A DNA stretch of 64,000 bases, taken from positions 1-64,000 of the forward strand of contig CALUOK010000001.1 in assembly GCA_944322255.1 (NCBI GenBank), in the 5' to 3' direction. This document shows, piece by piece, positions 1 through 64,000 of this stretch. A program made the translations under genes and the position numbers. The stretch is from Candidatus Methanomethylophilaceae archaeon. GTDB lineage: Archaea; Thermoplasmatota; Thermoplasmata; Methanomassiliicoccales; Methanomethylophilaceae. The stretch's first letter is position 1. Every line of letters begins with the position of its first letter. The notes under the pieces were generated by a model. That model saw only the letters and a program-made list of their open reading frames with translations. It ran no database searches and was not told the origin of the DNA.

Positions 1-2
1 AC

Positions 3-566
3 CTGATAACCGATTCCAAAGGCGACAAGATCGAGGCGCCGGACTTCTTCAGGAAGGCGGAGGCTGAGCTGGCGCACCTGAGGCGCCAGCTCTCCAAACT
101 GGAGGAGGGCACCGCCAAGTGGCTGAAGAAGCAGCGCAGGATAGCCCGGATCGAGGAGCGCATCCGTCGCAGGCGCGACGGATTCCTCAACACGATAGCG
201 GACGGGATGGTGTCCGGCAAGTCGACCGTGGTCATCGAGGACCTCGATGTCAGGCGGATCGCCTCCCTGGAGGACAGCACACTCGTCAGAAGGAAACGTT
301 TCACGGAGGCCGCATGGGCGACCCTTGTGAGGAAGGTGGAATGTAAGGCTAAGAAGACTGACGTCCGCCTGATCAAGGTGAACCCGGCGTACACCACGCG
401 CACGTGCTCTCGCTGCGGGCACGTGGGCGAGGGTATCCCCCTCAAACAGCGGATGTTCCGGTGCCCGGTTTGCGGTCTGGAGATGGACCGCGACCAGAAC
501 GCGGCCAGGAACATCCTGGGTTCCGGCATGGGGACCCAGCGGTTCGCCGCAGAACCGTCGGGATGA
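3..566 (+). CDS. tnpB: TnpB RNA-guided nuclease, C-terminal part (cut by window edge)
   Basis: The reading frame is open from the left edge, so the N-terminus and RuvC-I lie outside the window. What is visible is the C-terminal half of an IS200/IS605-type TnpB: a basic helical stretch, the RuvC-II strand VVIEDLDV with its acidic Glu, a four-Cys zinc finger (CSRCG then CPVCG), and the RuvC-III motif DRDQNAARNI with the catalytic Asp. All active-site residues that can be checked are present. TnpB proteins are omega-RNA-guided DNA nucleases; the omega RNA usually overlaps the 3' end of the gene and runs past it, so 480-620 may also encode guide scaffold (inference). The terminal repeats of the second element at 6010-7474 are not found after this gene, so it belongs to another element type or a decayed one. 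Confidence 0.9.
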   Translation: MITDSKGDKIEAPDFFRKAEAELAHLRRQLSKLEEGTAKWLKKQRRIARIEERIRRRRDGFLNTIADGMVSGKSTVVIEDLDVRRIASLEDSTLVRRKRFTEAAWATLVRKVECKAKKTDVRLIKVNPAYTTRTCSRCGHVGEGIPLKQRMFRCPVCGLEMDRDQNAARNILGSGMGTQRFAAEPSG

Positions 567-596
567 ATCCTGACGACATGTCGGATCTGTTTAGCC

Positions 597-612
597 GGTA
601 ACGGCGTTACAA
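597..612. promoter_or_regulatory. Inverted repeat GGTAAC-N3-GTTACAA upstream of cfbC
   Basis: The site is an inverted repeat GTAAC-GGC-GTTAC, flanked by GG and AA. The same 16-bp pattern with a different central triplet occurs at 34182-34197, just ahead of a TATA-like box. Here it lies about 90 bp before the cfbC start. It could be an operator or activator site, or the 3' hairpin of the upstream TnpB element. The function is inferred from position and recurrence only. Confidence 0.35.
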
Positions 613-700
613 CACGATTCGACGTAGAGCCCCTTAAACGGAATATAGCGTGTTATTTTTCAGCGTGAAAGTATTAATAGACTTGGACCAATCAGCCAGC

Positions 701-1480
701 ATGCGCAGAATCGCGGTCTACGGCAAGGGCGGAATAGGGAAATCGACCACAGTCGGGAACGTCTCCGCCGCCCTGGCGGGCCGCGGTCTGAAGGTTATAC
801 AGATAGGATGCGACCCCAAGGCGGACTCCACCCGCGCGGTGGCCGGCAGGAGGATCCCCACAGTCCTGGAGACCATGAGGGACAATCCCGACCCGGAGCT
901 GGAGGACATCGTCTTCGAGGGCACCGGGGGGGTGCTGTGCGTGGAGTGCGGCGGGCCCAGGCCGGGCGTCGGATGCGCCGGGCGCGGCATCATCGCCGCC
1001 TTCGAGCAGCTGGAGGACCTGGACATGATCGGCGTGTACAAGCCGGACGTGATCCTCTACGACGTCCTCGGAGACGTGGTCTGCGGCGGGTTCGCCATGC
1101 CCATCAGGAACGGCTACGCCAGGGACGTCTTCGTGGTGACCTCCGGGGAGATGATGTCGCTGTACGCGGCGAGCAACATCTCCTACGCGGTGAACGACCT
1201 GACCCACGACGGCTACGCCAGGCTGGGCGGGCTGATCCAGAACTCCCGCGGCGTGAAGGACGAGGACTCCCTCGTCGACAGAGCCGCCCGGGAGATGGGA
1301 ACCAGGGTGGTCCACAGGCTGCCCAGGGACCCCGCCGTGCAGAGGTGCGAGGATAAGGGCACCACCGTGGTCCAGGGCGAGCCCGACTCGGCCATGGCCG
1401 CATCCTACAGGGAGCTGGCAGACAAGCTGCTGGCCGCGTCCGAGGACTCCTCGGGCGGAATGAGGTTCGAGGGTGAGTGA
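701..1480 (+). CDS. cfbC: CfbC, NifH-like reductase of F430 synthesis
   Basis: CfbC is the iron-sulfur ATPase that delivers electrons to CfbD, together forming the Ni-sirohydrochlorin a,c-diamide reductive cyclase of coenzyme F430 synthesis in the cytoplasm. The protein is 259 residues, the usual size for the NifH family. Visible are the P-loop GKGGIGKST (residues 8-16), the GCDPKADST switch, and Cys92 (GVGCAGRG) and Cys128 (DVVCGG) at the positions of the two NifH cysteines that bridge a 4Fe-4S cluster across the dimer. I chose the ATG at 701 because the family begins directly with [11 protein letters not shown]. An in-frame start at 650 would add 17 unrelated residues. It heads a five-gene operon in the order C-A-E-D-B. 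A TATA-like sequence lies near 670-677, which would make the mRNA nearly leaderless. Confidence 0.95.
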
Positions 1481-1481
1481 G

Positions 1482-2264
1482 ATGACCACAGGAATCATGA
1501 TAGCCGGCCACGGTTCGACCATGGCCTACAACAAGGGTGTTCTCGAGATGCAGGCCGACCGCCTCAGGTCCAAGGGGTTCGACAACGTGTACGTCGGATT
1601 CAACGAGTTCTCCATCCCGTCCATAAGGGAGACCGCGGAGGAGATGGTGGAGGACGGCTACGACGAGATCGTGATCCTGCCGTTCTTCGTGGCCTCCGGC
1701 CTGCACGTCACCAGGGACATCCCGGTGAAGCACTTCGGCATGCCCAGGAACGCCACCGAGGGCACCGTGGACATCGAGGGGAAACCCATCAGGATAACGA
1801 TCGACCAGCCCTTCGGGGAGGACCCCAACCTCACCGACATCCTCCAGGAGAGGATCGAGGAGCTCAGGACCCCCGGCAAGGACACCAGGGTCATCGTCAT
1901 GGGCCACGGGTCCAGGCTGGACTACAACTCCCAGGTGGTGGAGCTCAACGCCAAGCGCCTGGAGGAGAGGGGCTACGGCAAGGTGTACATCGGGTACAAC
2001 GAGTTCAACGACCCCAAGATCGAGGATGTGATCCCCGTCATGATCGACGAGGGGGCGGAGGAGATCATCGCCCTGCCCCTGTTCATCTCCCTGGGCAAGC
2101 ACCTCACCATGGACGTGCCCGGCAAGCTGGGCATAGAGAACTTCTCCGACTGCGGAACCATCCACAGGGACGGCCGCGACGTCGAGCTGAAGTACGCCGT
2201 GCCGGTGGGCGCCGATCCCAGGCTCTGCGACGTGCTGGTCGAGAAGCTCAGGAAGTACGAGTGA
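1482..2264 (+). CDS. cfbA: CfbA, sirohydrochlorin nickelochelatase, two-domain form
   Basis: CfbA inserts nickel into sirohydrochlorin, the first committed step to F430. This protein is 260 residues, about twice the short archaeal CfbA/CbiX-S. It is an internal duplication: the first half carries AGHGS, NVYVGFNEFS and LHVTRDIP, and the second half MGHGS, KVYIGYNEFN and KHLTMDVP. Both halves therefore keep the two histidines that act in chelatases of this family, so neither looks obviously dead. The ATG at 1482 follows a good ribosome site (GGGTGAG) directly after the cfbC stop. A GTG at 1473 in the same frame is the alternative and would overlap cfbC. The operon context makes nickel the likely metal; a cobalt chelatase role cannot be excluded from sequence alone. 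Confidence 0.93.
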   Translation: MTTGIMIAGHGSTMAYNKGVLEMQADRLRSKGFDNVYVGFNEFSIPSIRETAEEMVEDGYDEIVILPFFVASGLHVTRDIPVKHFGMPRNATEGTVDIEGKPIRITIDQPFGEDPNLTDILQERIEELRTPGKDTRVIVMGHGSRLDYNSQVVELNAKRLEERGYGKVYIGYNEFNDPKIEDVIPVMIDEGAEEIIALPLFISLGKHLTMDVPGKLGIENFSDCGTIHRDGRDVELKYAVPVGADPRLCDVLVEKLRKYE

Positions 2265-2268
2265 TACC

Positions 2269-3483
2269 ATGCGCGTTCTCGTTCTCGACATGGTACACGG
2301 AGGCGACCTCCTCGCCAGGAGGCACCAGGCGGAGGGGGACGACGTGACATGCGTGGACGTGTACGGCATCTGCCCCCAGGAGAGGAAGGACGACCTGGCA
2401 TCCTACGACATAAGGGTGGCCGGCGAGGTCCCTCCGGGGAAGTACGACATGACGGTCATGCCCAAGCACTGCCCCATGAGGTTCATCGGTGACGCCGATC
2501 CCGGGGAGGTCGTGACGTTCAGCCAGGACGTGGGCAGGTTCATCGACGACACCAGGTTCAGGATCGAGGTCACCGGCGTCAAGGGCAAGACCAGCGCCTG
2601 CTACCTCATATCCAAGATGCTCCACGACTCCGGCAGGAGGGTGCTGCTGCACTCCTCCAGGGGCGAGGGCCCGTGGACCGACGACGGTCACAGGATCGAC
2701 AGGAAGGTCAGCATCGCGCCGCCCTACCTGATGACGCTGGCCGCCGGGGATTACGATGCTGTGGTCTGCGAGGTCTCCCTGGGGGGATCCGGCAAGGCGG
2801 ACATCGCCTGCATCACCAACCTGGTGGAGGACTACGGCATCGCGAAGAACACCTTCAAGGCGTCCGAGGCCAAGAGGGACGTCTTCACCGACCGCGGGAC
2901 CAACATCGTCCTGGATTCGGAGAAGGAGTTCTGGTCCCAGTACCATGACGGGCTCGTGGGCTACGGAGGGAGGATCTCCGTGCTCTCGGAGCCCAGGCTC
3001 GGGAAGCCCCTGAGGGTTAGCGTCGACTACGACGGCGTCTCCGAGGTCGAGCTGGACCCGTCGTACATACAGACCGAGTACATCGGCGCCATGGAGCTGG
3101 CGCTGGAGGTCTGCCACACCATGGGCGTCCCCAGGGAGAGCGTGCTGAGGTCCCTGGCTGACTTCAGAGGCGTTCCCGGAAGGGGCATCATCGCCCATGA
3201 GGACGGCAGGACCGTCATCCGCGAGAGGAACCCCGGGATATCTCACATCTCCATCGGCAGGACCCTGCAGTGCCTCAGGGAGATGGACGCCCTGGACGGC
3301 GCCATGGTCCTCCTGGACCCGGTGAGCAGGAAGGTCTGCGACAAGCTGGACAGGGACCAGATCGAGAAGGTGGTCGCCGAGTACGGCGTCCCGCTGGTCA
3401 TAACCAGGGGCGACGGCGAGAGACCGGAGGTCCCGTCCGACGTCAAGCTGTTCATAGAGTTCATCAAGGAGGCCTACCAGTGA
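2269..3483 (+). CDS. cfbE: CfbE, coenzyme F430 synthetase (Mur-ligase-like)
   Basis: CfbE is the ATP-dependent ligase-like enzyme that closes the carbocyclic ring in the last step from seco-F430 to coenzyme F430. The 404-residue protein has the Mur-ligase plan: an N-terminal Rossmann-like part, the ATP-binding loop GVKGKTS at residues 103-109, a central domain with an acidic EVSLGGSG segment, and a C-terminal domain. It begins 4 bp after the cfbA stop and its stop codon overlaps the GTG start of cfbD, which supports translational coupling. Assignment rests on fold motif plus position among the other cfb genes. Taken alone, the sequence would only be called a Mur-ligase family protein. Confidence 0.92.
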   Translation: MRVLVLDMVHGGDLLARRHQAEGDDVTCVDVYGICPQERKDDLASYDIRVAGEVPPGKYDMTVMPKHCPMRFIGDADPGEVVTFSQDVGRFIDDTRFRIEVTGVKGKTSACYLISKMLHDSGRRVLLHSSRGEGPWTDDGHRIDRKVSIAPPYLMTLAAGDYDAVVCEVSLGGSGKADIACITNLVEDYGIAKNTFKASEAKRDVFTDRGTNIVLDSEKEFWSQYHDGLVGYGGRISVLSEPRLGKPLRVSVDYDGVSEVELDPSYIQTEYIGAMELALEVCHTMGVPRESVLRSLADFRGVPGRGIIAHEDGRTVIRERNPGISHISIGRTLQCLREMDALDGAMVLLDPVSRKVCDKLDRDQIEKVVAEYGVPLVITRGDGERPEVPSDVKLFIEFIKEAYQ

Positions 3484-4553
3484 GGAACATCATCCATCCC
3501 CGCCCGAACCCGATCGTGGCGGCCATGTACACGCTGCGCGACATGGATGTGGACGTGATAGTGGAGCACGGTCCGGCCGGGTGCAGCTTCATGGCCTCCA
3601 GGCCCCTGGAGGACGCCGACGTGAGAGTGGTGACTTCGGGCATGAGGGACAACGACCTGGTGTTCGGAGGGGAGGAGCCCCTCATCAACACGCTGAAGCA
3701 GGTGGAGGAGAAGTTCCATCCCAAGACCGTGGCCGTGGTCGGGACATGCGCCAGCATGATCATCGGCGAGGACATGGCCAAGTCGATCAAGAGAGCCGGT
3801 ATCGACGCCAACGTCTTCCCCGTGGATTGCCACGGATGCATGGGCGACAACACCCGCGGGGCCATCAAGGCCCTGGAGGCCGGCAGGGACGCCGGCATCA
3901 TCGACCCGGAGGAGTGCGACCGCCAGATCTCGCTGATGAAGGCGGCCACCAGGCTGGAGAAGAACGTGGGCATGGCTTCCAAGGACTACATCCAGCCTGC
4001 TGTGAGCCCAACCAAGATGCACGTCTGCAGGAGGATCGTGGACACCCTCTCCAGCGGAGGCAGGGTCGCGGTCGTCATGGACGCCAAGAAGGAGCTGGCC
4101 TTCCGTTTCGCCGACATGTTCGAGGCCGTGGACCGCGCCAGGAGGAAGCTGGGCGGGGAGACGATGTTCATAGCCAACATGGACCCTGAGAAGGGGCTCC
4201 CCAGGATCAGGAACTACTGCGCCGAGATCAAGGCCGACCTGGACTCCCACGGAGTGACCCTGGACAGGGTCATCGGCGGGCTCGACGAGTACTCCATAGT
4301 CGGGGAGGATATGAGGGCCGCCATAGATGAGTTCCATCCGGACCTGACGATCATTCTGGGGATCTGCCACGCCGTCCCTGGATACGGGAAGGACGACATC
4401 CTCATCACCGACCAGCCCAGGCAGCTGGCCAACTACCTGAACCAGGGATGCCAGTGGGCGGTGGGGGAGATATCCTCGCACACCATGGTGATGGGCGCCC
4501 ATTCGATAGTTCCGCTGGAGACGGCGGACACCCTCAGGGAGATGCTGGAATGA
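3480..4553 (+). CDS. cfbD: CfbD, NifD-like subunit of the F430 reductive cyclase
   Basis: CfbD is the catalytic partner of CfbC: it binds Ni-sirohydrochlorin a,c-diamide and carries out the six-electron reduction with ring closure to seco-F430. The 357-residue protein has nitrogenase-like cysteines at C35 (GPAGCSF), C90 (VVGTCAS) and C117/C120 (DCHGC), consistent with cluster binding between subunits. I set the start at the GTG of 3480-3482, which overlaps the cfbE stop as GTGA and gives the expected N-terminus (RNIIHPRPNPIVAA). The longer open frame upstream overlaps cfbE and has no family similarity. Its stop overlaps the cfbB ATG. Confidence 0.93.
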   Translation: MRNIIHPRPNPIVAAMYTLRDMDVDVIVEHGPAGCSFMASRPLEDADVRVVTSGMRDNDLVFGGEEPLINTLKQVEEKFHPKTVAVVGTCASMIIGEDMAKSIKRAGIDANVFPVDCHGCMGDNTRGAIKALEAGRDAGIIDPEECDRQISLMKAATRLEKNVGMASKDYIQPAVSPTKMHVCRRIVDTLSSGGRVAVVMDAKKELAFRFADMFEAVDRARRKLGGETMFIANMDPEKGLPRIRNYCAEIKADLDSHGVTLDRVIGGLDEYSIVGEDMRAAIDEFHPDLTIILGICHAVPGYGKDDILITDQPRQLANYLNQGCQWAVGEISSHTMVMGAHSIVPLETADTLREMLE

Positions 4554-5890
4554 AGGGCGTGGTCCTGGCGGGAACCGGCAGCGGCGTCGGGAAGACGTCC
4601 ATCACCACCGGTCTCATGTCCAGGCTGTCCAAGTCCATGAGGGTCCAGGCGTTCAAGGCCGGACCCGACTTCATAGACCCGATGTACCACACCGCCGCCA
4701 CCGGCAGGAGGTCCAGGAACCTGGACTCGTTCCTCATGGACGACTCCACCATCAGGAACCTGGTTGGTTACGCTTCAAGGGACGCGGACATCTGCGTCAT
4801 AGAGGGGGTCCGCGGGCTGTACGAGGGCCTGAAGGGCGACGAGGACATGGGATCCACCGCGTACCTGGCCAAGCTGCTGGGGCTTCCCGTCATAGTCATC
4901 GTGGACGCCCGCTCGCTCACCCGCAGCGCGGCGGCCATAGTCAACGGATTCAGGGCCTTCGACCCCGACGTGAACATAGCCGGCGTCATCCTGAACAACG
5001 TCTCCGGCAGGCAGCACTCGGACAAGCTGCGCACCGCCATGGAGAGGTACTGCCCGGACGTCCAGCTGGTGGGCATGATTCCGAAGAACCCGGACAAGGC
5101 GCTGGAGCAGAGGTACCTGGGTCTGAAGACCCTCAGGAGCTTCGCCGAGGGCGAGATCACCCCGCTCCAGGACCTCACCGAGCCCATCGACCTGGACAGG
5201 GTCCTGGACATAGCCGAGTCCAGCCCTTCCGACCTTCCGACGTCGTCCCCGTACACCGAGAGGGACTGCGGCCTCAGGGCTGCGGTGCCCATGGACGACT
5301 CCTACTGCTTTTACTACACCGAGAACATCGAGTGCCTGAGGGCCTCCGGGTTCGATGTCACCACGTTCCGTCCCACCGACGGGGACCCGCTACCGGACGC
5401 CGACCTCTACTACCTGGGAGGAGGCTACCCTGAGCTCCACGCCGAGCAGCTGGCGGCCAACACCGACTTCCTGGAGGGTCTGAAGGCGGAGGCGGAGAAT
5501 GGCAGGATGGTCATAGGCGAGTGCGGCGGGCTGATGAGCATGTGCCGCGGCATCACCGACAAGGACGGCGTGACACACAAGATGGCCGGCATCTTTGACG
5601 CCGAGGCCAGGATGACCGGGGTCCGCCACGGTCCGACTTATGTGATTGCAGACGCCGAGGACACCAACCCGGCCTTCGCCGGAACGGTGAGAGGGCACGA
5701 GTACCACTACTCAGACGTCTTCCCCGATGGAGAGGCTAAATTCGGCTTCTCCGTCAGGAGGGGCCAGGGCATCAGGGACAGGATGGACGGTCTGGTGAAG
5801 GGCGAGTGCATCGGGTCCTACATGCACCAGCACGCCCTCTCCGAGAGGGACTGGATCGGCAGAGCCGTCCAGCGCATCCGCGAGAGGTGA
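4550..5890 (+). CDS. cfbB: CfbB, Ni-sirohydrochlorin a,c-diamide synthase
   Basis: CfbB amidates the a and c acetate side chains of Ni-sirohydrochlorin using glutamine and ATP, and is homologous to CbiA/CobB of cobalamin synthesis. The 446-residue protein has the dethiobiotin-synthetase-like P-loop GTGSGVGKT (residues 8-16), an EGVRGLYEG segment, and a C-terminal class-I glutamine amidotransferase-like domain with GECGG (nucleophile Cys) and the RGHEYHYS histidine region. Start ATG at 4550 overlaps the cfbD stop (ATGA). The neighbouring F430 genes favour CfbB over CbiA, though the two are hard to separate by motif. It is the fifth cfb gene and is followed 4 bp later by the interrupted small gene. 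Confidence 0.92.
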   Translation: MKGVVLAGTGSGVGKTSITTGLMSRLSKSMRVQAFKAGPDFIDPMYHTAATGRRSRNLDSFLMDDSTIRNLVGYASRDADICVIEGVRGLYEGLKGDEDMGSTAYLAKLLGLPVIVIVDARSLTRSAAAIVNGFRAFDPDVNIAGVILNNVSGRQHSDKLRTAMERYCPDVQLVGMIPKNPDKALEQRYLGLKTLRSFAEGEITPLQDLTEPIDLDRVLDIAESSPSDLPTSSPYTERDCGLRAAVPMDDSYCFYYTENIECLRASGFDVTTFRPTDGDPLPDADLYYLGGGYPELHAEQLAANTDFLEGLKAEAENGRMVIGECGGLMSMCRGITDKDGVTHKMAGIFDAEARMTGVRHGPTYVIADAEDTNPAFAGTVRGHEYHYSDVFPDGEAKFGFSVRRGQGIRDRMDGLVKGECIGSYMHQHALSERDWIGRAVQRIRER

Positions 5891-6001
5891 GATCGTGACA
5901 TCCGTGGTCACCGTCAGGATGAACACCTGCGACAGGACCATGCGCATCGAGGCCTCCAGGCGCGAGGATGGCGACCTGGACGTGAGGATCGAGTCGGACT
6001 G

Positions 6002-6009
6002 CGAGAACG
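6002..6009. repeat. Left copy of 8-bp target-site duplication (cgagaacg)
   Basis: The octamer cgagaacg sits immediately outside the left terminal repeat and recurs exactly outside the right end at 7475-7482. In the restored gene it occurs once, which is the expected mark of target duplication on insertion. Confidence 0.88.
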
Positions 6010-6040
6010 GGAGATGTTAGACCACCGTGTGTTTCTGAAA
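6010..6040 (+). repeat. Left terminal inverted repeat
   Basis: Thirty-one bases starting GGAGATGTTAGACCA match the reverse complement of 7444-7474, which starts GGGGATGTTAGACCA, with mismatches only at positions 3, 16 and 27 of the repeat. Confidence 0.9.
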
Positions 6041-6207
6041 TGCAATTATGAATTTAACGCCGGCATCCTAACTCGTTACAGTGCAGGTTCGGGACGATGG
6101 TGTTGGTCATCGTTCGATCCGAGGTTCGATGTCATGGCAGGACATCCGACGTATTGAACCGTGGACTCCGTTCCAGTGAACTATTCCTGTAAGGTTAAAA
6201 TACCTGA

Positions 6208-7416
6208 ATGTTCGATGTGCTATCCATGGCACGTGGAGACAATGCCGACGACAGCGACAGGGAATACAGGTTCGTCACCATAGAGTACGGGCTCAGCCCC
6301 AACGCCACCCAGACCAGGAAGCTGGAGGAGACGCTGTCGGTGTGCGGTTCCGCGTACAACTTCCTCCTCGCAGAGTGCAAGGCGGATGCAATCATGGGCA
6401 TACGCCAGAGGAAATACGGGGAGCTCACATCGCTCCTGCCCGGGATGAAGGCCTCGGATCCTAGGTACAAGATCCCGTACGCACAGTGCCTGCAGGATGT
6501 CTGCAGGCGCGTCGAGAGGGCCATGTCCGGATGCGATTGGAACGAGGACGGCGACCCGGAGCACCTTCCGAGGTTCAAGTCCCGCCACAGGTACCACTCG
6601 TTCACCTATCCGTGTGATCAGGGCTTCGAGTTCGTCGGTGACCGTCTGCGCCTGAAGAAGATCGGCGATGTGAAGTTCCTTCACAGATACCTCCCCAAGG
6701 GCGGGAAGCCCCGCACGTGCACCATCAGGAGGAACGCGCGGGGGAAGTGGAAGGCATTCGTCACGTTCAGGGTGCCGAGGATCGTCAGGAACGAGGAGAT
6801 CATCGAGTGTCCCCGTGTGCCCGAGGGCTACGACCTCGGGCTCGGAGACATCGTCACCGGCACGAACGGCATCAAGTTCAGGAACCCGAACCTGTACGCC
6901 GAGAAGAGGGAAGAGATAGCCAGGCTCCAGAAGAAGATGCAGTCCCACGAGAAGGGCTCCCCCGTATGGGAGAGGGCCAGGCGCCGCCTGGCCGCCATCC
7001 ACGAGGACATCCACAACCAGCGCAAAGGCCGGCTGAACCAGCAGGCCCACGAGATGGTCCAGGGACACAGCGTCATAGCGGTGGAGAGGCTCTCGCCGAA
7101 GGACATGAAGGAGAAGGCGGACAACCGCGGGGTCGTCCGCGACAAGTACACCGACGCATCCTGGGGGATGCTCCTGAGCATGGTGAGGCGCAAGGCGGAA
7201 GGGGCCGGCGTCGTCGTCGTGGAAGTGGATCCCAGGAACACGTCGAGGACGTGCTCGCAATGCGGGCACGTGAAGGAGGCGTTGCCGCTGTGGCAGCGGA
7301 CGTACCGCTGCCACGAGTGCGGTCTGGTCATGGACCGCGACAGGAACGCCGCCATCAACATACTGGGGTCGGGGATGCGGTCCCTCCGTGAAGCGGTAAA
7401 CGGTCAGCCGGACTGA
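6208..7416 (+). CDS. tnpB: TnpB RNA-guided nuclease, complete
   Basis: The 402-residue protein has the full TnpB layout: N-terminal helix-turn-helix-like and wedge regions, RuvC-I at GYDLGLG (Asp209), a long helical insert (residues 230-285), RuvC-II at VIAVERLS (Glu293), a zinc finger with Cys349, Cys352, Cys368 and Cys371, and RuvC-III at DRDRNAAINI (Asp378). All three acidic catalytic residues are in place, so the nuclease looks active. TnpB cuts DNA matching an omega-RNA guide that is transcribed through the right end of its element; here the guide would come from the flanking bases after 7474. The start could also be the ATG at 6226 (MARGDN). Only the C-terminal half can be compared with the TnpB at 3-566, and it is similar but clearly diverged. 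Confidence 0.94.
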   Translation: MFDVLSMARGDNADDSDREYRFVTIEYGLSPNATQTRKLEETLSVCGSAYNFLLAECKADAIMGIRQRKYGELTSLLPGMKASDPRYKIPYAQCLQDVCRRVERAMSGCDWNEDGDPEHLPRFKSRHRYHSFTYPCDQGFEFVGDRLRLKKIGDVKFLHRYLPKGGKPRTCTIRRNARGKWKAFVTFRVPRIVRNEEIIECPRVPEGYDLGLGDIVTGTNGIKFRNPNLYAEKREEIARLQKKMQSHEKGSPVWERARRRLAAIHEDIHNQRKGRLNQQAHEMVQGHSVIAVERLSPKDMKEKADNRGVVRDKYTDASWGMLLSMVRRKAEGAGVVVVEVDPRNTSRTCSQCGHVKEALPLWQRTYRCHECGLVMDRDRNAAINILGSGMRSLREAVNGQPD

Positions 7417-7443
7417 TCACATGGTTGGACCGTCACGGTTGTG

Positions 7444-7474
7444 TTTCGGAAACACACGATGGTCTAACATCCCC
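7444..7474 (-). repeat. Right terminal inverted repeat
   Basis: This is the reverse-complement partner of 6010-6040 (28 of 31 identical). It overlaps a perfect small hairpin, GTGTTT-CGG-AAACAC, at 7441-7455. Confidence 0.9.
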
Positions 7475-7482
7475 CGAGAACG
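7475..7482. repeat. Right copy of 8-bp target-site duplication (cgagaacg)
   Basis: Exact repeat of 6002-6009, immediately outside the right terminal repeat. The interrupted gene continues in the correct frame from here (GAG AAC GTG ATG CAG). Confidence 0.88.
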
Positions 7483-7707
7483 TGATGCAGTACGCCTCCA
7501 GGCTCACCAGGATGACCGAGATGGATGTCATCGACTTCAGCGACAGCGTCGTCAACCGCAGGGGCGTCCGCGACCCGCTCACGCCGACCTGCCTGTGTCC
7601 GATGGGTGTGATCTACGCCGCGTCCATGGAGCTGGGGATGCTCACCGAGAGGATCGCCAAGAGGGCGGGCTCCGACCTCATCGAGTTCACCGGTCCCTGA
7701 TTTCATC

Positions 7708-7719
7708 TTTTTTAATACC
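7708..7719 (+). promoter_or_regulatory. TATA-box region for the surface protein gene
   Basis: The sequence ttttttaatacc stands out in GC-rich DNA and lies about 30-35 bp before the ATG at 7748, the spacing of an archaeal TATA box driving a leaderless or nearly leaderless mRNA. Confidence 0.5.
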
Positions 7720-7747
7720 TGCAAGCGGTTACGGTGTCCAGATTCTC

Positions 7748-9559
7748 ATGAACACGACGATCAAGGCAATCGCGCTCGTCGCGGTCATCGCAGTCGCTGC
7801 GGTGGCCCTCTCGGCGGACGGTTCCGACGCGGTGACGTACACCGACGACAGCGGGATCATCTACGAGGCGAGCGGAACGACCGCCACCGTGATCGGATGG
7901 GAGGGTGCTTCATCGGAACTCACCATACCTTCGAAGATAACGGTCGACGGCAAGGACTACAATGTGACCAAGATAGGCGACAGGGCGTTCTACGACCAGG
8001 ACATCAAGACCATCGTCCTCCCGGACACCCTGAGGGCCCTGGGTTCTGATGCGTTCTCCTGCAACGACGCGGTGGAGACCGTGGAGATCCCGGGGAGCGT
8101 CGAATCCTACACCCACTCGTTCTCCGGATGCTCCTCTCTGAAGGAGATCAGGGTGGCCTCGTCCAACGACACGTTCGAATCCGTCAGCGGTGTCCTGATG
8201 AACGAGAAGAAGGACACAATCTACCAGTATCCTGCGGGGAAGACTGAAACGTACACGATCCCCGAATCTGTTACGACCATCAGGGACGGGGCCTTCAGCC
8301 ACTGCGACTCCCTGGAATCCTTCTTGGTCAATTCCAAGAACAAGTCCTTCGTTTCCGACGGCGGTGTCCTGTTCACCAAGGACAAGAAGGAACTCGTGGC
8401 CTACCCCAACGGAAAGGCCGGTGAGGAGTACACTGTTCCAAACAATGTAGGAACCATCAGCGCGTATGCGTTCGCAGGCTCCCCGCTCAAGAAGGTAACC
8501 CTTCCCAGCTCCGTGAGGACAATCGGTGCTTATGCGTTTGCAGAATCGGCTCTGACGGAGATCGAGCTGAATCAGGGCGTCAACAGTGTCGGCCAGGGAG
8601 CTTTCGAGGGCTGCACAGCCCTGACGAAGGCGACCCTTCCGTCATCTCTCACCAGGCTCGGCCAGTCGATGTTCAAGGACTGTATATCCCTGCAGGAGGT
8701 CTCATGGGCCGCGACCACATCCTCCGCGACGATCGGCATCTCCGCCTTCGAGGGATGCACCTCGCTCACCACCGTCCAGGTCCCGGAGAGGACCACCACC
8801 ATAGACGACCGCGCGTTCGCCGGATGCACCTCGCTGACGTCGTTCACGATCCCCGACAGCGTCACCACCATCGGCGACAACGCCCTCATGGGCTCCGGGC
8901 TCACAGAGGTGACCGTCACCGAGTGCCGCAACATGGGCACCGGGATCTTCCAGGACTGCACCTCCCTGAAGGAGGTCACGCTGGAGGCCGATGTGGACAG
9001 CATCCCGGAGGGTATGTTCGCCGGCTGCGACTCCATCTCGTCGTTCGCAGTCGCCGAGGACAGCCGCCACTACTCCGCCGTGGGAGGGAACCTCTACTCC
9101 AAGGACCTGAAGACCCTTGTCAGGTACGCTCCCGCATCGACGGCTTCGGAGTTCAGCGTCCCCAAGGGGACCACGACGATCTCTGAGGGCGCCTTCGGGG
9201 GCGCAGTCTCGCTCGTCACCGTCAGGATTCCGGCGACGGTCACCTCCATCGGCGCCCACGCGTTCCTTGGATGCTCTGCACTGGAGCAGGCCGTCATCGC
9301 CTCTGAGACCCTGTCCGTGGGCGAGGGCGCCTTCGACCTGTCTACTGGTGAGCCCGTGACCCTGGAGATCTTCACCGACGCTGCGCAGTTCCCCGAGAGC
9401 GCGTTCGGATCCGGAACCACGCCGGTGTACGACGCCTACGAGAACTTCGGCGTTCCCCACTCCGAGGAGATCATGGGCGACGCCCTCACATGGGTCGTCA
9501 TCGCCATCGTGCTCGGAGTCATCTTCCTGGCCGTGAGCATAGCCTCTACCAGGAGCTGA
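7748..9559 (+). CDS. BspA-like leucine-rich-repeat surface protein
   Basis: The 603-residue protein begins with a signal peptide (MNTTIKAIALVAVIAVAAVA) and ends with one membrane segment (LTWVVIAIVLGVIFLAVSIA) and a short charged tail, so it should be displayed outside the cell and anchored by its C-terminus. Between them are many LRR_5/BspA-type repeats of about 23 residues with the signature IGDRAFYD, IPDSVTTIGDNAL, VTSIGAHAFLGCSAL. Such proteins are common in gut archaea and bacteria and are usually assigned to adhesion or host contact, though a ligand cannot be read from the sequence. The ATG at 7748 is chosen because it starts the signal peptide; the longer frame from 7421 overlaps the split gene. 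A hairpin terminator follows. Confidence 0.9.
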   Translation: MNTTIKAIALVAVIAVAAVALSADGSDAVTYTDDSGIIYEASGTTATVIGWEGASSELTIPSKITVDGKDYNVTKIGDRAFYDQDIKTIVLPDTLRALGSDAFSCNDAVETVEIPGSVESYTHSFSGCSSLKEIRVASSNDTFESVSGVLMNEKKDTIYQYPAGKTETYTIPESVTTIRDGAFSHCDSLESFLVNSKNKSFVSDGGVLFTKDKKELVAYPNGKAGEEYTVPNNVGTISAYAFAGSPLKKVTLPSSVRTIGAYAFAESALTEIELNQGVNSVGQGAFEGCTALTKATLPSSLTRLGQSMFKDCISLQEVSWAATTSSATIGISAFEGCTSLTTVQVPERTTTIDDRAFAGCTSLTSFTIPDSVTTIGDNALMGSGLTEVTVTECRNMGTGIFQDCTSLKEVTLEADVDSIPEGMFAGCDSISSFAVAEDSRHYSAVGGNLYSKDLKTLVRYAPASTASEFSVPKGTTTISEGAFGGAVSLVTVRIPATVTSIGAHAFLGCSALEQAVIASETLSVGEGAFDLSTGEPVTLEIFTDAAQFPESAFGSGTTPVYDAYENFGVPHSEEIMGDALTWVVIAIVLGVIFLAVSIASTRS

Positions 9560-9568
9560 AAACCAATT

Positions 9569-9588
9569 ACGCCGCCGTAAGGCGGCGT
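9569..9588 (+). terminator. Hairpin after the BspA-like gene
   Basis: ACGCCGCC-GTAA-GGCGGCGT forms a perfect 8-bp stem with a four-base loop, 10 bp after the stop codon, followed by a T/C-rich run. Confidence 0.6.
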
Positions 9589-9654
9589 TCATCGTTCTTC
9601 TACGCTCTTCTCCCGATTCGTTTTGCGGGTCTTCGAAGCAAATTTCCATAATTG

Positions 9655-9672
9655 TTGGAACAAAAGTTCCAA
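9655..9672. promoter_or_regulatory. Palindrome TTGGAAC-AAAA-GTTCCAA in an AT-rich spacer
   Basis: A perfect 7-bp inverted repeat sits in the AT-rich middle of the spacer between convergent genes, next to a TATA-like attattataag. Nothing that looks like a gene follows on the plus strand before 9822. It may be an operator for an unseen short transcript or simply a hairpin. The rest of the 9589-9780 spacer shows no gene. Confidence 0.3.
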
Positions 9673-9780
9673 AATTATTATAAGACGTTATCCACATCGA
9701 ATACAGTATAACAATCTGAATCGAGTGCTGGCGCAGGGCGGTAGTTTGAGGGAAGGCTCCGGAGGGCGGGGAGAATTGGG

Positions 9781-9812
9781 CTGGAACAATCGCTCTGCAG
9801 ATGGTGTTCCAG
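9781..9812 (-). terminator. Hairpin downstream of the minus-strand gene at 9822
   Basis: CTGGAACA and TGTTCCAG form an 8-bp stem with a 16-base loop, 10 bp past the stop of the 9822-10178 gene. Its position suits a terminator or 3'-end stabiliser for that gene. Confidence 0.45.
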
Positions 9813-9821
9813 ACCCCAGGT

Positions 9822-10178
9822 TCAGGACATCATGTGCCTGAACGCCATGACCGGGTGGAGCATCATCCTGGGGCCGCTGTACCTCATGACGGTCCTGATC
9901 CTCTCCCTCATCTCCGGGCTGTAGCAGTGGACCTCGCACTTGGCGCACTTGACCTTGTGCTCCCTGATGGGGCAGCGGTCTATCCGGGCGAAGGCGTAGT
10001 CCCTGAGCTCGGCGCACCCGGGGCAGAGCCCGTCCTTGGAGCCGTGGTTGCCCCGGCAGTACATGCCGATCATGGTCTCCACCGTCTCCTTCTCCCTGGC
10101 GATCCCTTTCTCGACGTCGGTCATCGCCGAGGAATCGGGATGCGGTTTCAAAGGGGTTGCGTTGTTTCCGCAACACAT
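9822..10178 (-). CDS. Nitrous-oxide-stimulated-promoter family protein
   Basis: The 118-residue protein matches the small Cys-rich family whose Pfam name is nitrous oxide-stimulated promoter. It has an N-terminal helix (EKETVETMIGMYC), then paired cysteines at LCPGCAEL, DRCP and KCAKCEVHCY, and the terminal IRTVMRYSGPRMMLHP motif. The cysteines suggest a metal site; the biochemical role is not established. The start is uncertain: an ATG at 10178 gives MCCGNN, while an ATG at 10124 (MTDVEKG) fits the usual family length better. The gene starts just after the stop of the DUF1847 gene (10185) on the same strand, so the two are probably co-transcribed. Confidence 0.8.
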   Translation of the reverse strand: MCCGNNATPLKPHPDSSAMTDVEKGIAREKETVETMIGMYCRGNHGSKDGLCPGCAELRDYAFARIDRCPIREHKVKCAKCEVHCYSPEMRERIRTVMRYSGPRMMLHPVMAFRHMMS

Positions 10179-10184
10179 CCGGTC

Positions 10185-10817
10185 TCATTCGGGGCTGTCC
10201 CTCAGCCTCCTGTAGAACGTGTCCGCGGTGTACAGCGCGCCGGCGGGGTTGTTGGCCAGCACCCTGTCCTTCACCACCAGGACGGTGACCGGCGCCTCGG
10301 AGTGCCTGTTGAACAGGCAGTCATGCCCCACGCACAGCCCCATGACGATGTTCAGGTCCGTCCTCTCGTGGTTGAGCACCTCGGCCTGGAGGACGGGGTT
10401 GCAGGTGTTGCGGCCGATCTCGCAACACGCCGGGTCGATGCCCACGTCGGTCTTGGGGACCATGCCCGCCTTGCATCCGGCGCCGAAGACCTCGAAGCCG
10501 TTGGCCCTGAGGATCGACGCCAGCACGCGGGTCTCCCTCAGCAGGGCGACGCAGGTGGCGATGCCTATTCTCCTGTATCCCATGCGCCTGGCGAACTCGA
10601 CGGTCTCCTGCACGCGGCACCACTTCAGGTAGCCGTCGTGCTCCACGGTGGCCGCCACCCTGAGGATCCTCGCATCCTCCCCGTCGCGGTAGCTCTCCAG
10701 GGACCTCTCCAGCAGTCCGTCGGGCATGTTGTCCGTGAGGCAGAACTCCGGGCGCTTCCCGCCCGTCCCGTCGCAGGCCTTCGCGGCGCAGTCGGCGCAT
10801 GACAGTCTCTCTTCCAT
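10185..10817 (-). CDS. DUF1847 family cysteine-rich protein
   Basis: The 210-residue protein opens with a Cys cluster (SCADCAAKACDG, then EFC) and carries later cysteines at KWC, ATC, GCKAGM, PACCEIGRNTCNP and GLCVGHDCLFN, the pattern I associate with the DUF1847 metal-binding family of anaerobes. Function is unknown; metal or redox sensing is a reasonable guess. I take the ATG at 10817, where the Cys motif begins; the open frame upstream reads against the methyltransferase gene and is not similar to anything. It is divergent from the methyltransferase at 10869 with only 51 bp between starts, so the two share a promoter region. Confidence 0.72.
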   Translation of the reverse strand: MEERLSCADCAAKACDGTGGKRPEFCLTDNMPDGLLERSLESYRDGEDARILRVAATVEHDGYLKWCRVQETVEFARRMGYRRIGIATCVALLRETRVLASILRANGFEVFGAGCKAGMVPKTDVGIDPACCEIGRNTCNPVLQAEVLNHERTDLNIVMGLCVGHDCLFNRHSEAPVTVLVVKDRVLANNPAGALYTADTFYRRLRDSPE

Positions 10818-10868
10818 GCGGGTGGTAGCGTGCGAGCGGTTTATGTTCCTCTCGATTGTTCCCCGTCC

Positions 10869-11441
10869 ATGGACGAGACCACCAGGGGGTTCTACGACGG
10901 CGACCCGGAGGGGTATTCGGAGGCGACCAGATGGAACGATGTGACGGCCCTGACGGGGCGTTTCACCAGCTATCTGTCGCATGGCGCCAGGATCCTGGAC
11001 CTTGGATGCGGGTCCGGGAGGGACACACTGGCGTTCAGGCACCTGGGGTTCGATGTTGTCCCGGTGGACGGTTCCGAGGGCATGTGCCGCATCGCATCGG
11101 AGTTCACGGGGTCGGAGGTGAGGAGGCTGGACTTCCTGGATCTGGACTATGTCGACGAGTTCGACGGGGTCTGGGCCTGCGCCTCGCTCCTGCACCTGAG
11201 GCCGGAGGAGATCCCGGAGGTCATGGGCCTGGTGCACCGGGCGCTGAGAAGCAAGGGCGTGTTCTTCCTGTCCTTCAAGGAGGGGGATTTCCGCGGGTAC
11301 AGGGACGGCAGGTGGTACACCGACATGACCACGGAGGGTCTGAGGGAGCTGGCCGAGGGGACGGGGTTCGAGGTGCTCGACATGTGGGAGTCCGTGGACC
11401 GTCGCGGGGTGAGATGGGTCAGCGGGATACTGAGGTCGTGA
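10869..11441 (+). CDS. Class I SAM-dependent methyltransferase
   Basis: The 190-residue protein has the class I methyltransferase core: motif I ILDLGCGSGRD, an acidic residue after beta-2 (VVPVDGS), motif with DFDGVWACASLLHL, and the later RSKGVFFLSFKEG strand. It resembles small-molecule methyltransferases of the type used for thiols, quinones or metalloids rather than RNA or protein methyltransferases. The substrate is not indicated by the sequence. The start at 10869 (MDETTRGFYDGDPEGYSEATR) is preferred over an upstream ATG at 10830 because the family begins with this Tyr-rich helix. It is divergent from the DUF1847 gene. Confidence 0.85.
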   Translation: MDETTRGFYDGDPEGYSEATRWNDVTALTGRFTSYLSHGARILDLGCGSGRDTLAFRHLGFDVVPVDGSEGMCRIASEFTGSEVRRLDFLDLDYVDEFDGVWACASLLHLRPEEIPEVMGLVHRALRSKGVFFLSFKEGDFRGYRDGRWYTDMTTEGLRELAEGTGFEVLDMWESVDRRGVRWVSGILRS

Positions 11442-11562
11442 CGTCCGTCGGAATACAGTTCTCTCATCGTTCGTGTTCGTCCTATTCTGATTATGCAGAC
11501 TAATTCGTTATCGATAAATATTCACACATCGTCCAAGTCACGAAGCGATCGGTCTGGATACC

Positions 11563-11787
11563 ATGGTCACGAAGGACGAAGGGGAGGAGATGCTGCGTGT
11601 CTTCGACAGGTACTACCGTAGGAGAAAGGTCGATGACGACGACCGCAAGATGCTGGACTACCTGTATGAAGCATCCTTCATCGACTACTCCTATTCCGGA
11701 GACGTTCTTTATGCCGAGGCCAGCGCCATCGGGAGGCAGTACAAGCCACGGCCATTCTCGGGAAAGCTGTTCAGGAAACTGGTATGA
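11563..11787 (+). CDS. Hypothetical 74-residue protein
   Basis: I do not recognise this protein. It is short, charged and mostly helical by composition (KDEGEEMLRVFDRYYRRRKVDDDD), with a Tyr-rich middle (FIDYSYSGDVLY) and a basic C-terminus. A TATA-like box (cgataaatattcac, about 11510-11521) lies 45 bp upstream, and the leader contains no other start, so it may be a real small gene. It sits in a stretch of lower GC content that also holds the next surface protein gene. Confidence 0.5.
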   Translation: MVTKDEGEEMLRVFDRYYRRRKVDDDDRKMLDYLYEASFIDYSYSGDVLYAEASAIGRQYKPRPFSGKLFRKLV

Positions 11788-11966
11788 TGGTGCATGATTG
11801 ATGTTCGATCAGATCTGTTGGGAGAAATCCGCAACTGTAGCACGGTCATCTCAAAGCCTATGGATTGAACTCTGGTGGATTTCTGCAGTCATCATGCGTT
11901 CTTCATGACATATTATTATCAACGCAACACACAATACCATGCTTAGAACACAACGTGTTTGAAAGC

Positions 11967-11977
11967 GGGGGGGGGGG
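11967..11977. repeat. Run of eleven G bases in the 5' leader of the beta-helix surface gene
   Basis: An uninterrupted G11 lies between a TATA-like box (about 11908-11916) and the ribosome site and ATG (12024) of the surface protein gene. Homopolymer tracts of this length are prone to slippage and, in bacteria, often cause phase variation of surface proteins. Here the run is in the leader or promoter, so any effect would be on expression level. Confidence 0.7.
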
Positions 11978-12023
11978 TCTGCCATTCTGTGGCTTCCCCT
12001 TCCGTCCTCCGCATGGAGGAAGA

Positions 12024-13604
12024 ATGAATACCAAACTGATGGCAATGGCAGTGTCGTTTGTATTGGCACTGTCTATATGTTTTGTTTTTATTGATACCTC
12101 ATCTGATGCCGATCCTGATGATTCAAATTTGATTTCATCTTATGTTGGCGAATACTGGGAACCAACATACACTGATTTTGCACCAACTTTGTACAAAACC
12201 GATTATGTTAATGGATATGAGAAGTATGCAGAACTTTCGACATCGGATGGTGGACAGAGTTATCAATTGATTATATCAGACAATACATACTCTGTAACAT
12301 CAAACGGAACCGTGTCTGGAGATTCTATTACCTTCACAGTCACTGATTCTGATGATTCAAGCACTTCAGGAAAAATCTCTTTTCCAATCACCGACACCTC
12401 CACAGGCAGGATGGGCGTAACCATCAATGGCACGACTACGTTTTGTTTCAAAGAAGGAAATATATCCGTATCTGGTCTGGATTTCAAACCGAGTACGTTG
12501 TACGATGCGATCACTTTGTTCCATAACGAAACAGATAATCTCGATTCTATAGGAACCTCAGGATGTTCCATTCAATTGAAAGGGCAGACGATATCTCTCC
12601 CCAGCGGTACATATGACCTTTATTTCGACTCTTCGAAGTTCATCTCAGGTCTCGAGAATACTGACGGATCCATGGTCATAGAAGCCGCCGAAGGTGCAGA
12701 TGTCACAATCAATATTATCAAAACAGAACTTCAGAGCCATGGCTCTACCAGCATAACAATCAGGAACATTGATTTTGTCGCTGATGAGGCGTGTCGTCTC
12801 ATATTGAACAACAACGATAATGTAGCGATAGAAGGCTGTACTTTTAATAACGTAATTCTCTCATCTTATGGAAACGATGAAATTTCTTTGATTGGGAATG
12901 ATATCTTAGGGAATGGGAATCTTATCGAAGGAAATACGTTCGCCGTATACGTCTCCGAATGCAGTGACATCACGATTAAGAATAACAAAATCCACAACTG
13001 TCTTTGTGGGATAAACATTGCAAACGACGGTGGCAGTCCCCTTCCAATCGATGCAGACATAGATTCCAACAAGATATATGACCTGAACTCATCTGATGGA
13101 GATGGTGTCGGAATCCAGATTTCTGGATATTTGCAGAATGCCTCTTTCGATTTAACGAGAAACACGATTGAGGGAGCATCCCCTGCAGTAAAGATTCATG
13201 ATGGAATCAAAGGACATGAAACCTCCAATGTAACATCAACAGGAAACACATTCATTGGATGTGACGGTATCATCGTATATTCGGCCAATGACAAGGGTGA
13301 GATCGTTCCAATAGAGGTCTCGTCAACTAATGATTCTGCCTATGATGTCGATGGCACGCCCCTGAATGTTACCATTGAGTCTGAATCTGGAGTCGTTCCA
13401 CCTGTAGCTACTGTCACCGATCCACTAACGGAGGTGTCTGACCAAAAGCCACCGATAGTATCGGACGATGACGACTATCTTCCGCCCTTCATCCCGACCC
13501 AGCCCGCCGAGGATGATGACACAGTCACCATCGTCGCCTGCGCCGCAGCAGCTGCCGTGGCAGCGATCCTCGCAGTGTTCCTCGTGATCGACAGGAAGGG
13601 ATGA
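12024..13604 (+). CDS. Parallel beta-helix surface protein, AT-rich gene
   Basis: The 526-residue protein has a signal peptide (MNTKLMAMAVSFVLALSICF), a Ser/Thr/Asp-rich ectodomain, and a C-terminal membrane helix (VACAAAAAVAAILAVFLVID). Residues about 240-430 carry right-handed beta-helix repeats of the NosD/PbH1 type (NNDNVAIEGCTFNNV, ECSDITIKNNKIHNC, ATLTRNTIEG-like turns), typical of carbohydrate-binding or -cleaving surface proteins. A strong ribosome site, GGAGGAA, precedes the ATG at 12024. The ectodomain is encoded by DNA much richer in A+T than its neighbours, while the membrane anchor at the 3' end returns to high GC, suggesting an acquired ectodomain joined to a native anchor. A small wHTH gene follows after 3 bp. 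Confidence 0.8.
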   Translation: MNTKLMAMAVSFVLALSICFVFIDTSSDADPDDSNLISSYVGEYWEPTYTDFAPTLYKTDYVNGYEKYAELSTSDGGQSYQLIISDNTYSVTSNGTVSGDSITFTVTDSDDSSTSGKISFPITDTSTGRMGVTINGTTTFCFKEGNISVSGLDFKPSTLYDAITLFHNETDNLDSIGTSGCSIQLKGQTISLPSGTYDLYFDSSKFISGLENTDGSMVIEAAEGADVTINIIKTELQSHGSTSITIRNIDFVADEACRLILNNNDNVAIEGCTFNNVILSSYGNDEISLIGNDILGNGNLIEGNTFAVYVSECSDITIKNNKIHNCLCGINIANDGGSPLPIDADIDSNKIYDLNSSDGDGVGIQISGYLQNASFDLTRNTIEGASPAVKIHDGIKGHETSNVTSTGNTFIGCDGIIVYSANDKGEIVPIEVSSTNDSAYDVDGTPLNVTIESESGVVPPVATVTDPLTEVSDQKPPIVSDDDDYLPPFIPTQPAEDDDTVTIVACAAAAAVAAILAVFLVIDRKG

Positions 13605-13607
13605 GCA

Positions 13608-13892
13608 ATGCCAGAGAAGGAGCATCCGATCAGCGTGCTGTGCGATGCGCACGTCATACCGATGCTGATGTTCCTGGACGACAACGGTCCGAGGTGCAAG
13701 ACCGAGATCTACGCAGCAGTCGGACGCAGCGCCAGCATGCCCCAGAAGATCGACAGGATGGTCTCCGCCGGGCTGGCGGAGGTCAGCACCGTCGGGATAT
13801 CCGAGATAGTCGGACTCATCGAGCTCGGCAGGTCCGTGGCAGACAGGCTCCGCGAAATCGACCGGCTGATGCTCGACGACCGTAGACAGTGA
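13608..13892 (+). CDS. Small winged-helix transcriptional regulator
   Basis: The 94-residue protein fits a MarR/ArsR-type winged helix: an N-terminal helix (ISVLCDAHVIPMLMFLDD), the turn-helix RCKTEIYAAVGRSASMPQKIDRMVSAGL, and a beta-wing followed by a C-terminal helix (LGRSVADRLREIDRLM). Its start lies 3 bp beyond the stop of the surface protein gene, so the two should share one transcript. A role in controlling that surface gene is plausible but not shown. It lacks obvious metal-binding cysteines. Confidence 0.7.
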   Translation: MPEKEHPISVLCDAHVIPMLMFLDDNGPRCKTEIYAAVGRSASMPQKIDRMVSAGLAEVSTVGISEIVGLIELGRSVADRLREIDRLMLDDRRQ

Positions 13893-14000
13893 CCGTCAAA
13901 CCAGTTGCCCATGACACGGGGGTTCGTACCGTGTCACCGTTATGATTCAGTAGACTACGTCTGCCGAAAGTACATAGTCGATGTGTGCATTCCCGAACCC

Positions 14001-14798
14001 ATGGCCTTCGACGGTAGAGCAGGGATCGTGGACATCGATGAGGACGAGAAGACGGTAATCTTCGACACGTACAGGCTGAAGAAGATCACCGGCACCAGGG
14101 TCGCGCCGATCCTGGGGCTCAGCGAGTTCTCCTCCCCGTTCAAGGTGGCCTGCGAGCTCGCCGGGCTTTACCCGGGGGACAAGGCCAACAAGTACATCGA
14201 CGCCGGCAACATCCTGGAGCCCGTGCTCAGGGAGTACCTCGGAACCAGGGTCACCGCCCTTCTGAAGGAGCCGCTGGGCGTAGACGACGGCGTGAAGCTG
14301 GCTGTCGAGGAACCGGTGCCGAAGGAGCAGTGCGGGTACGACCACTTCCACAACGAGATGGTCTTCGGCGGAATGGTGGACGGCTACATCCAGGAGGACG
14401 GCAAGAGGGCGTACATCCTGGAGATCAAGACCTCCGGCGACAGGGAGAAGTGGAGGGACGACCAGGGCGGCTACACCAACGTGCCCATGTCCTACATGCT
14501 CCAGGCCTCCCTCTACGCCCAGCTGTCCAATCTGGACAGAATCGTGTTCCTGGTGGGGTTCCTGGAGGACCCGGACTACGACCGCCCCAAGCAGTGGGTG
14601 CCGACGCCGGAGAACACCTACGTCATCGTCAAGGACAGGCTGGACATGACCGGCTACATGCAGCAGTGCGTGGACTGGTACAACGAGTACATGAAGGGCG
14701 GGTACACGCCGGAGTGGTCCGATTCAGATGACGACCAGGCTGTGCTGAAGTACCTGAAGGCGTACAAGCCCGGGGCCAACAAGAAGAAGCGCAGGTGA
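14001..14798 (+). CDS. YqaJ-like PD-(D/E)XK nuclease
   Basis: The 265-residue protein matches the viral-recombinase/YqaJ exonuclease group. It has the entry motif ITGTRVAPILGLSEFSSPF, the helix with GNILEPVLREYL (acidic Glu), the core FGGMVDGYI (Asp) and YILEIKTSG (Glu-x-Lys), and a following MLQASLYAQL helix, which together make the PD-(D/E)XK active site. Such enzymes resect DNA ends for phage-type recombination or repair; Cas4 is a relative but the four cluster cysteines are absent. No single-strand annealing partner is nearby. The ATG at 14001 is preferred; an in-frame start at 13905 would add 32 residues without similarity. A virus or plasmid origin is likely. Confidence 0.75.
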   Translation: MAFDGRAGIVDIDEDEKTVIFDTYRLKKITGTRVAPILGLSEFSSPFKVACELAGLYPGDKANKYIDAGNILEPVLREYLGTRVTALLKEPLGVDDGVKLAVEEPVPKEQCGYDHFHNEMVFGGMVDGYIQEDGKRAYILEIKTSGDREKWRDDQGGYTNVPMSYMLQASLYAQLSNLDRIVFLVGFLEDPDYDRPKQWVPTPENTYVIVKDRLDMTGYMQQCVDWYNEYMKGGYTPEWSDSDDDQAVLKYLKAYKPGANKKKRR

Positions 14799-14924
14799 GT
14801 CCGCCACTGTTCAGGAGTGCCTGGACGGGGACGCCCTGTCAAGGCCTCCGACACCGCGTGTTCGTGAGGGGACACGGTGTCCGATTCTACGAATTCAGTA
14901 GGAGGATACCGATTGCGTAGGTTC

Positions 14925-14937
14925 TAATATATATTAA
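14925..14937 (+). promoter_or_regulatory. TATA box of the second surface protein gene
   Basis: ctaatatatatta is a strong archaeal TATA box in an otherwise GC-rich region, about 35 bp before the start at 14967. An inverted repeat GACACCG-N18-CGGTGTC lies upstream at about 14851-14882. Confidence 0.65.
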
Positions 14938-14966
14938 CAGATACGAATTCCAGCGGATGGGATGCG

Positions 14967-16430
14967 ATGATCTGCATGAAGAAAGCTATGCTAGCGTTAG
15001 CTCTGGCGCTGGCCATGGTCGCATGCGCGACGGTGGTCGTCGACAGCAGCGACGCCGATACGACCAGTGAAGGATTCGAATATACCACAAATCAGAGTGT
15101 TGTCTCCATAACGGGTTACACCGGAGACGACAAGGTTGTATTCATTCCAGAGAAAATTAACAACAATCCTGTCGAGGCCATCAACGATCGTGTTTTTGAG
15201 AATAAAGGCATCGAAGAGGTCATAATTCCAAGTTCGGTTAAATCGATTGGCGACAACGCGTTTCTCTCATGTACCTCTTTGAAATACGTAACCATCGGAG
15301 GGACGGTTGATATCGGAAAGTCCGCGTTTGTCGGATGCACATCGCTGAAGTTCATCGACTTCAAGGCTCAGCCCGGCGCCATAGGGGAAAATGCTTTCGA
15401 TCTCAAATCCGAGCAGAAGTGCAGCTACCGTGTCTCCACGGGAGGCTCAGTTACCGAACTCGAGGGGAACGAGTATTTCGAGAAAATCGGTTCTGACAAG
15501 AAGATAGTGAGGTTCGAGACATCCGGTCAGGTTCCGGACGATGTCGGGGACCTCGGATTCCTAATCAAGGATACGGAGGAAACCATCGAGATTCCGAAGA
15601 ATGCCGAGAAACACGGATACGACATCAAGGTCTTTAACGGCGAGGAAGAGTTGGATCTGACGACTTTCAAGGTCGGTGACTCGGACCTGAAGCTGACACT
15701 TGAGTACACCTACAGTCTTTTTACTGTGGAGTTCAGGGTTGACGGCGTGACCTATCAGAAGAGCAATCTGAGTTTTAACAGTGATATCACGCTTCCGAAG
15801 GACAATCCTACTAAGGAGATGGATGCACAGTACATCTACACGTTCAAGGAGTGGGAGGGTTACACTGCCGGAATGAAGGTCAAAGACAATGTTGTTTTCA
15901 ATGCGGTCTTTGATGAGAAGCTCCGTGAGTACACAATTAAGTTCGTCGCCGACGGCAAGGAGATCTTCAACAAGGTCATGAAGTACGGTGAGACGATCGT
16001 TCCACCTGAGGATCCGGTCAAAGCATCCGAGGATGGAATCGACTACAGGTTCACGGGATGGAATGGACCCGCTGGATGGACTGTAACAGGTGATGCCGTC
16101 TATACGGCGGTGTTCGTAGAGTCCGACCACGAGTACACCATCAAGTTCGTCGTTGACGGTAAGACCGTGAAGGAGGAGAAGCTACTCTACCAGGAGGAGA
16201 TCACCGCCCCGGAGGACCCTGTCAAGGAGGATGCCGACGGCATCAGGTACACCTTCACAGGCTGGGAGGGCTACACCCCCGGCATGACCGTCACCGACGA
16301 CGCCACGTTCAACGCGGTGTTCTCGGAGTCCCCCGTGGACGACGGCTCCGGGTCCACTTGGATCATCATAGTCGTCGTGGTGATCGTGGTGATCCTGCTG
16401 GCACTGGTGTTCCTCAGGAAGTTCCTCTGA
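14967..16430 (+). CDS. LRR and Listeria-Bacteroides-repeat surface protein
   Basis: The 487-residue protein has a signal peptide (MKKAMLALALALAMVACA), three or so BspA-type leucine-rich repeats (IPSSVKSIGDNAFLSCTSL, residues about 75-150), then four Listeria-Bacteroides/InlB-B repeats of about 75 residues, each ending in a GW motif (KEWEGYTAGM, FTGWNGPAGW, FTGWEGYTPGM). It finishes with a Val/Ile-rich membrane helix (WIIIVVVVIVVILLALVF) and basic tail. This is a classic adhesin-like display design seen in host-associated microbes. The start may be the ATG at 14967 or the one at 14976 (MKKAML), which gives the cleaner signal peptide. Confidence 0.88.
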   Translation: MICMKKAMLALALALAMVACATVVVDSSDADTTSEGFEYTTNQSVVSITGYTGDDKVVFIPEKINNNPVEAINDRVFENKGIEEVIIPSSVKSIGDNAFLSCTSLKYVTIGGTVDIGKSAFVGCTSLKFIDFKAQPGAIGENAFDLKSEQKCSYRVSTGGSVTELEGNEYFEKIGSDKKIVRFETSGQVPDDVGDLGFLIKDTEETIEIPKNAEKHGYDIKVFNGEEELDLTTFKVGDSDLKLTLEYTYSLFTVEFRVDGVTYQKSNLSFNSDITLPKDNPTKEMDAQYIYTFKEWEGYTAGMKVKDNVVFNAVFDEKLREYTIKFVADGKEIFNKVMKYGETIVPPEDPVKASEDGIDYRFTGWNGPAGWTVTGDAVYTAVFVESDHEYTIKFVVDGKTVKEEKLLYQEEITAPEDPVKEDADGIRYTFTGWEGYTPGMTVTDDATFNAVFSESPVDDGSGSTWIIIVVVVIVVILLALVFLRKFL

Positions 16431-16535
16431 TCCAAACAGCCGGGGACCTCCCCGGCGCCTTCCCTAACGCCCCTGACATCCCGCCGACCGGCGACATACA
16501 TTTATCCTGTCGGGCGGAGTTCTCATCACGATACC

Positions 16536-17039
16536 ATGAACGAGCTGTTCACCAGAGTCAGCGTAAGGGACTACATGCCCGGAAAGGTCGAGAAGGACAA
16601 GATAGACCGCATCCTGGAGGCCGCCATGAACGCCCCGTCCGCCAGGAACCAGCAGGCCTGGGAGTTCATCGTGGTGGACGACCCGGACTACATCCGCGAG
16701 CTCGCCAAGGCCTCGCCGTACGCCGGCCCCGTGGCCAAGGCGCCGTTGGCCGTCGTGGTCCTAGGAAACAGGGACCTGATGACCGCCCCGCAGTTCTGGG
16801 AGCAGGACCTGGGAGCCTGCACAGAGAACCTCATGCTCTCCGCCGCCAGCCTGGGCCTCGGATCGGTCTGGATAGGGATCGCGCCCGTCAGGGAGAGGAT
16901 GAACGCCATCACCGACCTCTTCGACCTGACCGAGAACCTGATGCCCTTCTGCATCGTCGCCGTCGGATATCCCAAGGAGAAGCCCGAGCCCCACAGAGGC
17001 AGGTTCAAGCCCGAGAGGATCCACTACAACGGATACTAA
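16536..17039 (+). CDS. Nitroreductase-family flavoprotein
   Basis: The 167-residue protein matches the FMN-dependent nitroreductase fold: RVSVRDYMPG (phosphate-binding Arg-Ser-x-Arg region), AAMNAPSARNQQAWEF, the AAPLAVVVLGN-like strand, and the C-terminal GLGSVWIGI and VAVGYPKEKPEPHRGRF motifs. It is at the short end for the family and typical of strict anaerobes, where such proteins reduce quinones, flavins or nitro compounds with NAD(P)H; the substrate cannot be told. A TATA-like catacatttatcc lies about 40 bp before the ATG. A hairpin terminator follows. Confidence 0.88.
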   Translation: MNELFTRVSVRDYMPGKVEKDKIDRILEAAMNAPSARNQQAWEFIVVDDPDYIRELAKASPYAGPVAKAPLAVVVLGNRDLMTAPQFWEQDLGACTENLMLSAASLGLGSVWIGIAPVRERMNAITDLFDLTENLMPFCIVAVGYPKEKPEPHRGRFKPERIHYNGY

Positions 17040-17050
17040 GTCTGATCAGG

Positions 17051-17077
17051 CCGGTCCCGGGTCCTGTCCCGGGCCGG
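17051..17077 (+). terminator. Hairpin after the nitroreductase gene
   Basis: CCGG-T-CCCGGG, loop TCCTGT, CCCGGGCCGG makes a 10-bp GC stem with one bulge, 11 bp after the stop codon. Confidence 0.55.
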
Positions 17078-17180
17078 TGCAACCTTCCACGGCTCGGTTC
17101 AGTTCCTCCGCGTCCGGTATGTCGAACGTCATGTCGACCGGACTGTCGATGCAAAGGATTTAGATTGATTCAAGGTGAGA

Positions 17181-17264
17181 TTTTCAAGATTTTTAGGTAT
17201 TTTCGAACCGGTGTTATCAAGAGATTTAGGTAATTTTAGACATCGATTTTCAAGGAAATTAGGT
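17181..17264. repeat. Three imperfect direct repeats with a 33-bp period
   Basis: Units begin at 17181, 17214 and 17247, each with the core TTWTCAAG followed by a TTTAGGT-like end; the first two match at 19 of 23 positions. A fourth partial copy (attcaag) lies 14 bp before. The array is AT-rich, in the spacer between the nitroreductase and the minus-strand permease. The 33-bp spacing equals about three helical turns, which would suit repeated protein binding. No gene is seen in 17078-17269. Confidence 0.6.
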
Positions 17265-17269
17265 CTCGG

Positions 17270-18430
17270 TCATGTCAGCACCACGGCCAGCGGCGCCAGA
17301 ACAAGGAGCATCAGGATGTTCACCAGGGTGTAGTGCCTGAGGTACCTCCCGGGCCCGTCCCTCTGCTCCCTCATGTAGATCCTCAGGGACACCACGCTCG
17401 CCATGGACGCCATCGGTGTGCCGAATCCTCCGACCCCGATCCCGGCGAGCAGACCCTGCCAGTCCGTGGTGAACTCCGACAGCAGCACCGAGGCGGGCAT
17501 GTTGCTGGTGACCTGGCTCAGCGCCATGGCTGTGACCGTCGGGTCCCAGGCCATGAGGTCGCCGAAGACCTGTCTGACGGCGTCTATCTGGGCCATGTTC
17601 CCGGCGAAGACGAACATGAACGCCATCGTCAGCAGCAGCCCGTAGTCCACCTTCAGCAGGGTCTTCGGCCTGACGATCAGGATGGCCGCCACCGTGACGA
17701 CCAGGGTCGCCTGGTAGGGCACCCATCTCAGGACGGTGGCCACGCACAGGGCGAACAGCACCAGGCACGCGGCCAGCAGCCCCCTGTGCTTCAGGATGTA
17801 CGTCTTGTCGAACTCGATGCTCACCCTCTCGCTGCCGAACCTGAGGGAGAGCACGACCACGACGACAAGCCCGACCAGGGTGATCGGGAGCATGACGGAG
17901 AAGAACTCTCCCATCCCCAGGCCGTAGTTCGAGGAAATGTACAGGTTCTGGGCGTTGCCGAACGGTATGGACATGCTCCCGAGGATGGCCGCCACCGTCT
18001 GCAGGACGACCACCGGGATTATGAGGTCGCTGCGCTGGGCCAGCCTCAACACGAGGACGGCGAACGGGACGAAGGTGATCAGCGCCACGTCGTTGGTGAT
18101 GAACATGGCGCAGAAGAATGGCAGCAGCACCAGCAGGAGGCAGAGCACCCTCACGCTCCTGTCCCCGCCGAGTATGCGCTGGGCCAGGATCTTGAACACG
18201 TTGCACTTTTTCAAGCCGGCAACCACCGCCATGAAGCAGAACAGGATGCACAGGGTGCGGACGTCGATGTAGTCCACATAGTCCCACGACGGCGGAACCA
18301 GGAACATCGACGCCACCGCCAGAACCGCCGACGCCACGAGCACCGCCTGGCTGCGGAGGAACCTCTCCGCCATGTCCTCGAATGAGTCGTCCGGGTCCCA
18401 GAGGTCCATGTATGCGGATTGACGTGCCAT
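17270..18430 (-). CDS. SLC13/ArsB-like ion transporter permease, copy 1
   Basis: The 386-residue protein has ten or more hydrophobic segments and the hallmarks of the ion-transporter superfamily (CitMHS/SLC13/ArsB): a helical hairpin ending FFCAMFITNDVALITFVPF, a GNAQNLYISSNYG loop, and in the second half SQVTSNMPASVLLSEFT, the mirrored hairpin. Members carry dicarboxylates, citrate, sulfate or arsenite across the membrane with H+ or Na+. The substrate is not determinable here. It lies 17 bp downstream of a close paralogue (18448-19581) on the same strand, so the two are probably one transcript. It starts at an ATG giving MARQSAYMDLW. Confidence 0.85.
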   Translation of the reverse strand: MARQSAYMDLWDPDDSFEDMAERFLRSQAVLVASAVLAVASMFLVPPSWDYVDYIDVRTLCILFCFMAVVAGLKKCNVFKILAQRILGGDRSVRVLCLLLVLLPFFCAMFITNDVALITFVPFAVLVLRLAQRSDLIIPVVVLQTVAAILGSMSIPFGNAQNLYISSNYGLGMGEFFSVMLPITLVGLVVVVVLSLRFGSERVSIEFDKTYILKHRGLLAACLVLFALCVATVLRWVPYQATLVVTVAAILIVRPKTLLKVDYGLLLTMAFMFVFAGNMAQIDAVRQVFGDLMAWDPTVTAMALSQVTSNMPASVLLSEFTTDWQGLLAGIGVGGFGTPMASMASVVSLRIYMREQRDGPGRYLRHYTLVNILMLLVLAPLAVVLT

Positions 18431-18447
18431 CTCTTATACGGAGGGGC

Positions 18448-19581
18448 TCACAGGACGCCGATTATGAGGTAGACGCACACGAGCACGGCGACCATGACGA
18501 CGTTGGCGGCGGTGAACCAAAGGAGGTACCTCTTCGTGTCCGCGCCCTCGGTCCTGGAGTAGAATCCCAGGGAGATCATGCTGGCCATCGATGCTATTGG
18601 GGTTCCGAAGCCGCCCACGTCCACCCCGACCAGCAGCCCCTCCCAGTCAGCGGTGAACCCCGACAGGAGCGTGGCGGCCGGGACGTTGCTGATGACCTGG
18701 CTGATGCCGAGGGAGGCGAGCATGGGCTCCCAGGACATGAGCCCCTCCAGCGCGGAGCTGACGGCGTCGATGTGAGCGATGTTGCCGGTGAAGACGAACA
18801 GGCAGACGAAGGTCAGGAGAAGCCCGTAGTCCACCCTGGTCAGGACGCGGCGGTGGGTCAGGGCGATCGCGAGAATCGTGATGACGAGCACGGCCTGCCA
18901 AGGCACGACATGCAGGACGGTCAGGATGCAAAGTGCGAAGAGGACGAACATCAGCACGAGGAACCCCCTGCTGCGGACGTCCCTGTCCCTGCTGATGTCC
19001 ACATGCACCTCGTGGGTGGGGAACCTGGCGCACATCAGGCACATGGCCAACCCTCCGACTATCACGTAGGGGGCGAGGGCCAGCACCACGTTCCCTGTAT
19101 CCAGCCCGTATCTCGAGTATATGAAGAGGTTCTGGGGGTTCCCGAAGGGCAGGAGCATGCTCCCCAGGTTGGCGGCAACCGTCTGAAGCACCACCACTGG
19201 CAGGATACCGCCCCTCTCGCCGGCCATGCCCAGCACCAGGATGGTGAACGGCACGAAGGTGATCAGCGCCACGTCGTTGGTGATGAACATGGAGCAGAAG
19301 AACGGCAGCAGCACCAGGATCAGGCACAGCGCCCTCATGCTCCTCCTGCCGGCGAGCAGGCGTCCCGCCAGGGCGCCGAACAGGTGGCACTCCCTCATGC
19401 CGGCCACCACCGCCATGAAGCAGAACAGGATGCACAGCATGCGGACGTCGATGTAGTCCACATAGTCCGTCGATGGAGGGACGAGGAGCATCGAGACGAC
19501 CGCAAGGACGGCGGACACGGTCAGGACGGCCTGCCCCCTGACGAACGCCGAGACCCTGGAACCGATGGTCGCCTCCTCCAT
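18448..19581 (-). CDS. SLC13/ArsB-like ion transporter permease, copy 2
   Basis: This 377-residue membrane protein is a clear paralogue of the downstream one. It shares DYVDYIDVRMLCILFCFMAVVAG, the first hairpin FFCSMFITNDVALITFVPF, the loop GNPQNLFIYSRYG and the second hairpin SQVISNVPAATLLSGFT. The central loops differ, so the duplication is not recent. The tandem pair may work on different substrates or as partners. The start ATG at 19581 lies about 90 bp from the divergent small regulator at 19673. Confidence 0.85.
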   Translation of the reverse strand: MEEATIGSRVSAFVRGQAVLTVSAVLAVVSMLLVPPSTDYVDYIDVRMLCILFCFMAVVAGMRECHLFGALAGRLLAGRRSMRALCLILVLLPFFCSMFITNDVALITFVPFTILVLGMAGERGGILPVVVLQTVAANLGSMLLPFGNPQNLFIYSRYGLDTGNVVLALAPYVIVGGLAMCLMCARFPTHEVHVDISRDRDVRSRGFLVLMFVLFALCILTVLHVVPWQAVLVITILAIALTHRRVLTRVDYGLLLTFVCLFVFTGNIAHIDAVSSALEGLMSWEPMLASLGISQVISNVPAATLLSGFTADWEGLLVGVDVGGFGTPIASMASMISLGFYSRTEGADTKRYLLWFTAANVVMVAVLVCVYLIIGVL

Positions 19582-19672
19582 GGCATCCGCACGCCCCGGG
19601 ATGGATTCAAATCTTGTGGTGGCTCAGACACCTTTATGAACAGCCCCCGCATTCGGAGTTCACGGTGTTAAC

Positions 19673-19852
19673 ATGACAGTCAAGGATGATGTCATCAAAG
19701 CCATGAAGGAGGCCGGCAAGCCCATGAGCGCCGGCGAGGTAGAGAAGGCCACAGGCATCGACAGGAAGGAGATCGACAAGGCGTTCAAGGAGCTCAAGGC
19801 CGAGGGCGCCATCGTGTCCCCCGTCAGGTGCAAGTGGGAGCCCGCCCAGTGA
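19673..19852 (+). CDS. 59-residue winged-helix protein
   Basis: A short frame encodes MTVKDDVIKAMKEAGKPM followed by SAGEVEKATGIDRKEIDKAFKELKAEGAIVSPVRCKWEPAQ. It is a minimal winged helix: helix, a turn and helix with the GID-KEID pattern, a recognition helix and a short beta-wing. Such tiny wHTH proteins are common in Thermoplasmatota; target genes are unknown. It is divergent from the tandem permeases, with a TATA-like cctttatgaac at about 19631-19641, so it could regulate them. A GC hairpin follows the stop (19854-19875). Confidence 0.7.
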   Translation: MTVKDDVIKAMKEAGKPMSAGEVEKATGIDRKEIDKAFKELKAEGAIVSPVRCKWEPAQ

Positions 19853-19933
19853 GCCCCCGGGGGGCCTCCCCCGCCAAACCCGTTACGCCGTTTCTGGGCA
19901 CCCGATATATCGGATGCCGTCGTTACACATTCC

Positions 19934-21280
19934 ATGCAAAAAGGAAACGTCAAATTGGCCGCCGTCACCGCGGCGGTCATAGTCGTTCTGCTCCTGTTCT
20001 CCTGGCAGTGGGCGCCGTCCGATGACGGCACATCGTCAGATTTCGCGGACGCCGTCTCCGGAGGGGACGCCGAGGCCGCGTACGCCTCCCTGGTCCCGGA
20101 GCTGAGGGAGCAGTACGAGCAGCTCGGAGGGCTGGAGTACTTCCAGACCCAGATGTCCGCGCTCGGAGCGCAGAACGTCCTCTCCTACGGGCCTCTTGTG
20201 TCCGTGGGGGATTCGTACGAACCGGGGGCGGAGGGGATCTCCTGCACATACATGGAGTACACTTACTCCGGAATGCTGATGTGGACCCATGAGACTGACG
20301 CCGGCGTGGATACGTTCTACATGACGCCCCGCGACCTGCCGTCCTCGGAGGCCGTGCCGGAGGGGATGGTCGAGACCCCGGTGAAGGTCGGGGCCGAGGG
20401 CATGACCGAGCTGGACGGCCTCATCGCGTCCTCGGACGATTCGGACCACAGCGTAGCCGTGGTGCTGGTGTCCGGTTCTGGACCCAACGGCATGAACTGC
20501 GCCATCGGCCACAGCCAGATCTTCCAGCAGCTGGCATGGGGCCTCGCTGAGCGCGGGGTGGACGTGCTGAGGTACGACGACAGGACCTACGCCGAGCCCT
20601 GGGCCGCCGTGGCCTTGGGCAACTCCCTGGACATAGGATACGAGACGGTGGACGACGCGATCGCCGCGGCATCCATGCTGAAGTCCATGGGCTACGGGAA
20701 GGTGTATCTGGTCGGCCACAGTCTGGGCGCCATGGCGGCACCCGCCATTGTTGAGGAGTCAGATGGTCTGTACGACGGGCTGGTCTCCCTGGCCGGCAGC
20801 CCCAGGAGCCTGGCGGAGATATCCTACGACCAGAACTTGCTGGCACTAGATGCCATCCCCGACGGGCCGGAGAAAGACGTGCTGAAGGCCAGCCTGGACG
20901 CACAGCTTGCAGCCGCCGGATCTCTCGACGGCATGACCGACGAGCAGCTGATGTCCACCGTGCTGTTCGGCATGTCCGCGTACTACCTGAAGAGCATCGA
21001 CAACCTGGACTCAGCCGGTGCCGCCCAGCGCCTGGACGTCCCCATGCTGTTCCTGCAGGGCACGTCGGACTGGCAGGTCACCTACGACGCCGACTACACC
21101 GCGTGGATCGACATCCTGGACGGCAGGGAGAACGTGTCGTTCCAGGCATACATGGGGCTGAACCACCTGTTCAGCATCCCCGGCGCCTATGACGGCAGCT
21201 CCGCCGACTACTATCTCACGCCGATGACGTTCAACGTGTCCGTCATCGACGACATCGCAGACTTCGTGCTGTCTGCATGA
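19934..21280 (+). CDS. Membrane-anchored alpha/beta hydrolase with DUF3887-like domain
   Basis: The 448-residue protein starts with a basic tip and one membrane helix (LAAVTAAVIVVLLLFSW). Residues about 35-130 look like the DUF3887 domain often found before hydrolases (FADAVSGGDAEAAYASLVPELREQY). The rest is an alpha/beta hydrolase: oxyanion strand VVLVSGSGPNG, nucleophile elbow VGHSLGAM, the acid in GTSDWQVTYD and the histidine in LNHLFSIPG. It is likely an esterase or peptidase-like enzyme held on the outer face of the membrane. The substrate is unknown. It forms its own transcript, ending at a bidirectional hairpin. Confidence 0.82.
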   Translation: MQKGNVKLAAVTAAVIVVLLLFSWQWAPSDDGTSSDFADAVSGGDAEAAYASLVPELREQYEQLGGLEYFQTQMSALGAQNVLSYGPLVSVGDSYEPGAEGISCTYMEYTYSGMLMWTHETDAGVDTFYMTPRDLPSSEAVPEGMVETPVKVGAEGMTELDGLIASSDDSDHSVAVVLVSGSGPNGMNCAIGHSQIFQQLAWGLAERGVDVLRYDDRTYAEPWAAVALGNSLDIGYETVDDAIAAASMLKSMGYGKVYLVGHSLGAMAAPAIVEESDGLYDGLVSLAGSPRSLAEISYDQNLLALDAIPDGPEKDVLKASLDAQLAAAGSLDGMTDEQLMSTVLFGMSAYYLKSIDNLDSAGAAQRLDVPMLFLQGTSDWQVTYDADYTAWIDILDGRENVSFQAYMGLNHLFSIPGAYDGSSADYYLTPMTFNVSVIDDIADFVLSA

Positions 21281-21289
21281 AAAACTACA

Positions 21290-21312
21290 GAGGGAGGGTC
21301 CTTCCCTCCCTC
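21290..21312. terminator. Bidirectional hairpin between convergent genes
   Basis: GAGGGAGGG-TCCTT-CCCTCCCTC has a perfect 9-bp stem, 9 bp after the hydrolase stop and overlapping the stop codon of the minus-strand gene at 21311. It can end both transcripts. Confidence 0.6.
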
Positions 21313-21979
21313 AACCCCTTCTCGAGTACAGAACGGACATCAGCATACTGGTGACCGCGGTCTTCCCGGAGCGCAGCGACCTCTCCATCAGCCCCCTCAC
21401 GGCGTCGTCGTCGAAGAGTCCGGTGGAGATCATCTCGGACAGCTTCGCGGTGTCGCCGTTGGTCACGGCCTGCTCCGCCTTGGGCATGATCCTGCCGGAG
21501 AGGTACTCCTTGTACCTGTCCCTGCAGGCGTCCGTCAGAAGCACGGGGTCCCTGAGCCTCTTCACGGCCAGTTCCTGGTCCATCTTGAAGTTCATGGTCT
21601 GGATGGCCTCGTCGAAGCCGGGGAATCCCATAGGGTAGCCGCTCAGGAACCTGAACTCGTGGCCGTCCCCGCTCCTGACCTCGCAGTCGAACTCCGCGAA
21701 GATCCCGAAGGAGCTGAACTCCTCCATGGTGCCGCCGTAGTCTATGCCGTGTATGCCGATGATCCCGGAGAATGCGTCGGGGTCTACTCTCTTCACCGAC
21801 GCCGGGATCCTCACGGTCCTGCCGTCGGATGCGGGCGAGCCACTCATGAACGACGGTCCGATCTCCACGACGGCCATGCCGTCCACGGAGTCGGGTACGG
21901 TTATGTCGCGGTCTGTGGACACGAGCCTGGTTATGCAGCATCCGCCGTCGCATGGTTCGGCATCGATCTTGTTCGCCAT
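21311..21979 (-). CDS. BspA-like repeat protein of the MoxR/VWA unit
   Basis: The 222-residue protein begins with a Cys-rich stretch (CDGGCC), then residues about 18-95 resemble LRR_5/BspA repeats (ITVPDSVDGMAVVEIGPSFM, RIPASVKRVDPDAFSGI), followed by a helical C-terminal half (MDQELAVKRLRDPVLLTDACRDRYKEYL). There is no signal peptide, unlike the surface BspA proteins nearby, so it should be cytoplasmic. Its start overlaps the 3' end of the MoxR gene by 49 bp, a tight coupling that makes it the last gene of the unit. The role is unknown; a substrate-recognition subunit for the ATPase pair is a guess. Confidence 0.72.
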   Translation of the reverse strand: MANKIDAEPCDGGCCITRLVSTDRDITVPDSVDGMAVVEIGPSFMSGSPASDGRTVRIPASVKRVDPDAFSGIIGIHGIDYGGTMEEFSSFGIFAEFDCEVRSGDGHEFRFLSGYPMGFPGFDEAIQTMNFKMDQELAVKRLRDPVLLTDACRDRYKEYLSGRIMPKAEQAVTNGDTAKLSEMISTGLFDDDAVRGLMERSLRSGKTAVTSMLMSVLYSRRG

Positions 21980-23367
21980 CGCAGCCCCTCCGCCATCTCG
22001 ACCAGGCGTCTGTCGCGCCCGGATGTGAGCAGCTCCTCGTTGTACCTGTACAGCGGGCCGTCCACGTCCGAGAACATCACTACACTGTAGCATCCGATCA
22101 GCCCGGCCAGCAGGGACACGGGCTCCTGCCCCTTCCCGAACGTCTCGACCATGTAGGACATGGCGTTGTCCAGGTGCCTGTCGAACTCCCTCCTTGCCGA
22201 GTCCAGGGACCTGGCGCAGTCCTCGCGGACCTTCGCGGGGTCGTCGGCGCCGGCGATGGCAGACAGGCAGAACGCCGCCGCCCTCCTGGCGTCCGATGTG
22301 GAGTTGGAGTCCAGGACCCTGCGGAGCTCCCTCTCCAGCGCCGGGAGTCCGCCCTCTGGAAGATCGTCGATCCTCCTCAGCAGCTCCAGCAAATCCAAGC
22401 CCTCCTCCGCCTCGGCGTTGATCCTTCCGATGATCACGGAGATGAGCGACAGCTTCTCCTCCGCGCCGGACTCCGCCAAGGATTGCGGGTCTGTGGCGGT
22501 GCCGTCCAGGATGGACCCCACGTCGTGGTCCTGGCTGTACTTCCTGTGGAAGTCCATGTAGCGCTTGAACTCCGCCGCGATCTCGGGGAACCTGACGTAC
22601 TGCGATATCAGGTCCACGTCCGTCTCCAGTCCCAGGCGCTCGTGCTCCCTGAGGACCATGGACAGGTCCTCCCACCCCCTGGGCGTCACGAAGGCGGGCC
22701 CGTCGGGGGTGTTCTCGATCCTGAGCAGGTTCTGGGGCTTGACCTGCAGGTAGTAGGTGATGGCATCGTGGATTCCGGCGCTCATTGCGTACCTCATCCA
22801 CACGTCGGTGTCCGGCTCAACCTCGATGACCCTAATCCTGTCCAGGGTGGCGATGTCGAACTCCCTGGCGGAGGAGTTGAACTCCGGCGGGTTGCCGGCG
22901 GCGACCAGAACCCAGCCCTCCGGGATCTTGTGGGGGCCGAACTTCTTGTTCTGGAGCAGGTCCAGCATTGCGGCCGACAGGGTCTCCGACACGCAGTTGA
23001 CCTCGTCGATGAAGAGGATGCCCTCCATATGCCCCTGGGACTCCATGGCATCGTAGACGGAGGCCACGATCTCGCTCATGGTGTACCTCGTGATGGGATA
23101 CTCCATGCCGCCGTACTCCCTGGTCTCGATCATGGGGAGCCCGATGGCGGACTGGCGGGTGTGGTGGGTGATGGTGTACCCAACGTAGCCGATGTCCAGC
23201 TCGGCGGCGATCTGCGACATGATGGCGGTCTTGCCGAGCCCGGGGGCTCCGATGAGCATGATCGGCCTCTGCCTGCTGCGGGGGATGACGTAGTTCCCCG
23301 CCGGGTCCTTGTCCAGATAGCTGCGGACTGCAGCCTTCACCTGATCTTTCGCAGATTGGATGTCCAT
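21931..23367 (-). CDS. MoxR-type AAA+ ATPase
   Basis: The 478-residue protein carries Walker A GAPGLGKT (residues 40-47), Walker B GILFIDEVN, sensor 1 VLVAAGNPP and an arginine-containing DIATLDRIRVIEV segment, all typical of MoxR/AAA_5 ATPases. Residues beyond about 300 form an extra helical domain without a recognised name. MoxR ATPases act as chaperones that assemble or activate a VWA-domain partner, and such a partner is the next gene upstream (23424-24689). The whole set is co-directional on the minus strand. Confidence 0.88.
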   Translation of the reverse strand: MDIQSAKDQVKAAVRSYLDKDPAGNYVIPRSRQRPIMLIGAPGLGKTAIMSQIAAELDIGYVGYTITHHTRQSAIGLPMIETREYGGMEYPITRYTMSEIVASVYDAMESQGHMEGILFIDEVNCVSETLSAAMLDLLQNKKFGPHKIPEGWVLVAAGNPPEFNSSAREFDIATLDRIRVIEVEPDTDVWMRYAMSAGIHDAITYYLQVKPQNLLRIENTPDGPAFVTPRGWEDLSMVLREHERLGLETDVDLISQYVRFPEIAAEFKRYMDFHRKYSQDHDVGSILDGTATDPQSLAESGAEEKLSLISVIIGRINAEAEEGLDLLELLRRIDDLPEGGLPALERELRRVLDSNSTSDARRAAAFCLSAIAGADDPAKVREDCARSLDSARREFDRHLDNAMSYMVETFGKGQEPVSLLAGLIGCYSVVMFSDVDGPLYRYNEELLTSGRDRRLVEMAEGLRWRTRSMPNHATADAA

Positions 23368-23423
23368 CGCCGCACCTTCGTTCCTGCATCGTCATCTATG
23401 GAATCTAATCAAAAAGGTTCGGG

Positions 23424-24689
23424 TCACGGATCGCGGGAATCACCGGGCGCATCCGCCATCAGGTCCTCCGTCCTGACCACGATCCTCATGGCCCAGGGCG
23501 GCACCTCGTGCTCCCGGTACCTGTCGTCGCAGAACACGAACGCCACGTCGTAGGACGGGCGCCTGGTGGGGTACGTGCCCTGGCCGTCGGTGAAGTACAT
23601 CAGGCCCCTGAGGTTCCTGAACCCGCCCTCCTCGATGAGCCGGTCCACGTAGTCGAACACCGGCCTGAAGTCCGTGTTCCCGCCGCCCTTCAGCTCGAAC
23701 CCCTTCACCAGCCTCCTCAGGTCCCCCTCGCTCCTCACCACGTCGTCAGACCTGACCTGGTCGTCGCACTGGATCACGTGGAGGTTGGAGTCCCTGCCCA
23801 CGCCGGTCTGCCTGAGCACGTCGAAGGCCTCCTCCAGGAACCTGACCACCGGCCCCCTCATGGTCGAGCCGGAGGTGTCCACGGCGATGACGAACTCGTC
23901 CACCATGGCGGTGTCGGACTGCTCCAGGGAGTCTATCAGCGGCAGGTTGCCGTAGTGGGACAGGCCGTAGGTGTAGTAGATGGGGTCGAACTCCGTCTGG
24001 CTCTCCCGGACCGTGGTGCGGCGGGTCATGAACTTGCGCAGGAAGGAGCGGTAGTCGTAGCGCCTGCGGTTGCGGATCCTGAGGATCTGCATCAGCGCCG
24101 TCGTCCTGCCCTCGTCGTCCCTGACGAACCCCTCGACCTCGGCCATAACCTGCTGGGATAGCTCCCTCCAGGCTGCGTCGTCCGTCCCGGAGCGGGCGGA
24201 GTGGTCGTCCCTGACGAACATCCTCCTGTGGAGGTCCAGCTGCCACCTGGACGTCTCGGCGACCACGGCGGACAGCAGGTCCACCGCGGGCGCCCCGGCC
24301 TTGCCGAACAGCCTCTCGCAGACGAAGACCCTGTCGTCCCTGCCCGGCACCGATGTGTGCGGGGTGTCGAGGCAGTCCAGCACGTACTCCACCAGCATGT
24401 CCTCCGCCAGGTCGGTCTCCGGGGTGTTGGCGGGAGAGGTGTGACCGAGCACGCAGTGCAGGACGCAGTGGGCAAGGTCGCGGGTGACGGAGTTGGGGTC
24501 CTCCCTGAACGACTCCAGAACGGTGTCGGCCCTGAACACGACGGTCCTGCCGTCGCAGCGCGGCGCCCCCTCGCCCTCCTCGACATCCGTGGACAGCGAG
24601 AGCACCGCCCTGGTCAGGAAGCGCATGTCCAGGCACAGCCTGCTGGCCGATGCGGACACTATGTCCCTCGCCGCGGCCGTCCTGTCCAT
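23424..24689 (-). CDS. DUF2201-VWA protein with altered metallopeptidase motif
   Basis: The 421-residue protein combines an N-terminal DUF2201 metallopeptidase-like region with a C-terminal von Willebrand A-like domain. The VWA part keeps the metal-binding MIDAS residues: AVDTSGST, a Thr in GGGNTDF, and FTDGQG. In the N-terminal part the usual HExxH is HCVLH (residues 74-78, with a third His at 83), so the catalytic Glu is replaced by Cys and peptidase activity is doubtful. Proteins of this design are regularly encoded beside MoxR ATPases, as here, and the pair probably works as one machine. The gene starts 4 bp after the PemK-like gene stops. Confidence 0.82.
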   Translation of the reverse strand: MDRTAAARDIVSASASRLCLDMRFLTRAVLSLSTDVEEGEGAPRCDGRTVVFRADTVLESFREDPNSVTRDLAHCVLHCVLGHTSPANTPETDLAEDMLVEYVLDCLDTPHTSVPGRDDRVFVCERLFGKAGAPAVDLLSAVVAETSRWQLDLHRRMFVRDDHSARSGTDDAAWRELSQQVMAEVEGFVRDDEGRTTALMQILRIRNRRRYDYRSFLRKFMTRRTTVRESQTEFDPIYYTYGLSHYGNLPLIDSLEQSDTAMVDEFVIAVDTSGSTMRGPVVRFLEEAFDVLRQTGVGRDSNLHVIQCDDQVRSDDVVRSEGDLRRLVKGFELKGGGNTDFRPVFDYVDRLIEEGGFRNLRGLMYFTDGQGTYPTRRPSYDVAFVFCDDRYREHEVPPWAMRIVVRTEDLMADAPGDSRDP

Positions 24690-24693
24690 GGTA

Positions 24694-25068
24694 TCAGTAG
24701 TTCCCCCTGCGGTACATGCGGGTGTCCTTGGTCCTGCTCTCGAAGATTGCCCTCATCATCTCGGCGTCGTCGTAGCAGAGGGTGCCGAGCCTGTAGTTGA
24801 ACTTGGACGCGGGGAGCTTGAACGGGCGGTCGGTGCGGACGTGCGAGGACTTGTCCAACATGACCTCGTACGGGTCCATGAGACGCACGTCGGTGTTGGG
24901 ATGCCTGGGATGCGACGTGACCATGTACACGGTGAAGTCGTCGCCCCTCTTCTCCAGGACGACCACCGGGCGGTTCTTGGCTCCGGACCCGTCGTCGAAG
25001 TAGACGTTGGCGTTCCAGACCTCCATGGGCCTGGGGGTCCCGCCCGATGACTGGCTGCGGAGCTTCAT
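24694..25068 (-). CDS. PemK/MazF-fold protein heading the MoxR/VWA unit
   Basis: The 124-residue protein has the start of the PemK/MazF barrel (MEVWNANVYFDDGSGAKNRP and VVVLEKRGDD), a second strand pair (FTVYMVTSHP), and the later DKSSHVRTDRPFKLPASKFNYRLGTL strand region, then a helix. PemK/MazF proteins are usually ribosome-independent RNases in toxin-antitoxin pairs, but no small antitoxin gene lies next to it, so a non-toxin use is possible. I choose the ATG at 25068; the ATG at 25026 is also possible and a TTG at 25116 is less likely. It is the first gene of the four-gene unit, driven from the TATA box at 25117-25127. Confidence 0.65.
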   Translation of the reverse strand: MKLRSQSSGGTPRPMEVWNANVYFDDGSGAKNRPVVVLEKRGDDFTVYMVTSHPRHPNTDVRLMDPYEVMLDKSSHVRTDRPFKLPASKFNYRLGTLCYDDAEMMRAIFESRTKDTRMYRRGNY

Positions 25069-25116
25069 GGGCAGGCGGATGTCGTACCATTGTATAACCC
25101 CAGCGGAGCGAAACAA

Positions 25117-25127
25117 GGTTTATATCC
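25117..25127. promoter_or_regulatory. Shared TATA box between tRNA-Ala and the PemK/VWA/MoxR unit
   Basis: The sequence ggtttatatcc reads as ggatataaacc on the other strand, so it can serve as TATA box in both directions. It is about 40 bp before the tRNA on the plus strand and about 50 bp before the ATG at 25068 on the minus strand. Confidence 0.5.
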
Positions 25128-25161
25128 AGGGTCAGGCTAGGGGGGTTTACCGGTTTCAAAT

Positions 25162-25238
25162 GGGCGAGTAGATCAGCCCGGTAGATCGCTGCCTTCGCAA
25201 GGCAGAAGTCGCGAGTTCGAATCTCGCCTCGTCCACCA
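25162..25238 (+). tRNA. tRNA-Ala (anticodon CGC), CCA encoded
   Basis: The cloverleaf is complete. The acceptor stem GGGCGAG/CTCGTCC contains the G3-U70 wobble pair that identifies alanine tRNAs. The D stem is GATC/GATC, the anticodon stem CTGCC/GGCAG with loop TTCGCAA (anticodon CGC at 25196-25198), and the T arm GCGAG-TTCGAAT-CTCGC. The discriminator base A is at 25235 and CCA follows at 25236-25238. No intron is seen. Confidence 0.96.
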
Positions 25239-25694
25239 TTCCTCACCATCCAGACTTTTTCGGGAACGTTGTTTTCACTGTCCACCATTGTCGCTCCATG
25301 TACCGATCGCGTTCTGTCCCTATTGCGGACAGATGACAAGCGCGTTGCACCCTCCGCAGCAGAGCAGCTCGGCTTCCATGGCAGGGGCATGGCATCATAG
25401 GTTGAATCGGCTTCGGTCATGTCGGTGGCAGGAGGTCGTGAGCCGGATTGGATGCTGGCTCTTGGTTCACCCCCCAAGTTACCCCCCAAGTATAGAAAAT
25501 TATAAATAAAATAAAAAATTAATATAAAAAGATATTGGTATTATTCCAGTTTTCAAGTATCGAGTGTGGGTTTGTGAACAGGGTCTGTGCCATCGGTGTG
25601 GAGGTCATCCGAGGTCCCTGGGCTCATCATTCGCCACCTGCGGACGCAGGTCCCGTCACGGTTATGATGTCCTGTGGGATTCCGATGCTGTACC
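25239..25694. other. Gene-poor spacer after tRNA-Ala
   Basis: No convincing gene is seen in these 456 bp. The tenmer gtccaccatt from the tRNA 3' end recurs at 25280-25289, which could be an old attachment-site scar. An open frame around 25288-25509 contains one zinc-ribbon-like CPYCG but has no ribosome site or family likeness. Two G-run repeats (25469-25491) are followed by about 50 bp of almost pure A+T (25491-25545). The last 100 bp may hold the promoter of the frameshifted membrane gene. Confidence 0.5.
25469..25491. repeat. Two direct copies of accccccaagt next to an AT-rich tract
   Basis: The 11-mer accccccaagt occurs at 25469-25479 and 25481-25491, a 12-bp period, immediately before about 50 bp of A/T-rich DNA. 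The layout recalls G-run boxes beside unwinding elements or a tandem operator. No replication gene is nearby. Confidence 0.5.
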
Positions 25695-26862
25695 ATGAGA
25701 TACGCGGTGACATCGTTTCTGACAATCCTCGTCCTGGTAGCAGTGACAACCGCACTCCCGTCTCTGGAAGGCGCCTCCGACGTGGTCCAGCAGTACGAGT
25801 CGCTGATGAGTAGACTGTACACGACCGTCGTCGTGGCCGTCCTGCTCGTCGTGGCCCTGGTAGTGGTCACCTACTACTACAAGAGGCACGTCCTGGACCC
25901 GATGAGGCCCGCTTCCGGAGGGTTCATGGCCGGGGTCAACGACGACGTCCACGGAGGCCACATGGAGGGCGACGTCCTCGTTCTGTCCCGCGTTCTCGGA
26001 GGGCAGAGGTTCGACACCGTGCCGATCCATGAGGATGCACTGTCATCAGTCGGTGCCGGTCGCTACAGGCTGGTCTACCAGAGGATCAAGGCACTCGGCA
26101 CGGTGGACGGCGACGCGGTCATCACGGTGTCCGACATAGATCGTGACCTCGCACAGGAGGTCCTCGGGCTCCCGGAGGGGACCGGTGCGCTCAGCGTGTA
26201 CACACCGGACATGGAGGGCGCCCGTTCCCTGATGGCGGGGGTTCCCGGTTCCGAGCCCACGGAGTACGGCTTCTCGACCGGTGTGCTATCAGTCGAGCTG
26301 CGCAACTTCAGGAGGGTGCAGGGCGTCCCGGTCCCGGGGCCGATGGCGCTCTTCGGAGGTCTGCTCCCCGACGAAGGGGAGCCGACGGCCGCGAGGCTGT
26401 CGGACTTCGCGCTCGGCTTCCATATCGGGGACCCGGACGTACTGGTCCTGTCCATCGACCTGGGAGGGGCGGAGGTCCGTATGCGCGAACTCGACGAACG
26501 CGGGTTCGACGGCACAGCCGCCGGGGAGTTACCTCCTGGCGGACATCAGGGACACCATGGAGCAGCTGAACAGGGACGTCCGCGGAACCCTGATCTCGAG
26601 GGATCCGTTGTCGGAGGACATCGCTCGCAGGATCTGCCGGGACGCGTCCCGCAGCGGGCTGCTCTCCCTGTACACGCCCGGCCGCGCCGACGCGGAGGCC
26701 ATGATGGAGTCGGTCGTAGGGGAAGATGGGATGACGGAGGTCCACAACCCGGGGAGGGTCCTGAGCTTCGACGCCGCCTGCCTTTCCAGAAAGTCTAACA
26801 TCAGGGGCTCGCCGAAGTTGGTGTACGGTCCGATGAGGTCACTGCCCAAGACCCGGGAATGA
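25695..26862 (+). pseudogene. Membrane protein with duplicated domain, frameshifted
   Basis: The protein starts with two membrane helices (VTSFLTILVLVAVTTALP and LYTTVVVAVLLVVALVVV) and continues as a soluble domain. The frame is natural up to about 26520, then becomes Gly/Arg/Pro-rich nonsense, while the +1 frame becomes natural (SYLLADIRDTMEQLN onward) to the stop at 26860-26862. Removing one G from the GGGG at about 26523 rejoins the two parts as TAAGSYLLADI. The joined protein would be about 388 residues with two related domains: ALSVYTPDMEGARSLMAGV in the first and LLSLYTPGRADAEAMMESV in the second. I do not recognise the family. It could be a true pseudogene, a sequencing error or a phase-variable G run. 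Confidence 0.75.
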
Positions 26863-26897
26863 TGGGAATGGGTCGGGCCGGAGCCCGACGTTTGCAT

Positions 26898-27404
26898 TCA
26901 GGCGTTGAAGTTCAGCCTCTGCAGCAGTTCCTCCGCCGCCTCGACCGGGAAGCCTTCCGGAGGGTTCTCCACGAACGCCTCCAGGAGCCTCCTGACCTCC
27001 CCGCTCTGGGGCAGGAGGTAGCCGGTCTCCCTGATCAGGTCCTCGCCCATCAGGCGCTCCGATCTGCGGACGGCCCTCATGATCAGCCTGAGCTCCGGGT
27101 CGTCGGTGGTCTCGGCGACCTGTCTGGCCACAGCCTCCTGCCTGGCCTTGCTGTCCGAGATCGCCCTGACCTTCTGCACGACGGTATCGTCCTTCGGCTG
27201 CTGGTGCGGGTAGTCCAACGGGATCATGGATATGGCCGAGTTGGGGCAGGACCTGGCGCAGTCCCCGCATCCGACGCACTTGGCGAAGTCGATCTGTCCG
27301 GTCTCTGTGTCGGTGGCCCCGGTGGGGCAGACGTACAGGCACATGCAGTCCTTGGTGCATATCCTGAGGTTCCTGGACGCGATCATCCTGGGCATGTCAG
27401 GCAC
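26898..27404 (-). CDS. Two-cluster ferredoxin-type protein with helical tail
   Basis: The first 60 residues carry two iron-sulfur motifs: [12 protein letters not shown], an unusual C-x3-C-x-C-x3-CP arrangement, and the regular [12 protein letters not shown]. The remaining 110 residues are helical and charged, without known motifs ([21 protein letters not shown]). It is therefore an electron carrier or a subunit of a larger redox enzyme. Its start overlaps the 3' end of the rubredoxin-fusion gene by 8 bp, so the two are translated together and the proteins may exchange electrons. Confidence 0.85.
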
Positions 27405-28068
27405 CTCCCTGGATCCTGAGGATCATGTGGCCCGGGACCTTGCACACGGGGCAGAACTCAGGCGGGTCGTCCCCGATGTAGATGAACCCGCAGATGTCGC
27501 ACACGTACACCCCGGTGTGCTCCAGGAACGACGGGTCCTTCTGGTACCTCTCCAGCACCGTCCTCATGATCAGCGTGGCCTTCTCGCTCCAGGTGAGCAC
27601 CCTGAGGGCGCCCCTGTCCTCCATGAGGGCGGCGGTGGCCTTGGCGTCGCCGTAGTCCATGAGGTCGGAATTAATCATGCTCAGGATGGTGGACACGCCG
27701 TCGTGGTCCGGGGCCACGGTCCTGGACTCGAAGTATCCGGCTATCTGCCCGAACAGCTCCGCCTCGCGGGAGAGTTGCTGGACGCCGCATCCGCGCTGGA
27801 GGTTGGAGCACAGGGCGCTCAGCTGTCCGGCGCTGAGCTCGCGGAGCTCCTCCTGCTCCCAGGCGGAGATCTCCGGCACGGAGGCAGTCGGGGCCGGCGC
27901 CGCCGCGGGAGCCGGAGCAGGTCCCTCGTCATCTTCCTCCACGGGCTCGAACCCCTCCTTGCCCTCGCCGCAGACCGGGCACTGCCAGTCGTCGGGCAGG
28001 TCGGCGAATCTCACGCCCTCCTTCTCCTCGTCGTAGATGTAGCCGCAAACACCGCATCTGTACTTCAT
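27397..28068 (-). CDS. Double-rubredoxin protein with unknown middle domain
   Basis: The 223-residue protein starts with a complete rubredoxin ([14 protein letters not shown] ... [11 protein letters not shown]), then a Pro/Ala/Glu linker (residues 45-65), a helical domain of about 100 residues, and a C-terminal rubredoxin-like knuckle pair ([20 protein letters not shown]) as in rubrerythrin. The middle domain lacks the two ExxH motifs of a rubrerythrin di-iron site, so it is not a normal rubrerythrin. Each knuckle pair should bind one iron. A role in handling oxygen or peroxide, or passing electrons to the ferredoxin gene product, is inferred. A TATA-like ctatttaaacg lies about 30 bp upstream of the start. 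Confidence 0.85.
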
Positions 28069-28116
28069 GCGGTATGGACGGTCTCGGCCCGTTTAAATAG
28101 ACGAGGGTCCGGGACG

Positions 28117-29322
28117 TCACTCTTCCAGTATCGTTATGGCCTTGCCGGGCTGGTTGCCGAACCTGCGTCCGTGGATGAACCAGTACATCACCAGGCTGAT
28201 CAGGCTGATGAAGGCGCAGATCAGGTACATCTCCCTGTAGCCGGCGAAGGCAAGGATCAGACCCATGACCGACGGACCCAGGCCGCTTCCGAGGTCGACG
28301 ATGGCCGCGAAGGTGGATGTCGTGACGCCGTACCTGTGGGCAGGGCTCCTGGACACGACGATGGCCTGGTTGATGGTGTACACGATGGACACGCCGTATC
28401 CGATCACGAACCCGGCGCTCAGGAGGACGACCGCCATGGTCGCCTGGGAGAACGCCACCATGCCGACAAAAAAGGCGATGTAGGCGGGGAACATGACGAT
28501 GTTGGGCCCGCGGGTATCGTAGATCTTCCCGGTGGTGAGCCTGGACAGCAGCGTGCCCACGGCCACCGCGAGGTAGAAGTACATCGCGGATTCGACCATG
28601 TCGATCTCCGCCGCGTAGGAGGAGATGAAGCTCAGCACTCCGGAGTAGGAGAAGTAGAACACCATGCAGGTGACCGCCAGCGGAACTGCGGAGAACTGGA
28701 ACATGTGCTTCAGGTCGAAGCTGCGGGCCTCCGCCTTCTGCTCCTCGGTGAGGGTCTCCTCGGGGACCTTCAGGAAGAGGGCGAGCACCAGGGCGACGGA
28801 GTACATGACGAGGCCGACGGTGAAGACGGCGTCGTAGTTGCCCGCATGGCCGAACTCCATGCCCAGGAACGGTCCGATGGCGGTGGCGACGGTTATGCTC
28901 AGCAGGAAGTACCCCAGCCCCTCGCCCCTCCTGCTCTGGGGCAGGATCCTGGCGATGATGTCGTTGGTGCAGGTGCTGCTTATCCCGTATGCCGTACCGT
29001 GTAGGAACCTGATGATGTACAGCATCGCCATGGACGAGACGAAGAAGTACGTCGCGGACATGATCAGGGCTATGGACAGGCCCAGGATGAGCATCCTCTT
29101 CCTGCCCACCATCTCCACGTATTTGCCCAGGGTGACCCTGGAGATCAGCCCTCCGATGACGTAGATCCCGGCGGCCAGACCGGCCTCGGAGGACGAGGCG
29201 CTGAAGGTGGCCATGGCGAACCCGGTTATGTTGATCAGAAGCGTGAAGTAGTTGAGCGAGCAGCAAAGGGAGATGACCGTGTCAAGCATGAAATCCTTGG
29301 TGAACAGCCTCTCTCCCTGCAT
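28117..29322 (-). CDS. Major facilitator superfamily permease
   Basis: The 401-residue protein has about twelve membrane helices and the MFS loop motif between helices 2 and 3 (GKYVEMVGRKRMLILG), a family A-type sequence repeated in weaker form after helix 8 (TGKIYDTRGPNIVMF). It most resembles drug- or sugar-efflux MFS proteins, but the substrate is unknown. A TATA-like attttatacag on the minus strand (29344-29356) is about 25-30 bp before the ATG, implying a leaderless mRNA. It stands divergent from the UvrA-like gene. Confidence 0.85.
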   Translation of the reverse strand: MQGERLFTKDFMLDTVISLCCSLNYFTLLINITGFAMATFSASSSEAGLAAGIYVIGGLISRVTLGKYVEMVGRKRMLILGLSIALIMSATYFFVSSMAMLYIIRFLHGTAYGISSTCTNDIIARILPQSRRGEGLGYFLLSITVATAIGPFLGMEFGHAGNYDAVFTVGLVMYSVALVLALFLKVPEETLTEEQKAEARSFDLKHMFQFSAVPLAVTCMVFYFSYSGVLSFISSYAAEIDMVESAMYFYLAVAVGTLLSRLTTGKIYDTRGPNIVMFPAYIAFFVGMVAFSQATMAVVLLSAGFVIGYGVSIVYTINQAIVVSRSPAHRYGVTTSTFAAIVDLGSGLGPSVMGLILAFAGYREMYLICAFISLISLVMYWFIHGRRFGNQPGKAITILEE

Positions 29323-29462
29323 GTCTACGCGATACTAAATTCCTGTATAAAATAAGATTTAGTAATATTTGTACAATCAGGATAACGGTGTCCCAGTGGA
29401 ATCAACGCTTGTTAAGTCAACCATTAAGACGCCCGCGGGCGATGCCGGTTCCGAGAGCAATC

Positions 29463-31973
29463 ATGTCTGGGAGAGGAGGACGCGGGGCGCCGGACCACAT
29501 AGAGGTCCGCGGGGCCAGGGTGCACAACCTGAGGAACGTGGACGTGGACGTACCGTTGGGCGAGGTGGTCGCGGTCGCCGGGGTGTCCGGGTCGGGGAAG
29601 TCGTCCCTGGCGCTCGGGGTGCTGTACGCCGAGGGTTCCCGCAGGTACCTGGAGGCCCTGTCCACGTACACCAGGCGCCGTATGACCCAGGCGTCCGAGG
29701 CCAGCCTGGACAGCATCGACTACGTGCCCGCCGCTCTGGCACTGCATCAGAGGCCGGCCGTCCCCGGGGTCAGGAGCACCTTCGGCACCATGTCGGAGCT
29801 GCTCAACCACCTCCGTCTCATGTTCTCCAGGCTGGGCAGCCACCGCTGCCCGAACGGGCACCTCCATCCGCCATCCATGGACGTGGCCGCCGGGAGGGCC
29901 CTGGTGTGCCCCGAGTGCGGAGTCTCCTTCGAGGGGCCCGGCGCAGAGTCCATGGCCTTCAACAGCGAGGGCGCGTGCCCCCGCTGCTCCGGGACCGGCA
30001 TGGTCAGGGAGGTGGACAGGTCCAGGCTGGTCCCCGACTGGGACAAGACGCTGGCACAGGGCGCGGTGGAGTCCTGGAACATGTTCGGGATCAATTGGAT
30101 GTACCGCGTGGCGGAGGCGCTGGGCGTGCGCGTGGACGTCCCCTTCAGGGACCTCACCGACGAGGAGAGGGACATAGTGTACAACGGCCCGGAGGTCACC
30201 AGGCTGGTGGCCATAGAGTCCTCCACCGGGAAGCTGTTCGACCTGAACTGCACCTACCGCAACGCCGTCTGCGCGGTGGAGGAGGCGCTGTCGAAGGCGA
30301 ACTCCGAGAAGGGAATCCAGAGGGTCGAGAGGTACCTCACGGTCAGGCCCTGCGAGGAATGCGGCGGGACCCGTCTGAGCGCCAGGGTGCGCTCCACCCT
30401 CCTCCGCGGCATCGACCTGGCGGAGGCGACGTCCATGACCCTGGGCGACCTGGTCAGGTGGGTGTCGGAGGTCCCCGGATGCATGCCGGAGCCCATGAGG
30501 CCGATGGCCGAGAGCATCTGCGGCCAGTTCCTGGCCACCTCGCGCAGGCTGACGGACCTCGGCCTCGACTACCTCTCCCTGGACCGCGCCGGGTCCACGC
30601 TGTCGACGGGGGAGCGCCAGAGGGTGCAGCTGGCCAGGGCGCTCAGGAACCGCACCACTGGCGTGATGTACGTCCTGGACGAGCCGTCCATAGGCCTGCA
30701 CCCGTCCAACCTGGATGGGATGATGGAGATCGTCCGCGACCTGGTGGACCACGGCAACTCGGTGGTCATGGTGGACCACGACGTCAGGGCCCTGAGGATG
30801 GCCGACTGGATCATAGAGATGGGTCCTGACGCCGGAAGCGGCGGAGGGACGGTGGTGTCCCAGGGCACCGTGGAGGAGGTGGAGGCCGATCCGGGATCCA
30901 TCATAGCCCCGTACCTTAAGGGTGACGAGCCCGTTGTCGTCCGCGAAAGGGTCCCGGAGGGCGAGGTGTTCTCCAAGGGCGCCATACGCATGGCGACATC
31001 CGCCATCCACACTGTGCATCCCATCGACGTCGGCATCCCCCGCGGATGCATGACCGTGGTGGCGGGCGTGTCCGGCTCGGGGAAGACCACCATGGTCCTG
31101 GAGAGCCTCGTGCCCGCACTCGAGGCTGCGATCTCCGGGAGGCCGCTTCCGGATCATGTCATATCCATCGACGCCGACTGGGTGCAGAGGGTGAACGTCA
31201 TCGACGCGACGCCCATCGGAACCAACGTGAGGTCCACGGTGGCCACCTACAGCGGCATACTGGACGACCTTCGCCGCATGTTCGCCCGGGGGCAGGAGGC
31301 CAGGGCCGCCGGGTACGGGGCCGGGGACTTCTCCTACAACACCGGTCGTCTGCGCTGTCCGGAATGCGACGGAACCGGACAGATAACGCTGGACGTGCAG
31401 TTCCTTCCGGACGTGGACATCGTCTGTCCCGCCTGCGGAGGGTCCAGGTACTCCAAGGAGGCGGACGCGTTCAGGCATTCGCCGAAGGGGTCCGACCGCG
31501 CGTACTCCCTGCCGGAGATCATGGCCATGACGGTGGACGAGGTCGGGGAGGCGCTGAAGGGCACGAAGGCGGCGGACCGTCTGAGGATACTGTCCGAGAT
31601 CGGGCTCGGCTACCTGACGCTGGGGGAGTCCACCCCCGCGCTGTCCGGTGGAGAGGCCCAGAGGCTCAAGCTGGCGTCCGAGATGGGGAAGAGCCAGGAA
31701 GGCTCGGTGTTCGTGTTCGACGAGCCCACGGTGGGGCTCCATCCCAGGGACGTGCGCACCCTCATCGGGGTTTTCCAGCGCCTGATGGACGACGGCGCCA
31801 CGCTGATCGTGATAGAGCACGACCTGGACCTGATAGCAAACGCGGACCACGTCATCGACATGGGCCCCGGCGGAGGCGAGTCGGGAGGGAGGATCGTCTC
31901 GTCGGGGACAGTGGAGCACGTGGCCTCCGATCCGGAGAGCGTGACCGGACGCTATCTGCGCGGTATCCGCTGA
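29463..31973 (+). CDS. UvrA-like ABC ATPase, short class
   Basis: The 836-residue protein has the UvrA arrangement: two ABC ATPase halves with Walker A GVSGSGKSS and GVSGSGKTT, signatures LSTGERQRVQLARAL and LSGGEAQRLKLASEM, Walker B VMYVLDEPSIGLHP and VFVFDEPTVGLHP, and zinc-binding CxxC pairs (CPECG, CPRCSGTG, CEECGGTR, CPECDGTG, CPACGGSR). Standard UvrA is about 940 residues; this one is shorter, like the class II UvrA proteins linked to resistance to DNA-binding drugs. No uvrB or uvrC is in the window. The ATG at 29463 is chosen because the family begins with the DHIEVRGARVHNL strand. It may be a damage sensor or self-resistance protein. Confidence 0.88.
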   Translation: MSGRGGRGAPDHIEVRGARVHNLRNVDVDVPLGEVVAVAGVSGSGKSSLALGVLYAEGSRRYLEALSTYTRRRMTQASEASLDSIDYVPAALALHQRPAVPGVRSTFGTMSELLNHLRLMFSRLGSHRCPNGHLHPPSMDVAAGRALVCPECGVSFEGPGAESMAFNSEGACPRCSGTGMVREVDRSRLVPDWDKTLAQGAVESWNMFGINWMYRVAEALGVRVDVPFRDLTDEERDIVYNGPEVTRLVAIESSTGKLFDLNCTYRNAVCAVEEALSKANSEKGIQRVERYLTVRPCEECGGTRLSARVRSTLLRGIDLAEATSMTLGDLVRWVSEVPGCMPEPMRPMAESICGQFLATSRRLTDLGLDYLSLDRAGSTLSTGERQRVQLARALRNRTTGVMYVLDEPSIGLHPSNLDGMMEIVRDLVDHGNSVVMVDHDVRALRMADWIIEMGPDAGSGGGTVVSQGTVEEVEADPGSIIAPYLKGDEPVVVRERVPEGEVFSKGAIRMATSAIHTVHPIDVGIPRGCMTVVAGVSGSGKTTMVLESLVPALEAAISGRPLPDHVISIDADWVQRVNVIDATPIGTNVRSTVATYSGILDDLRRMFARGQEARAAGYGAGDFSYNTGRLRCPECDGTGQITLDVQFLPDVDIVCPACGGSRYSKEADAFRHSPKGSDRAYSLPEIMAMTVDEVGEALKGTKAADRLRILSEIGLGYLTLGESTPALSGGEAQRLKLASEMGKSQEGSVFVFDEPTVGLHPRDVRTLIGVFQRLMDDGATLIVIEHDLDLIANADHVIDMGPGGGESGGRIVSSGTVEHVASDPESVTGRYLRGIR

Positions 31974-32015
31974 CGGACTGCTCCTCCTTTATAATGAGAA
32001 GCCGATTCCTTCAGC

Positions 32016-32420
32016 ATGACGAAACTTCCCCAGGAGATACTCGACCAGATGAAGAACCAGAAGGTCTACGCCCTCGCCACCGCGTCGAAGGACGGCGTCC
32101 CCAACGTCGTGCCGGTGGGCATGCTGATCCCGCAGGAGGACGGGTCCATCTGGATCATCGACAACTACTTCGGAAAGACCCTCGCGAACATGGAGGAGAA
32201 CCCCAGGGTCGCGTTCTATGTCTGGAACCCAGAGTGCAAGGAGTCCTGGCAGGTCAAGGGGACCCTCAAGATCGAGAACGAGGGGCCGGACTACGAGGCC
32301 GCAGCCGTCTACGCGCACCTGATCAAGGAGACCTTCCCTGCGAAGCACCTCGTCAAGATGACAGTGGACGAGGTCTACTACGTGACCCCCGGCGACCACG
32401 CCGGTAAGAAGGTCCTTTGA
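32016..32420 (+). CDS. Pyridoxamine 5'-phosphate oxidase-fold flavin protein
   Basis: The 134-residue protein matches the PNPOx-like split-barrel family: KVYALATASKDGVPNVVPVGM, then IWIIDNYFGKTLANMEENPRVAFYVWN, the phosphate-binding part for FMN or F420. In methanogens such proteins bind FMN, F420 or heme and their substrates are mostly unknown. A TATA box (cctttataatg) at 31986-31996 is 20-30 bp before the ATG. A hairpin terminator follows. Confidence 0.82.
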   Translation: MTKLPQEILDQMKNQKVYALATASKDGVPNVVPVGMLIPQEDGSIWIIDNYFGKTLANMEENPRVAFYVWNPECKESWQVKGTLKIENEGPDYEAAAVYAHLIKETFPAKHLVKMTVDEVYYVTPGDHAGKKVL

Positions 32421-32431
32421 AAACTTCAGAA

Positions 32432-32449
32432 GGAGGGGGCGACCCCTCC
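32432..32449. terminator. Hairpin after the PNPOx-like gene
   Basis: GGAGGGG-GCGA-CCCCTCC makes a 7-bp stem and is followed by ggttaattattttgg, an AT-rich tail, 11 bp after the stop codon. Confidence 0.6.
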
Positions 32450-32484
32450 GGTTAATTATTTTGGGTTTCAGATCCCGGCGGAGG

Positions 32485-32655
32485 TCATTCCTCGTCGCCG
32501 GGCTTGATCATCTGGGAGGCCGCTCCCATCACGGTCGTGATGGGGATCAGTATCAGGCTGATCGGGTTGCCCTCGGACAGGTACCAGAATATCATCGACA
32601 CCAGCACGCCGACGATAAGGCCGAGGATCAGTCCCTGCTTGACAGCCGGCTGCAT
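32485..32655 (-). CDS. 56-residue membrane protein after purB
   Basis: The ATG at 32655 follows the purB stop by one base (GAGTGAGATG), so the gene is translationally coupled to purB. The peptide is MQPAVKQG, two membrane helices (LILGLIVGVLVSMIFWYL and SLILIPITTVMGAASQM) and an acidic tail. I do not recognise the family. The frame could be extended upstream but that part overlaps purB and is Arg/Ser-rich. Confidence 0.65.
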   Translation of the reverse strand: MQPAVKQGLILGLIVGVLVSMIFWYLSEGNPISLILIPITTVMGAASQMIKPGDEE

Positions 32656-32656
32656 C

Positions 32657-34024
32657 TCACTCGACCTTCCTTCCGACGGTCTCCTCGGCGGCCTCGACCA
32701 TCTTGTCGACGATCTCTCTGGCGCCTCCCACATAGTTGGCGGCGTCCATGGTGTCGATGATCTCCTGCTCGGTGAGGATGCCCTTCAGGTCCTGCCTCTC
32801 CAGGAGGACGTCCCTCAGGTGCCTGTCCTCGTCCTCGGCCACCATGGCGGAGGAGCGGATGATCTCGTGGGCGTCCTGCCTGCCGATGCCCTTCTCGGTG
32901 AGCTTCATCATCAGGGGCTCGGCCATGACCAGTCCCTTGGAGGACTCGATGTTCTGGAGCATCCTGTCGCGGCGGACCTCGAGCCCGTCGAACACCCAGG
33001 TCATCTTCTTGAGGATCTCGTCCAGGAGAATGAAGACGTGGGTGAGCGTGAATCTCTCGGTGGAGGAGTTGGACAGGTCCCTCTCGTGCCAGAGGACCTG
33101 GCTCTCGAAGGTGGGCGTCACGAACCCGCGGATGACGCGGGCCAGTCCGCAGACGTTCTCGGAGTTCATGGGGTTCCTCTTCTGGGCCATGGTGGAGGAC
33201 CCGACCTGCTTCTTCACGTCGAAGAACTCGGCGGCCTCCCCGATCTCGGACCTCTGGAGGTTCCTGATCTCGGTCCCGTACCTCTCCAGGGAGGTGGCGA
33301 TGTTGGCCATGATGCAGATGCACTCTGTGTACCTGTCGCGACCGACGACCTGCGTGGCGGCGGGCTCGTAGGTGAGCTCCAGGTCCCTCATGACCCTCTT
33401 CTGGATCTCGAAGAAGTTCTTGCCGAGGGCGGCCCCGGTTCCGACGGCCCCGGCCATCTTACCGGCGCAGATCCTGGGCATGGCCTCGATGATCCTCTCC
33501 CTGTGCCTGAGCATCTCCGCGATGTACCCGGCGATCTTGAACCCGAAGGTGATGGGGATGGCGAACTGAGCATGCGTCCTTCCGATCTCGAGGGTGTCCC
33601 TCTCCCTCTTGGCGATCTTGGCCAGGACCATTATCATGTCGTCCACGTCGTCCATGACGATCTCCAGCGCGGCCTTCATCTGCAGGGCCGTGGCGGTGTC
33701 GACGATGTCGTTGGACGTGGCTCCGAGGTGGACGTACTTGCCGGCGTCCCCCTCGCACTGCTCCGTCATGGCTTTGACCATGGCCATGAGGTCGTGCCTG
33801 GTCTCCTTCTCGATCTCCTTGATCCTGTCGACGCTCACGACGTCGAGGCTGGCGACCCTGGTGATCTCGTCGGCGGCCTCCTGGGGGATGGTCCCGAGGG
33901 AGGCATGTGCGCGGGCCAGTGCGGCCTCCACCTGCATCTGGTAGTGGATGCGGCTCTCCTCGCTGAAGACGGCCTTCATGTCTTCGCGGCCGTAGCGGTA
34001 GTCAAGGGGACAGACGTTGCTCAT
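32657..34024 (-). CDS. purB: Adenylosuccinate lyase
   Basis: PurB cleaves SAICAR to AICAR and adenylosuccinate to AMP in purine synthesis. The 455-residue protein has the three conserved regions of the fumarase/aspartase superfamily: KYVHLGATSNDIVDT, GRTHAQFAIP with the catalytic His, and the signature loop GSSTMAQKRNPMNSE. Length and motifs are normal. A TATA-like aatttattaaatag (34046-34060, minus strand) lies about 25 bp before the ATG. Confidence 0.96.
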   Translation of the reverse strand: MSNVCPLDYRYGREDMKAVFSEESRIHYQMQVEAALARAHASLGTIPQEAADEITRVASLDVVSVDRIKEIEKETRHDLMAMVKAMTEQCEGDAGKYVHLGATSNDIVDTATALQMKAALEIVMDDVDDMIMVLAKIAKRERDTLEIGRTHAQFAIPITFGFKIAGYIAEMLRHRERIIEAMPRICAGKMAGAVGTGAALGKNFFEIQKRVMRDLELTYEPAATQVVGRDRYTECICIMANIATSLERYGTEIRNLQRSEIGEAAEFFDVKKQVGSSTMAQKRNPMNSENVCGLARVIRGFVTPTFESQVLWHERDLSNSSTERFTLTHVFILLDEILKKMTWVFDGLEVRRDRMLQNIESSKGLVMAEPLMMKLTEKGIGRQDAHEIIRSSAMVAEDEDRHLRDVLLERQDLKGILTEQEIIDTMDAANYVGGAREIVDKMVEAAEETVGRKVE

Positions 34025-34181
34025 GTGAATCGGTTCGGCGATTGGCTGTCTATTTAATAAATTGTGCCCTTATCCGGAAGGCGTGTGCGGCGCATCCCGT
34101 CGCGGACGCGTACATCGAAGCGGATCGGCCCGGATCGCCTCCTGCCGTGTGCCGGGCAAGGTGCAAGTCTTACTTTGTTTA

Positions 34182-34197
34182 GGTAACATCGTTACAA
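34182..34197. promoter_or_regulatory. Inverted repeat GGTAAC-N3-GTTACAA upstream of the coiled-coil gene
   Basis: GGTAAC-ATC-GTTACAA has the same arms and flanks as 597-612 upstream of cfbC. It lies about 10 bp before a TATA-like cccttataagg (34207-34217), a position where an activator or repressor could act. The remaining 34025-34293 spacer contains the short complementary pair GGACGG/CCGTCC (34199-34237) and no clear gene. Confidence 0.4.
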
Positions 34198-34293
34198 AGG
34201 ACGGAAACCCTTATAAGGAAAAGCTTGATAGCCGTCCACTGAAGTGGGTCATGCTTCCGATCATGACCGCGTTGAACATAGGTGTGAAAATTT

Positions 34294-35289
34294 ATGGAAG
34301 ATTTTGTGGAGGAAATTCAGCAGCAGGATTCTCAGGTAGAGCAGCAGGCAGCAGAGGTACAGGAAACGACTGAAGCCGTCCCCGCTGTTGAGGAGACTGC
34401 AGAGAGCAATGTCGTTTCCGAAGAGACCATTGAGGCCCTTGAGGAGAAGCGCGACATTGTCAACGAGGATGCCGAGAGGCACAGAAAGCTCAGGGACGAG
34501 CTCAACAACCAGACCAAAGAGTGGAAAGCGAAGAGGGACGCCCTCAACGCCCAGGTCAGGGAGCTCGTGGACGAGGCAGGCAAGTGCAGGGAGGAGCGCG
34601 ACTCGCTCAACCAGAAGGTCAGGGAGACGAAGGAGCTCAGGGACGAGTGGAACCAGAAGGTCACCGCCCTGAAGGAGCAGCTCGCCCCCTACAGGAACGA
34701 GAAATCCGACGAGAAGAACGAGGTTCCCGTCAAGCAGCTGAAGAAACAGCTCCAGGATCTTGAGTACACTCAGATGACCAAGCCCCTCGGAAAGGACAAG
34801 GAGAACGAGATCATCAAGCAGATCTCCATCCTCGCCAAGCAGATCGAGGAGAGGGAGAAGATCTACGAGCAGAACGACGAGGTCAAGAACCTGGTCCAGC
34901 AGCTCAGGGACGCCAAGGCCGAGGCCGAGGTGTACCACCACCAGGTCTCCGAGTACGCCGAGAAGGCCCAGGCCGCCCACGACAAGATGATCGGCTTCTA
35001 CGAGCAGGCCGACAGGCTCAGGAAGGAGGCAGACGCCGCACAGGCGAAGTTCGTCGAGTGCAAGCAGGCCGCCGACGAGGAGCACAAGAAGCACATCGAG
35101 CAGATCAAGTCCGTCCACGAGATGGACAGGGACGCTTCCAACTTCAGGAACAAGAAGAACTCCGTCCGCAAGAAGAAGTCGGACAGCGAGGGCAAGAAGG
35201 AAGCCAAGGAGATCTTCGAGCGCTTCAAGGCCGGAGACAAGCTCTCCACCGAGGACCTCATGGCCCTCCAGAAGTCCGGATACCTCTGA
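34294..35289 (+). CDS. Coiled-coil protein (COG1340-like)
   Basis: The 331-residue protein is almost entirely charged heptad-type helix after an acidic Gln/Glu-rich start: KRDIVNEDAERHRKLRDELN, RDALNAQVRELVDEAGKCRE, RDSLNQKVRETKELRDEWN and so on, ending KEIFERFKAGDKLSTEDLMALQKSGYL. It resembles the archaeal coiled-coil family COG1340, which is often highly expressed and has no settled function; structural or phosphatase-like roles have been suggested. Its monocistronic layout, with a strong terminator and a promoter carrying the GTAAC-N3-GTTAC site, suggests its own regulation. The codon choice (mostly GAG, AAG, CTC) fits high expression. Confidence 0.75.
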   Translation: MEDFVEEIQQQDSQVEQQAAEVQETTEAVPAVEETAESNVVSEETIEALEEKRDIVNEDAERHRKLRDELNNQTKEWKAKRDALNAQVRELVDEAGKCREERDSLNQKVRETKELRDEWNQKVTALKEQLAPYRNEKSDEKNEVPVKQLKKQLQDLEYTQMTKPLGKDKENEIIKQISILAKQIEEREKIYEQNDEVKNLVQQLRDAKAEAEVYHHQVSEYAEKAQAAHDKMIGFYEQADRLRKEADAAQAKFVECKQAADEEHKKHIEQIKSVHEMDRDASNFRNKKNSVRKKKSDSEGKKEAKEIFERFKAGDKLSTEDLMALQKSGYL

Positions 35290-35305
35290 GACGAAAACAG
35301 TTCAA

Positions 35306-35329
35306 GGAGGGCTGGTCCCCCAGCCCTCC
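35306..35329 (+). terminator. Strong hairpin after the coiled-coil gene
   Basis: GGAGGGCTGG-TCCC-CCAGCCCTCC is a perfect 10-bp stem with a four-base loop, 17 bp after the stop, followed by cattatttat. Confidence 0.7.
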
Positions 35330-35415
35330 CCATTATTTATCTTCGGGCTTTAACATTAAAGCCGTATGCTTAATTTTTCGGGTAAAATATTTATACAGCA
35401 CCAACTTATCAATGA

Positions 35416-35509
35416 GTGCTGGGATAAGGCCAGGCTGTAGAGTGCATCCCATCCCTTCTTATAATCTGGCCTATCCCCACACCTGTCGATTCTTCTGTGC
35501 CTTCAGCAC
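35416..35509 (+). ncRNA. Candidate structured small RNA upstream of srp54
   Basis: A TATA-like aaaatatttatac (35384-35396) is placed to start transcription near 35416. From there the sequence can fold into a closed RNA: end stem GTGCT (35416-35420) with AGCAC (35505-35509), then GGGATA-A-GGCCAG (35421-35433) with CTGGCC-TATCCC (35466-35477), a twelve-pair helix with one bulge, leaving a 32-base loop and a 3' part with a further weak hairpin. A separate TATA box for srp54 (tttataat, 35515-35522) follows, so this would be an independent transcript of about 95 nt. It is not a tRNA, 5S or SRP RNA that I recognise. It could also act in the leader of a longer srp54 transcript. Confidence 0.5.
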
Positions 35510-35551
35510 ATACATTTATAATGCGCGCGCGAATCTGTCGCACGATTAACA

Positions 35552-36913
35552 ATGGTCTTGGAAGGATTGGGAAAATCCCTTAGGGGCGTCCTCGGGCGCA
35601 TCGGCAGCGCCTCATCCGTCGACGAGGAGCTCATCAAGGACATCTGCAAGGACCTCCAGCGTGCGCTCCTGGAGGCGGATGTGAACGTCAGGCTCGTCCT
35701 GGACGTCACCAACAAGGTCAAGGACCGCGCGCTCAACGAGTCGCCCGCGGCCGGCAGGAGCATGAAGGACCATGTCTCCCAGATCATCTACCAGGAGCTG
35801 GTGGCCCTGGTCAACAACGGCGAGGGCATCGCGCTCAAGCCCCAGACCATCATGATGGTCGGACTCTACGGTCAGGGTAAGACCACCACCACCGGGAAGC
35901 TGGCCCTGTACTTCTCCAAGAAGGGCCTCTCCGTCGGACTCATCGGAGCCGACGTCTACAGGCCCGCCGCCCTGGACCAGCTGAAGCAGCTGGGCGAGAA
36001 GGTGGGTGTGGAGGTCTACGGCGAACCCGGGCAGACCGACGCCGCGCTCATCGTCAAGAACGGTCTCGAGCGCTTCAAGGACAAGAAGATCGTGATCATC
36101 GACACATCGGGAAGGCACGCCCTGGAGGACGACCTCATCGAGGAGATCAAGAGGATCGCCGAGGTCGCCAAGCCCCAGGAGAGGGTCCTGGTCCTGGACT
36201 CCCAGGTGGGACAGCAGGCCGGGCCGCAGGCCGAGGCCTTCCACAATGCCGTCGGTGTAACAGGAGTGATCCTCACCAAGATGGACGGAACCGCCAAGGG
36301 AGGCGGTGCCATATCCGCCATCTCCAAGACCAACGCGAGGATAGTCTTCCTGGGAACCGGCGAACACATCCGCGACCTGGAGGCATTTGACGCCAAGAAG
36401 TTCATCTCCAGGCTGCTGGGCATGGGGGACCTCTCCGGACTCATGCAGATCGCCTCCGAGGAGATCGACGACCAGGAGGCCATGGAGGCTGTCAGCCGCG
36501 CCATCATGACCGGGAAGTTCAACCTCAACGACATGTACTACCAGATGGCGGCAGTCGGGAAGATGGGGACGCTGCAGAAGCTGATGACCATGCTCCCCGG
36601 CATGAGCGGCATGGAGGACAAGATCGACTTCGAGGCCTCCCAGAAGAAGCTCACGGTGTTCCGCACCATCATGGACTCCATGACCAACGAGGAGAAGGAG
36701 GACCCCTCCCTCATCAAGGCCAAGAGGATCGAGAGGATCGCCAACGGAGCCGGGGTCACCCCCCACGACGTCCGCGAGCTGCTCAAGCAGTACAACACGA
36801 TGAAGAAGACGATGACCTCGTTCGGCAAGGACCGCAAGATGCGCAAGCAGATGATGAAGCAGATGGCGGGCGTGGACCTGGACAGCCTCAAGGAACTGCA
36901 GGGATCCGGATGA
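35552..36913 (+). CDS. srp54: Signal recognition particle GTPase SRP54
   Basis: SRP54 binds signal sequences and 7S RNA and delivers ribosomes to the membrane receptor FtsY. The 453-residue protein has the N domain, the GTPase domain with G1 GLYGQGKTT (residues 104-112), DTSGRHALED (G3) and TKMDGTAKGG (G4), and the Met-rich M domain (MYYQMAAVGKMG, then MKKTMTSFGKDRKMRKQMMKQMAG). The ATG is about 30 bp after a TATA box, so the message is almost leaderless. It is the first gene of a seven-gene run to 42092 with overlaps at most junctions. Confidence 0.97.
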   Translation: MVLEGLGKSLRGVLGRIGSASSVDEELIKDICKDLQRALLEADVNVRLVLDVTNKVKDRALNESPAAGRSMKDHVSQIIYQELVALVNNGEGIALKPQTIMMVGLYGQGKTTTTGKLALYFSKKGLSVGLIGADVYRPAALDQLKQLGEKVGVEVYGEPGQTDAALIVKNGLERFKDKKIVIIDTSGRHALEDDLIEEIKRIAEVAKPQERVLVLDSQVGQQAGPQAEAFHNAVGVTGVILTKMDGTAKGGGAISAISKTNARIVFLGTGEHIRDLEAFDAKKFISRLLGMGDLSGLMQIASEEIDDQEAMEAVSRAIMTGKFNLNDMYYQMAAVGKMGTLQKLMTMLPGMSGMEDKIDFEASQKKLTVFRTIMDSMTNEEKEDPSLIKAKRIERIANGAGVTPHDVRELLKQYNTMKKTMTSFGKDRKMRKQMMKQMAGVDLDSLKELQGSG

Positions 36914-37509
36914 GGTACTTCGTCATAACCGGTCACAGGGCCATCTCCACAGGCGACTTCAAGCTGGACGACATCGCCGGGGGAGCCGGGAGGCTCGACA
37001 TCCTGGTGAGATGCGTCAACTCGGCCTTCTTCCTGAGCCACAACCTCCGCAAGGACGTGGAGGCCTACCTGGTGCTGATGGGAGGGGACGACCCGCCCAA
37101 GACCGTGATCTTCAAGGGCGCGGACCTCAGGTACCTGAACCCGGACGAGAGGAGCACGGCGTCTCTGATCCGCAACGCCCTGCTGAAGCCCGTCGCCGAA
37201 GGGGAGGAGGTCAAGTCCTCGCCCGGGGTGTACGTGACCAGGATGTCCTTCTCCGACGTCTTAAAACACCTTTCCGAGAGGGGCAGCTTCGTGTACCTCA
37301 AGGAGGACGGCACCGACTGCAGGGAGTACGACTTCCCGGAGAACCCGGTGTTCGTCCTGGGGGACAACCGCGACCTGACCGAAGAGGAGGAGTCGGAGCT
37401 CCTTACATACTACCCAGACAAGATCCGCATCGGGCCACTGAGCCTGCACGCGGACCATTGCATGATAATAGTCCACAACGAGGCCGACCGCAGGTCGGAG
37501 CGAGGTTGA
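36910..37509 (+). CDS. trmY: tRNA (pseudouridine-54 N1)-methyltransferase
   Basis: TrmY methylates N1 of pseudouridine 54 in archaeal tRNAs and belongs to the SPOUT superfamily. The 199-residue protein has the family start MRYFVITGHRA, the LVRCVNSAFFLSHNLRKDVE segment, and the knot-forming SAM-binding part VFVLGDNRDLTEEEE and RIGPLSLHADHCMIIVHNE. Length is typical. The ATG overlaps the srp54 stop by 4 bp. Confidence 0.93.
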   Translation: MRYFVITGHRAISTGDFKLDDIAGGAGRLDILVRCVNSAFFLSHNLRKDVEAYLVLMGGDDPPKTVIFKGADLRYLNPDERSTASLIRNALLKPVAEGEEVKSSPGVYVTRMSFSDVLKHLSERGSFVYLKEDGTDCREYDFPENPVFVLGDNRDLTEEEESELLTYYPDKIRIGPLSLHADHCMIIVHNEADRRSERG

Positions 37510-37513
37510 TAAC

Positions 37514-37726
37514 ATGGCAGACACCGTAGAGAGGATCCCGCAGCACAGGCACTGCGTCAACTGCGGCAAGGCGTTCGTCGGAGATGGTCAGTTCTGCAGC
37601 CAGACCTGCAAGGACACCGCCGGCGACGAGGTCAAGGGCAAGCTGAGGAAACTCGGGCTCATATGGGTGGCGATCGTCGTCGTCACGATCGTCGTCGTTG
37701 TGATGACCCTCGGCGCCGGGGAATGA
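37514..37726 (+). CDS. DUF2116 zinc-ribbon membrane protein
   Basis: The 70-residue protein has a short zinc ribbon (HCVNCGKAFVGDGQFCSQTC) followed by a charged linker and one membrane helix (LIWVAIVVVTIVVVVMTLG). This is the layout of the archaeal DUF2116 family, whose function is unknown. It begins 4 bp after trmY and its stop overlaps the start of the next gene. Its place between RNA-modification and cofactor genes is conserved-looking but gives no firm role. Confidence 0.85.
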   Translation: MADTVERIPQHRHCVNCGKAFVGDGQFCSQTCKDTAGDEVKGKLRKLGLIWVAIVVVTIVVVVMTLGAGE

Positions 37727-38670
37727 CCACAGCAGCGGTCGCGGGGACGTTCGACGTCCTCCACGACGGTCACAAGGCACTCCTGCGCCGCGCATTCGAG
37801 GTGGGGGACGTGGTCGTGGTCGGCATAACGTCCGACCGCATGGCATCCGGCTCCAGAGGCGTCTCCGTACCCATGCACATCAGGAGGGCCGAGCTGGAGG
37901 CGTTCCTGTCCGACATGGGCGAGCACAGGGTCTTCGAGATAGACGACATCTACGGGCCGGACGAGGTCATGGACTCCGTGGACGTGCTGGTGGTCTCCGA
38001 GGAGACCATGGACAACGGCCGCAGGGTCAACGAGCGCAGGGTGTCCAGGGGTCTGAAGCCAATGGAGCTGTCCGTGGTGCCCCTGGTGATGTCCGACGAC
38101 GGCGGGAAGATAAGCTCATCCGCCATCCTGAGGGGCGAGTACGGCAGGTCCGGTCACCGCCAGGTCATGGACATAGCCGTGGGCTCCGCCAACCAGGTCA
38201 AGGTCTCCGCCGTCCGCTCCGTGATGGAGCGGGTGTATGGGGAGGTCAGGATCACCGCCGTGGACGTCCCCAGCGGCGTGCCGCCCCAGCCCTTCGAGGG
38301 CCAGACCCACGAGGGCTCCCGCAACAGGGCGCTGGCGGCGCTCGGCGGACACGACATGGCCGTCGGCATAGAGGCGGGCGTCTTCGAGATGCTGGACGGC
38401 CTCTACGACATCCAGCACTGCACCATAGTCTCCAGGGACGGCAGGGAGACCTACGGCCACGGGTCCGGCTTCAGGTACCCGGACGCCATAGCCGCGCTGG
38501 TCCGTGCCGGCATGACGGTCGGCGACGCCGTCCACGAGGTCTACGGGGACACGGACATCGGCAAGAAGCAGGGCGCGGTCGGCCTGCTCAGCAAGGGCCT
38601 CATCGACCGCAAGACCCTGACCGAGCAGTCGGTCACCGCGGCGATGATACCGCGCATATGGGATGAGTGA
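37723..38670 (+). CDS. Phosphopantetheine adenylyltransferase-like / YjjX-type NTPase fusion
   Basis: The 315-residue protein joins two enzymes. Residues 1-145 are a nucleotidyltransferase of the archaeal CoaD type (COG1019): GTFDVLHDGHKALL with the HxGH motif (His14, His17) and the GKISSSAI motif; this domain makes dephospho-CoA. Residues 149-315 are a DUF84/YjjX-type inosine/xanthosine triphosphatase: MDIAVGSANQVKVSAV, PFEGQTHEGSRNRA, VGIEAGVFEM, DIGKKQGAVGLLSKG. That domain removes non-canonical NTPs. The ATG at 37723 overlaps the previous stop (ATGACC...TGA region) and starts exactly at the first strand. The join is seen in one open frame and the catalytic motifs on both sides look intact. 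Confidence 0.88.
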   Translation: MTTAAVAGTFDVLHDGHKALLRRAFEVGDVVVVGITSDRMASGSRGVSVPMHIRRAELEAFLSDMGEHRVFEIDDIYGPDEVMDSVDVLVVSEETMDNGRRVNERRVSRGLKPMELSVVPLVMSDDGGKISSSAILRGEYGRSGHRQVMDIAVGSANQVKVSAVRSVMERVYGEVRITAVDVPSGVPPQPFEGQTHEGSRNRALAALGGHDMAVGIEAGVFEMLDGLYDIQHCTIVSRDGRETYGHGSGFRYPDAIAALVRAGMTVGDAVHEVYGDTDIGKKQGAVGLLSKGLIDRKTLTEQSVTAAMIPRIWDE

Positions 38671-40225
38671 GATGTTCTACAGGCAGAGGATACGCAGCGA
38701 CTCCAAGTATCTGACCGACGAGTCGAAGATGACCGGGAAGGGGGAGCATGTGATCATCCCCGTGGACGAGTCCGAGCTGAGGGAGGTCATGAGGGTGAAC
38801 AACTCCAAGGGGAACCCCGTGACCGTGAGCGCCATGAGGACCGGCGTGTGCGGGGGATGCGTGCCCCTGGAGGGCGACGTGATCTCCCTGGAGAGGATGA
38901 CCGGGGTCATCGGCATCGGCAGGGACGACAGGGGCTACTTCGTCAGGGTCCTGCCCTGCACCACCATCTCCGAGATCAACAGGGTGCTCAGGAGCAGGGA
39001 CTTCTCCCACCTCTCCGACGTCACCGAGGGCGCCAGGGAGATGCTGTCCTCGGAGCCGGTTCCATATTTCTATCCGGTGGACCCCACGGAGATGAACGGC
39101 TCCATCGGAGGGAACATAGCATGCAACGCCTCAGGCCCCAGGACCTACAGGTACGGGCCGACCCGCGACTGGGTGAGGAGGCTGATGGTGGTGCTGCCGG
39201 AGGGACAGTACATAGATTTCACCAGAGGGGACTACGTGGCCGAGGGCAGGCGCATCAGCTTCCCAGCCGGCAGGTCCTACTTCTCCTTCGACATCCCGTC
39301 CTACGATTTCAACACCGACGTGAAGAACGCCGCCGGCCCCATGTTCCATGAGAACATGGACCTGATCGACATGTTCGTCGGTTCCGAGGGGATCTTCGGC
39401 ATCATCGCCGAGGCCGACGTGTACATCGCGCCGTGGCACCCGCTGGTGTCCAACATCCTGTTCTTCCCCACCGACAGGGACTGCCTGGATGCGGTGAGGG
39501 AGTTCAGGGAGGACGACCTGGTGGACCCGGAGTTCCTGGAGTACATGGACTGCGGGTCCCTGGACCTGATCCGCAGGGTCATGTCGTCCGACCCGGCCAT
39601 GATAAGGGTCCCGAGGCTGCCGGATGGCGCCGGTTCGGCGCTTTTCTTCGACATGCAGGAGGCCGGGGACATGGACGCCAGGTACGCCAGGGTGGCCGAG
39701 ATCGCCGGAAGGCACGGAGGCTCCCTGGACATGTCCTGGTGCGGTCGCGACGCTACCGACCGCGAGAGGATGAGGGAGCTCAGGCACTCCATCCCCAGGT
39801 CGATATTCGAGTACGTGGCATCCCTGAAGGGGGAGATGCCGGGCATCCACAAGATGGGCACCGACATGTCCGTACCGGACGAGGCGGTCGACGAGATGAT
39901 GTCGTACTACGCCGAGCAGCTGGACGCCGCCGGGCTGGAGTACGTGATGTTCGGCCACATCGGGGACAACCATCCCCACGTGGAGATCATACTGAAGTCC
40001 ATGGAGGACTTCGAAAGGGCAAAGGAGGTCTACGCCAGGTTCGCGGCCAAGGCCGTGGAGCTGGGGGGATCGCCGAGCGCCGAGCACGGCATCGGGAAGA
40101 TCAAGACCGACTACATGCGCATGATGTACGGCGAGAGGGGCGTGGAGGAGATCAGGAGGGTCAAGGCCATCCTGGACCCCAAGGACATCCTCTGCCGCGG
40201 CAACCTGATAGGGGTGGTGCAGTGA
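38663..40225 (+). CDS. FAD-linked oxidase, GlcD / D-lactate dehydrogenase type
   Basis: The 520-residue protein matches FAD_binding_4 plus FAD-oxidase_C. The N-terminal FAD domain has TVSAMRTGVCGGCVPLEGDV, the NGSIGGNIACNASGPRTYRYG loop and VGSEGIFGIIAEADV. The C-terminal part has FGHIGDNHPHVEI, whose histidines bind metal and substrate, and the end SAEHGIGKIKTDYM ... LDPKDILCRGNL. Family members oxidise D-lactate, glycolate or longer 2-hydroxy acids. The genes for EtfB and EtfA follow with 4-bp overlaps, the same trio as the electron-confurcating lactate dehydrogenase of acetogens. The start could be 38663 or the ATG at 38672 (MFYRQR). Confidence 0.88.
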   Translation: MSEMFYRQRIRSDSKYLTDESKMTGKGEHVIIPVDESELREVMRVNNSKGNPVTVSAMRTGVCGGCVPLEGDVISLERMTGVIGIGRDDRGYFVRVLPCTTISEINRVLRSRDFSHLSDVTEGAREMLSSEPVPYFYPVDPTEMNGSIGGNIACNASGPRTYRYGPTRDWVRRLMVVLPEGQYIDFTRGDYVAEGRRISFPAGRSYFSFDIPSYDFNTDVKNAAGPMFHENMDLIDMFVGSEGIFGIIAEADVYIAPWHPLVSNILFFPTDRDCLDAVREFREDDLVDPEFLEYMDCGSLDLIRRVMSSDPAMIRVPRLPDGAGSALFFDMQEAGDMDARYARVAEIAGRHGGSLDMSWCGRDATDRERMRELRHSIPRSIFEYVASLKGEMPGIHKMGTDMSVPDEAVDEMMSYYAEQLDAAGLEYVMFGHIGDNHPHVEIILKSMEDFERAKEVYARFAAKAVELGGSPSAEHGIGKIKTDYMRMMYGERGVEEIRRVKAILDPKDILCRGNLIGVVQ

Positions 40226-40998
40226 GGTTCGCCGTCGCAGTCAAGCAGGTCCCGGACACCATGGAGATGTCCGTGGACGAGAACGGTTCTCTGGTCAGGG
40301 CCGGGGTCCCCTCGATCCTGAACCCCTACGACGAGTACGCTCTGACGAGGATGCTGGAGATGAGGTCGGAGGGCGACGAGGTGATCGTGTTCACCATGGG
40401 CCCGCCACAGGCCAGGGACGCGCTGGTCAAGTGCCTGGAGCTGGGCGCGGACGAGGCGTACCTTATCACGGACAGGGCTTTCGCCGGAGCCGACGTCTGG
40501 GCGACGGCCAGGGCTCTGACCGCGTTCATCCTCAAGTTCGTCCCGGATGCGGACCTGTACGTCTTCGGAAGGCAGGCCATCGACGGGGACACAGGGCAGG
40601 TGCCCTACGAGGTCGCGGCGCAGCTGGGGGTGCAGCAGTTCGCCTACACCGAGGAGCTGACGCGCGACGGAGACGGATTCATCGCGGTCCAGGACTACGG
40701 CGACACCAGGAGGACCTGCAGGGTCCCAAGAGGGTCGGTGGTGTCCTTCGGTGCCGTCGATCCCAACGGGTCCCTCCCCACGATCTCGGGATACCTGAGG
40801 GCCAGGGGGATGGAGGTCCGCGAGGTGGACAGGGTAGCCATCGGACTCGGCGTGTACTCGGTGGGGCTGAAGGGCTCCATGACGAAGATCGTCTCCACCA
40901 GGACGTCCTCTGGTTCCAGGAGGAACAGGAAGGTGGAGATCAACGACCCGGCCGTCGGGGCCGGATTCATAGTCAAGGAACTGGAGGCGGTGAGATGA
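40222..40998 (+). CDS. etfB: Electron transfer flavoprotein beta subunit
   Basis: The 258-residue protein has the EtfB features: FAVAVKQVPDT at the start, LNPYDEYALTRMLE, VFTMGPPQARDALVKCLELGADEAYL, and the FGRQAIDGDTGQVPYEVAAQLG loop. A GTG start at 40222 overlaps the stop of the GlcD-like gene (GTGA). In bifurcating Etfs this subunit holds the NAD-linked flavin; the NPYDEYA and IDGDTGQ segments are the regions that form that site, but whether it bifurcates cannot be settled here. Confidence 0.93.
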   Translation: MRFAVAVKQVPDTMEMSVDENGSLVRAGVPSILNPYDEYALTRMLEMRSEGDEVIVFTMGPPQARDALVKCLELGADEAYLITDRAFAGADVWATARALTAFILKFVPDADLYVFGRQAIDGDTGQVPYEVAAQLGVQQFAYTEELTRDGDGFIAVQDYGDTRRTCRVPRGSVVSFGAVDPNGSLPTISGYLRARGMEVREVDRVAIGLGVYSVGLKGSMTKIVSTRTSSGSRRNRKVEINDPAVGAGFIVKELEAVR

Positions 40999-42092
40999 GC
41001 GACTGCTCGGGCGGATCATGCTCGTCATGCTCGTCCTGCGGGTCGTCGGACGACCCGGACAGGCTGCCTCCGGGGATGCTCAAGGTGTACGACCTCAACC
41101 AGTCCACCGCGGACGGCGTGCTGGTGTGGATCGAGACCGAGGGTTTCGGAGAGGACCTGCGCATGGCCGACGTCAGCGCCGAACTGCTGGGTGCCGCCAG
41201 GGGGCTCTCCGACGGCCGCGTGTTCGGAGTCGTCTTCGGGGGGCAGGAGGTCAAGGCCCTGTATCCCAGGATATTCGGGTACGGGGTGGACACCCTCTAC
41301 CATGTGAGGGAGAGGGACCTGGAGGTCTACCGTCCCGAGGGCTACGCGTCCTGCATAGTGTCCCTCATCAAGCGCATAGAGCCCGCCACGGTGCTCATCG
41401 GGGCCACCTCCCGCGGAAGGGAACTCGCTCCCAGGATCGCATCCGAGCTGGGCACCGGGCTGACCGCGGACTGCACCGGGCTGACCGCCGACGGCAGGAG
41501 GATCGTGATGACCCGTCCGGCGTTCGGAGGCAACCTGGTCGCTGACATCGAGTGCCTGAGGTTCCCTCAGATGGCCACGGTCCGTCCCGGCACGTTCCCC
41601 ATGCCGGAGGCCAGGGACGGCACAGGCACGGCGATCTACTGGCAGTTCAGCGGAGGTCTCAGCAAGGAAATAATGTTCGAGGAGACCGTCACGGAATCCG
41701 GAGAGGACATCAGGGACGCCCGCATACTCATCTCCCTGGGGGACGGCATACGCGACAGGTCTCTGATCGATGTGGCGGAGTCCGTCGCCCGGAAGGTGGG
41801 CGGGATGGTCTCCTGCTCCAGGTCCCTGGTGGAGAAGGGTTGGATGCCCCGCTCCAGACAGGTGGGCATGTCCGGCAGGACGGTCGCTCCCGAGGTGTAC
41901 ATCGCGTTCGGCATCTCCGGCGCGGTGCAGCACAGGGCGGGGATCTCCGGCGCCCACAAGGTGATCGCCGTCAACAGCGACCCCGACGCGCCGATCCACC
42001 ACTACGCGGACCTCAGCCTCATCGCCGACGCCGGCGACATCCTGAGGGAGATGGACAGGGCCCTGCGAGGGTCCCGGTCCGGAAAACAATGA
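40995..42092 (+). CDS. etfA: Electron transfer flavoprotein alpha subunit with Cys-rich N-terminus
   Basis: The 365-residue protein has the normal EtfA body, ending with the FAD-binding signature SRQVGMSGRTVAPEVYIAFG, GAVQHRAGISGAHKVIAVNSD and PIHHYADLSLIADA. In front is a short cysteine-rich tail with Cys4, Cys9, Cys12 and Cys15 (spacing C-x4-C-x2-C-x2-C). The A. woodii LctC carries an N-terminal ferredoxin-like domain instead; the short tail here may hold one metal or cluster. The ATG overlaps the etfB stop by 4 bp. A long hairpin ends the operon. Confidence 0.92.
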   Translation: MSDCSGGSCSSCSSCGSSDDPDRLPPGMLKVYDLNQSTADGVLVWIETEGFGEDLRMADVSAELLGAARGLSDGRVFGVVFGGQEVKALYPRIFGYGVDTLYHVRERDLEVYRPEGYASCIVSLIKRIEPATVLIGATSRGRELAPRIASELGTGLTADCTGLTADGRRIVMTRPAFGGNLVADIECLRFPQMATVRPGTFPMPEARDGTGTAIYWQFSGGLSKEIMFEETVTESGEDIRDARILISLGDGIRDRSLIDVAESVARKVGGMVSCSRSLVEKGWMPRSRQVGMSGRTVAPEVYIAFGISGAVQHRAGISGAHKVIAVNSDPDAPIHHYADLSLIADAGDILREMDRALRGSRSGKQ

Positions 42093-42095
42093 AGT

Positions 42096-42130
42096 GTCGA
42101 CGGGTGCCGGGAGATCCCGGTCCCGTCGAC
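42096..42130. terminator. Long hairpin between convergent etfA and bcp
   Basis: GTCGACGGG pairs with CCCGTCGAC and an inner CCGGGA with TCCCGG, making about 15 base pairs. It lies 3 bp after the etfA stop and 10 bp after the bcp stop on the other strand, so it may end both transcripts. Confidence 0.75.
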
Positions 42131-42140
42131 CATTATGATT

Positions 42141-42611
42141 TCAGTCGTTCTTGAACTTGGAGAGGGCGCACTCCGTGACCTTCTCCACATGTCCGGCCAC
42201 CTTGACGTTGCGCCAGACTGCCTCGACCCTTCCGTCCTTGCCGATGAGGAACGTGGACCTGATGGTTCCGACGGTCTCCTTCCCGTAGGAGACCTTGGTG
42301 CCCCAGGCGCCGACCTTCTCCATGAGCTCGTGGTCGGGGTCGCTGAGCAGCTTGATCTTCAGCTGCTGCTTGTCCATGAACTTCCTGTGGGACTCCGGGG
42401 AGTCCTTGCTGATCCCGATGACCGGGATGTTGCGCATCATCAGCTTGGGCACGTTGGCCGTGAACTCCACGGCCTCCTTGGTGCATCCGGGGGTGTTGTC
42501 CTTCGGGTAGAAGTAGACGATGTGGCGGACGCCCTCAAGCATCCTGCTGTCGAACTCCTCGCCGTTCTCGTCCTTAAGGACGAAGTCCGGGAACCTGTCT
42601 CCGACCTCCAT
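42141..42611 (-). CDS. Bcp-type peroxiredoxin
   Basis: The 156-residue protein is a thiol peroxidase of the Bcp/PrxQ class, which reduces hydrogen peroxide and organic peroxides. The peroxidatic Cys43 is in YPKDNTPGCTKEAVEF, and the catalytic Arg is in IRSTFLIGKDG. The resolving Cys usually found five residues later is Val here, so the enzyme should work as a 1-Cys type or use Cys148 near the C-terminus. It follows pheT by 9 bp on the minus strand and probably shares its transcript. Confidence 0.93.
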   Translation of the reverse strand: MEVGDRFPDFVLKDENGEEFDSRMLEGVRHIVYFYPKDNTPGCTKEAVEFTANVPKLMMRNIPVIGISKDSPESHRKFMDKQQLKIKLLSDPDHELMEKVGAWGTKVSYGKETVGTIRSTFLIGKDGRVEAVWRNVKVAGHVEKVTECALSKFKND

Positions 42612-42620
42612 GCTACCGCC

Positions 42621-44279
42621 TCAGAACAGGGTGTCCTTCTTCATGGCCACGATCGGCTCGAGGTCGAGCTCCATGAAGATTATCGGGTGCGTGATCTCGT
42701 AGGCCACGACGATCGCCGGGGCCATCTCGCCGAAGATGCCGATCTCCTTGCCGTCAAGCATGACCTTGGCGCCCCTTCCGGGCACGAAGGTGGGCAGGTC
42801 GCATGGCTCCAGGGTGTAGGTCAGGCCCATCTCCCTGAGCACGGACTCCGTCAGCGACTTTATCTCGGTGAAGGAGGTCTTCGACGCGGTGACCATGGCG
42901 CATAGGCGGGGGCGGGTGTGGTTCTCCCTCACGACGTTCCCGACCTCGAAGATCCTCTGGGGGAGGTCCCTGTGCTTGTTGTGCCTGAGGATCCTCACCA
43001 GGCTGGGCATCAGGTATGGCCTGAGGCAGGTGTGGTCCTCGGTGATCGGGTTGAGGATCCTGATCACGTCGACCTCCGGGAGGCCGGAGATGCCGAACTC
43101 CTCCTCCTGGTTGCTGAGCGTGAGGGTGGTGACCTCGTTGAACCCGAGGCCGACCATGACGTCCCTGAGGTTCTCGGACAGCGTGGTGAGGGGCAGCAAT
43201 CCCCCGGAGGTCTGGTCCAGCCTGTACGGGCCGCCGAACCTGTCGAAGCCGTATCCGGTGGCGACGTCTTCGTAGATGTCCACGTCGTGCATGATGTCCA
43301 GCCTGACGGAAGGGATGGTGACCTCGATCTCGTCTCCGTGGGCGACCGCGTCCATGCCCATCCTGCGGAGGCACTCGACCATGCCTTCGGGGCCGAGCTG
43401 GGTTCCCAGGAAATTGTCGCAGGCGGATGCGGAGATCGTCCTCTTCGAGGGGGAGAGGTCGGGCGAGCGGAAGGTCTCGTCGCCGTCGTGCATGATGACC
43501 GTCTCGATCCTGCCGCCGCGCTCCGCCAGGGCGGTGGCGACGATGTCCAGGGCGCCCTTGACCGCCTTGCGGTCGTTGCCGGTCACGTCGATGAAGAGGT
43601 CGTGCCTGCCGACGGTGACGGTGGTGAGGACGCCGTTGATTATGGGCGGGAAGGAGAGGACGGAGCCGTTCTTGTCGAGGATGATCGGGTACTTGTCGAA
43701 GCCGTCCAGGAGGTGGGCGTACGCCTTGCCCTTCTCGTTCCTCTCGAGGATCTCGGCCAGGTCCATCTCCTCGTCCATGGCGAGGGGGACGAACCTGACG
43801 GAGTGGGGGTCCACCAGCTTGTACACGAACGGGGGCTCGACCTTGTTCAGGTCGTGGATCCCGATGGCGAGCTTGCTCCTCTTCCTGCCGATGGTGATGT
43901 GCAGCTTCTCCTGCAACTCCATCATGGACCTGAGGAACTCGTCGTCGATGTCGACGCCCCTGACGACGCCGCAGAGGAACCAGGGCCTCATGGCCTTGAC
44001 GCTGGGGTCGACGGTGACCTCGATGTCCCCGTCGGCGACATCGTACTTCTTCATCCCCGGCTCGATGTCCAGGAATGCGCGCAGCGCCCTCGCGAGGCCC
44101 TCGACGCTGTAGAGGTCGGGGCGGTCCGGGAAGAACTCGACGTCCATGTCCTCGCATCCCGGCTCGGTGTCGTGCATGTCCGCACCGATCATGGGGATCC
44201 TCTGGACCAGCGTCTCCTGGGGGACCTTCTGACCCAGGATGTTGCACAGGTCGCTGTACTTGAAGTTGATCAAAGGCAT
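42621..44279 (-). CDS. pheT: Phenylalanine-tRNA ligase beta subunit
   Basis: PheT forms the alpha2-beta2 PheRS that charges tRNA-Phe. The 552-residue protein has the archaeal/eukaryal beta layout: MPLINFKYSDLCNILG, the B3/B4 domain with EFFPDRPDLYSVEGLARALR and LAIGIHDLNKVEPP, the B5 domain (IPSVRLDIMHDVDIYEDVATGYGFD), and the catalytic-like fold at the C-terminus (RIFEVGNVV, GEMAPAIV). The ATG at 44279 is chosen; upstream codons add only unlike residues. A TATA-like gtttattatatgg precedes it. The alpha subunit gene is not in the window. Confidence 0.95.
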   Translation of the reverse strand: MPLINFKYSDLCNILGQKVPQETLVQRIPMIGADMHDTEPGCEDMDVEFFPDRPDLYSVEGLARALRAFLDIEPGMKKYDVADGDIEVTVDPSVKAMRPWFLCGVVRGVDIDDEFLRSMMELQEKLHITIGRKRSKLAIGIHDLNKVEPPFVYKLVDPHSVRFVPLAMDEEMDLAEILERNEKGKAYAHLLDGFDKYPIILDKNGSVLSFPPIINGVLTTVTVGRHDLFIDVTGNDRKAVKGALDIVATALAERGGRIETVIMHDGDETFRSPDLSPSKRTISASACDNFLGTQLGPEGMVECLRRMGMDAVAHGDEIEVTIPSVRLDIMHDVDIYEDVATGYGFDRFGGPYRLDQTSGGLLPLTTLSENLRDVMVGLGFNEVTTLTLSNQEEEFGISGLPEVDVIRILNPITEDHTCLRPYLMPSLVRILRHNKHRDLPQRIFEVGNVVRENHTRPRLCAMVTASKTSFTEIKSLTESVLREMGLTYTLEPCDLPTFVPGRGAKVMLDGKEIGIFGEMAPAIVVAYEITHPIIFMELDLEPIVAMKKDTLF

Positions 44280-44362
44280 GACGCCCGAATCGGACACTCC
44301 ATATAATAAACGCACGCGTGCGCGTAAGGTCATTGAACAGGTCGAGAAAATGGAAAAGTGCT

Positions 44363-44380
44363 GAGGGGCTTCCGCCCCTC
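44363..44380 (-). terminator. Hairpin after hmgA
   Basis: GAGGGGC-TTCC-GCCCCTC is a 7-bp stem. On the minus strand it lies just past the hmgA stop and is followed by the T-rich cacttttccattttctc. Confidence 0.65.
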
Positions 44381-44384
44381 TGAT

Positions 44385-45539
44385 TCATCTGCCCAGTGCC
44401 GCGTGGGCGCTTCCTAGCTGTCCCGCGGCCTGTGCGGCCAGGGTGGAGAGCTCTCCGGCCAGGACGGTGGCGGCGACGATCTCCGCCAGCTTCCTGGACT
44501 TGCCGTCACCGAGGCACCCGATCATCTGGAGGGCCTCGCGCTGGCAGGGGAGGCGGGTGCCTCCGCCAACGGTCCCGACCTCGACGGTGGGCATCCTCAC
44601 GCAGATGTAGAGGTCCCCGTCAATATCCTCGCATGATGTGACGGCCATGCTGCCCCCGACGACCTGGGCGGGGTCCTGCCCTGTGGCGATGTACAGCGCG
44701 GCGACCATGTTGGCGGCGTGTGCGTTGGCGCCCAGGGTCCCGGCCATACTGCTGCCCAGGAGGTTCTTCCTGTAGTTGGTCTCGACGACCGCCGCGGACG
44801 TGGTGTGCAGCCTCTTCTCCACCACCGCCTTGGGGATGGTGGCCTCCGCGATCACGGTCTTCCCGCGGCCGTTGATCATGTTGATGGCCGCCGGCTTCTT
44901 GTCAGAGCACATGTTGCCGGAGACCGAGATCATGACGGCGCCGGTCTCCCTCTCCAGGAGCCTGCAGACCGCCTCGGACGCGATGGTGGCCATGTTCATC
45001 CCCATGGCGTCGCCGGTCTCGAAGGCGAACCTGAGGAAGAGGCTCCTGCCGTCGGGGTACTTGTCGATCCTGGCGAGCTTCCCGTGGCTGGTGGTGGAGG
45101 CCACGGCCTCGTCGATGAGGTCCATGTGCGCGTCGATCCACTCCATGACTCTCTTGCCGTGCTCGATCCCGTCGACCCTGAGCACGGGGGCGCGGGTCAT
45201 CGCGTCGCCGTACACCATGGTCCTGACCCCTCCGCCGTCGTTCATGACGGACATGCCGCGGGAGATCGATGCGACTAGCGCCCCCTCGGTGGTCGCCAGG
45301 GGGACGAGGAACTCTCCGTCGGCGTACTCGCCTGATATCTTCACGGGCCCGGCGTATCCCAGGGGGATCTGGGTGGTCCCGATCATGTTCTCGATGTTCT
45401 TGGACGCGGTCTCGGGGTCGAACCCGTACTTGGCCACGGTGCCGAGGCTGGCGCCGGTGTACTCCTCGGCGGCTCTGCGACGCTCCTCGACGTCGGCCGC
45501 CGTGTATCCGCGGTTCTTCAGACCGCTGTGCTCTGCCAT
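44385..45539 (-). CDS. hmgA: HMG-CoA reductase, class I
   Basis: This enzyme reduces HMG-CoA to mevalonate for isoprenoid ether lipids. The 384-residue protein has the class I motifs: ENMIGTTQIPLGYAGPV, TTEGALVAS with the catalytic Glu, DAMGMNMAT for NADPH, CSDKKPAAIN with the Lys, GQDPAQ with the Asp, and SAHAALG with the His at the C-terminus. A TATA-like cttattatc (minus strand, 45562-45572) is about 25 bp upstream of the ATG. Confidence 0.96.
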   Translation of the reverse strand: MAEHSGLKNRGYTAADVEERRRAAEEYTGASLGTVAKYGFDPETASKNIENMIGTTQIPLGYAGPVKISGEYADGEFLVPLATTEGALVASISRGMSVMNDGGGVRTMVYGDAMTRAPVLRVDGIEHGKRVMEWIDAHMDLIDEAVASTTSHGKLARIDKYPDGRSLFLRFAFETGDAMGMNMATIASEAVCRLLERETGAVMISVSGNMCSDKKPAAINMINGRGKTVIAEATIPKAVVEKRLHTTSAAVVETNYRKNLLGSSMAGTLGANAHAANMVAALYIATGQDPAQVVGGSMAVTSCEDIDGDLYICVRMPTVEVGTVGGGTRLPCQREALQMIGCLGDGKSRKLAEIVAATVLAGELSTLAAQAAGQLGSAHAALGR

Positions 45540-45645
45540 GCCGTGGTCATGGGGTTATCCAGATAATAAGATGCTGGGGAATCTGGCACTTGCCCGACAT
45601 CCCCATGTGTGTCCCTTTTATCATATGAGCGCCTTAATCTTGAAC

Positions 45646-46812
45646 ATGCGCAAGCGCTGGCTCTCCGAGAAGATGGAGGACATCAACGACAAGGTGGACC
45701 AGGCCGCCGAGAGGCTGCCCCCCAAGAGGGACTCCATCAGGTCAGTCCCCGACAGGGACCAGCGCATCATCAGGATCTTCCCGTACTTCGTCGGGATGTG
45801 CCTGGCGATATGGCTCATCGGGTTCCTCTACGTCGGGGAGTTCACCTTCTCGAAGATGATCGAGCTGCTCTGTCTGGTGTTCGTGTCTTGCTTCGCCATA
45901 CTGGGCGTGCCCTGCCTGATTATGATGGACAGGGGGGTCTTCAACAACTGGGTCATGTTCGGCATCGCCGTGGTCATGACCGGGTTCATGTGGGTCTCCG
46001 GGATCTTCTTGGGTAAGGTGTACTACGCCGAGGCGATATACGAGATGGTCAGCGTATTCGGGGTGCATCTGAACGACATCCTGCAGTTCGTCATCGGCTT
46101 CGGGGCCACGCTGGCACTGGTGTACTTCACATCGATCGGCGTCCTCAGCGTCATATGCGCGTACATGCGCCAGTACATCGCCCGCGTCTTCCTGTCCATG
46201 CAGTCGAGGGCCGGAACAGGCGAGCGCGGCAAGGCGGAGGGGTTCTTCATGGTGCCGGACATCATCGACGTCAAGGAGGTCGTCCTGGAACCGGAGATGG
46301 ACCAGCACGTCTTCCACTTCTCCTCGGCGTTCAGCCTGTGGGCCTACCTGTTCATCCTAGGTCTGCTGGTGTCTTCGTATCTTTTCGTCAACCCGCTCCT
46401 GATCTCGGAGCTGGGTAGCTACACCATGCTGGCCGTGACCCTGATGCTCTCCATGTTCACCCCAGCCCTGGTCATCCCGTGGATGGTGGTCAGGACCGTG
46501 GGCGCCAAGGTGAGGTCCGACGCCCCCCGCGACTACTATCTTTGGATAGGAGCCAGGAGGAGGCTGTTCACTACATTCATGGCGCTGGGTGTGTTCATGA
46601 TGATGTTCGTCCTCTCGGTGTACCTGGGAACGAACGCCTTCGAGATCGTCATGAACTACGTATCCTTCCTGGTCCCGCTGTTCGCCACCACCACGATGTA
46701 TGCGGGACTGTACGTCAACAACTTCGAGACGCCGGTGTGCGAGCAGGTGTGTGAGAAGTTCGAGGAAGGTAAGGGCAGGGGAGTCCCCAGGTCCGACGAC
46801 CTTGATCGTTAA
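45646..46812 (+). CDS. Multi-pass membrane protein of unknown family
   Basis: The 388-residue protein has a charged N-terminal region (about 45 residues) and some seven or eight membrane helices in two blocks (IFPYFVGMCLAIWLIGFLYV to YFTSIGVLSVICAYM, then AYLFILGLLVSSYLF to FLVPLFATTTMYAGLYV), with a soluble loop between that contains FFMVPDIIDVKEVVLEPEM. The two-block layout recalls membrane platforms of type IV pili/archaella (TadC/ArlJ type), which would normally be next to an ATPase, but no such gene is near. I do not assign a function. A TATA-like ccttttatc at 45613-45621 makes the ATG at 45646 more likely than that at 45625. Confidence 0.7.
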   Translation: MRKRWLSEKMEDINDKVDQAAERLPPKRDSIRSVPDRDQRIIRIFPYFVGMCLAIWLIGFLYVGEFTFSKMIELLCLVFVSCFAILGVPCLIMMDRGVFNNWVMFGIAVVMTGFMWVSGIFLGKVYYAEAIYEMVSVFGVHLNDILQFVIGFGATLALVYFTSIGVLSVICAYMRQYIARVFLSMQSRAGTGERGKAEGFFMVPDIIDVKEVVLEPEMDQHVFHFSSAFSLWAYLFILGLLVSSYLFVNPLLISELGSYTMLAVTLMLSMFTPALVIPWMVVRTVGAKVRSDAPRDYYLWIGARRRLFTTFMALGVFMMMFVLSVYLGTNAFEIVMNYVSFLVPLFATTTMYAGLYVNNFETPVCEQVCEKFEEGKGRGVPRSDDLDR

Positions 46813-46941
46813 TAGGTAAAGGAGGAAACATAGATCGGCCACAAAGCCGAGACTTCCCTGCAAAAATCCCGAACTACTCATTATATTTAAAGGAAACTGT
46901 CCAATTTGAGGAATGGTAGCAGGATCTTCGAAGCATCGGCC

Positions 46942-46969
46942 TTATAAACGGTTATAAAGCGGTTATAAA
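46942..46969. repeat. Three ttataaa repeats spaced 10-11 bp
   Basis: ttataaa occurs at 46942, 46952 and 46963, each in the context cggttataaagc, close to one helical turn apart. The spacer 46813-47013 is convergent (3' ends on both sides), so these are not obvious promoters of either gene. They lie just past the terminator of the GH3-like gene when read on the minus strand. Confidence 0.6.
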
Positions 46970-46977
46970 GGGGTTTC

Positions 46978-47000
46978 CGCCCCCGATCCGGACGGGGGCG
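46978..47000 (-). terminator. Hairpin at the end of the ligase/exporter operon
   Basis: CGCCCCC and GGGGGCG form a 7-bp stem around a nine-base loop, 14 bp after the stop of the last operon gene (47014) on the minus strand. Confidence 0.6.
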
Positions 47001-47013
47001 ATGTGGATCGGTG

Positions 47014-48717
47014 TCACTGGTCCTCTTCCAGAAGCGCCAGGAAGAACCTCCTCTGCATCTCGTTGCCCAGGATGTGCGGGGGCTTGAGCTGGGACGAGGC
47101 GGTACCCTTGGAGATTGCCAGGTCCCTGTACAGGAGGTACGTCTCGGGCTGCACGTACTTCACGTCCAGCCTGCCGAACAGGCCCTTCTCGAACTTGTAC
47201 CCGTACAGCGGGTTGGTCTCGCACAGGTTGCGGTTGAGCTCGTCGGCGATCTGGTCGCGGGTGAGTCCCTCTGGCAGGTGGTCAGGCTCAAGCAGGTAGA
47301 CGTACCTCAGCGGGTCGCTGGACGCGTCCGGGTAGGCGGAGAAGTCGATGACGTCGAACCCGAGCTTCCTCTCGGTCCTCTCCAGGGCCTCCCTGAGGGC
47401 CACCTCGGTGGTCTTCTCGCCGGTCATGTTGAGCGACTGGTCGATCCTGTACTGGAACTCCAGCATGGGGGTGTTGTTGTGCATCCCTGTGACCTTGAGG
47501 GCGTCCCTCATCCTGTAGCGGTAGAACCCGGAGAAGTTGGTGGTGACAATCTCGTAGGACCTCCCCACCTCCAGCTTGTCCATGGTGACGATGTCGGCGG
47601 GGTCGTCGGTGTCCACGGGGATGAACTCGTAGAACATGCTGTCCGGGACCACGACGGCGTTGAAGTCGTCCATGGCCAGTGGGGTGGTGAACAGACCCTC
47701 CGAGGCGGTGACCCCGGGGAACAGGTACCTGAAGCCGTCCCCTGCGTACTTCTCCTTGAGCCTCCTGAGGTAGTCTGCGAAGCCCCCGGTGGAGATGCCG
47801 ATGATCATGACCATCTTCGGCCACAGCTTGGGCATGATGGGCTCGTCGAACCCCTGCTCGAAGATGGCCCTGAGCTCGGCGGCCCTCTCGGGCATGGGCC
47901 TGACCTTGGACTCCAGGCTCCTCCTGACCTCGTCGGGCATCTTGATGCTTTCGTCGATGGTCCCCTTCTCGATGTCCTTCACCAGCAGGCGCCACTCCTT
48001 CTCGATGTACTGCATTATCTCCAGGGTCATGCTGATGTAGCTGCACACGGCCATGGTGACGTCTCCGTTCATAAGGGCGAACCTGGCGTGGAGGTAGCGG
48101 GTGTTGGTCTTAACGTCCGGCACCAGGGCCTCCTGGGGGGAGGTCATGAACAGGCCCAGGTGCTCGCCCAGGGACATGATGATTCTCCCGGATATGGCCC
48201 CGTATGTGGCGCCGTTCTTGAGGGTGGTCATGGGGGCCTCGATGAGGTTGATGGTCGGGGGCTCGATCCATCCCAGCCCCATGGCGTTGCACTGTATGGC
48301 GGTGCGCGCCAGCTGGTTGTACCTGTCGAGGACGGCTACGGACTCGTCGGACACCGGGATCCTCTTGGGGTTGCCCATGGTCCCGGAGGACTTGGCGTAG
48401 TGGCCCACATGGTACGAGGTGATCAGGTCGGTCTTCCCCTCCTCGGTCATCCGGTAGATGTACCCGGCGTAGTCGTCGTACATGGTGATGGGCACGCGCC
48501 TCTGGTACTCCTCGATGGAATCGATCTCGGCGAATCCGTACTTGCGGCCGTACTCGGTGTCCTTGTTGTCCCTGAGGATCTTCATCAGGACCTCGGTGTT
48601 GTACTTCATCGGGTCCTTCGTCATCTCCTCCAGCTTCTCGAGGACGGCCTTGCCCTCCATGTAGTTCTTCAGGTTCATCTGCCCCATAGGGGTCAGCTTG
48701 GACGGGTCGATGTCCAT
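47014..48717 (-). CDS. GH3-like acyl-acid amide synthetase, copy 2
   Basis: The 567-residue protein belongs to the GH3 family of acyl-adenylating enzymes, which activate a carboxylic acid with ATP and join it to an amine such as an amino acid. Motifs I can see are the ATP loop YAKSSGTMGNPKRIPVS, GVTASEGLF (motif 2), the YEFIPV strand and YRYRMRDALKV (motif 3), plus a C-terminal domain with LFGRLDVKYVQPETYLLYR. It is the last gene of the seven-gene operon, 9 bp after the STAS gene. It differs clearly from the other GH3-like protein at 53486-55207, so the two probably use different acids or amines. The acid substrate is unknown. Confidence 0.87.
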   Translation of the reverse strand: MDIDPSKLTPMGQMNLKNYMEGKAVLEKLEEMTKDPMKYNTEVLMKILRDNKDTEYGRKYGFAEIDSIEEYQRRVPITMYDDYAGYIYRMTEEGKTDLITSYHVGHYAKSSGTMGNPKRIPVSDESVAVLDRYNQLARTAIQCNAMGLGWIEPPTINLIEAPMTTLKNGATYGAISGRIIMSLGEHLGLFMTSPQEALVPDVKTNTRYLHARFALMNGDVTMAVCSYISMTLEIMQYIEKEWRLLVKDIEKGTIDESIKMPDEVRRSLESKVRPMPERAAELRAIFEQGFDEPIMPKLWPKMVMIIGISTGGFADYLRRLKEKYAGDGFRYLFPGVTASEGLFTTPLAMDDFNAVVVPDSMFYEFIPVDTDDPADIVTMDKLEVGRSYEIVTTNFSGFYRYRMRDALKVTGMHNNTPMLEFQYRIDQSLNMTGEKTTEVALREALERTERKLGFDVIDFSAYPDASSDPLRYVYLLEPDHLPEGLTRDQIADELNRNLCETNPLYGYKFEKGLFGRLDVKYVQPETYLLYRDLAISKGTASSQLKPPHILGNEMQRRFFLALLEEDQ

Positions 48718-48726
48718 CTCCGCACC

Positions 48727-49020
48727 TCACTCCATGGTGAGGACGTCGGTGAAGCCGGTGGCCTCGAGGACCTCCATCACCATGTCCTGCACGTTCCTCA
48801 CGGACATTCCGCCGTGGTTCGCCATCAGCTTGTTGGCGGCCAGCAGCACCCTGAGGCCGGCGCTGGAGATGTACTCCAGTTCCGACAGGTCCAGGACGAG
48901 CCCGTCGGCGACCTGGTTGGACCTGATGTACGAGTCCAGGTCCGGCGCGGTGGCGGTGTCGAGCCTTCCGACAATCCTGAGTACGGTCCTGTTTCCTTCC
49001 TTGCTCTCTCTTATCTCCAT
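48727..49020 (-). CDS. STAS-domain protein (anti-sigma-antagonist-like)
   Basis: The 97-residue protein is a single STAS domain: RTVLRIVGRLDTATAPDLDSY, the central LVLDLSELEYISSAGLRVLLAANKL with the SSAG loop that is phosphorylated in bacterial SpoIIAA-type proteins, and a C-terminal VLEATGFTDVLTM. In bacteria such proteins release sigma factors; archaea have no sigma factor of that type, so here it must act otherwise, for example as a binding or transport-linked switch. A strong ribosome site (GGAGGAAG) precedes the ATG. It sits between the ABC exporter and the second GH3-like gene. Confidence 0.88.
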   Translation of the reverse strand: MEIRESKEGNRTVLRIVGRLDTATAPDLDSYIRSNQVADGLVLDLSELEYISSAGLRVLLAANKLMANHGGMSVRNVQDMVMEVLEATGFTDVLTME

Positions 49021-49040
49021 AGGTCTTCCTCCTTGGCTGT

Positions 49041-50801
49041 TCAGGGCGATGACATGCTACGGTACATGTCCGCATAGAGGCCGTCGAGCTCCATCAGCTG
49101 GTTGTGGGAGCCCACCTCCTTAATGTCCCCGTCCTTCATGAAAATTATCTTGTCGGCGTTGCGGATGGTGAACAGCCTGTGGGCGATGATGAACGTGGTC
49201 CTGCCCTCCATCATCCCCTCCATGGCCTTGGTCACCAGGGCCTCGGTCCTGGTGTCCATGTTCGACGTCGCCTCATCGAGTATCAGTATGTGCGGGTCCG
49301 CCAGGACCGCGCGGGCGAGGACCAGGAGCTGCTTCTCCCCCACGGAGAGCTGCGAGTTCTCCTCGCTTATGTACGTGTCGTATCCGTCCGGCAGGACGTC
49401 TATTATGGAGTCGCATCCCACGGTCCTCGCCGCCTGGACGACCTCCTCGCGGGTGGCGCCCTCCTTTCCGTAGGCGATGTTGTCCGCTATGGTCCCCTCG
49501 AACACCCAGGAGTCCTGCAGGACCATGCCGAACGCCCTCCTGAGCCCGTCGCGGTTGATGCCGCGCGTGCTGGTGCCGTCGACCTCGATGGTCCCCCCGT
49601 CGATCTCGTAGAACCTCATCAGGAGGTTGATGACGGTGGTCTTCCCGGCGCCGGACGGTCCCACTATGGCTACCACGGAGCCGGGTTCCACGTCGAACGA
49701 CACGTCCCTGAAGAGCGTCCTTTCCGGCGTGTAGCCGAATGTGACGTCGCGGAACCCGACCCTTCCCTCCACCTTCGAAACGTCCAGTCCGGGGAGGTCG
49801 CTCTCGTCGGGCTCCTCTTCCTCGTCCAGGATCTCGAACAGCCTCTCCACCGCCGCGAACCCGGACTGCACCTGGTTCATGCCGGAGGACGCGGACTGCA
49901 GCGGGCCGCTCAGCATCTGGCCGTAGAGCAGGAAGGCTGTGAACCCTCCCAGCGTCAGCGACCCGTCGATGATCATGTACGCCCCGAAGATGGAGACGCA
50001 GATGTAGCCGATGTTGTTGACTATCAGGGTGACCGGCATGATGAACCCGGAGGCGAACTTGGACCTGACATACGCCTTGTGGAACCTGCCGTTGATCTCC
50101 GCGAACCTCTCCTCGGAGACATCCTCCATGCCGTAGGCCTTCACCAGGGTGTGGTTGTTCAGCACGTCCCCCATGAAGCCGTTCAGCTCCCCCACGGTGC
50201 TCTGCTGCAGCTTGAACCCCTTCTTCGTCTTCTTGGTGATGAACCTCATCAGCAGGAAGGACACGGGCATGAGCACCACATAGATGATCGCCAACAGGGG
50301 GTTGACGACGAGCATCATGATCAGGATCAGCACTATCAGCAGGATCTGCACCATCAGGTTCAGCAGGTCGCTCTCCAGCAGCGACTCCACGGTGGTTAGG
50401 TCGTTGGTCAGGCGCGAGGATATGTCCCCCGACGAGTGGGTGTCCAGGAACCGGATGGGAACGCGGTTGAGCTTGTTGTGCAGGTTGCGCCTCATCCTCT
50501 GGGTGGCGTTCCTGGAGACCACTATCATGTTCCTGTTGGAGACCATTGTCGCGCAGTACCCGAACACGTACAGCCCGGCTATGACGGCGATGAGCGGGAG
50601 GAACCCGTCGTCCAGATGGGTGTAGCCGTCTGTGACGTACTCCGTCAGCATGTCGATGAGGTTCCCGGCCAGCTTGGGCGCGAATGCCAGGGCCAGGCTT
50701 CCCAGGACCATGACGACCACCGCCGTTACGGCGAGCCTGCGGTCCTTCGCCATGTAGCCGCCGACCCTGCGCAGGGTCCCCCTTGACTTGCGGGCCATCA
50801 C
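49041..50801 (-). CDS. ABC exporter half, ATPase fused to membrane domain (subunit 2)
   Basis: The 586-residue protein has six membrane helices in the first 320 residues and an ATPase domain with Walker A GPSGAGKTT, signature LSVGEKQLLVLARA (Gly-Gly replaced by Val-Gly), Walker B ILILDEATSN with the catalytic Glu, and switch His in IIAHRLFTI. Its ATG overlaps the stop of the next exporter gene by 4 bp (ATGA). Together with subunit 1 it forms a type IV exporter heterodimer of the kind that carries peptides, lipids or drugs out of cells. Confidence 0.92.
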   Translation of the reverse strand: MMARKSRGTLRRVGGYMAKDRRLAVTAVVVMVLGSLALAFAPKLAGNLIDMLTEYVTDGYTHLDDGFLPLIAVIAGLYVFGYCATMVSNRNMIVVSRNATQRMRRNLHNKLNRVPIRFLDTHSSGDISSRLTNDLTTVESLLESDLLNLMVQILLIVLILIMMLVVNPLLAIIYVVLMPVSFLLMRFITKKTKKGFKLQQSTVGELNGFMGDVLNNHTLVKAYGMEDVSEERFAEINGRFHKAYVRSKFASGFIMPVTLIVNNIGYICVSIFGAYMIIDGSLTLGGFTAFLLYGQMLSGPLQSASSGMNQVQSGFAAVERLFEILDEEEEPDESDLPGLDVSKVEGRVGFRDVTFGYTPERTLFRDVSFDVEPGSVVAIVGPSGAGKTTVINLLMRFYEIDGGTIEVDGTSTRGINRDGLRRAFGMVLQDSWVFEGTIADNIAYGKEGATREEVVQAARTVGCDSIIDVLPDGYDTYISEENSQLSVGEKQLLVLARAVLADPHILILDEATSNMDTRTEALVTKAMEGMMEGRTTFIIAHRLFTIRNADKIIFMKDGDIKEVGSHNQLMELDGLYADMYRSMSSP

Positions 50802-52528
50802 TCCCCACCTCCGGCGTAGGACTGGGTGGCGTGGATCTCCCGGTATATCTCGCAGGTCTCCAGCAACTCCTCGTGGGTGCCCTGCTGGACCACGCGGCCC
50901 TTGTCCATGACGACGATGCTGTCCGCATCGCGGATGGTGCTGATCTTCTGGGCGACCATTATGACGGTCTTCCCCTCCAGGCGCCTGCGGATGTTCTCCC
51001 TGACCGTCCTCTCCGTCTTGGCGTCCAGGGCGGAGAAGCAGTCGTCGAATACGTAGACGTCTGCGTCCCTGCAGATGGTCCTCGCCAGGGACAGCCTCTG
51101 CTTCTGGCCGCCGGAGACGTTCATGCCCCCTCTGGCCATCACGGTGTCCAGGCCTTCGGGCATCCTCTCCAGGACCTCCGAGAACATCGTGAGCCTGCAG
51201 GCCTCCTCGGCCTCCTCCCTGGAGACGTCGGAGCCCATGGCGATGTTGGCGTAGACCGTGTCCTCCAGCACCATCGTGCGCTGGCTGGCGTAGGCGATCC
51301 TGGACCTGAGGTCGGAGATGTCCATGTCACGGACGTCCACGCCGCCGAACAGAATCCTCCCGCCGGTGGGGTCGAACAGCCTCGGGACCATCTGCACCAG
51401 GGTGCTCTTGCCGGAGCCGGTGGCCCCGATTATGGCGGTGGTCGCGCCGCGTCTGATGGTCACGTCTATGTCGGAGACGGCGTCCTTGGCCGCCCCGGCG
51501 TATCCGAAGGACACGTCGTCGAACACGACGGCGGCGTCGGAGTCCGCCGAGGGGGAGACCTCCTTCGGGTCGTTCACCACCGTGGGATCGTAGTAGATGA
51601 CCTCCTCCAGCCTGGCCGTGGACACCACGGTCTTGGGCAGGGTGGTGACGATGAACGGCACGATGGCCAGGCAGCTGATGAAGTATGTGACGTACTGGAA
51701 GAACAGGATCATGTCGGAGATGGTGACCAGCCTCTCCTGCAGCTCCACCGAGCCCAGGTAGTAGATCAGGAGCACGGCCAGGTTCATGATCATGAGGGCG
51801 ATGGGCGTGAGGTAGCAGATCTTCAGCGCCGCCTTCGTGGAGTCGTCGCGGAACTCCTCGTTCAGGTCGTTGAACCTGTCGATCTCGTACTGCTGCCTCC
51901 CGAACGCCCTGATGGTGCGGGCGCCCTCGGCCTTCTCCCTCACGAGGGTGTTCAGGGTGTCCAGCTCCTTCTGGACCTCGTTGAACATGGGCATGCTCTG
52001 GCGGCTCTTCAGCACCATCATGGATATGGTGACGACGAACGCCACCACCAACACGGCGCACAGGGTCAGGTTGATCATGGCGGCGGCGATGACCACGGCC
52101 ACGATGACTATCGGCACCAGGAGGGCGTTCCTCAGGGCGTTGAGCATGAAGATCTGGATGCGGGTGGTGTCCGCCGTCAGGCGGGTCATCAGCGTGGACC
52201 CGCCGAACCTGCTGAAGTCCTTCTGGGAGAACGTCATGATCCTCCTGAACAGGTCCCTGCGAACGTCGCAGGTGACGCTGGCGCTCAGGTACGCGCTGAG
52301 GTACGAGACCAGGACTATCGACAGCCCGTACATCAGGGTCATGGCGATCATCCTGATCCCCGCGTCCCTGATGAAGTCCATGTCCTGGTTCGCCACCCCT
52401 CCGTTCAGGATGTCGTGGGTCTCGGACAGCACCTGCAGCTGCAGGTACACCTGGAGCACCACGAACACCATCAGGACGGCAATCTGCTTCCAGTAGGGTG
52501 CGACGTAGTCCTTGAGGAAGCGCCTCAT
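50798..52528 (-). CDS. ABC exporter half, ATPase fused to membrane domain (subunit 1)
   Basis: The 576-residue protein has six membrane helices, then Walker A GATGSGKST, a standard signature VSGGQKQRLSLART, and Walker B VYVFDDCFSALD in which the catalytic Glu is Asp. The pair therefore has one full and one degenerate ATP site, the usual mark of heterodimeric exporters such as TM287/288. The switch region VAQKIST also lacks the usual histidine. It lies 37 bp after the ATP-grasp gene in the same operon. Confidence 0.92.
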   Translation of the reverse strand: MRRFLKDYVAPYWKQIAVLMVFVVLQVYLQLQVLSETHDILNGGVANQDMDFIRDAGIRMIAMTLMYGLSIVLVSYLSAYLSASVTCDVRRDLFRRIMTFSQKDFSRFGGSTLMTRLTADTTRIQIFMLNALRNALLVPIVIVAVVIAAAMINLTLCAVLVVAFVVTISMMVLKSRQSMPMFNEVQKELDTLNTLVREKAEGARTIRAFGRQQYEIDRFNDLNEEFRDDSTKAALKICYLTPIALMIMNLAVLLIYYLGSVELQERLVTISDMILFFQYVTYFISCLAIVPFIVTTLPKTVVSTARLEEVIYYDPTVVNDPKEVSPSADSDAAVVFDDVSFGYAGAAKDAVSDIDVTIRRGATTAIIGATGSGKSTLVQMVPRLFDPTGGRILFGGVDVRDMDISDLRSRIAYASQRTMVLEDTVYANIAMGSDVSREEAEEACRLTMFSEVLERMPEGLDTVMARGGMNVSGGQKQRLSLARTICRDADVYVFDDCFSALDAKTERTVRENIRRRLEGKTVIMVAQKISTIRDADSIVVMDKGRVVQQGTHEELLETCEIYREIHATQSYAGGGE

Positions 52529-52565
52529 CGCTCCGGCCTCCCTTTTCGGTCCCTTGTGTAGGGGG

Positions 52566-53489
52566 TCATATCAGGCCTTCCCTGTGGAGGATCTTCCTGG
52601 GCATGGAGAAGAAGCGGCGGACAAGCTCCTCGTCCCCCTCCTTCTGGGCCTTGAACACGTAGGAGATCCCGGGGACGGAGTTCACCTCGCACAGGTAGAA
52701 CTCGCCCTCCTCCTCGCCGAACAGGTAGTCGATGCTGCCGGTCTTCAGCCCGAAGGCGTCGGCCAGCCTGATGGACTGGTCGATGAGCTCCTGCGGGGGC
52801 TGGTACGGCTCTATGTACCCGCCCTGGTGGAGGTTGGACTTGAAGTCCTTGTCGTTGTGCCTGACGAACGCGTACACGAGCTCGCCGGCTCCGACAACGA
52901 CCCTGAGGTCCCTGCCCTTGGAGGAGGGTATCGCCCTCTGGACGAGGACCTGGTCCCCGAACGGGGCCGCGGTCAGCATGTCCAGTATGCTCTTCAGCTC
53001 ATCCCTGTCCTCCACCAGGCAGACGCCGCGCCCCTGGTAACCGTGCATGACCTTCATGACCAGAGGGAACCCGATCCTCTCCTCGATGGAGTCGATGGTG
53101 GTGTTCTCCCCGACCAGCATGGTGTCGGGTATCTTCAGCTCCGGGACCGCCTGCTTGGCGATCTGGAAGGAGTAGAGCTTGTCCCCCGCCTTCTCCACGG
53201 CGTCGTAGGTGTTGATGCACGGGACCCCCAGGGTCTCGAACATGCGGAGCACCGCCTTCAGCTGGTACGTGTCGCGCTCCTCGGTGGTCATTATGAACAC
53301 GAAGTCCGGGCAGTCGACCATCTCCCCGCGTATGCGGACGTGTCCGTCGAAGCGGTCCATCGCCACGACCTCTATGTCGTTGTAGTCGACGAAGTCCACG
53401 TCAAGGCCCTGGCTGGAGAACAGCGTCCTGGCCATCTCGAACTCCTTCATGAACTGGGAGTAGTCCCCTGTGATCATCAATCCCTTCAT
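52566..53489 (-). CDS. RimK-like ATP-grasp ligase, copy 2
   Basis: The 307-residue protein is an ATP-grasp amide ligase of the RimK type, which uses ATP to make an acyl phosphate and couples it to an amine. Motifs are IGFPLVMKVMHGYQGRGVCLVE, FGDQVLVQRAIPSSKGRDLRV, the loop KSNLHQGGYIEPYQP, and EFYLCEVNSVPG with the metal-binding Glu and Asn. The N-terminal 100 residues form the preATP domain. The start at 53489 overlaps the GH3 gene stop by 4 bp (ATGA). Sequence similarity to the other ATP-grasp gene (55204-56115) is obvious but far from identical. Confidence 0.9.
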   Translation of the reverse strand: MKGLMITGDYSQFMKEFEMARTLFSSQGLDVDFVDYNDIEVVAMDRFDGHVRIRGEMVDCPDFVFIMTTEERDTYQLKAVLRMFETLGVPCINTYDAVEKAGDKLYSFQIAKQAVPELKIPDTMLVGENTTIDSIEERIGFPLVMKVMHGYQGRGVCLVEDRDELKSILDMLTAAPFGDQVLVQRAIPSSKGRDLRVVVGAGELVYAFVRHNDKDFKSNLHQGGYIEPYQPPQELIDQSIRLADAFGLKTGSIDYLFGEEEGEFYLCEVNSVPGISYVFKAQKEGDEELVRRFFSMPRKILHREGLI

Positions 53490-55207
53490 TCCGATGCCTC
53501 CTCTCCTATGATCCATTTGTCCTCGGGCGGGTCCCTGATCCTCGTGTCCAGCTTGACCTGCGAGCGCGGCGCCCCCTCGGATTCGCGTCTGTCGTAAAGG
53601 CTGTCCTGCCATCCGCTCCTCATGAGATGGATCTCAGGACGGTTGAGTGAACCGAGCTTGCGGTTCCTGTCGTAGAGCTCGAACGTCCCCCTCATCGCCG
53701 AGTCCAGCGACCCTGACCAGGCGTCCATGTCCACGGGGCCGTGTCCGGGCTCCAGCTCCACGTACACGTCGTAGCGCTGTGCGGGGACGTTCTCGTAGAT
53801 CTGCACCTGCTTCGCCGTCAGGCCGGCGGATGACGCGGTGGACACCACGACATCCAGCACCCTCGGTGCGGGCAGTTTCTCCTGGGCGATGTTCAGGATC
53901 TCCCTGGATTTGGTCACGAACTCGATGTCCGGCGTGTCGCCGACGAATCCCCTGACCTTCACTATGTCGTGGATCATGTAGCGGTACAGACCGCCGTAGT
54001 TGGTCAGGAGCAGCTCGTACTCGCGGCCCTCCTCCAGCTGGTCGGCGGTCAGCGGCTCGCCCCCCTCGACGGGGACGAACTCGTAAAAGACGGACATGGT
54101 GGCCAGGGTCCCGTAGCCGCACTCCGGGTCGTGGGGGATGCTGATCTTCGCCTCGCTGGCGCCGTATCCGATGTCGTAGTAGACGGTGTTCTCCGGAAGG
54201 AGCGGCCTCACCTTGGCCACGTTGACCCCGACGGATCCCGACAGCCAGAACCTGGCGGACACCAGGTTGGGCCAGTAGCTGCGGGGGATGAAGTTCTCCC
54301 TTCCGGAGTCCAGGATGGCCTGCAGCTCCGCCGCCCTCTCCAGGTGCGGGGACATGTGCCCCTCCGCGGTCCTGCGCTCCGATTCCGACAGCTTCAGGTC
54401 AGCTCTTACGGTCCCGTCCCTCATGTCGCGGATGATCTCCTCGGCGTGCTCCATGGCGTAGCATATCCTGGCGTACAGGCGGGCCGCGTTGTTTGACGTG
54501 ACGATCATGACGTCGTCGTGCATCAGCGCGAAGAGCATGGTCAGGTACATGGTGGCCTCCCCGTCGGCAAGTCCCATGAACTCGCTGGGGTAGGCCAGGC
54601 CCTTGGAGAACGAGGACGACTCGAACGTCTTGCCGGAGGCGAACCCCACGTCTATGCCGCCGGAAGTCTTCCTGTCCGGTATGGCGGAGGTCACGGAGTA
54701 GTAGTGGAAGTTGTCCGCGAACTGCTGGGGGGTCGTCGTCCTGGGGTCCAGGCCCTTCGATCTGATCATCCCGATCACGGACTCGGACGCCATCATGCTC
54801 CTGACCAGGTCCCTGGTCATGTACGCGTTCCTGATCTTGTTGACGGCGTTCTTGGCGTCCCTGCTGACGTCCCCCTCCGGGATGAGCTTCGCCTTCCCGG
54901 TGGTCCCGGATGTGGATATGAAGTAGTCTGTGGGGCCGTGGAAGAGGACGTCTGACTCCCCGTCCGCCATCCTGTCGATGTAGCCGGAGAGGTCCTCGTA
55001 CTCGTTTATCGGAACCGCCCTGCGGAAGTCCTCCAATGTGCGGATCCCGGAGAAACCGTGGTCGCGTCCGTAGGCGCTGTCCCTGGCCGCCTCGACTATC
55101 CCCATCAGGACGGCCTCCTGTGTGCCCCTGCAGTCGGAGCACATCCCCTCCCATCTGGCCAGGGCGTCGCGGTCGCCCAGCGACAGTATCTCCTCGTGCG
55201 GCCTCAA
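53486..55207 (-). CDS. GH3-like acyl-acid amide synthetase, copy 1
   Basis: The 573-residue protein has the GH3 motifs: ATP loop YFISTSGTTGKAKLIPEG, YDIGYGASEAKI (motif 2), FYEFVPVEGG and YRYMIHDIVKV (motif 3). A TTG start at 55207 overlaps the upstream ATP-grasp stop (TTGA) and gives the N-terminus RPHEEILSLGDRDALARWE; a longer frame exists but overlaps the ATP-grasp gene. It is the second gene of the operon. Plant GH3 enzymes conjugate jasmonate or auxin to amino acids; archaeal members have no known substrate. Confidence 0.87.
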   Translation of the reverse strand: MRPHEEILSLGDRDALARWEGMCSDCRGTQEAVLMGIVEAARDSAYGRDHGFSGIRTLEDFRRAVPINEYEDLSGYIDRMADGESDVLFHGPTDYFISTSGTTGKAKLIPEGDVSRDAKNAVNKIRNAYMTRDLVRSMMASESVIGMIRSKGLDPRTTTPQQFADNFHYYSVTSAIPDRKTSGGIDVGFASGKTFESSSFSKGLAYPSEFMGLADGEATMYLTMLFALMHDDVMIVTSNNAARLYARICYAMEHAEEIIRDMRDGTVRADLKLSESERRTAEGHMSPHLERAAELQAILDSGRENFIPRSYWPNLVSARFWLSGSVGVNVAKVRPLLPENTVYYDIGYGASEAKISIPHDPECGYGTLATMSVFYEFVPVEGGEPLTADQLEEGREYELLLTNYGGLYRYMIHDIVKVRGFVGDTPDIEFVTKSREILNIAQEKLPAPRVLDVVVSTASSAGLTAKQVQIYENVPAQRYDVYVELEPGHGPVDMDAWSGSLDSAMRGTFELYDRNRKLGSLNRPEIHLMRSGWQDSLYDRRESEGAPRSQVKLDTRIRDPPEDKWIIGEEASE

Positions 55208-56115
55208 CGGACCATCTCCAGGAGCCTCTTCATGCCGTCCAGGTAGCGCTTGGACACGTCGCCCCTCATGTCGTTCATCAGATAGAGGAGGCCGATGGAG
55301 GAGTTGGCCTCGCACAGGTAGAACTCGTTCTCCTTCTCTCCGAACAGGAAGTCCACGCTGCCCATCCTCATGCCGATGGCATTGGCCAGGCGGACGGCGG
55401 CGTCCTTCAGGTGCTCCGGCGGGTCGAACTCCTCGACGTGGCCGCCCTGGTGGACGTTGGACGTGAAGCTGCCGGGGTTCACGCGCACCAGCGCGTCCAC
55501 GACCTGTCCGCCCAGCACGATCAGGCGCAGGTCCCTGCCCTTGGAGGACATGATGGCCTCCTGGGCGATTAGCTGGTCCCCGAACGGGGCCCCGTTGACG
55601 AGCTTGAGGATGCTCCTCAGCTCCTTCTCCGACTCGGCCAGGGTGATCCCCACGCCTCCCTCTCCGTGGAGGACCTTGAGGACCACCGGGTACCCGACCT
55701 CCCTGCCGATGGCCTCCGGGTCCATGCCCGGGGTCACCAGGATCGTCTTGGGCATCCTCACCTCGGGGATGACCGTGCTTGCGACCTGGAACGTCAGCAG
55801 CTTGTCGGATGTGATGTCCTTGCAGGACGCGGGGTTGATGCAGAGCACCCCCCTGTCCTCAAGCATGCGCAGGAGGGATTTGAGGCGGTACGACTCCGCC
55901 GTGTCCAGCCCGAAGGCCCTGACCGACACGAAGTCCGGGAGAGGCACGCGCTCGCCGTTGGTCAGGAGCATCGTGCCGTCGTCGTCCCCCACCGTCGTGA
56001 CGATGTCCTCGAAGAACATCGGCTCGATCTCGATGCCCGTGAGGGACCTCATCATGGCGACCTCCTTGTCCACGTCGGCCCTCCTCCTGTTGACCAGATA
56101 CACTCCTCTTACCAT
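55204..56115 (-). CDS. RimK-like ATP-grasp ligase, copy 1
   Basis: This 303-residue ATP-grasp ligase is the first gene of the operon. It has YPVVLKVLHGEGGVGITLAE, FGDQLIAQEAIMSSKGRDLRL, the TSNVHQGGHVEEFDPP loop, and NEFYLCEANSSIGLLYL, in which the usual metal-binding Asn of the N-x-S-x-G motif is kept. A strong ribosome site (AGGAGGCG) lies before the ATG at 56115, which makes the 31 extra residues of the longer frame unlikely. The stop overlaps the TTG start of the GH3-like gene. Confidence 0.9.
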   Translation of the reverse strand: MVRGVYLVNRRRADVDKEVAMMRSLTGIEIEPMFFEDIVTTVGDDDGTMLLTNGERVPLPDFVSVRAFGLDTAESYRLKSLLRMLEDRGVLCINPASCKDITSDKLLTFQVASTVIPEVRMPKTILVTPGMDPEAIGREVGYPVVLKVLHGEGGVGITLAESEKELRSILKLVNGAPFGDQLIAQEAIMSSKGRDLRLIVLGGQVVDALVRVNPGSFTSNVHQGGHVEEFDPPEHLKDAAVRLANAIGMRMGSVDFLFGEKENEFYLCEANSSIGLLYLMNDMRGDVSKRYLDGMKRLLEMVR

Positions 56116-56351
56116 CTCGTCGCCTCCTGTTTTGAAAACCATGTGAATCGCGTGATGCCTCCCGCCCCGTGCATCCTCCGGATGGGACCCTCTGCATGGT
56201 CGTCCCATCGGTGCCGGTCGCAGGGTTCGAAGGTCCGTTCGTAAGGTCAGCCTCCCTCATCACGTCTCGCGGCGATGTCCAAAACCCGTGTACCCGAAGG
56301 CCCCATGGCCACCGGTCGACGCTTGGACCACCGTCCGACATGTATCTGTAT

Positions 56352-56361
56352 CCAAAATAAA
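56352..56361 (-). promoter_or_regulatory. TATA box of the ligase/exporter operon
   Basis: Read on the minus strand the sequence is cttttatttt, the only TATA-like box in the 269-bp spacer upstream of the operon. Transcription should start near 56335, giving a leader of about 220 nt before the ATG at 56115. No gene that I trust is in this leader; the open frame from an ATG at 56341 runs into the ATP-grasp gene in another frame. Confidence 0.5.
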
Positions 56362-56384
56362 AGAGGATACGGGGACCGTCCGGT

Positions 56385-56768
56385 TCACTGGGACTCGCAT
56401 CTCTTGCGCCTGCGGATCTCAAGCGTCTTGCCTATGACGAGGACTATGGCCAGGGTGGCCAGCGGTATGAACGCGTCGGTGACGTCGCCGAGGAGCCAGT
56501 ATGCGACGACGAGGCCGATGATCCCGAACACCCCGAAGCGCTTCAGTATCCCTCCGGCACCCAGGAGGACGATGAATCCGATGATTATGAGCCATACCAG
56601 CAGGTTCACTATGAACTCCGAGGACAGCGTCAGGAACGTCGTGTCCCCGACCACGTCCTCTATGTACTTCTGGACCACCGTGTCCACGAACATCGGCACG
56701 GCTATGACCAGTATCAGGGTCATCAGAAGCCCCGCGATGAAGGATCCTGCCGCTTTCTTCGCTCCCAT
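56385..56768 (-). CDS. Small four-helix membrane protein
   Basis: The 127-residue protein has four membrane helices (FIAGLLMTLILVIAVPMFV, IVNLLVWLIIIGFIVLLGAGG, FGVFGIIGLVVAYWLLG, FIPLATLAIVLVIG) and a basic tail (RRRKRCESQ). I do not recognise the family. It lies upstream of the ligase/exporter operon on the same strand, with a TATA-like box for that operon just after its stop, so it could be read into the operon or be separate. Confidence 0.7.
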   Translation of the reverse strand: MGAKKAAGSFIAGLLMTLILVIAVPMFVDTVVQKYIEDVVGDTTFLTLSSEFIVNLLVWLIIIGFIVLLGAGGILKRFGVFGIIGLVVAYWLLGDVTDAFIPLATLAIVLVIGKTLEIRRRKRCESQ

Positions 56769-56854
56769 CGGCCCTGCATGTTCATACTGCTCTTAACGGT
56801 TGCCCGGAAGCGTCCTCCGATTCGGTTATAGGGATGGACGGTCTCACCTGTCCC

Positions 56855-57484
56855 ATGGCAGACGCGGCTTACGAGGCCATGAGCAAGGCGAAGAGGCAGG
56901 CGGAGAGCGGGAACCCCCAGGGGGCGGTGGACACGCTGGAGGAGTACCTCAGGACGGACCCCCACAACACCAAGCCCAGGCTCCTCCTGGCGGACATCAT
57001 AATCCACAAGCTGGACGACATGAAGTACGGCATGATGCAGCTGGACGCCATCCTCGACCTGGAGCCCGACAACGTGGACGCCCTCAAGGCCGCAGTCACT
57101 GTGCTCTCCAAGTACAAGAAGTACAACAGGGAGACGGACGAGAAGTTCCAGAGGATCCTGGAGCTGGAGCCGTCGGCGGAGATGTACAACCAGTACGCCA
57201 GGTTCCTGAGGCACCAGATCACCGACTTCCAGCGCTCCCGCGAGTACTACGAGAAGGCCATCTCCATGGACCCCAAGAACTACGACTACCACCTGAACTA
57301 CACCGTCCTGCTGCTCAATGACGTGAAGGACTACGTCAAGGCCAAGGAGGAGTTGGAGTACCTGATGTCTGTGAAGCCCGGGGACGCCAACCTCAGGAAG
57401 AACTACGACAAGCTCATGAGGGAGAAGTTCGACAGGGACGGCAACCTCAAGAAGAAGGGCCTGATGGGCAAGCTCAGGCGCTGA
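56855..57484 (+). CDS. Tetratricopeptide-repeat protein
   Basis: The 209-residue protein consists mostly of TPR-type helix pairs: QGAVDTLEEYLRTDPHNTKP, DAILDLEPDNVDALKAAVTV, KFQRILELEPSAEMYNQYARF, YYEKAISMDPKNYDYHLNYT and EELEYLMSVKPGDANLRKNY, ending in a basic tail. TPRs mediate protein contacts; the partner is unknown. A TATA-like ggttatag at 56823-56830 favours the ATG at 56855 over the one at 56834. Confidence 0.85.
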   Translation: MADAAYEAMSKAKRQAESGNPQGAVDTLEEYLRTDPHNTKPRLLLADIIIHKLDDMKYGMMQLDAILDLEPDNVDALKAAVTVLSKYKKYNRETDEKFQRILELEPSAEMYNQYARFLRHQITDFQRSREYYEKAISMDPKNYDYHLNYTVLLLNDVKDYVKAKEELEYLMSVKPGDANLRKNYDKLMREKFDRDGNLKKKGLMGKLRR

Positions 57485-57496
57485 TCCCAGTATTTA

Positions 57497-57526
57497 AGGG
57501 GAGCCTGTCTCTTTTTAGGCTCCCCT
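57497..57526 (+). terminator. Hairpin after the TPR gene
   Basis: AGGGGAGCCT pairs with AGGCTCCCCT (10 bp) around a T-rich loop, 12 bp after the stop codon. Confidence 0.7.
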
Positions 57527-57626
57527 ACTATTGATATTTAAATCTTGTTAACGCGCGTAGAGAAAAATAACGGCGTTGAATAGCGTTATATACCTTCCCG
57601 ACATAGTACGTTCCAGAGGTTGAATC

Positions 57627-58166
57627 ATGGAACTCAAAGGATCCAAAACCGAAGCCAACCTGCAGGCCGCCTTCGCTGGCGAGTCCATGGCCAGGAACAA
57701 GTACACCTACTACGCCTCCCAGGCCAAGAAAGAGGGATACGAGCAGATCGCCGACATCTTCCTCGAGACCGCCGAGAACGAGAAGGAGCACGCCAAGCTG
57801 TGGTTCAAGGCTCTCCACGACAACAAGGTCCCCAAGACCATCGAGAACCTGAAGGACGCCGCATCCGGAGAGAACTACGAGTACACCACCATGTACAAGG
57901 AGTTCGCCGAGACCGCCAGGGAGGAGGGATTCACCGAGATCGCCGCACTCTTCGAGGCCGTCGGCGGAATCGAGAAGACCCACGAGCAGAGGTACCTCGA
58001 CCTCCTGAAGAACATCGAGACCGGTGTCGTCTTCAAGAAGGACAAGGTCACCATGTGGAAATGCCGCAACTGCGGATACATCCACGTCGGAGAGGAGGCC
58101 CCCGCCGTCTGTCCCGTGTGCAAGCACGCCCAGTCCTTCTTCGAGGTCAGGGCCACCAACTGGTGA
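57627..58166 (+). CDS. Rubrerythrin
   Basis: Rubrerythrin is a peroxidase of anaerobes with a di-iron centre and a rubredoxin domain. The 179-residue protein has the two iron-binding helices ([16 protein letters not shown] and [12 protein letters not shown]; then [31 protein letters not shown]) and the C-terminal rubredoxin knuckles [14 protein letters not shown] and [11 protein letters not shown]. Length and motifs are normal. A TATA box (gttatatacc, 57584-57593) precedes it and a strong terminator follows, so it is monocistronic. The codons are strongly biased to C-ending forms, fitting high expression. Confidence 0.96.
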
Positions 58167-58180
58167 TAGTCAAACTCCAA

Positions 58181-58200
58181 GGCCCGTCTCCGGACGGGCC
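58181..58200 (+). terminator. Hairpin after rubrerythrin
   Basis: GGCCCGTC-TCCG-GACGGGCC is a perfect 8-bp stem, 14 bp after the stop, followed by a T-rich stretch. Confidence 0.7.
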
Positions 58201-58338
58201 ACCAACCCGTTTTCCTCTCTGTTCTCCCACCGATCGGGATGCTTCGTGATTCGCGGAACAATTCCGATAGTCATTTTAAATGCCTTTAAGCCGATACGGT
58301 TTCCAGCAACCATATTGCTGAAATCGTAAAGTGATGGA

Positions 58339-61221
58339 ATGAACTCGAAAGCGTTAATGGCGGCCGTACTGGCCGTCCTGATCACGTTTTCGCTGGGGGT
58401 GGCGGTTGCCTCGGACGGTTCCGAGGCGGCCCCGTCCGATGCGGAAACCATCGGCGAGGCGACGGAGTTCGCCGCCGGTGACATCTACGAACTCGGCGGG
58501 AAGAGCCTCGTCTTCACAGGCGACGGCCGTCTCGTCTTCAACAGCGGCTCCATACTGTCCGTGAGCGACAGCGTATACCTCGAGGGCTCCGGGACAATCC
58601 TGGCCCTCATGCCCGGATCCACGGTCCTGTTCATGGGCTCACCGTACGTGATCGCCACGTCTGTGGAGGTCGGACTCAACGGTTCCATGGATTTCGTGCT
58701 CGACATGGACATGACGACTCTGAGTGGCTCCGTGAGCATGGACATCAGCGACGGAGGCGAGGTCTCCATGATGGACGGGATCACCAGGGGAGGCCCCGGG
58801 AAGGAGGTCGACGCCCAGGTGAGCATGGGCGAAAGCGGCATGGCCGTCTCGATGAGCATGAACATACCCTACACAAGCGGCACGCTCTCCAGCAGCATCA
58901 TCTCCTCGTTCTATCCCGAGATAACGCTGCCGTTCGAATCCGTGTACGCGGAGCAGACCGGCCTGGCCCTCGAGATGAGGTTCTCCAAGGACGCGGCCAC
59001 CGGCGCCGTCAACATTACCGACATCGGCGGCAGCGGCCCCGCCTTCATGGAGGTCGACTCCATGCTGTACAGGATCCCCGAAATGGTCGAGATGAGAATG
59101 GACGACCTGAGGATGACGTTCGACCTCGAGACGGATGGCGCCTCGACCATCGTGCCCGTGGGCCTGCAGGTCGGCTCGGCCGACGCCACCATGACATACG
59201 GCGGAGTCACCTTCTCGGCGGAACTCCGCGACCTGAACACCGACCTGAGGATCTCCGCGGGAGCCGACGGGTCCGTCTCCATCGACGGAGGCTCCGACGG
59301 AGCTCCGTTCGAGATCGGCGTGGGCTCCGTCTCGATGAGCATCGACCAGATCACGGACGTCTCCGACATCGCCATGACAGCCTCGCTGACCGATGCGAGA
59401 CTCACCGTGTCCCTGGACATCGCGACCCTGCAGTCCGTTCCAGACATCGATGTCACGCTGGAGTCCGGCTCCGCCGGGGTCGGATACACCGTGTCCACGG
59501 AAGGCGTCGTGACCACCGCCGGCGCATCCGCGCAGGGATTCCGCGTCTCTCTCGAAGTCGGAGCGGACGCCATCGGTCTCGAGGCCTCCCTGGACTCGGC
59601 AAGCGCCGACCTGACCGCCATCGGAAGCCCCACGGCCATCGATGCGGAGATCAGGGACGTGAAGGTCGATGCCTCGATAACCTCGGCATCCCAGGTCGGC
59701 ACCCTGACCGTCGGATCCGTGTCCATGAACGTCCAGGCCCCCGTCGGGGCATCCTCTTACCAGAAGCGCACGATGGACATGCAGGGCATCGAGGCCCAGG
59801 TGTCCGGAGCGACCGTCTCGTCTATGAAGGTCGCCAGTCTGTCCTCGAGCGGCCCCGGCGTAGCGGTCGACAGCATATCCGAGACCGTCTCCGGCCTCGA
59901 GATCTCGATGGGGGACGTCCCATCCATCTTGTTCGACTCCTACCGCGCCGACGTGAAGGGCTTGGACGGAAGCGACGGATACGTAGAGGCCACGGATGTC
60001 GGCACCACGCAGGAAGGCGGCATCACCGGAAGCTACGTCTACGCCCTCGGACACAACACCAGCAGGGCGCTGAACGGCAGTCTCTCGTTCGTCTCCTCCG
60101 GCATCGTCGTCTACGACGGCATGACCGTGGAGTTCCGCGACAGCTATGTTGGGGACGTGCAGATCCTCGGCGGAACGGTCAACGGAACCGCGTACGTCTG
60201 CGGAGGCGGCTACCACACCGTGGCAGACCATGAGAGCAGCTACACGGTCGACGGCTACGGCGGATTCGACGCGGCCTTCGTGTTCGAGGACTCCCGCATC
60301 GTGTCCGTCGAGGCGACCCTCTGCTCCGACATGTACCTCGAGGACCACTTTACCGAGATCGAGCCCTATGACCCCGCCAGCGGCGGAGTCCCGTACGAGC
60401 TCGACGACAACGGCGACGCGGTCTTCACCGACCTGAGCGGCGGCACCATCATGGTCCCCGTCGGGCTCGCGACCTTCACCCTGACCGTCGACGGAACCGC
60501 TGGAGAGTACCAGTACGGGACCACCGTCACCGTTGAGGCGAGCACCACCCAGGCGGACATGGTATTCGCCGGATGGTTCGACGGAATCCAGATCGCTATG
60601 CCCGGAGGCGACTACTACGTCAGGTACGATGCCGAGATCCAGGAGCTCTGGGCCCCGGCGGACTACGACGTCGTCTCCGTCGAGGGCGGACTGTCCGTGG
60701 ACATCGGTGAGAACGGGGTGTTCTTCGTAGCCGATGTGTCGACGCTCCTGGGAGCCAGGAACGCCGCACCGGTCACCGAGCTGACCGTGACCAACAGCGT
60801 CGGGTCCGTTACCGTGGACCTTGAGGAGGTCGGTTCGGGATCCCTGATGGTCATGATGTCCGAGATGGGCCAGACCCCTGTCGGATACATCAACGACGCC
60901 GCATCCGGCTCGAAGATGTACATGATGCAGGCGTCCACGCTGTCCCCGGACGGGGAGTCCTCCCCGCTGGAGTCCAAGGTCTCCTTCGCCGAGAGCGCCC
61001 CGGTGTCGGGAATCACGTCCTACGGACAGAGGATCGACATGGCGCCGACCACCGGCGACCAGTACCAGGTGGGCTACGGCGAGGGCGTCGTGGCCTACGC
61101 GCTCGGAGAACCTGACGGCGGAAGCGGCGGCTCCATGCTGATCATCGGCGCAGTGGTCGTGGTCATCCTGGTGGTGGCCGTGGTGGCCGTAGTCATGATG
61201 AGGCGCAGGAGCACAGCCTGA
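58339..61221 (+). CDS. Large repetitive surface protein of unknown family
   Basis: The 960-residue protein has a signal peptide (MNSKALMAAVLAVLITFSLG), a long Ser/Ala/Gly/Asp-rich ectodomain and a C-terminal membrane helix (MLIIGAVVVVILVVAVVAVV) with a basic tail. The ectodomain repeats weak beta patterns such as VSMSIDQITDVSDI, VDASITSASQVGTL and VGSVSMNVQAP over residues about 180-560, so it is probably a long beta-solenoid. Near residue 715-770 is a segment like a Listeria-Bacteroides repeat (FTLTVDGTAGEYQYGTTV, FAGWFDG). It has few Cys. A TATA-like cattttaaa lies about 60 bp upstream. Its partner or ligand is unknown. Confidence 0.8.
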   Translation: MNSKALMAAVLAVLITFSLGVAVASDGSEAAPSDAETIGEATEFAAGDIYELGGKSLVFTGDGRLVFNSGSILSVSDSVYLEGSGTILALMPGSTVLFMGSPYVIATSVEVGLNGSMDFVLDMDMTTLSGSVSMDISDGGEVSMMDGITRGGPGKEVDAQVSMGESGMAVSMSMNIPYTSGTLSSSIISSFYPEITLPFESVYAEQTGLALEMRFSKDAATGAVNITDIGGSGPAFMEVDSMLYRIPEMVEMRMDDLRMTFDLETDGASTIVPVGLQVGSADATMTYGGVTFSAELRDLNTDLRISAGADGSVSIDGGSDGAPFEIGVGSVSMSIDQITDVSDIAMTASLTDARLTVSLDIATLQSVPDIDVTLESGSAGVGYTVSTEGVVTTAGASAQGFRVSLEVGADAIGLEASLDSASADLTAIGSPTAIDAEIRDVKVDASITSASQVGTLTVGSVSMNVQAPVGASSYQKRTMDMQGIEAQVSGATVSSMKVASLSSSGPGVAVDSISETVSGLEISMGDVPSILFDSYRADVKGLDGSDGYVEATDVGTTQEGGITGSYVYALGHNTSRALNGSLSFVSSGIVVYDGMTVEFRDSYVGDVQILGGTVNGTAYVCGGGYHTVADHESSYTVDGYGGFDAAFVFEDSRIVSVEATLCSDMYLEDHFTEIEPYDPASGGVPYELDDNGDAVFTDLSGGTIMVPVGLATFTLTVDGTAGEYQYGTTVTVEASTTQADMVFAGWFDGIQIAMPGGDYYVRYDAEIQELWAPADYDVVSVEGGLSVDIGENGVFFVADVSTLLGARNAAPVTELTVTNSVGSVTVDLEEVGSGSLMVMMSEMGQTPVGYINDAASGSKMYMMQASTLSPDGESSPLESKVSFAESAPVSGITSYGQRIDMAPTTGDQYQVGYGEGVVAYALGEPDGGSGGSMLIIGAVVVVILVVAVVAVVMMRRRSTA

Positions 61222-61266
61222 GCGCATAAACGGCGGCCCTGCCGCCTTCTTCTCAAAACATAAAAC

Positions 61267-61290
61267 CTCCCCGGCCTCGCAGCCGGGGAG
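61267..61290. terminator. Hairpin between the surface protein and aCPSF1 genes
   Basis: CTCCCCGGC-CTCGCA-GCCGGGGAG is a perfect 9-bp stem, 18 bp past the aCPSF1 stop on the minus strand. A shorter hairpin GGCGG-CCCTG-CCGCC (61231-61245) follows the surface gene on the plus strand. Confidence 0.65.
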
Positions 61291-61307
61291 AGCAAAATTG
61301 AAGTTTC

Positions 61308-63212
61308 TCACCTGAGCCTGATGGTCTCGAGGTTCAGAGGGGCCTTGGTCTCGATGCCGAACTTCTTGTAGATCGACGACGCCAGGTCCGTGCACTTCCT
61401 GTCCTCGCCGTGTCCGATGATGATCTTGTCCGGCTTGGGCTCCAGGGACGAGATGTACCTCATGAGCTGCTTCCTGTCGGAGTGACCGGAGAACCCGTCC
61501 ACGGTCTCCCTCTGCATCCTGATCTTCAGATTGATGGGCTTGCCGCGCATGTTCATGGTGATCTCGGACCTTCCCCTCTGGATGGTCCTTCCGATGCTGC
61601 CCTCGCTCTGGTATCCCACGAACAGCAGCCAGTTCTTCTCGTCGTCCGCCCACTCGCGGAAGTACTCCATGACCGGTCCGCCGGACATCATACCGCTGGT
61701 GGCGAGCACGATGCAGGGGTCGGGGGAGTGGCAGATCTCCTCCCTCATGTCGGCGGTCTCGACCCTCTTGAAGATGGGCGAGAGGAAGGGGTTCTCGTTC
61801 TGCTGGAAGATCTGGGTCCTCAGCTGGCTGTTCAGGTACTCGGGGTAGGCGGTGTGGATGGCGGTGGCCTCCCAGATCATACCGTCCAGGTAGACGGGCA
61901 TCTTGGGGATGGTGCCGTTGCGCATCAGCTCCTCTATGACCAGCATGACCTCCTGGGACCTTCCCACGGCGAAGACGGGCACCAGCACCTTGCCCCCGTG
62001 CTCGGAGGCCTGCTGCAGGTACTGTCCCAGCTGCTCGGACGCATCCCCTCTGGAGGGCTGCACGTCGTTGTGCCCTCCGTAGGTGGACTCGATGACCAGG
62101 GTCTCCAGCCTGGGGAACCTGTTGGTGGCCGGGTTGAACAGCCAGGTCTTCTCGTACTTGGTGTCCCCGGAGAAGGCCACGTTGTGCAGTCCGTCGCCGA
62201 TGTGGAAGTGGGCGATGGCGGACCCCAGGATGTGGCCGGCGTTGTGGAACGTGAGCCTGACGTCGGGGGCGATGTCGGTGGTCTCGTTGTACTTCAGGGT
62301 GATGGTGTGCAGGATCTCCTGCCTGACGTGCTGCGCCTCGTAGGGGGTCTTCTTGTTCTCCCCGAATCCCAGCTTGATGTTGTCCAGCTGGAGCAGCGCC
62401 ATCAGGTCCCTGGTGGGCGGGGTGCAGTAGACCGGCCCCTTGTAGCCGTACTTGAACAGCGCGGGGAGCGTCCCGCAGTGGTCCAGGTGGGCGTGGGTGA
62501 TGACGACGGCGTCGATGTCGTCTAGGGGCTGCACCTCCGGGATGCCGAAGTAGGGGGTGTTGTCGGAGCTGGGGTCCAGTCCGCAGTCGATGAGGATCTT
62601 GCTCTCCCTGGTGGTGAGCAGGGAGCAGGACCTCCCGACCTGCCTGAAGCCTCCCATGGCGGTGACCCTGACCCACTGCTCTCCGTCGAGCTTGGGCCTG
62701 GCCAGCCTCCTGGCCACGCGGGTGAGCATCTCCTGGCGCTCGTCGTGGTTGGCCCTCAGGTACCCCCTGACGTCGGAGACGGTCTTCGAGGGTATCGGCG
62801 GGGCGCGGATGACCTTGACGTTCCATCCGCACTGCTTCCTCAGGTCGGCCAGCAGCTGTCCTTCCTTCCCGACGACCTCGTTGGGGTTGACGGCCTCGAT
62901 CAGGGCCTCCCCGGTCTCCTCGATGAAGTTGATGTCGAAGATGTTGGCGGACTCCGGGACCATCCTTCTGATCTTCTCCTCCACGGTGGCGGGGTCCTCC
63001 AGGTTGGAGGGGTCGGGACGGATGTCCACCCTGCGGTGGATGGTCTGGGCGAGCGTCCTGGCTACGGAGTCGTTGGCGGATATCTTCTCGTACTCGTCGG
63101 TGTAGACGACTACGAGCGGCCCCTCGAACTTGATCTCCTTGATCTTTATGTCCGGAGGCATGTTCCTCTTCACCTCTTCGGTGAGGGTTTCGAACAGTCT
63201 GTCGACATTCAT
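61308..63212 (-). CDS. fttA: aCPSF1 / FttA transcription termination nuclease
   Basis: aCPSF1 is the archaeal homologue of CPSF73 that cuts nascent RNA and ends transcription. The 634-residue protein has two N-terminal KH-type domains (about residues 1-140, with NEVVGKEGQLLADLRKQ), the metallo-beta-lactamase core with THAHLDHCG (His240, His242, Asp244, His245), GHILGSA, GDTKYE, and the beta-CASP part ending GFSGHSDRKQLMRYI and IGHGED. All zinc ligands appear in place. The gene lies 76 bp downstream of psmB on the same strand, and the two may share a transcript. Length is typical. Confidence 0.96.
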   Translation of the reverse strand: MNVDRLFETLTEEVKRNMPPDIKIKEIKFEGPLVVVYTDEYEKISANDSVARTLAQTIHRRVDIRPDPSNLEDPATVEEKIRRMVPESANIFDINFIEETGEALIEAVNPNEVVGKEGQLLADLRKQCGWNVKVIRAPPIPSKTVSDVRGYLRANHDERQEMLTRVARRLARPKLDGEQWVRVTAMGGFRQVGRSCSLLTTRESKILIDCGLDPSSDNTPYFGIPEVQPLDDIDAVVITHAHLDHCGTLPALFKYGYKGPVYCTPPTRDLMALLQLDNIKLGFGENKKTPYEAQHVRQEILHTITLKYNETTDIAPDVRLTFHNAGHILGSAIAHFHIGDGLHNVAFSGDTKYEKTWLFNPATNRFPRLETLVIESTYGGHNDVQPSRGDASEQLGQYLQQASEHGGKVLVPVFAVGRSQEVMLVIEELMRNGTIPKMPVYLDGMIWEATAIHTAYPEYLNSQLRTQIFQQNENPFLSPIFKRVETADMREEICHSPDPCIVLATSGMMSGGPVMEYFREWADDEKNWLLFVGYQSEGSIGRTIQRGRSEITMNMRGKPINLKIRMQRETVDGFSGHSDRKQLMRYISSLEPKPDKIIIGHGEDRKCTDLASSIYKKFGIETKAPLNLETIRLR

Positions 63213-63288
63213 GGCAATCCTGCTTCATCAATTGAACGAGAACCGGTTTAGAATGGAAGTGGTTTGAAGGGGTTTGGTGAGTCCGAAC

Positions 63289-63924
63289 TCAGTTCGGGAA
63301 CGCGAAGCCCATGGCCTCGCATCTGGACTTGATCTCTTCTGCGGGGATCTCCTCGTACCCGTCGGGTCCGATGTAGGAGACCAGCATTCCGTCGCCGGTG
63401 CAGTTGTCCCTCCTCCTGGCGGCGTTGAGGGCGGTGATGGCGACGTCGATTCCCTCGTCCTTGGACATCCCCTCCTTGAAGGTTCCCTCCAGGGCTCCGA
63501 GGGCGAAGACGGATCCGGATCCGACGGACATGTAGTTGTCCTCGATGTATCCTCCGGCGCCGTCGATGCTGAACACGTGTCCGCCGGTCCTGTCGTACCC
63601 TCCGACGATGAGTCCGAGGTAGAATCCCTGGCGGATGACGCTGGCCACGAGGGTGGCCGCGGCGGTGACGGACATGGGGGCGCCCTTCTTCATGGAGTAT
63701 ATGGAGATCTCGCTCTGCATGAAGCGCACCATCAGCTGCGCGTCGCCGACCACTCCGGCAATGGTCATGCCGATGTTGTCGGAGAGCTGGTAGACCTTCT
63801 GGACGTGCGAGTGGGCGATGATGTTGCCCATGGTCGCCCTCTGATCGGAGGCGAGTATGACTCCGTCCTTGAGTTTGATTCCGATTGTCGTAGTACCGGT
63901 TTTAAGAGCGTCCTCGGCTGTCAT
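63289..63924 (-). CDS. psmB: Proteasome beta subunit
   Basis: PsmB is the catalytic subunit of the archaeal 20S proteasome. The 211-residue protein has a short propeptide (MTAEDALKTG) cut before Thr11, giving the active-site Thr in TTTIGIKLKDG, followed by VILASDQRATMG, Lys in the IAHSHVQKVYQL region, IAGVVGDAQLMV, and GSGSVFALGALE. Length and motifs are normal. A TATA-like atatagaacc at the right edge of the window (minus strand, about 63988-64000) lies 65-75 bp upstream. Confidence 0.96.
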   Translation of the reverse strand: MTAEDALKTGTTTIGIKLKDGVILASDQRATMGNIIAHSHVQKVYQLSDNIGMTIAGVVGDAQLMVRFMQSEISIYSMKKGAPMSVTAAATLVASVIRQGFYLGLIVGGYDRTGGHVFSIDGAGGYIEDNYMSVGSGSVFALGALEGTFKEGMSKDEGIDVAITALNAARRRDNCTGDGMLVSYIGPDGYEEIPAEEIKSRCEAMGFAFPN

Positions 63925-64000
63925 TGGTCAATCTCCTAGTTATGGGAAAAAGGCACCGTCCTCGACCGTGCTGGAGACCACATAGACGGCGGTTCTATAT

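Follow-up and report, generated by a model that had tools for sequence, protein, structure and literature searches.

Enzymes of the GH3 family form an acyl adenylate and then an amide, and RimK-type ATP-grasp enzymes reach an amide through an acyl phosphate. The plant GH3 enzymes GH3.12/PBS3, JAR1 and GH3.6 use AMP-forming acid activation in hormone metabolism, outside export operons, and the ATP-grasp ligases RimK, MptN, CofF and LysX add amino acids via acyl phosphates. Among prokaryotes, the GH3-type enzyme OlsH of Singulisphaera acidiphila uses ATP to join a carboxylic acid to an amino acid in an amide, without CoA or a carrier protein, and has the hydrolase-fold protein OlsI as its partner (PMC12493201). 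Gut Clostridia also make fatty-acid amides with the free-standing enzymes of OaaA/OaaACP/OaaC clusters, which rely on carrier-protein-dependent adenylation and condensation, with GH3 and ATP-grasp enzymes not mentioned (PMC13142362). On the regulatory side, the SpoIIAA/SpoIIAB/SpoIIE switch joins a STAS antagonist with an SSAGLR motif, a HATPase_c_2 kinase and a SpoIIE phosphatase. Archaea are not known to have a bona fide sigma factor, and partner-switch proteins have been noted in methanogens without sigma factors (PMC2686161). In 2010, Methanobrevibacter ruminantium was described as having non-ribosomal peptide synthetase (NRPS) loci that also encode serine phosphatases, an anti-sigma antagonist and MatE (PMC2812497), so regulators of this type had already been tied to biosynthesis in a methanogen.

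Here we analysed a 64,000-nucleotide stretch (the window) of a Methanomethylophilaceae-type methanogen, a group from which its gut habitat is inferred. On its minus strand lies an operon with two GH3 enzymes, two ATP-grasp ligases, two ABC half-transporters and a STAS protein. The operon resembles OlsH and the plant enzymes in its predicted GH3 chemistry; unlike it, OlsH is found without ATP-grasp ligases, an ABC exporter or STAS, and the plant GH3s are only about 20% identical in fold comparison. It resembles the M. ruminantium mru0068 locus as a probable methanogen biosynthetic locus with an exporter and an anti-sigma antagonist, whereas mru0068 has NRPS and MATE genes, with neither GH3 nor ATP-grasp described (PMC2812497). 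We found no description of this gene combination in the open-licence literature searched, although its parts are of known kinds. The preliminary description, which knew of no pathway with this gene set, thus agrees with that search, the precedent being the methanogen NRPS loci with the same kind of regulator.

Layout and catalytic motifs of the operon

The features are as follows.

55204-56115, minus strand: g1, RimK-like ATP-grasp ligase 1, 303 aa (Pfam RimK 5.7e-27)
53486-55207, minus strand: g2, GH3-type acyl-acid amido synthetase A (GH3A), 573 aa (Pfam GH3 5.1e-60, GH3_M, GH3_C)
52566-53489, minus strand: g3, RimK-like ATP-grasp ligase 2, 307 aa (Pfam RimK 1.9e-28)
50798-52528, minus strand: g4, ABC exporter half 1 (ABC1), degenerate Walker B FDD (ABC_membrane and ABC_tran; motifs)
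49041-50801, minus strand: g5, ABC exporter half 2 (ABC2), canonical Walker B LDE (ABC_membrane and ABC_tran; motifs)
48727-49020, minus strand: g6, stand-alone STAS protein of anti-sigma-antagonist type with SSAGLR motif (Pfam STAS 8.5e-15; alignment)
47014-48717, minus strand: g7, GH3-type acyl-acid amido synthetase B (GH3B), 567 aa (Pfam GH3 7.8e-71)
46978-47000, minus strand: G+C-rich hairpin after the last stop codon, 8 pairs, fold -18.5 kcal/mol, possible weak terminator
56354-56362, minus strand: TTTTATTTT, possible archaeal TATA box, some 240 bases upstream of the first ATG
46899-56384, no strand assigned: approximate extent of the inserted unit (blastn of the empty-site locus L185 against the window; four empty sites)

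A Pfam profile search found all seven genes head to tail at 47014-56115, and the matches (RimK; GH3, GH3_M and GH3_C; ABC_membrane and ABC_tran; STAS) bore out the order first proposed, ATP-grasp, GH3-like, ATP-grasp, ABC, ABC, STAS, GH3-like. The junctions of -4, -4, +37, -4, +20 and +9 bases were exact on re-measurement; the start codon of g2 is a TTG that falls within a TTGA overlap, and that of g5 is GTG. The proposed control signals fared less well. The TTTTATTTT stretch has a similar counterpart in the same place in a sister genome and makes a putative promoter, weaker than the TATA box first claimed; the terminal hairpin exists, yet its stability is no better than that of shuffled sequence (z -0.95) and no T run adjoins it. 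Scans for sigma-70 promoters and T-run terminators gave near-chance numbers, and Rfam had no matches in the window region. The G+C content of the operon equals that of its surroundings, so that composition gives no sign of recent transfer. Near the operon, window positions 58339-61221 encode a 960-aa probable surface protein with a signal-like start and a C-terminal hydrophobic stretch, which has a 33% identical relative in genome G099.

Both g2 and g7 matched the GH3 N-terminal, middle and C-terminal domains (PF03321, PF23571, PF23572) full-length and above the cut-offs. The three GH3 nucleotide-binding motifs (S/T-S-G-T; the S-E of motif II; GxYRY..D) are present in g2 as in g7, and the columns invariant over 12 aligned rows were S111, G112, G115, E340, G397, Y399-Y401 and D405. 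The nearest solved structure to g2 was GH3.12/PBS3 (3e-29), which g7 also matched over its full length (4e-44). A structure prediction of GH3A was of low confidence (pLDDT 58), and its fold matches, which were GH3 enzymes, added little.

Similarly, g1 and g3, which are 41% identical to each other, carry the RimK-like ATP-grasp domain (PF08443) with intact ATP-grasp motifs in the alignment. The solved structure nearest to g1 was 7qyr, a probable alpha-L-glutamate ligase (1e-19). They share the fold family of RimK, MptN, CofF and LysX, but scored below the TIGR00768 cut-off (128.5 and 141.6 against 143.4) and far below those of the MptN, CofF, LysX and RimK models. Moreover, the Arg of the RimK motif SNLHRGG is replaced by Gln in all eight archaeal ATP-grasp copies, which suggests a substrate other than that of RimK. 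In genome G042, two adjacent RimK-like ATP-grasp genes lie downstream of an ABC ATPase gene (L120, contig 320, 3344-5004), and the single GH3 gene is cut by a contig end.

The exporter genes encode two half-transporters with one degenerate site (FDD in g4, LDE in g5), as in heterodimeric exporters, and ABC1 keeps FDD in the cassette relatives wherever the motif is readable.

Spread of the cassette in archaea and Clostridia

Of the 147 genomes of the order, 6 have a GH3 match that passes the Pfam cut-off; of the 31 in the genus, 4 have the whole operon (the window's, G098, G074 and G100), so the cassette is dispensable. The order and the short junctions are retained in all four. The G098 proteins are 84-96% identical to those of the window, and pN/pS between the window and G098, the nearest operon-bearing genome, is 0.09-0.26 for all seven genes, indicating purifying selection on each of them. 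With the identical order in three further genomes and these low ratios, the arrangement is not due to chance. The preliminary description had proposed a search for the same order in relatives and held that scattered genes would speak against it; we found the unit kept in four archaeal genomes and the gene set in three Clostridia genomes.

The operon occupies two sites. At site 1 (window and G098) its neighbours are a gene for a small membrane protein on one side and, on the other, a further membrane-protein gene adjoining HMG-CoA reductase; this site is empty in G076, G100, G074 and G099, where the flanking genes stand close together (about 140 bases apart in G076). At site 2 (G074 and G100) it is flanked by a kinase gene and a tRNA-Tyr gene with an intron, a place taken in the window's genome by a further STAS gene and a pair of small membrane proteins. 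No direct or inverted repeats of at least 10 bases were found joining both ends of the inserted unit, which therefore has no transposon-like ends. Judged from these occupied and empty sites, the operon is a mobile cassette with two chromosomal positions and no recognisable mobility genes. The stretch from the kinase to the intron-bearing tRNA-Tyr gene (L079:7023-9515, L017:5601-15600) is a variable site whose cargo differs among genomes of the genus.

Archaea of the host type read TAG as pyrrolysine in methylamine methyltransferases. GH3A of G074 (L017:6898-8622) has an in-frame TAG at codon 209, where relatives have a Glu codon, and a PYLIS_2 element is present in L018; the TAG may be read through as pyrrolysine or may be a lesion.

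GH3 enzymes of this kind are uncommon in Clostridia (8 of 394 and 22 of 391 sampled genomes). Three of these genomes carry the archaeal gene set in a rearranged order, with proteins 27-48% identical to the archaeal ones: G632 and G828 (L156, L157) have STAS, GH3A, GH3B, ABC1, ABC2 and two ATP-grasp genes, and G722 (L160) has the same row with STAS absent. Variants were also identified. In G559 (L166) the ATP-grasp pair is replaced, giving GH3B, GH3A, an A-PCP-C NRPS-like protein, ABC1 and ABC2, and a locus of G244 (L121) starts like L166 and retains only an ABC remnant. In G808, G559 and G593 the order is ABC1, ABC2, ATP-grasp, RimK-like and one or two GH3 genes, the pair being replaced in L162/L165/L167 by RimK and another ATP-grasp type. 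The STAS gene is missing from the variants as from L160, so it is not essential to the cassette core. All nine GH3A-clade genes found adjoin a GH3B gene or share an operon with one. Plasmid relatives of GH3A were distant GH3s only, the best full-length match being 26% identical.

Single GH3 genes adjoin SpoIIE in L124, L125, L126, L127 and L174, and several of these loci also have STAS, kinase or MATE genes. Up to 4 kb from Clostridia GH3 genes we counted 5 STAS, 5 SpoIIE and 7 HATPase matches, and none in slightly more sequence farther off, an enrichment that is significant but rests on few, non-independent cases; for ABC, ATP-grasp and MATE within the same distance it was not significant. 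Other Clostridia GH3 loci (L024-L027, L122, L123, L158, L159, L161, L163, L168-L173) were set aside as lacking the cassette. Two Clostridia encode giant proteins of about 2,400 aa with signal-like starts, placed between the GH3-SpoIIE genes and an ABC gene (L125:1166-8383, L126:11645-18922), and that of L125 has Calx-beta domains.

In the GH3 tree, the GH3A genes of archaeal and Clostridia cassettes form one clade (100/99). The archaeal GH3B genes were placed among Clostridia GH3. Long branches are flagged in this tree and leave the exact placing unsure. The ABC1 and ABC2 trees agree with each other, grouping the archaea with L166, then G632/G828/G722, then L162/L165. Since GH3 and ABC trees alike mix archaeal and Clostridia cassettes, and the two ABC trees agree, the cassette appears to have crossed domains, and the pattern fits transfer and inheritance of its core as a unit.

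The STAS protein and its likely partners

SpoIIAA-type proteins are phosphorylated at their SSAGLR motif. g6 scored 62.3 bits against the anti-sigma-antagonist model TIGR00377, above the cut-off of 53.45, and its SSAGLR is conserved, so it is best read as a partner-switch antagonist. In two relatives (L017 and L018), an RsbW-type HATPase_c_2 kinase gene is the eighth gene of the operon, +7 and -4 bases after g7, and is convergent with a gene for a membrane SpoIIE phosphatase. Given these neighbours, g6 is probably the antagonist in a switch of STAS, RsbW-type kinase and SpoIIE phosphatase, not a part of export. In L017 and L018 the likeness to SpoIIAA/SpoIIAB/SpoIIE extends to all three components, but the genes stand here in archaea without a known sigma factor and are linked to ligases and an exporter.

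The window's genome has one SpoIIE gene, convergent with an RsbW-type kinase gene at L079:7023-7436 on contig 11, apart from the operon. That locus has a STAS gene of its own (L079:9092-9352), and a similar SpoIIE-kinase-STAS locus (L090) occurs in G076, which lacks the GH3 operon; a pairing of g6 with the contig 11 kinase would therefore be a guess.

SpoIIE was found in 37 of the 147 genomes of the order. Among the neighbourhoods read, eight lie by an NRPS ending in a reductase domain, three by LuxC/LuxE-type genes with MATE, two by an ABC pair and three (L017, L018, L019) by GH3, the rest being without such a neighbour. In L019 the order is EamA, GH3, STAS, MATE fused to HATPase, and SpoIIE fused to HATPase. 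In view of the M. ruminantium loci, it is the GH3/ATP-grasp/ABC set that is a new partner for such regulators. In eight genomes of the order, NRPS genes with a terminal reductase directly adjoin SpoIIE, an RsbW-type kinase and mostly STAS, at L085, L091, L098, L099, L102, L104, L105 and L106. On contig 4 of the window's genome (L083, about 50.7-57.9 kb), a STAS-HATPase fusion accompanies an 819-aa LuxC/AMP-binding fusion and a MATE transporter fused to HATPase_c_2, and L082, L101 and L103 are alike.

Proposed product and competing explanations

The preliminary description had proposed synthesis and export of an amide or peptide. This is still the best reading, though the description had missed the probable regulatory role of STAS and the Clostridia cassettes. 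With moderate confidence, we propose a biosynthesis-and-export cassette for a small acyl-amide or short peptide, independent of carrier proteins, exported by the ABC pair and controlled by a partner switch. The two GH3 enzymes would convert a carboxylic acid to its adenylate and join this to an amine or an amino acid, and the two ATP-grasp enzymes would form an acyl phosphate from a carboxylate and attach another amine or amino acid. The combined product would be a short acyl-amide or acyl-peptide that needs neither carrier proteins nor a ribosomal precursor. The heterodimeric exporter, in which one ATP site is degenerate and the other predicted to work, would move the product out, and g6, as a phosphorylatable antagonist in a SpoIIAA/SpoIIAB/SpoIIE-like switch, would link production or export to a signal received at the membrane phosphatase. 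The sequences themselves show the gene set, the intact catalytic motifs, the conservation of the unit, its common ancestry with the Clostridia cassettes and, in relatives, its linkage to kinase and phosphatase genes. From these we infer a single product for the four ligases, the order of the steps, the substrates, export of that same product and control by the switch. The exporter is retained where the peptide-bond-forming enzymes are swapped (L166, L162/L165/L167), which favours a small-molecule product, and the finding of an NRPS-like protein in place of the ATP-grasp pair, with GH3s and exporter unchanged, speaks for all of these enzymes forming bonds in one small molecule.

An amino-lipid or envelope pathway, in which GH3 would make N-acyl amino acids, ATP-grasp would extend the head group and the MsbA-like ABC pair would flip the lipid into the membrane instead of secreting a soluble product, seems unlikely to us. 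In its favour, OlsH, an N-acyl-ornithine synthetase (PMC12493201), was the one prokaryotic relative of characterised function that turned up, but both GH3s fell far below the OlsH equivalog cut-off (75.1 and 72.8 bits, against 620), with no OlsI-like acyltransferase gene among the seven. Both ABC halves scored best against MsbA-type models, below the cut-off, and the single-GH3 Clostridia locus L025 adjoins a secreted alpha/beta-hydrolase-like gene, in keeping with a lipid. Archaeal membrane lipids are not fatty-acid based, which counts against it.

Slightly less probable again is detoxification, in which an unwanted carboxylic acid (aromatic, bile or similar) would be tagged with amino acids and exported, much as plant GH3s inactivate hormones. 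The nearest solved structures are indeed plant GH3s that conjugate benzoates, auxin or jasmonate to amino acids, and an environmental trait would suit a patchy, mobile cassette in gut species. However, simple tagging needs fewer than four ligases, and the NRPS-like swap in Clostridia resembles biosynthesis. That the ATP-grasp pair modifies a protein or ribosomal peptide, in a RimK/S6-like or graspetide-like manner with GH3 and ABC as part of it, is highly improbable: RimK (5zct, 1e-21) is the nearest solved homologue of g3 and ATP-grasp maturases match weakly (g3 against MvdC, 32 bits, cut-off 425), but the RimK equivalog score falls well short, and the absence of a precursor gene (no gap exceeds 37 bases, and neither the operon nor the sequence upstream of it has a small ORF conserved among the four genomes) and of a C39 peptidase domain on g4 or g5 by Pfam argues against a ribosomal peptide.

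We therefore retain synthesis and export of a small acyl-amide or short peptide. A wider reading is tentative and, in our view, rather doubtful: that paired GH3 and ATP-grasp enzymes form a new, carrier-free class of pathway to a short acyl-peptide, that it was exchanged between Clostridia and gut methanogens, and that the output of the archaeal switch is the enzymes or the exporter, with no sigma factor.

To our knowledge, few natural products of methanogens are known. The gene set common to the archaeon and Clostridia suggests that gut microbes share a natural-product pathway for which there is no description yet. If this is true, gut methanogens and Clostridia would secrete the same type of amide from a common gene set, and the cassette would give metabolomics and in vitro reconstitution a defined target. 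The locus is also a concrete setting for the question of what, in archaea, a SpoIIAA/AB/SpoIIE-type switch acts on (PMC2686161).
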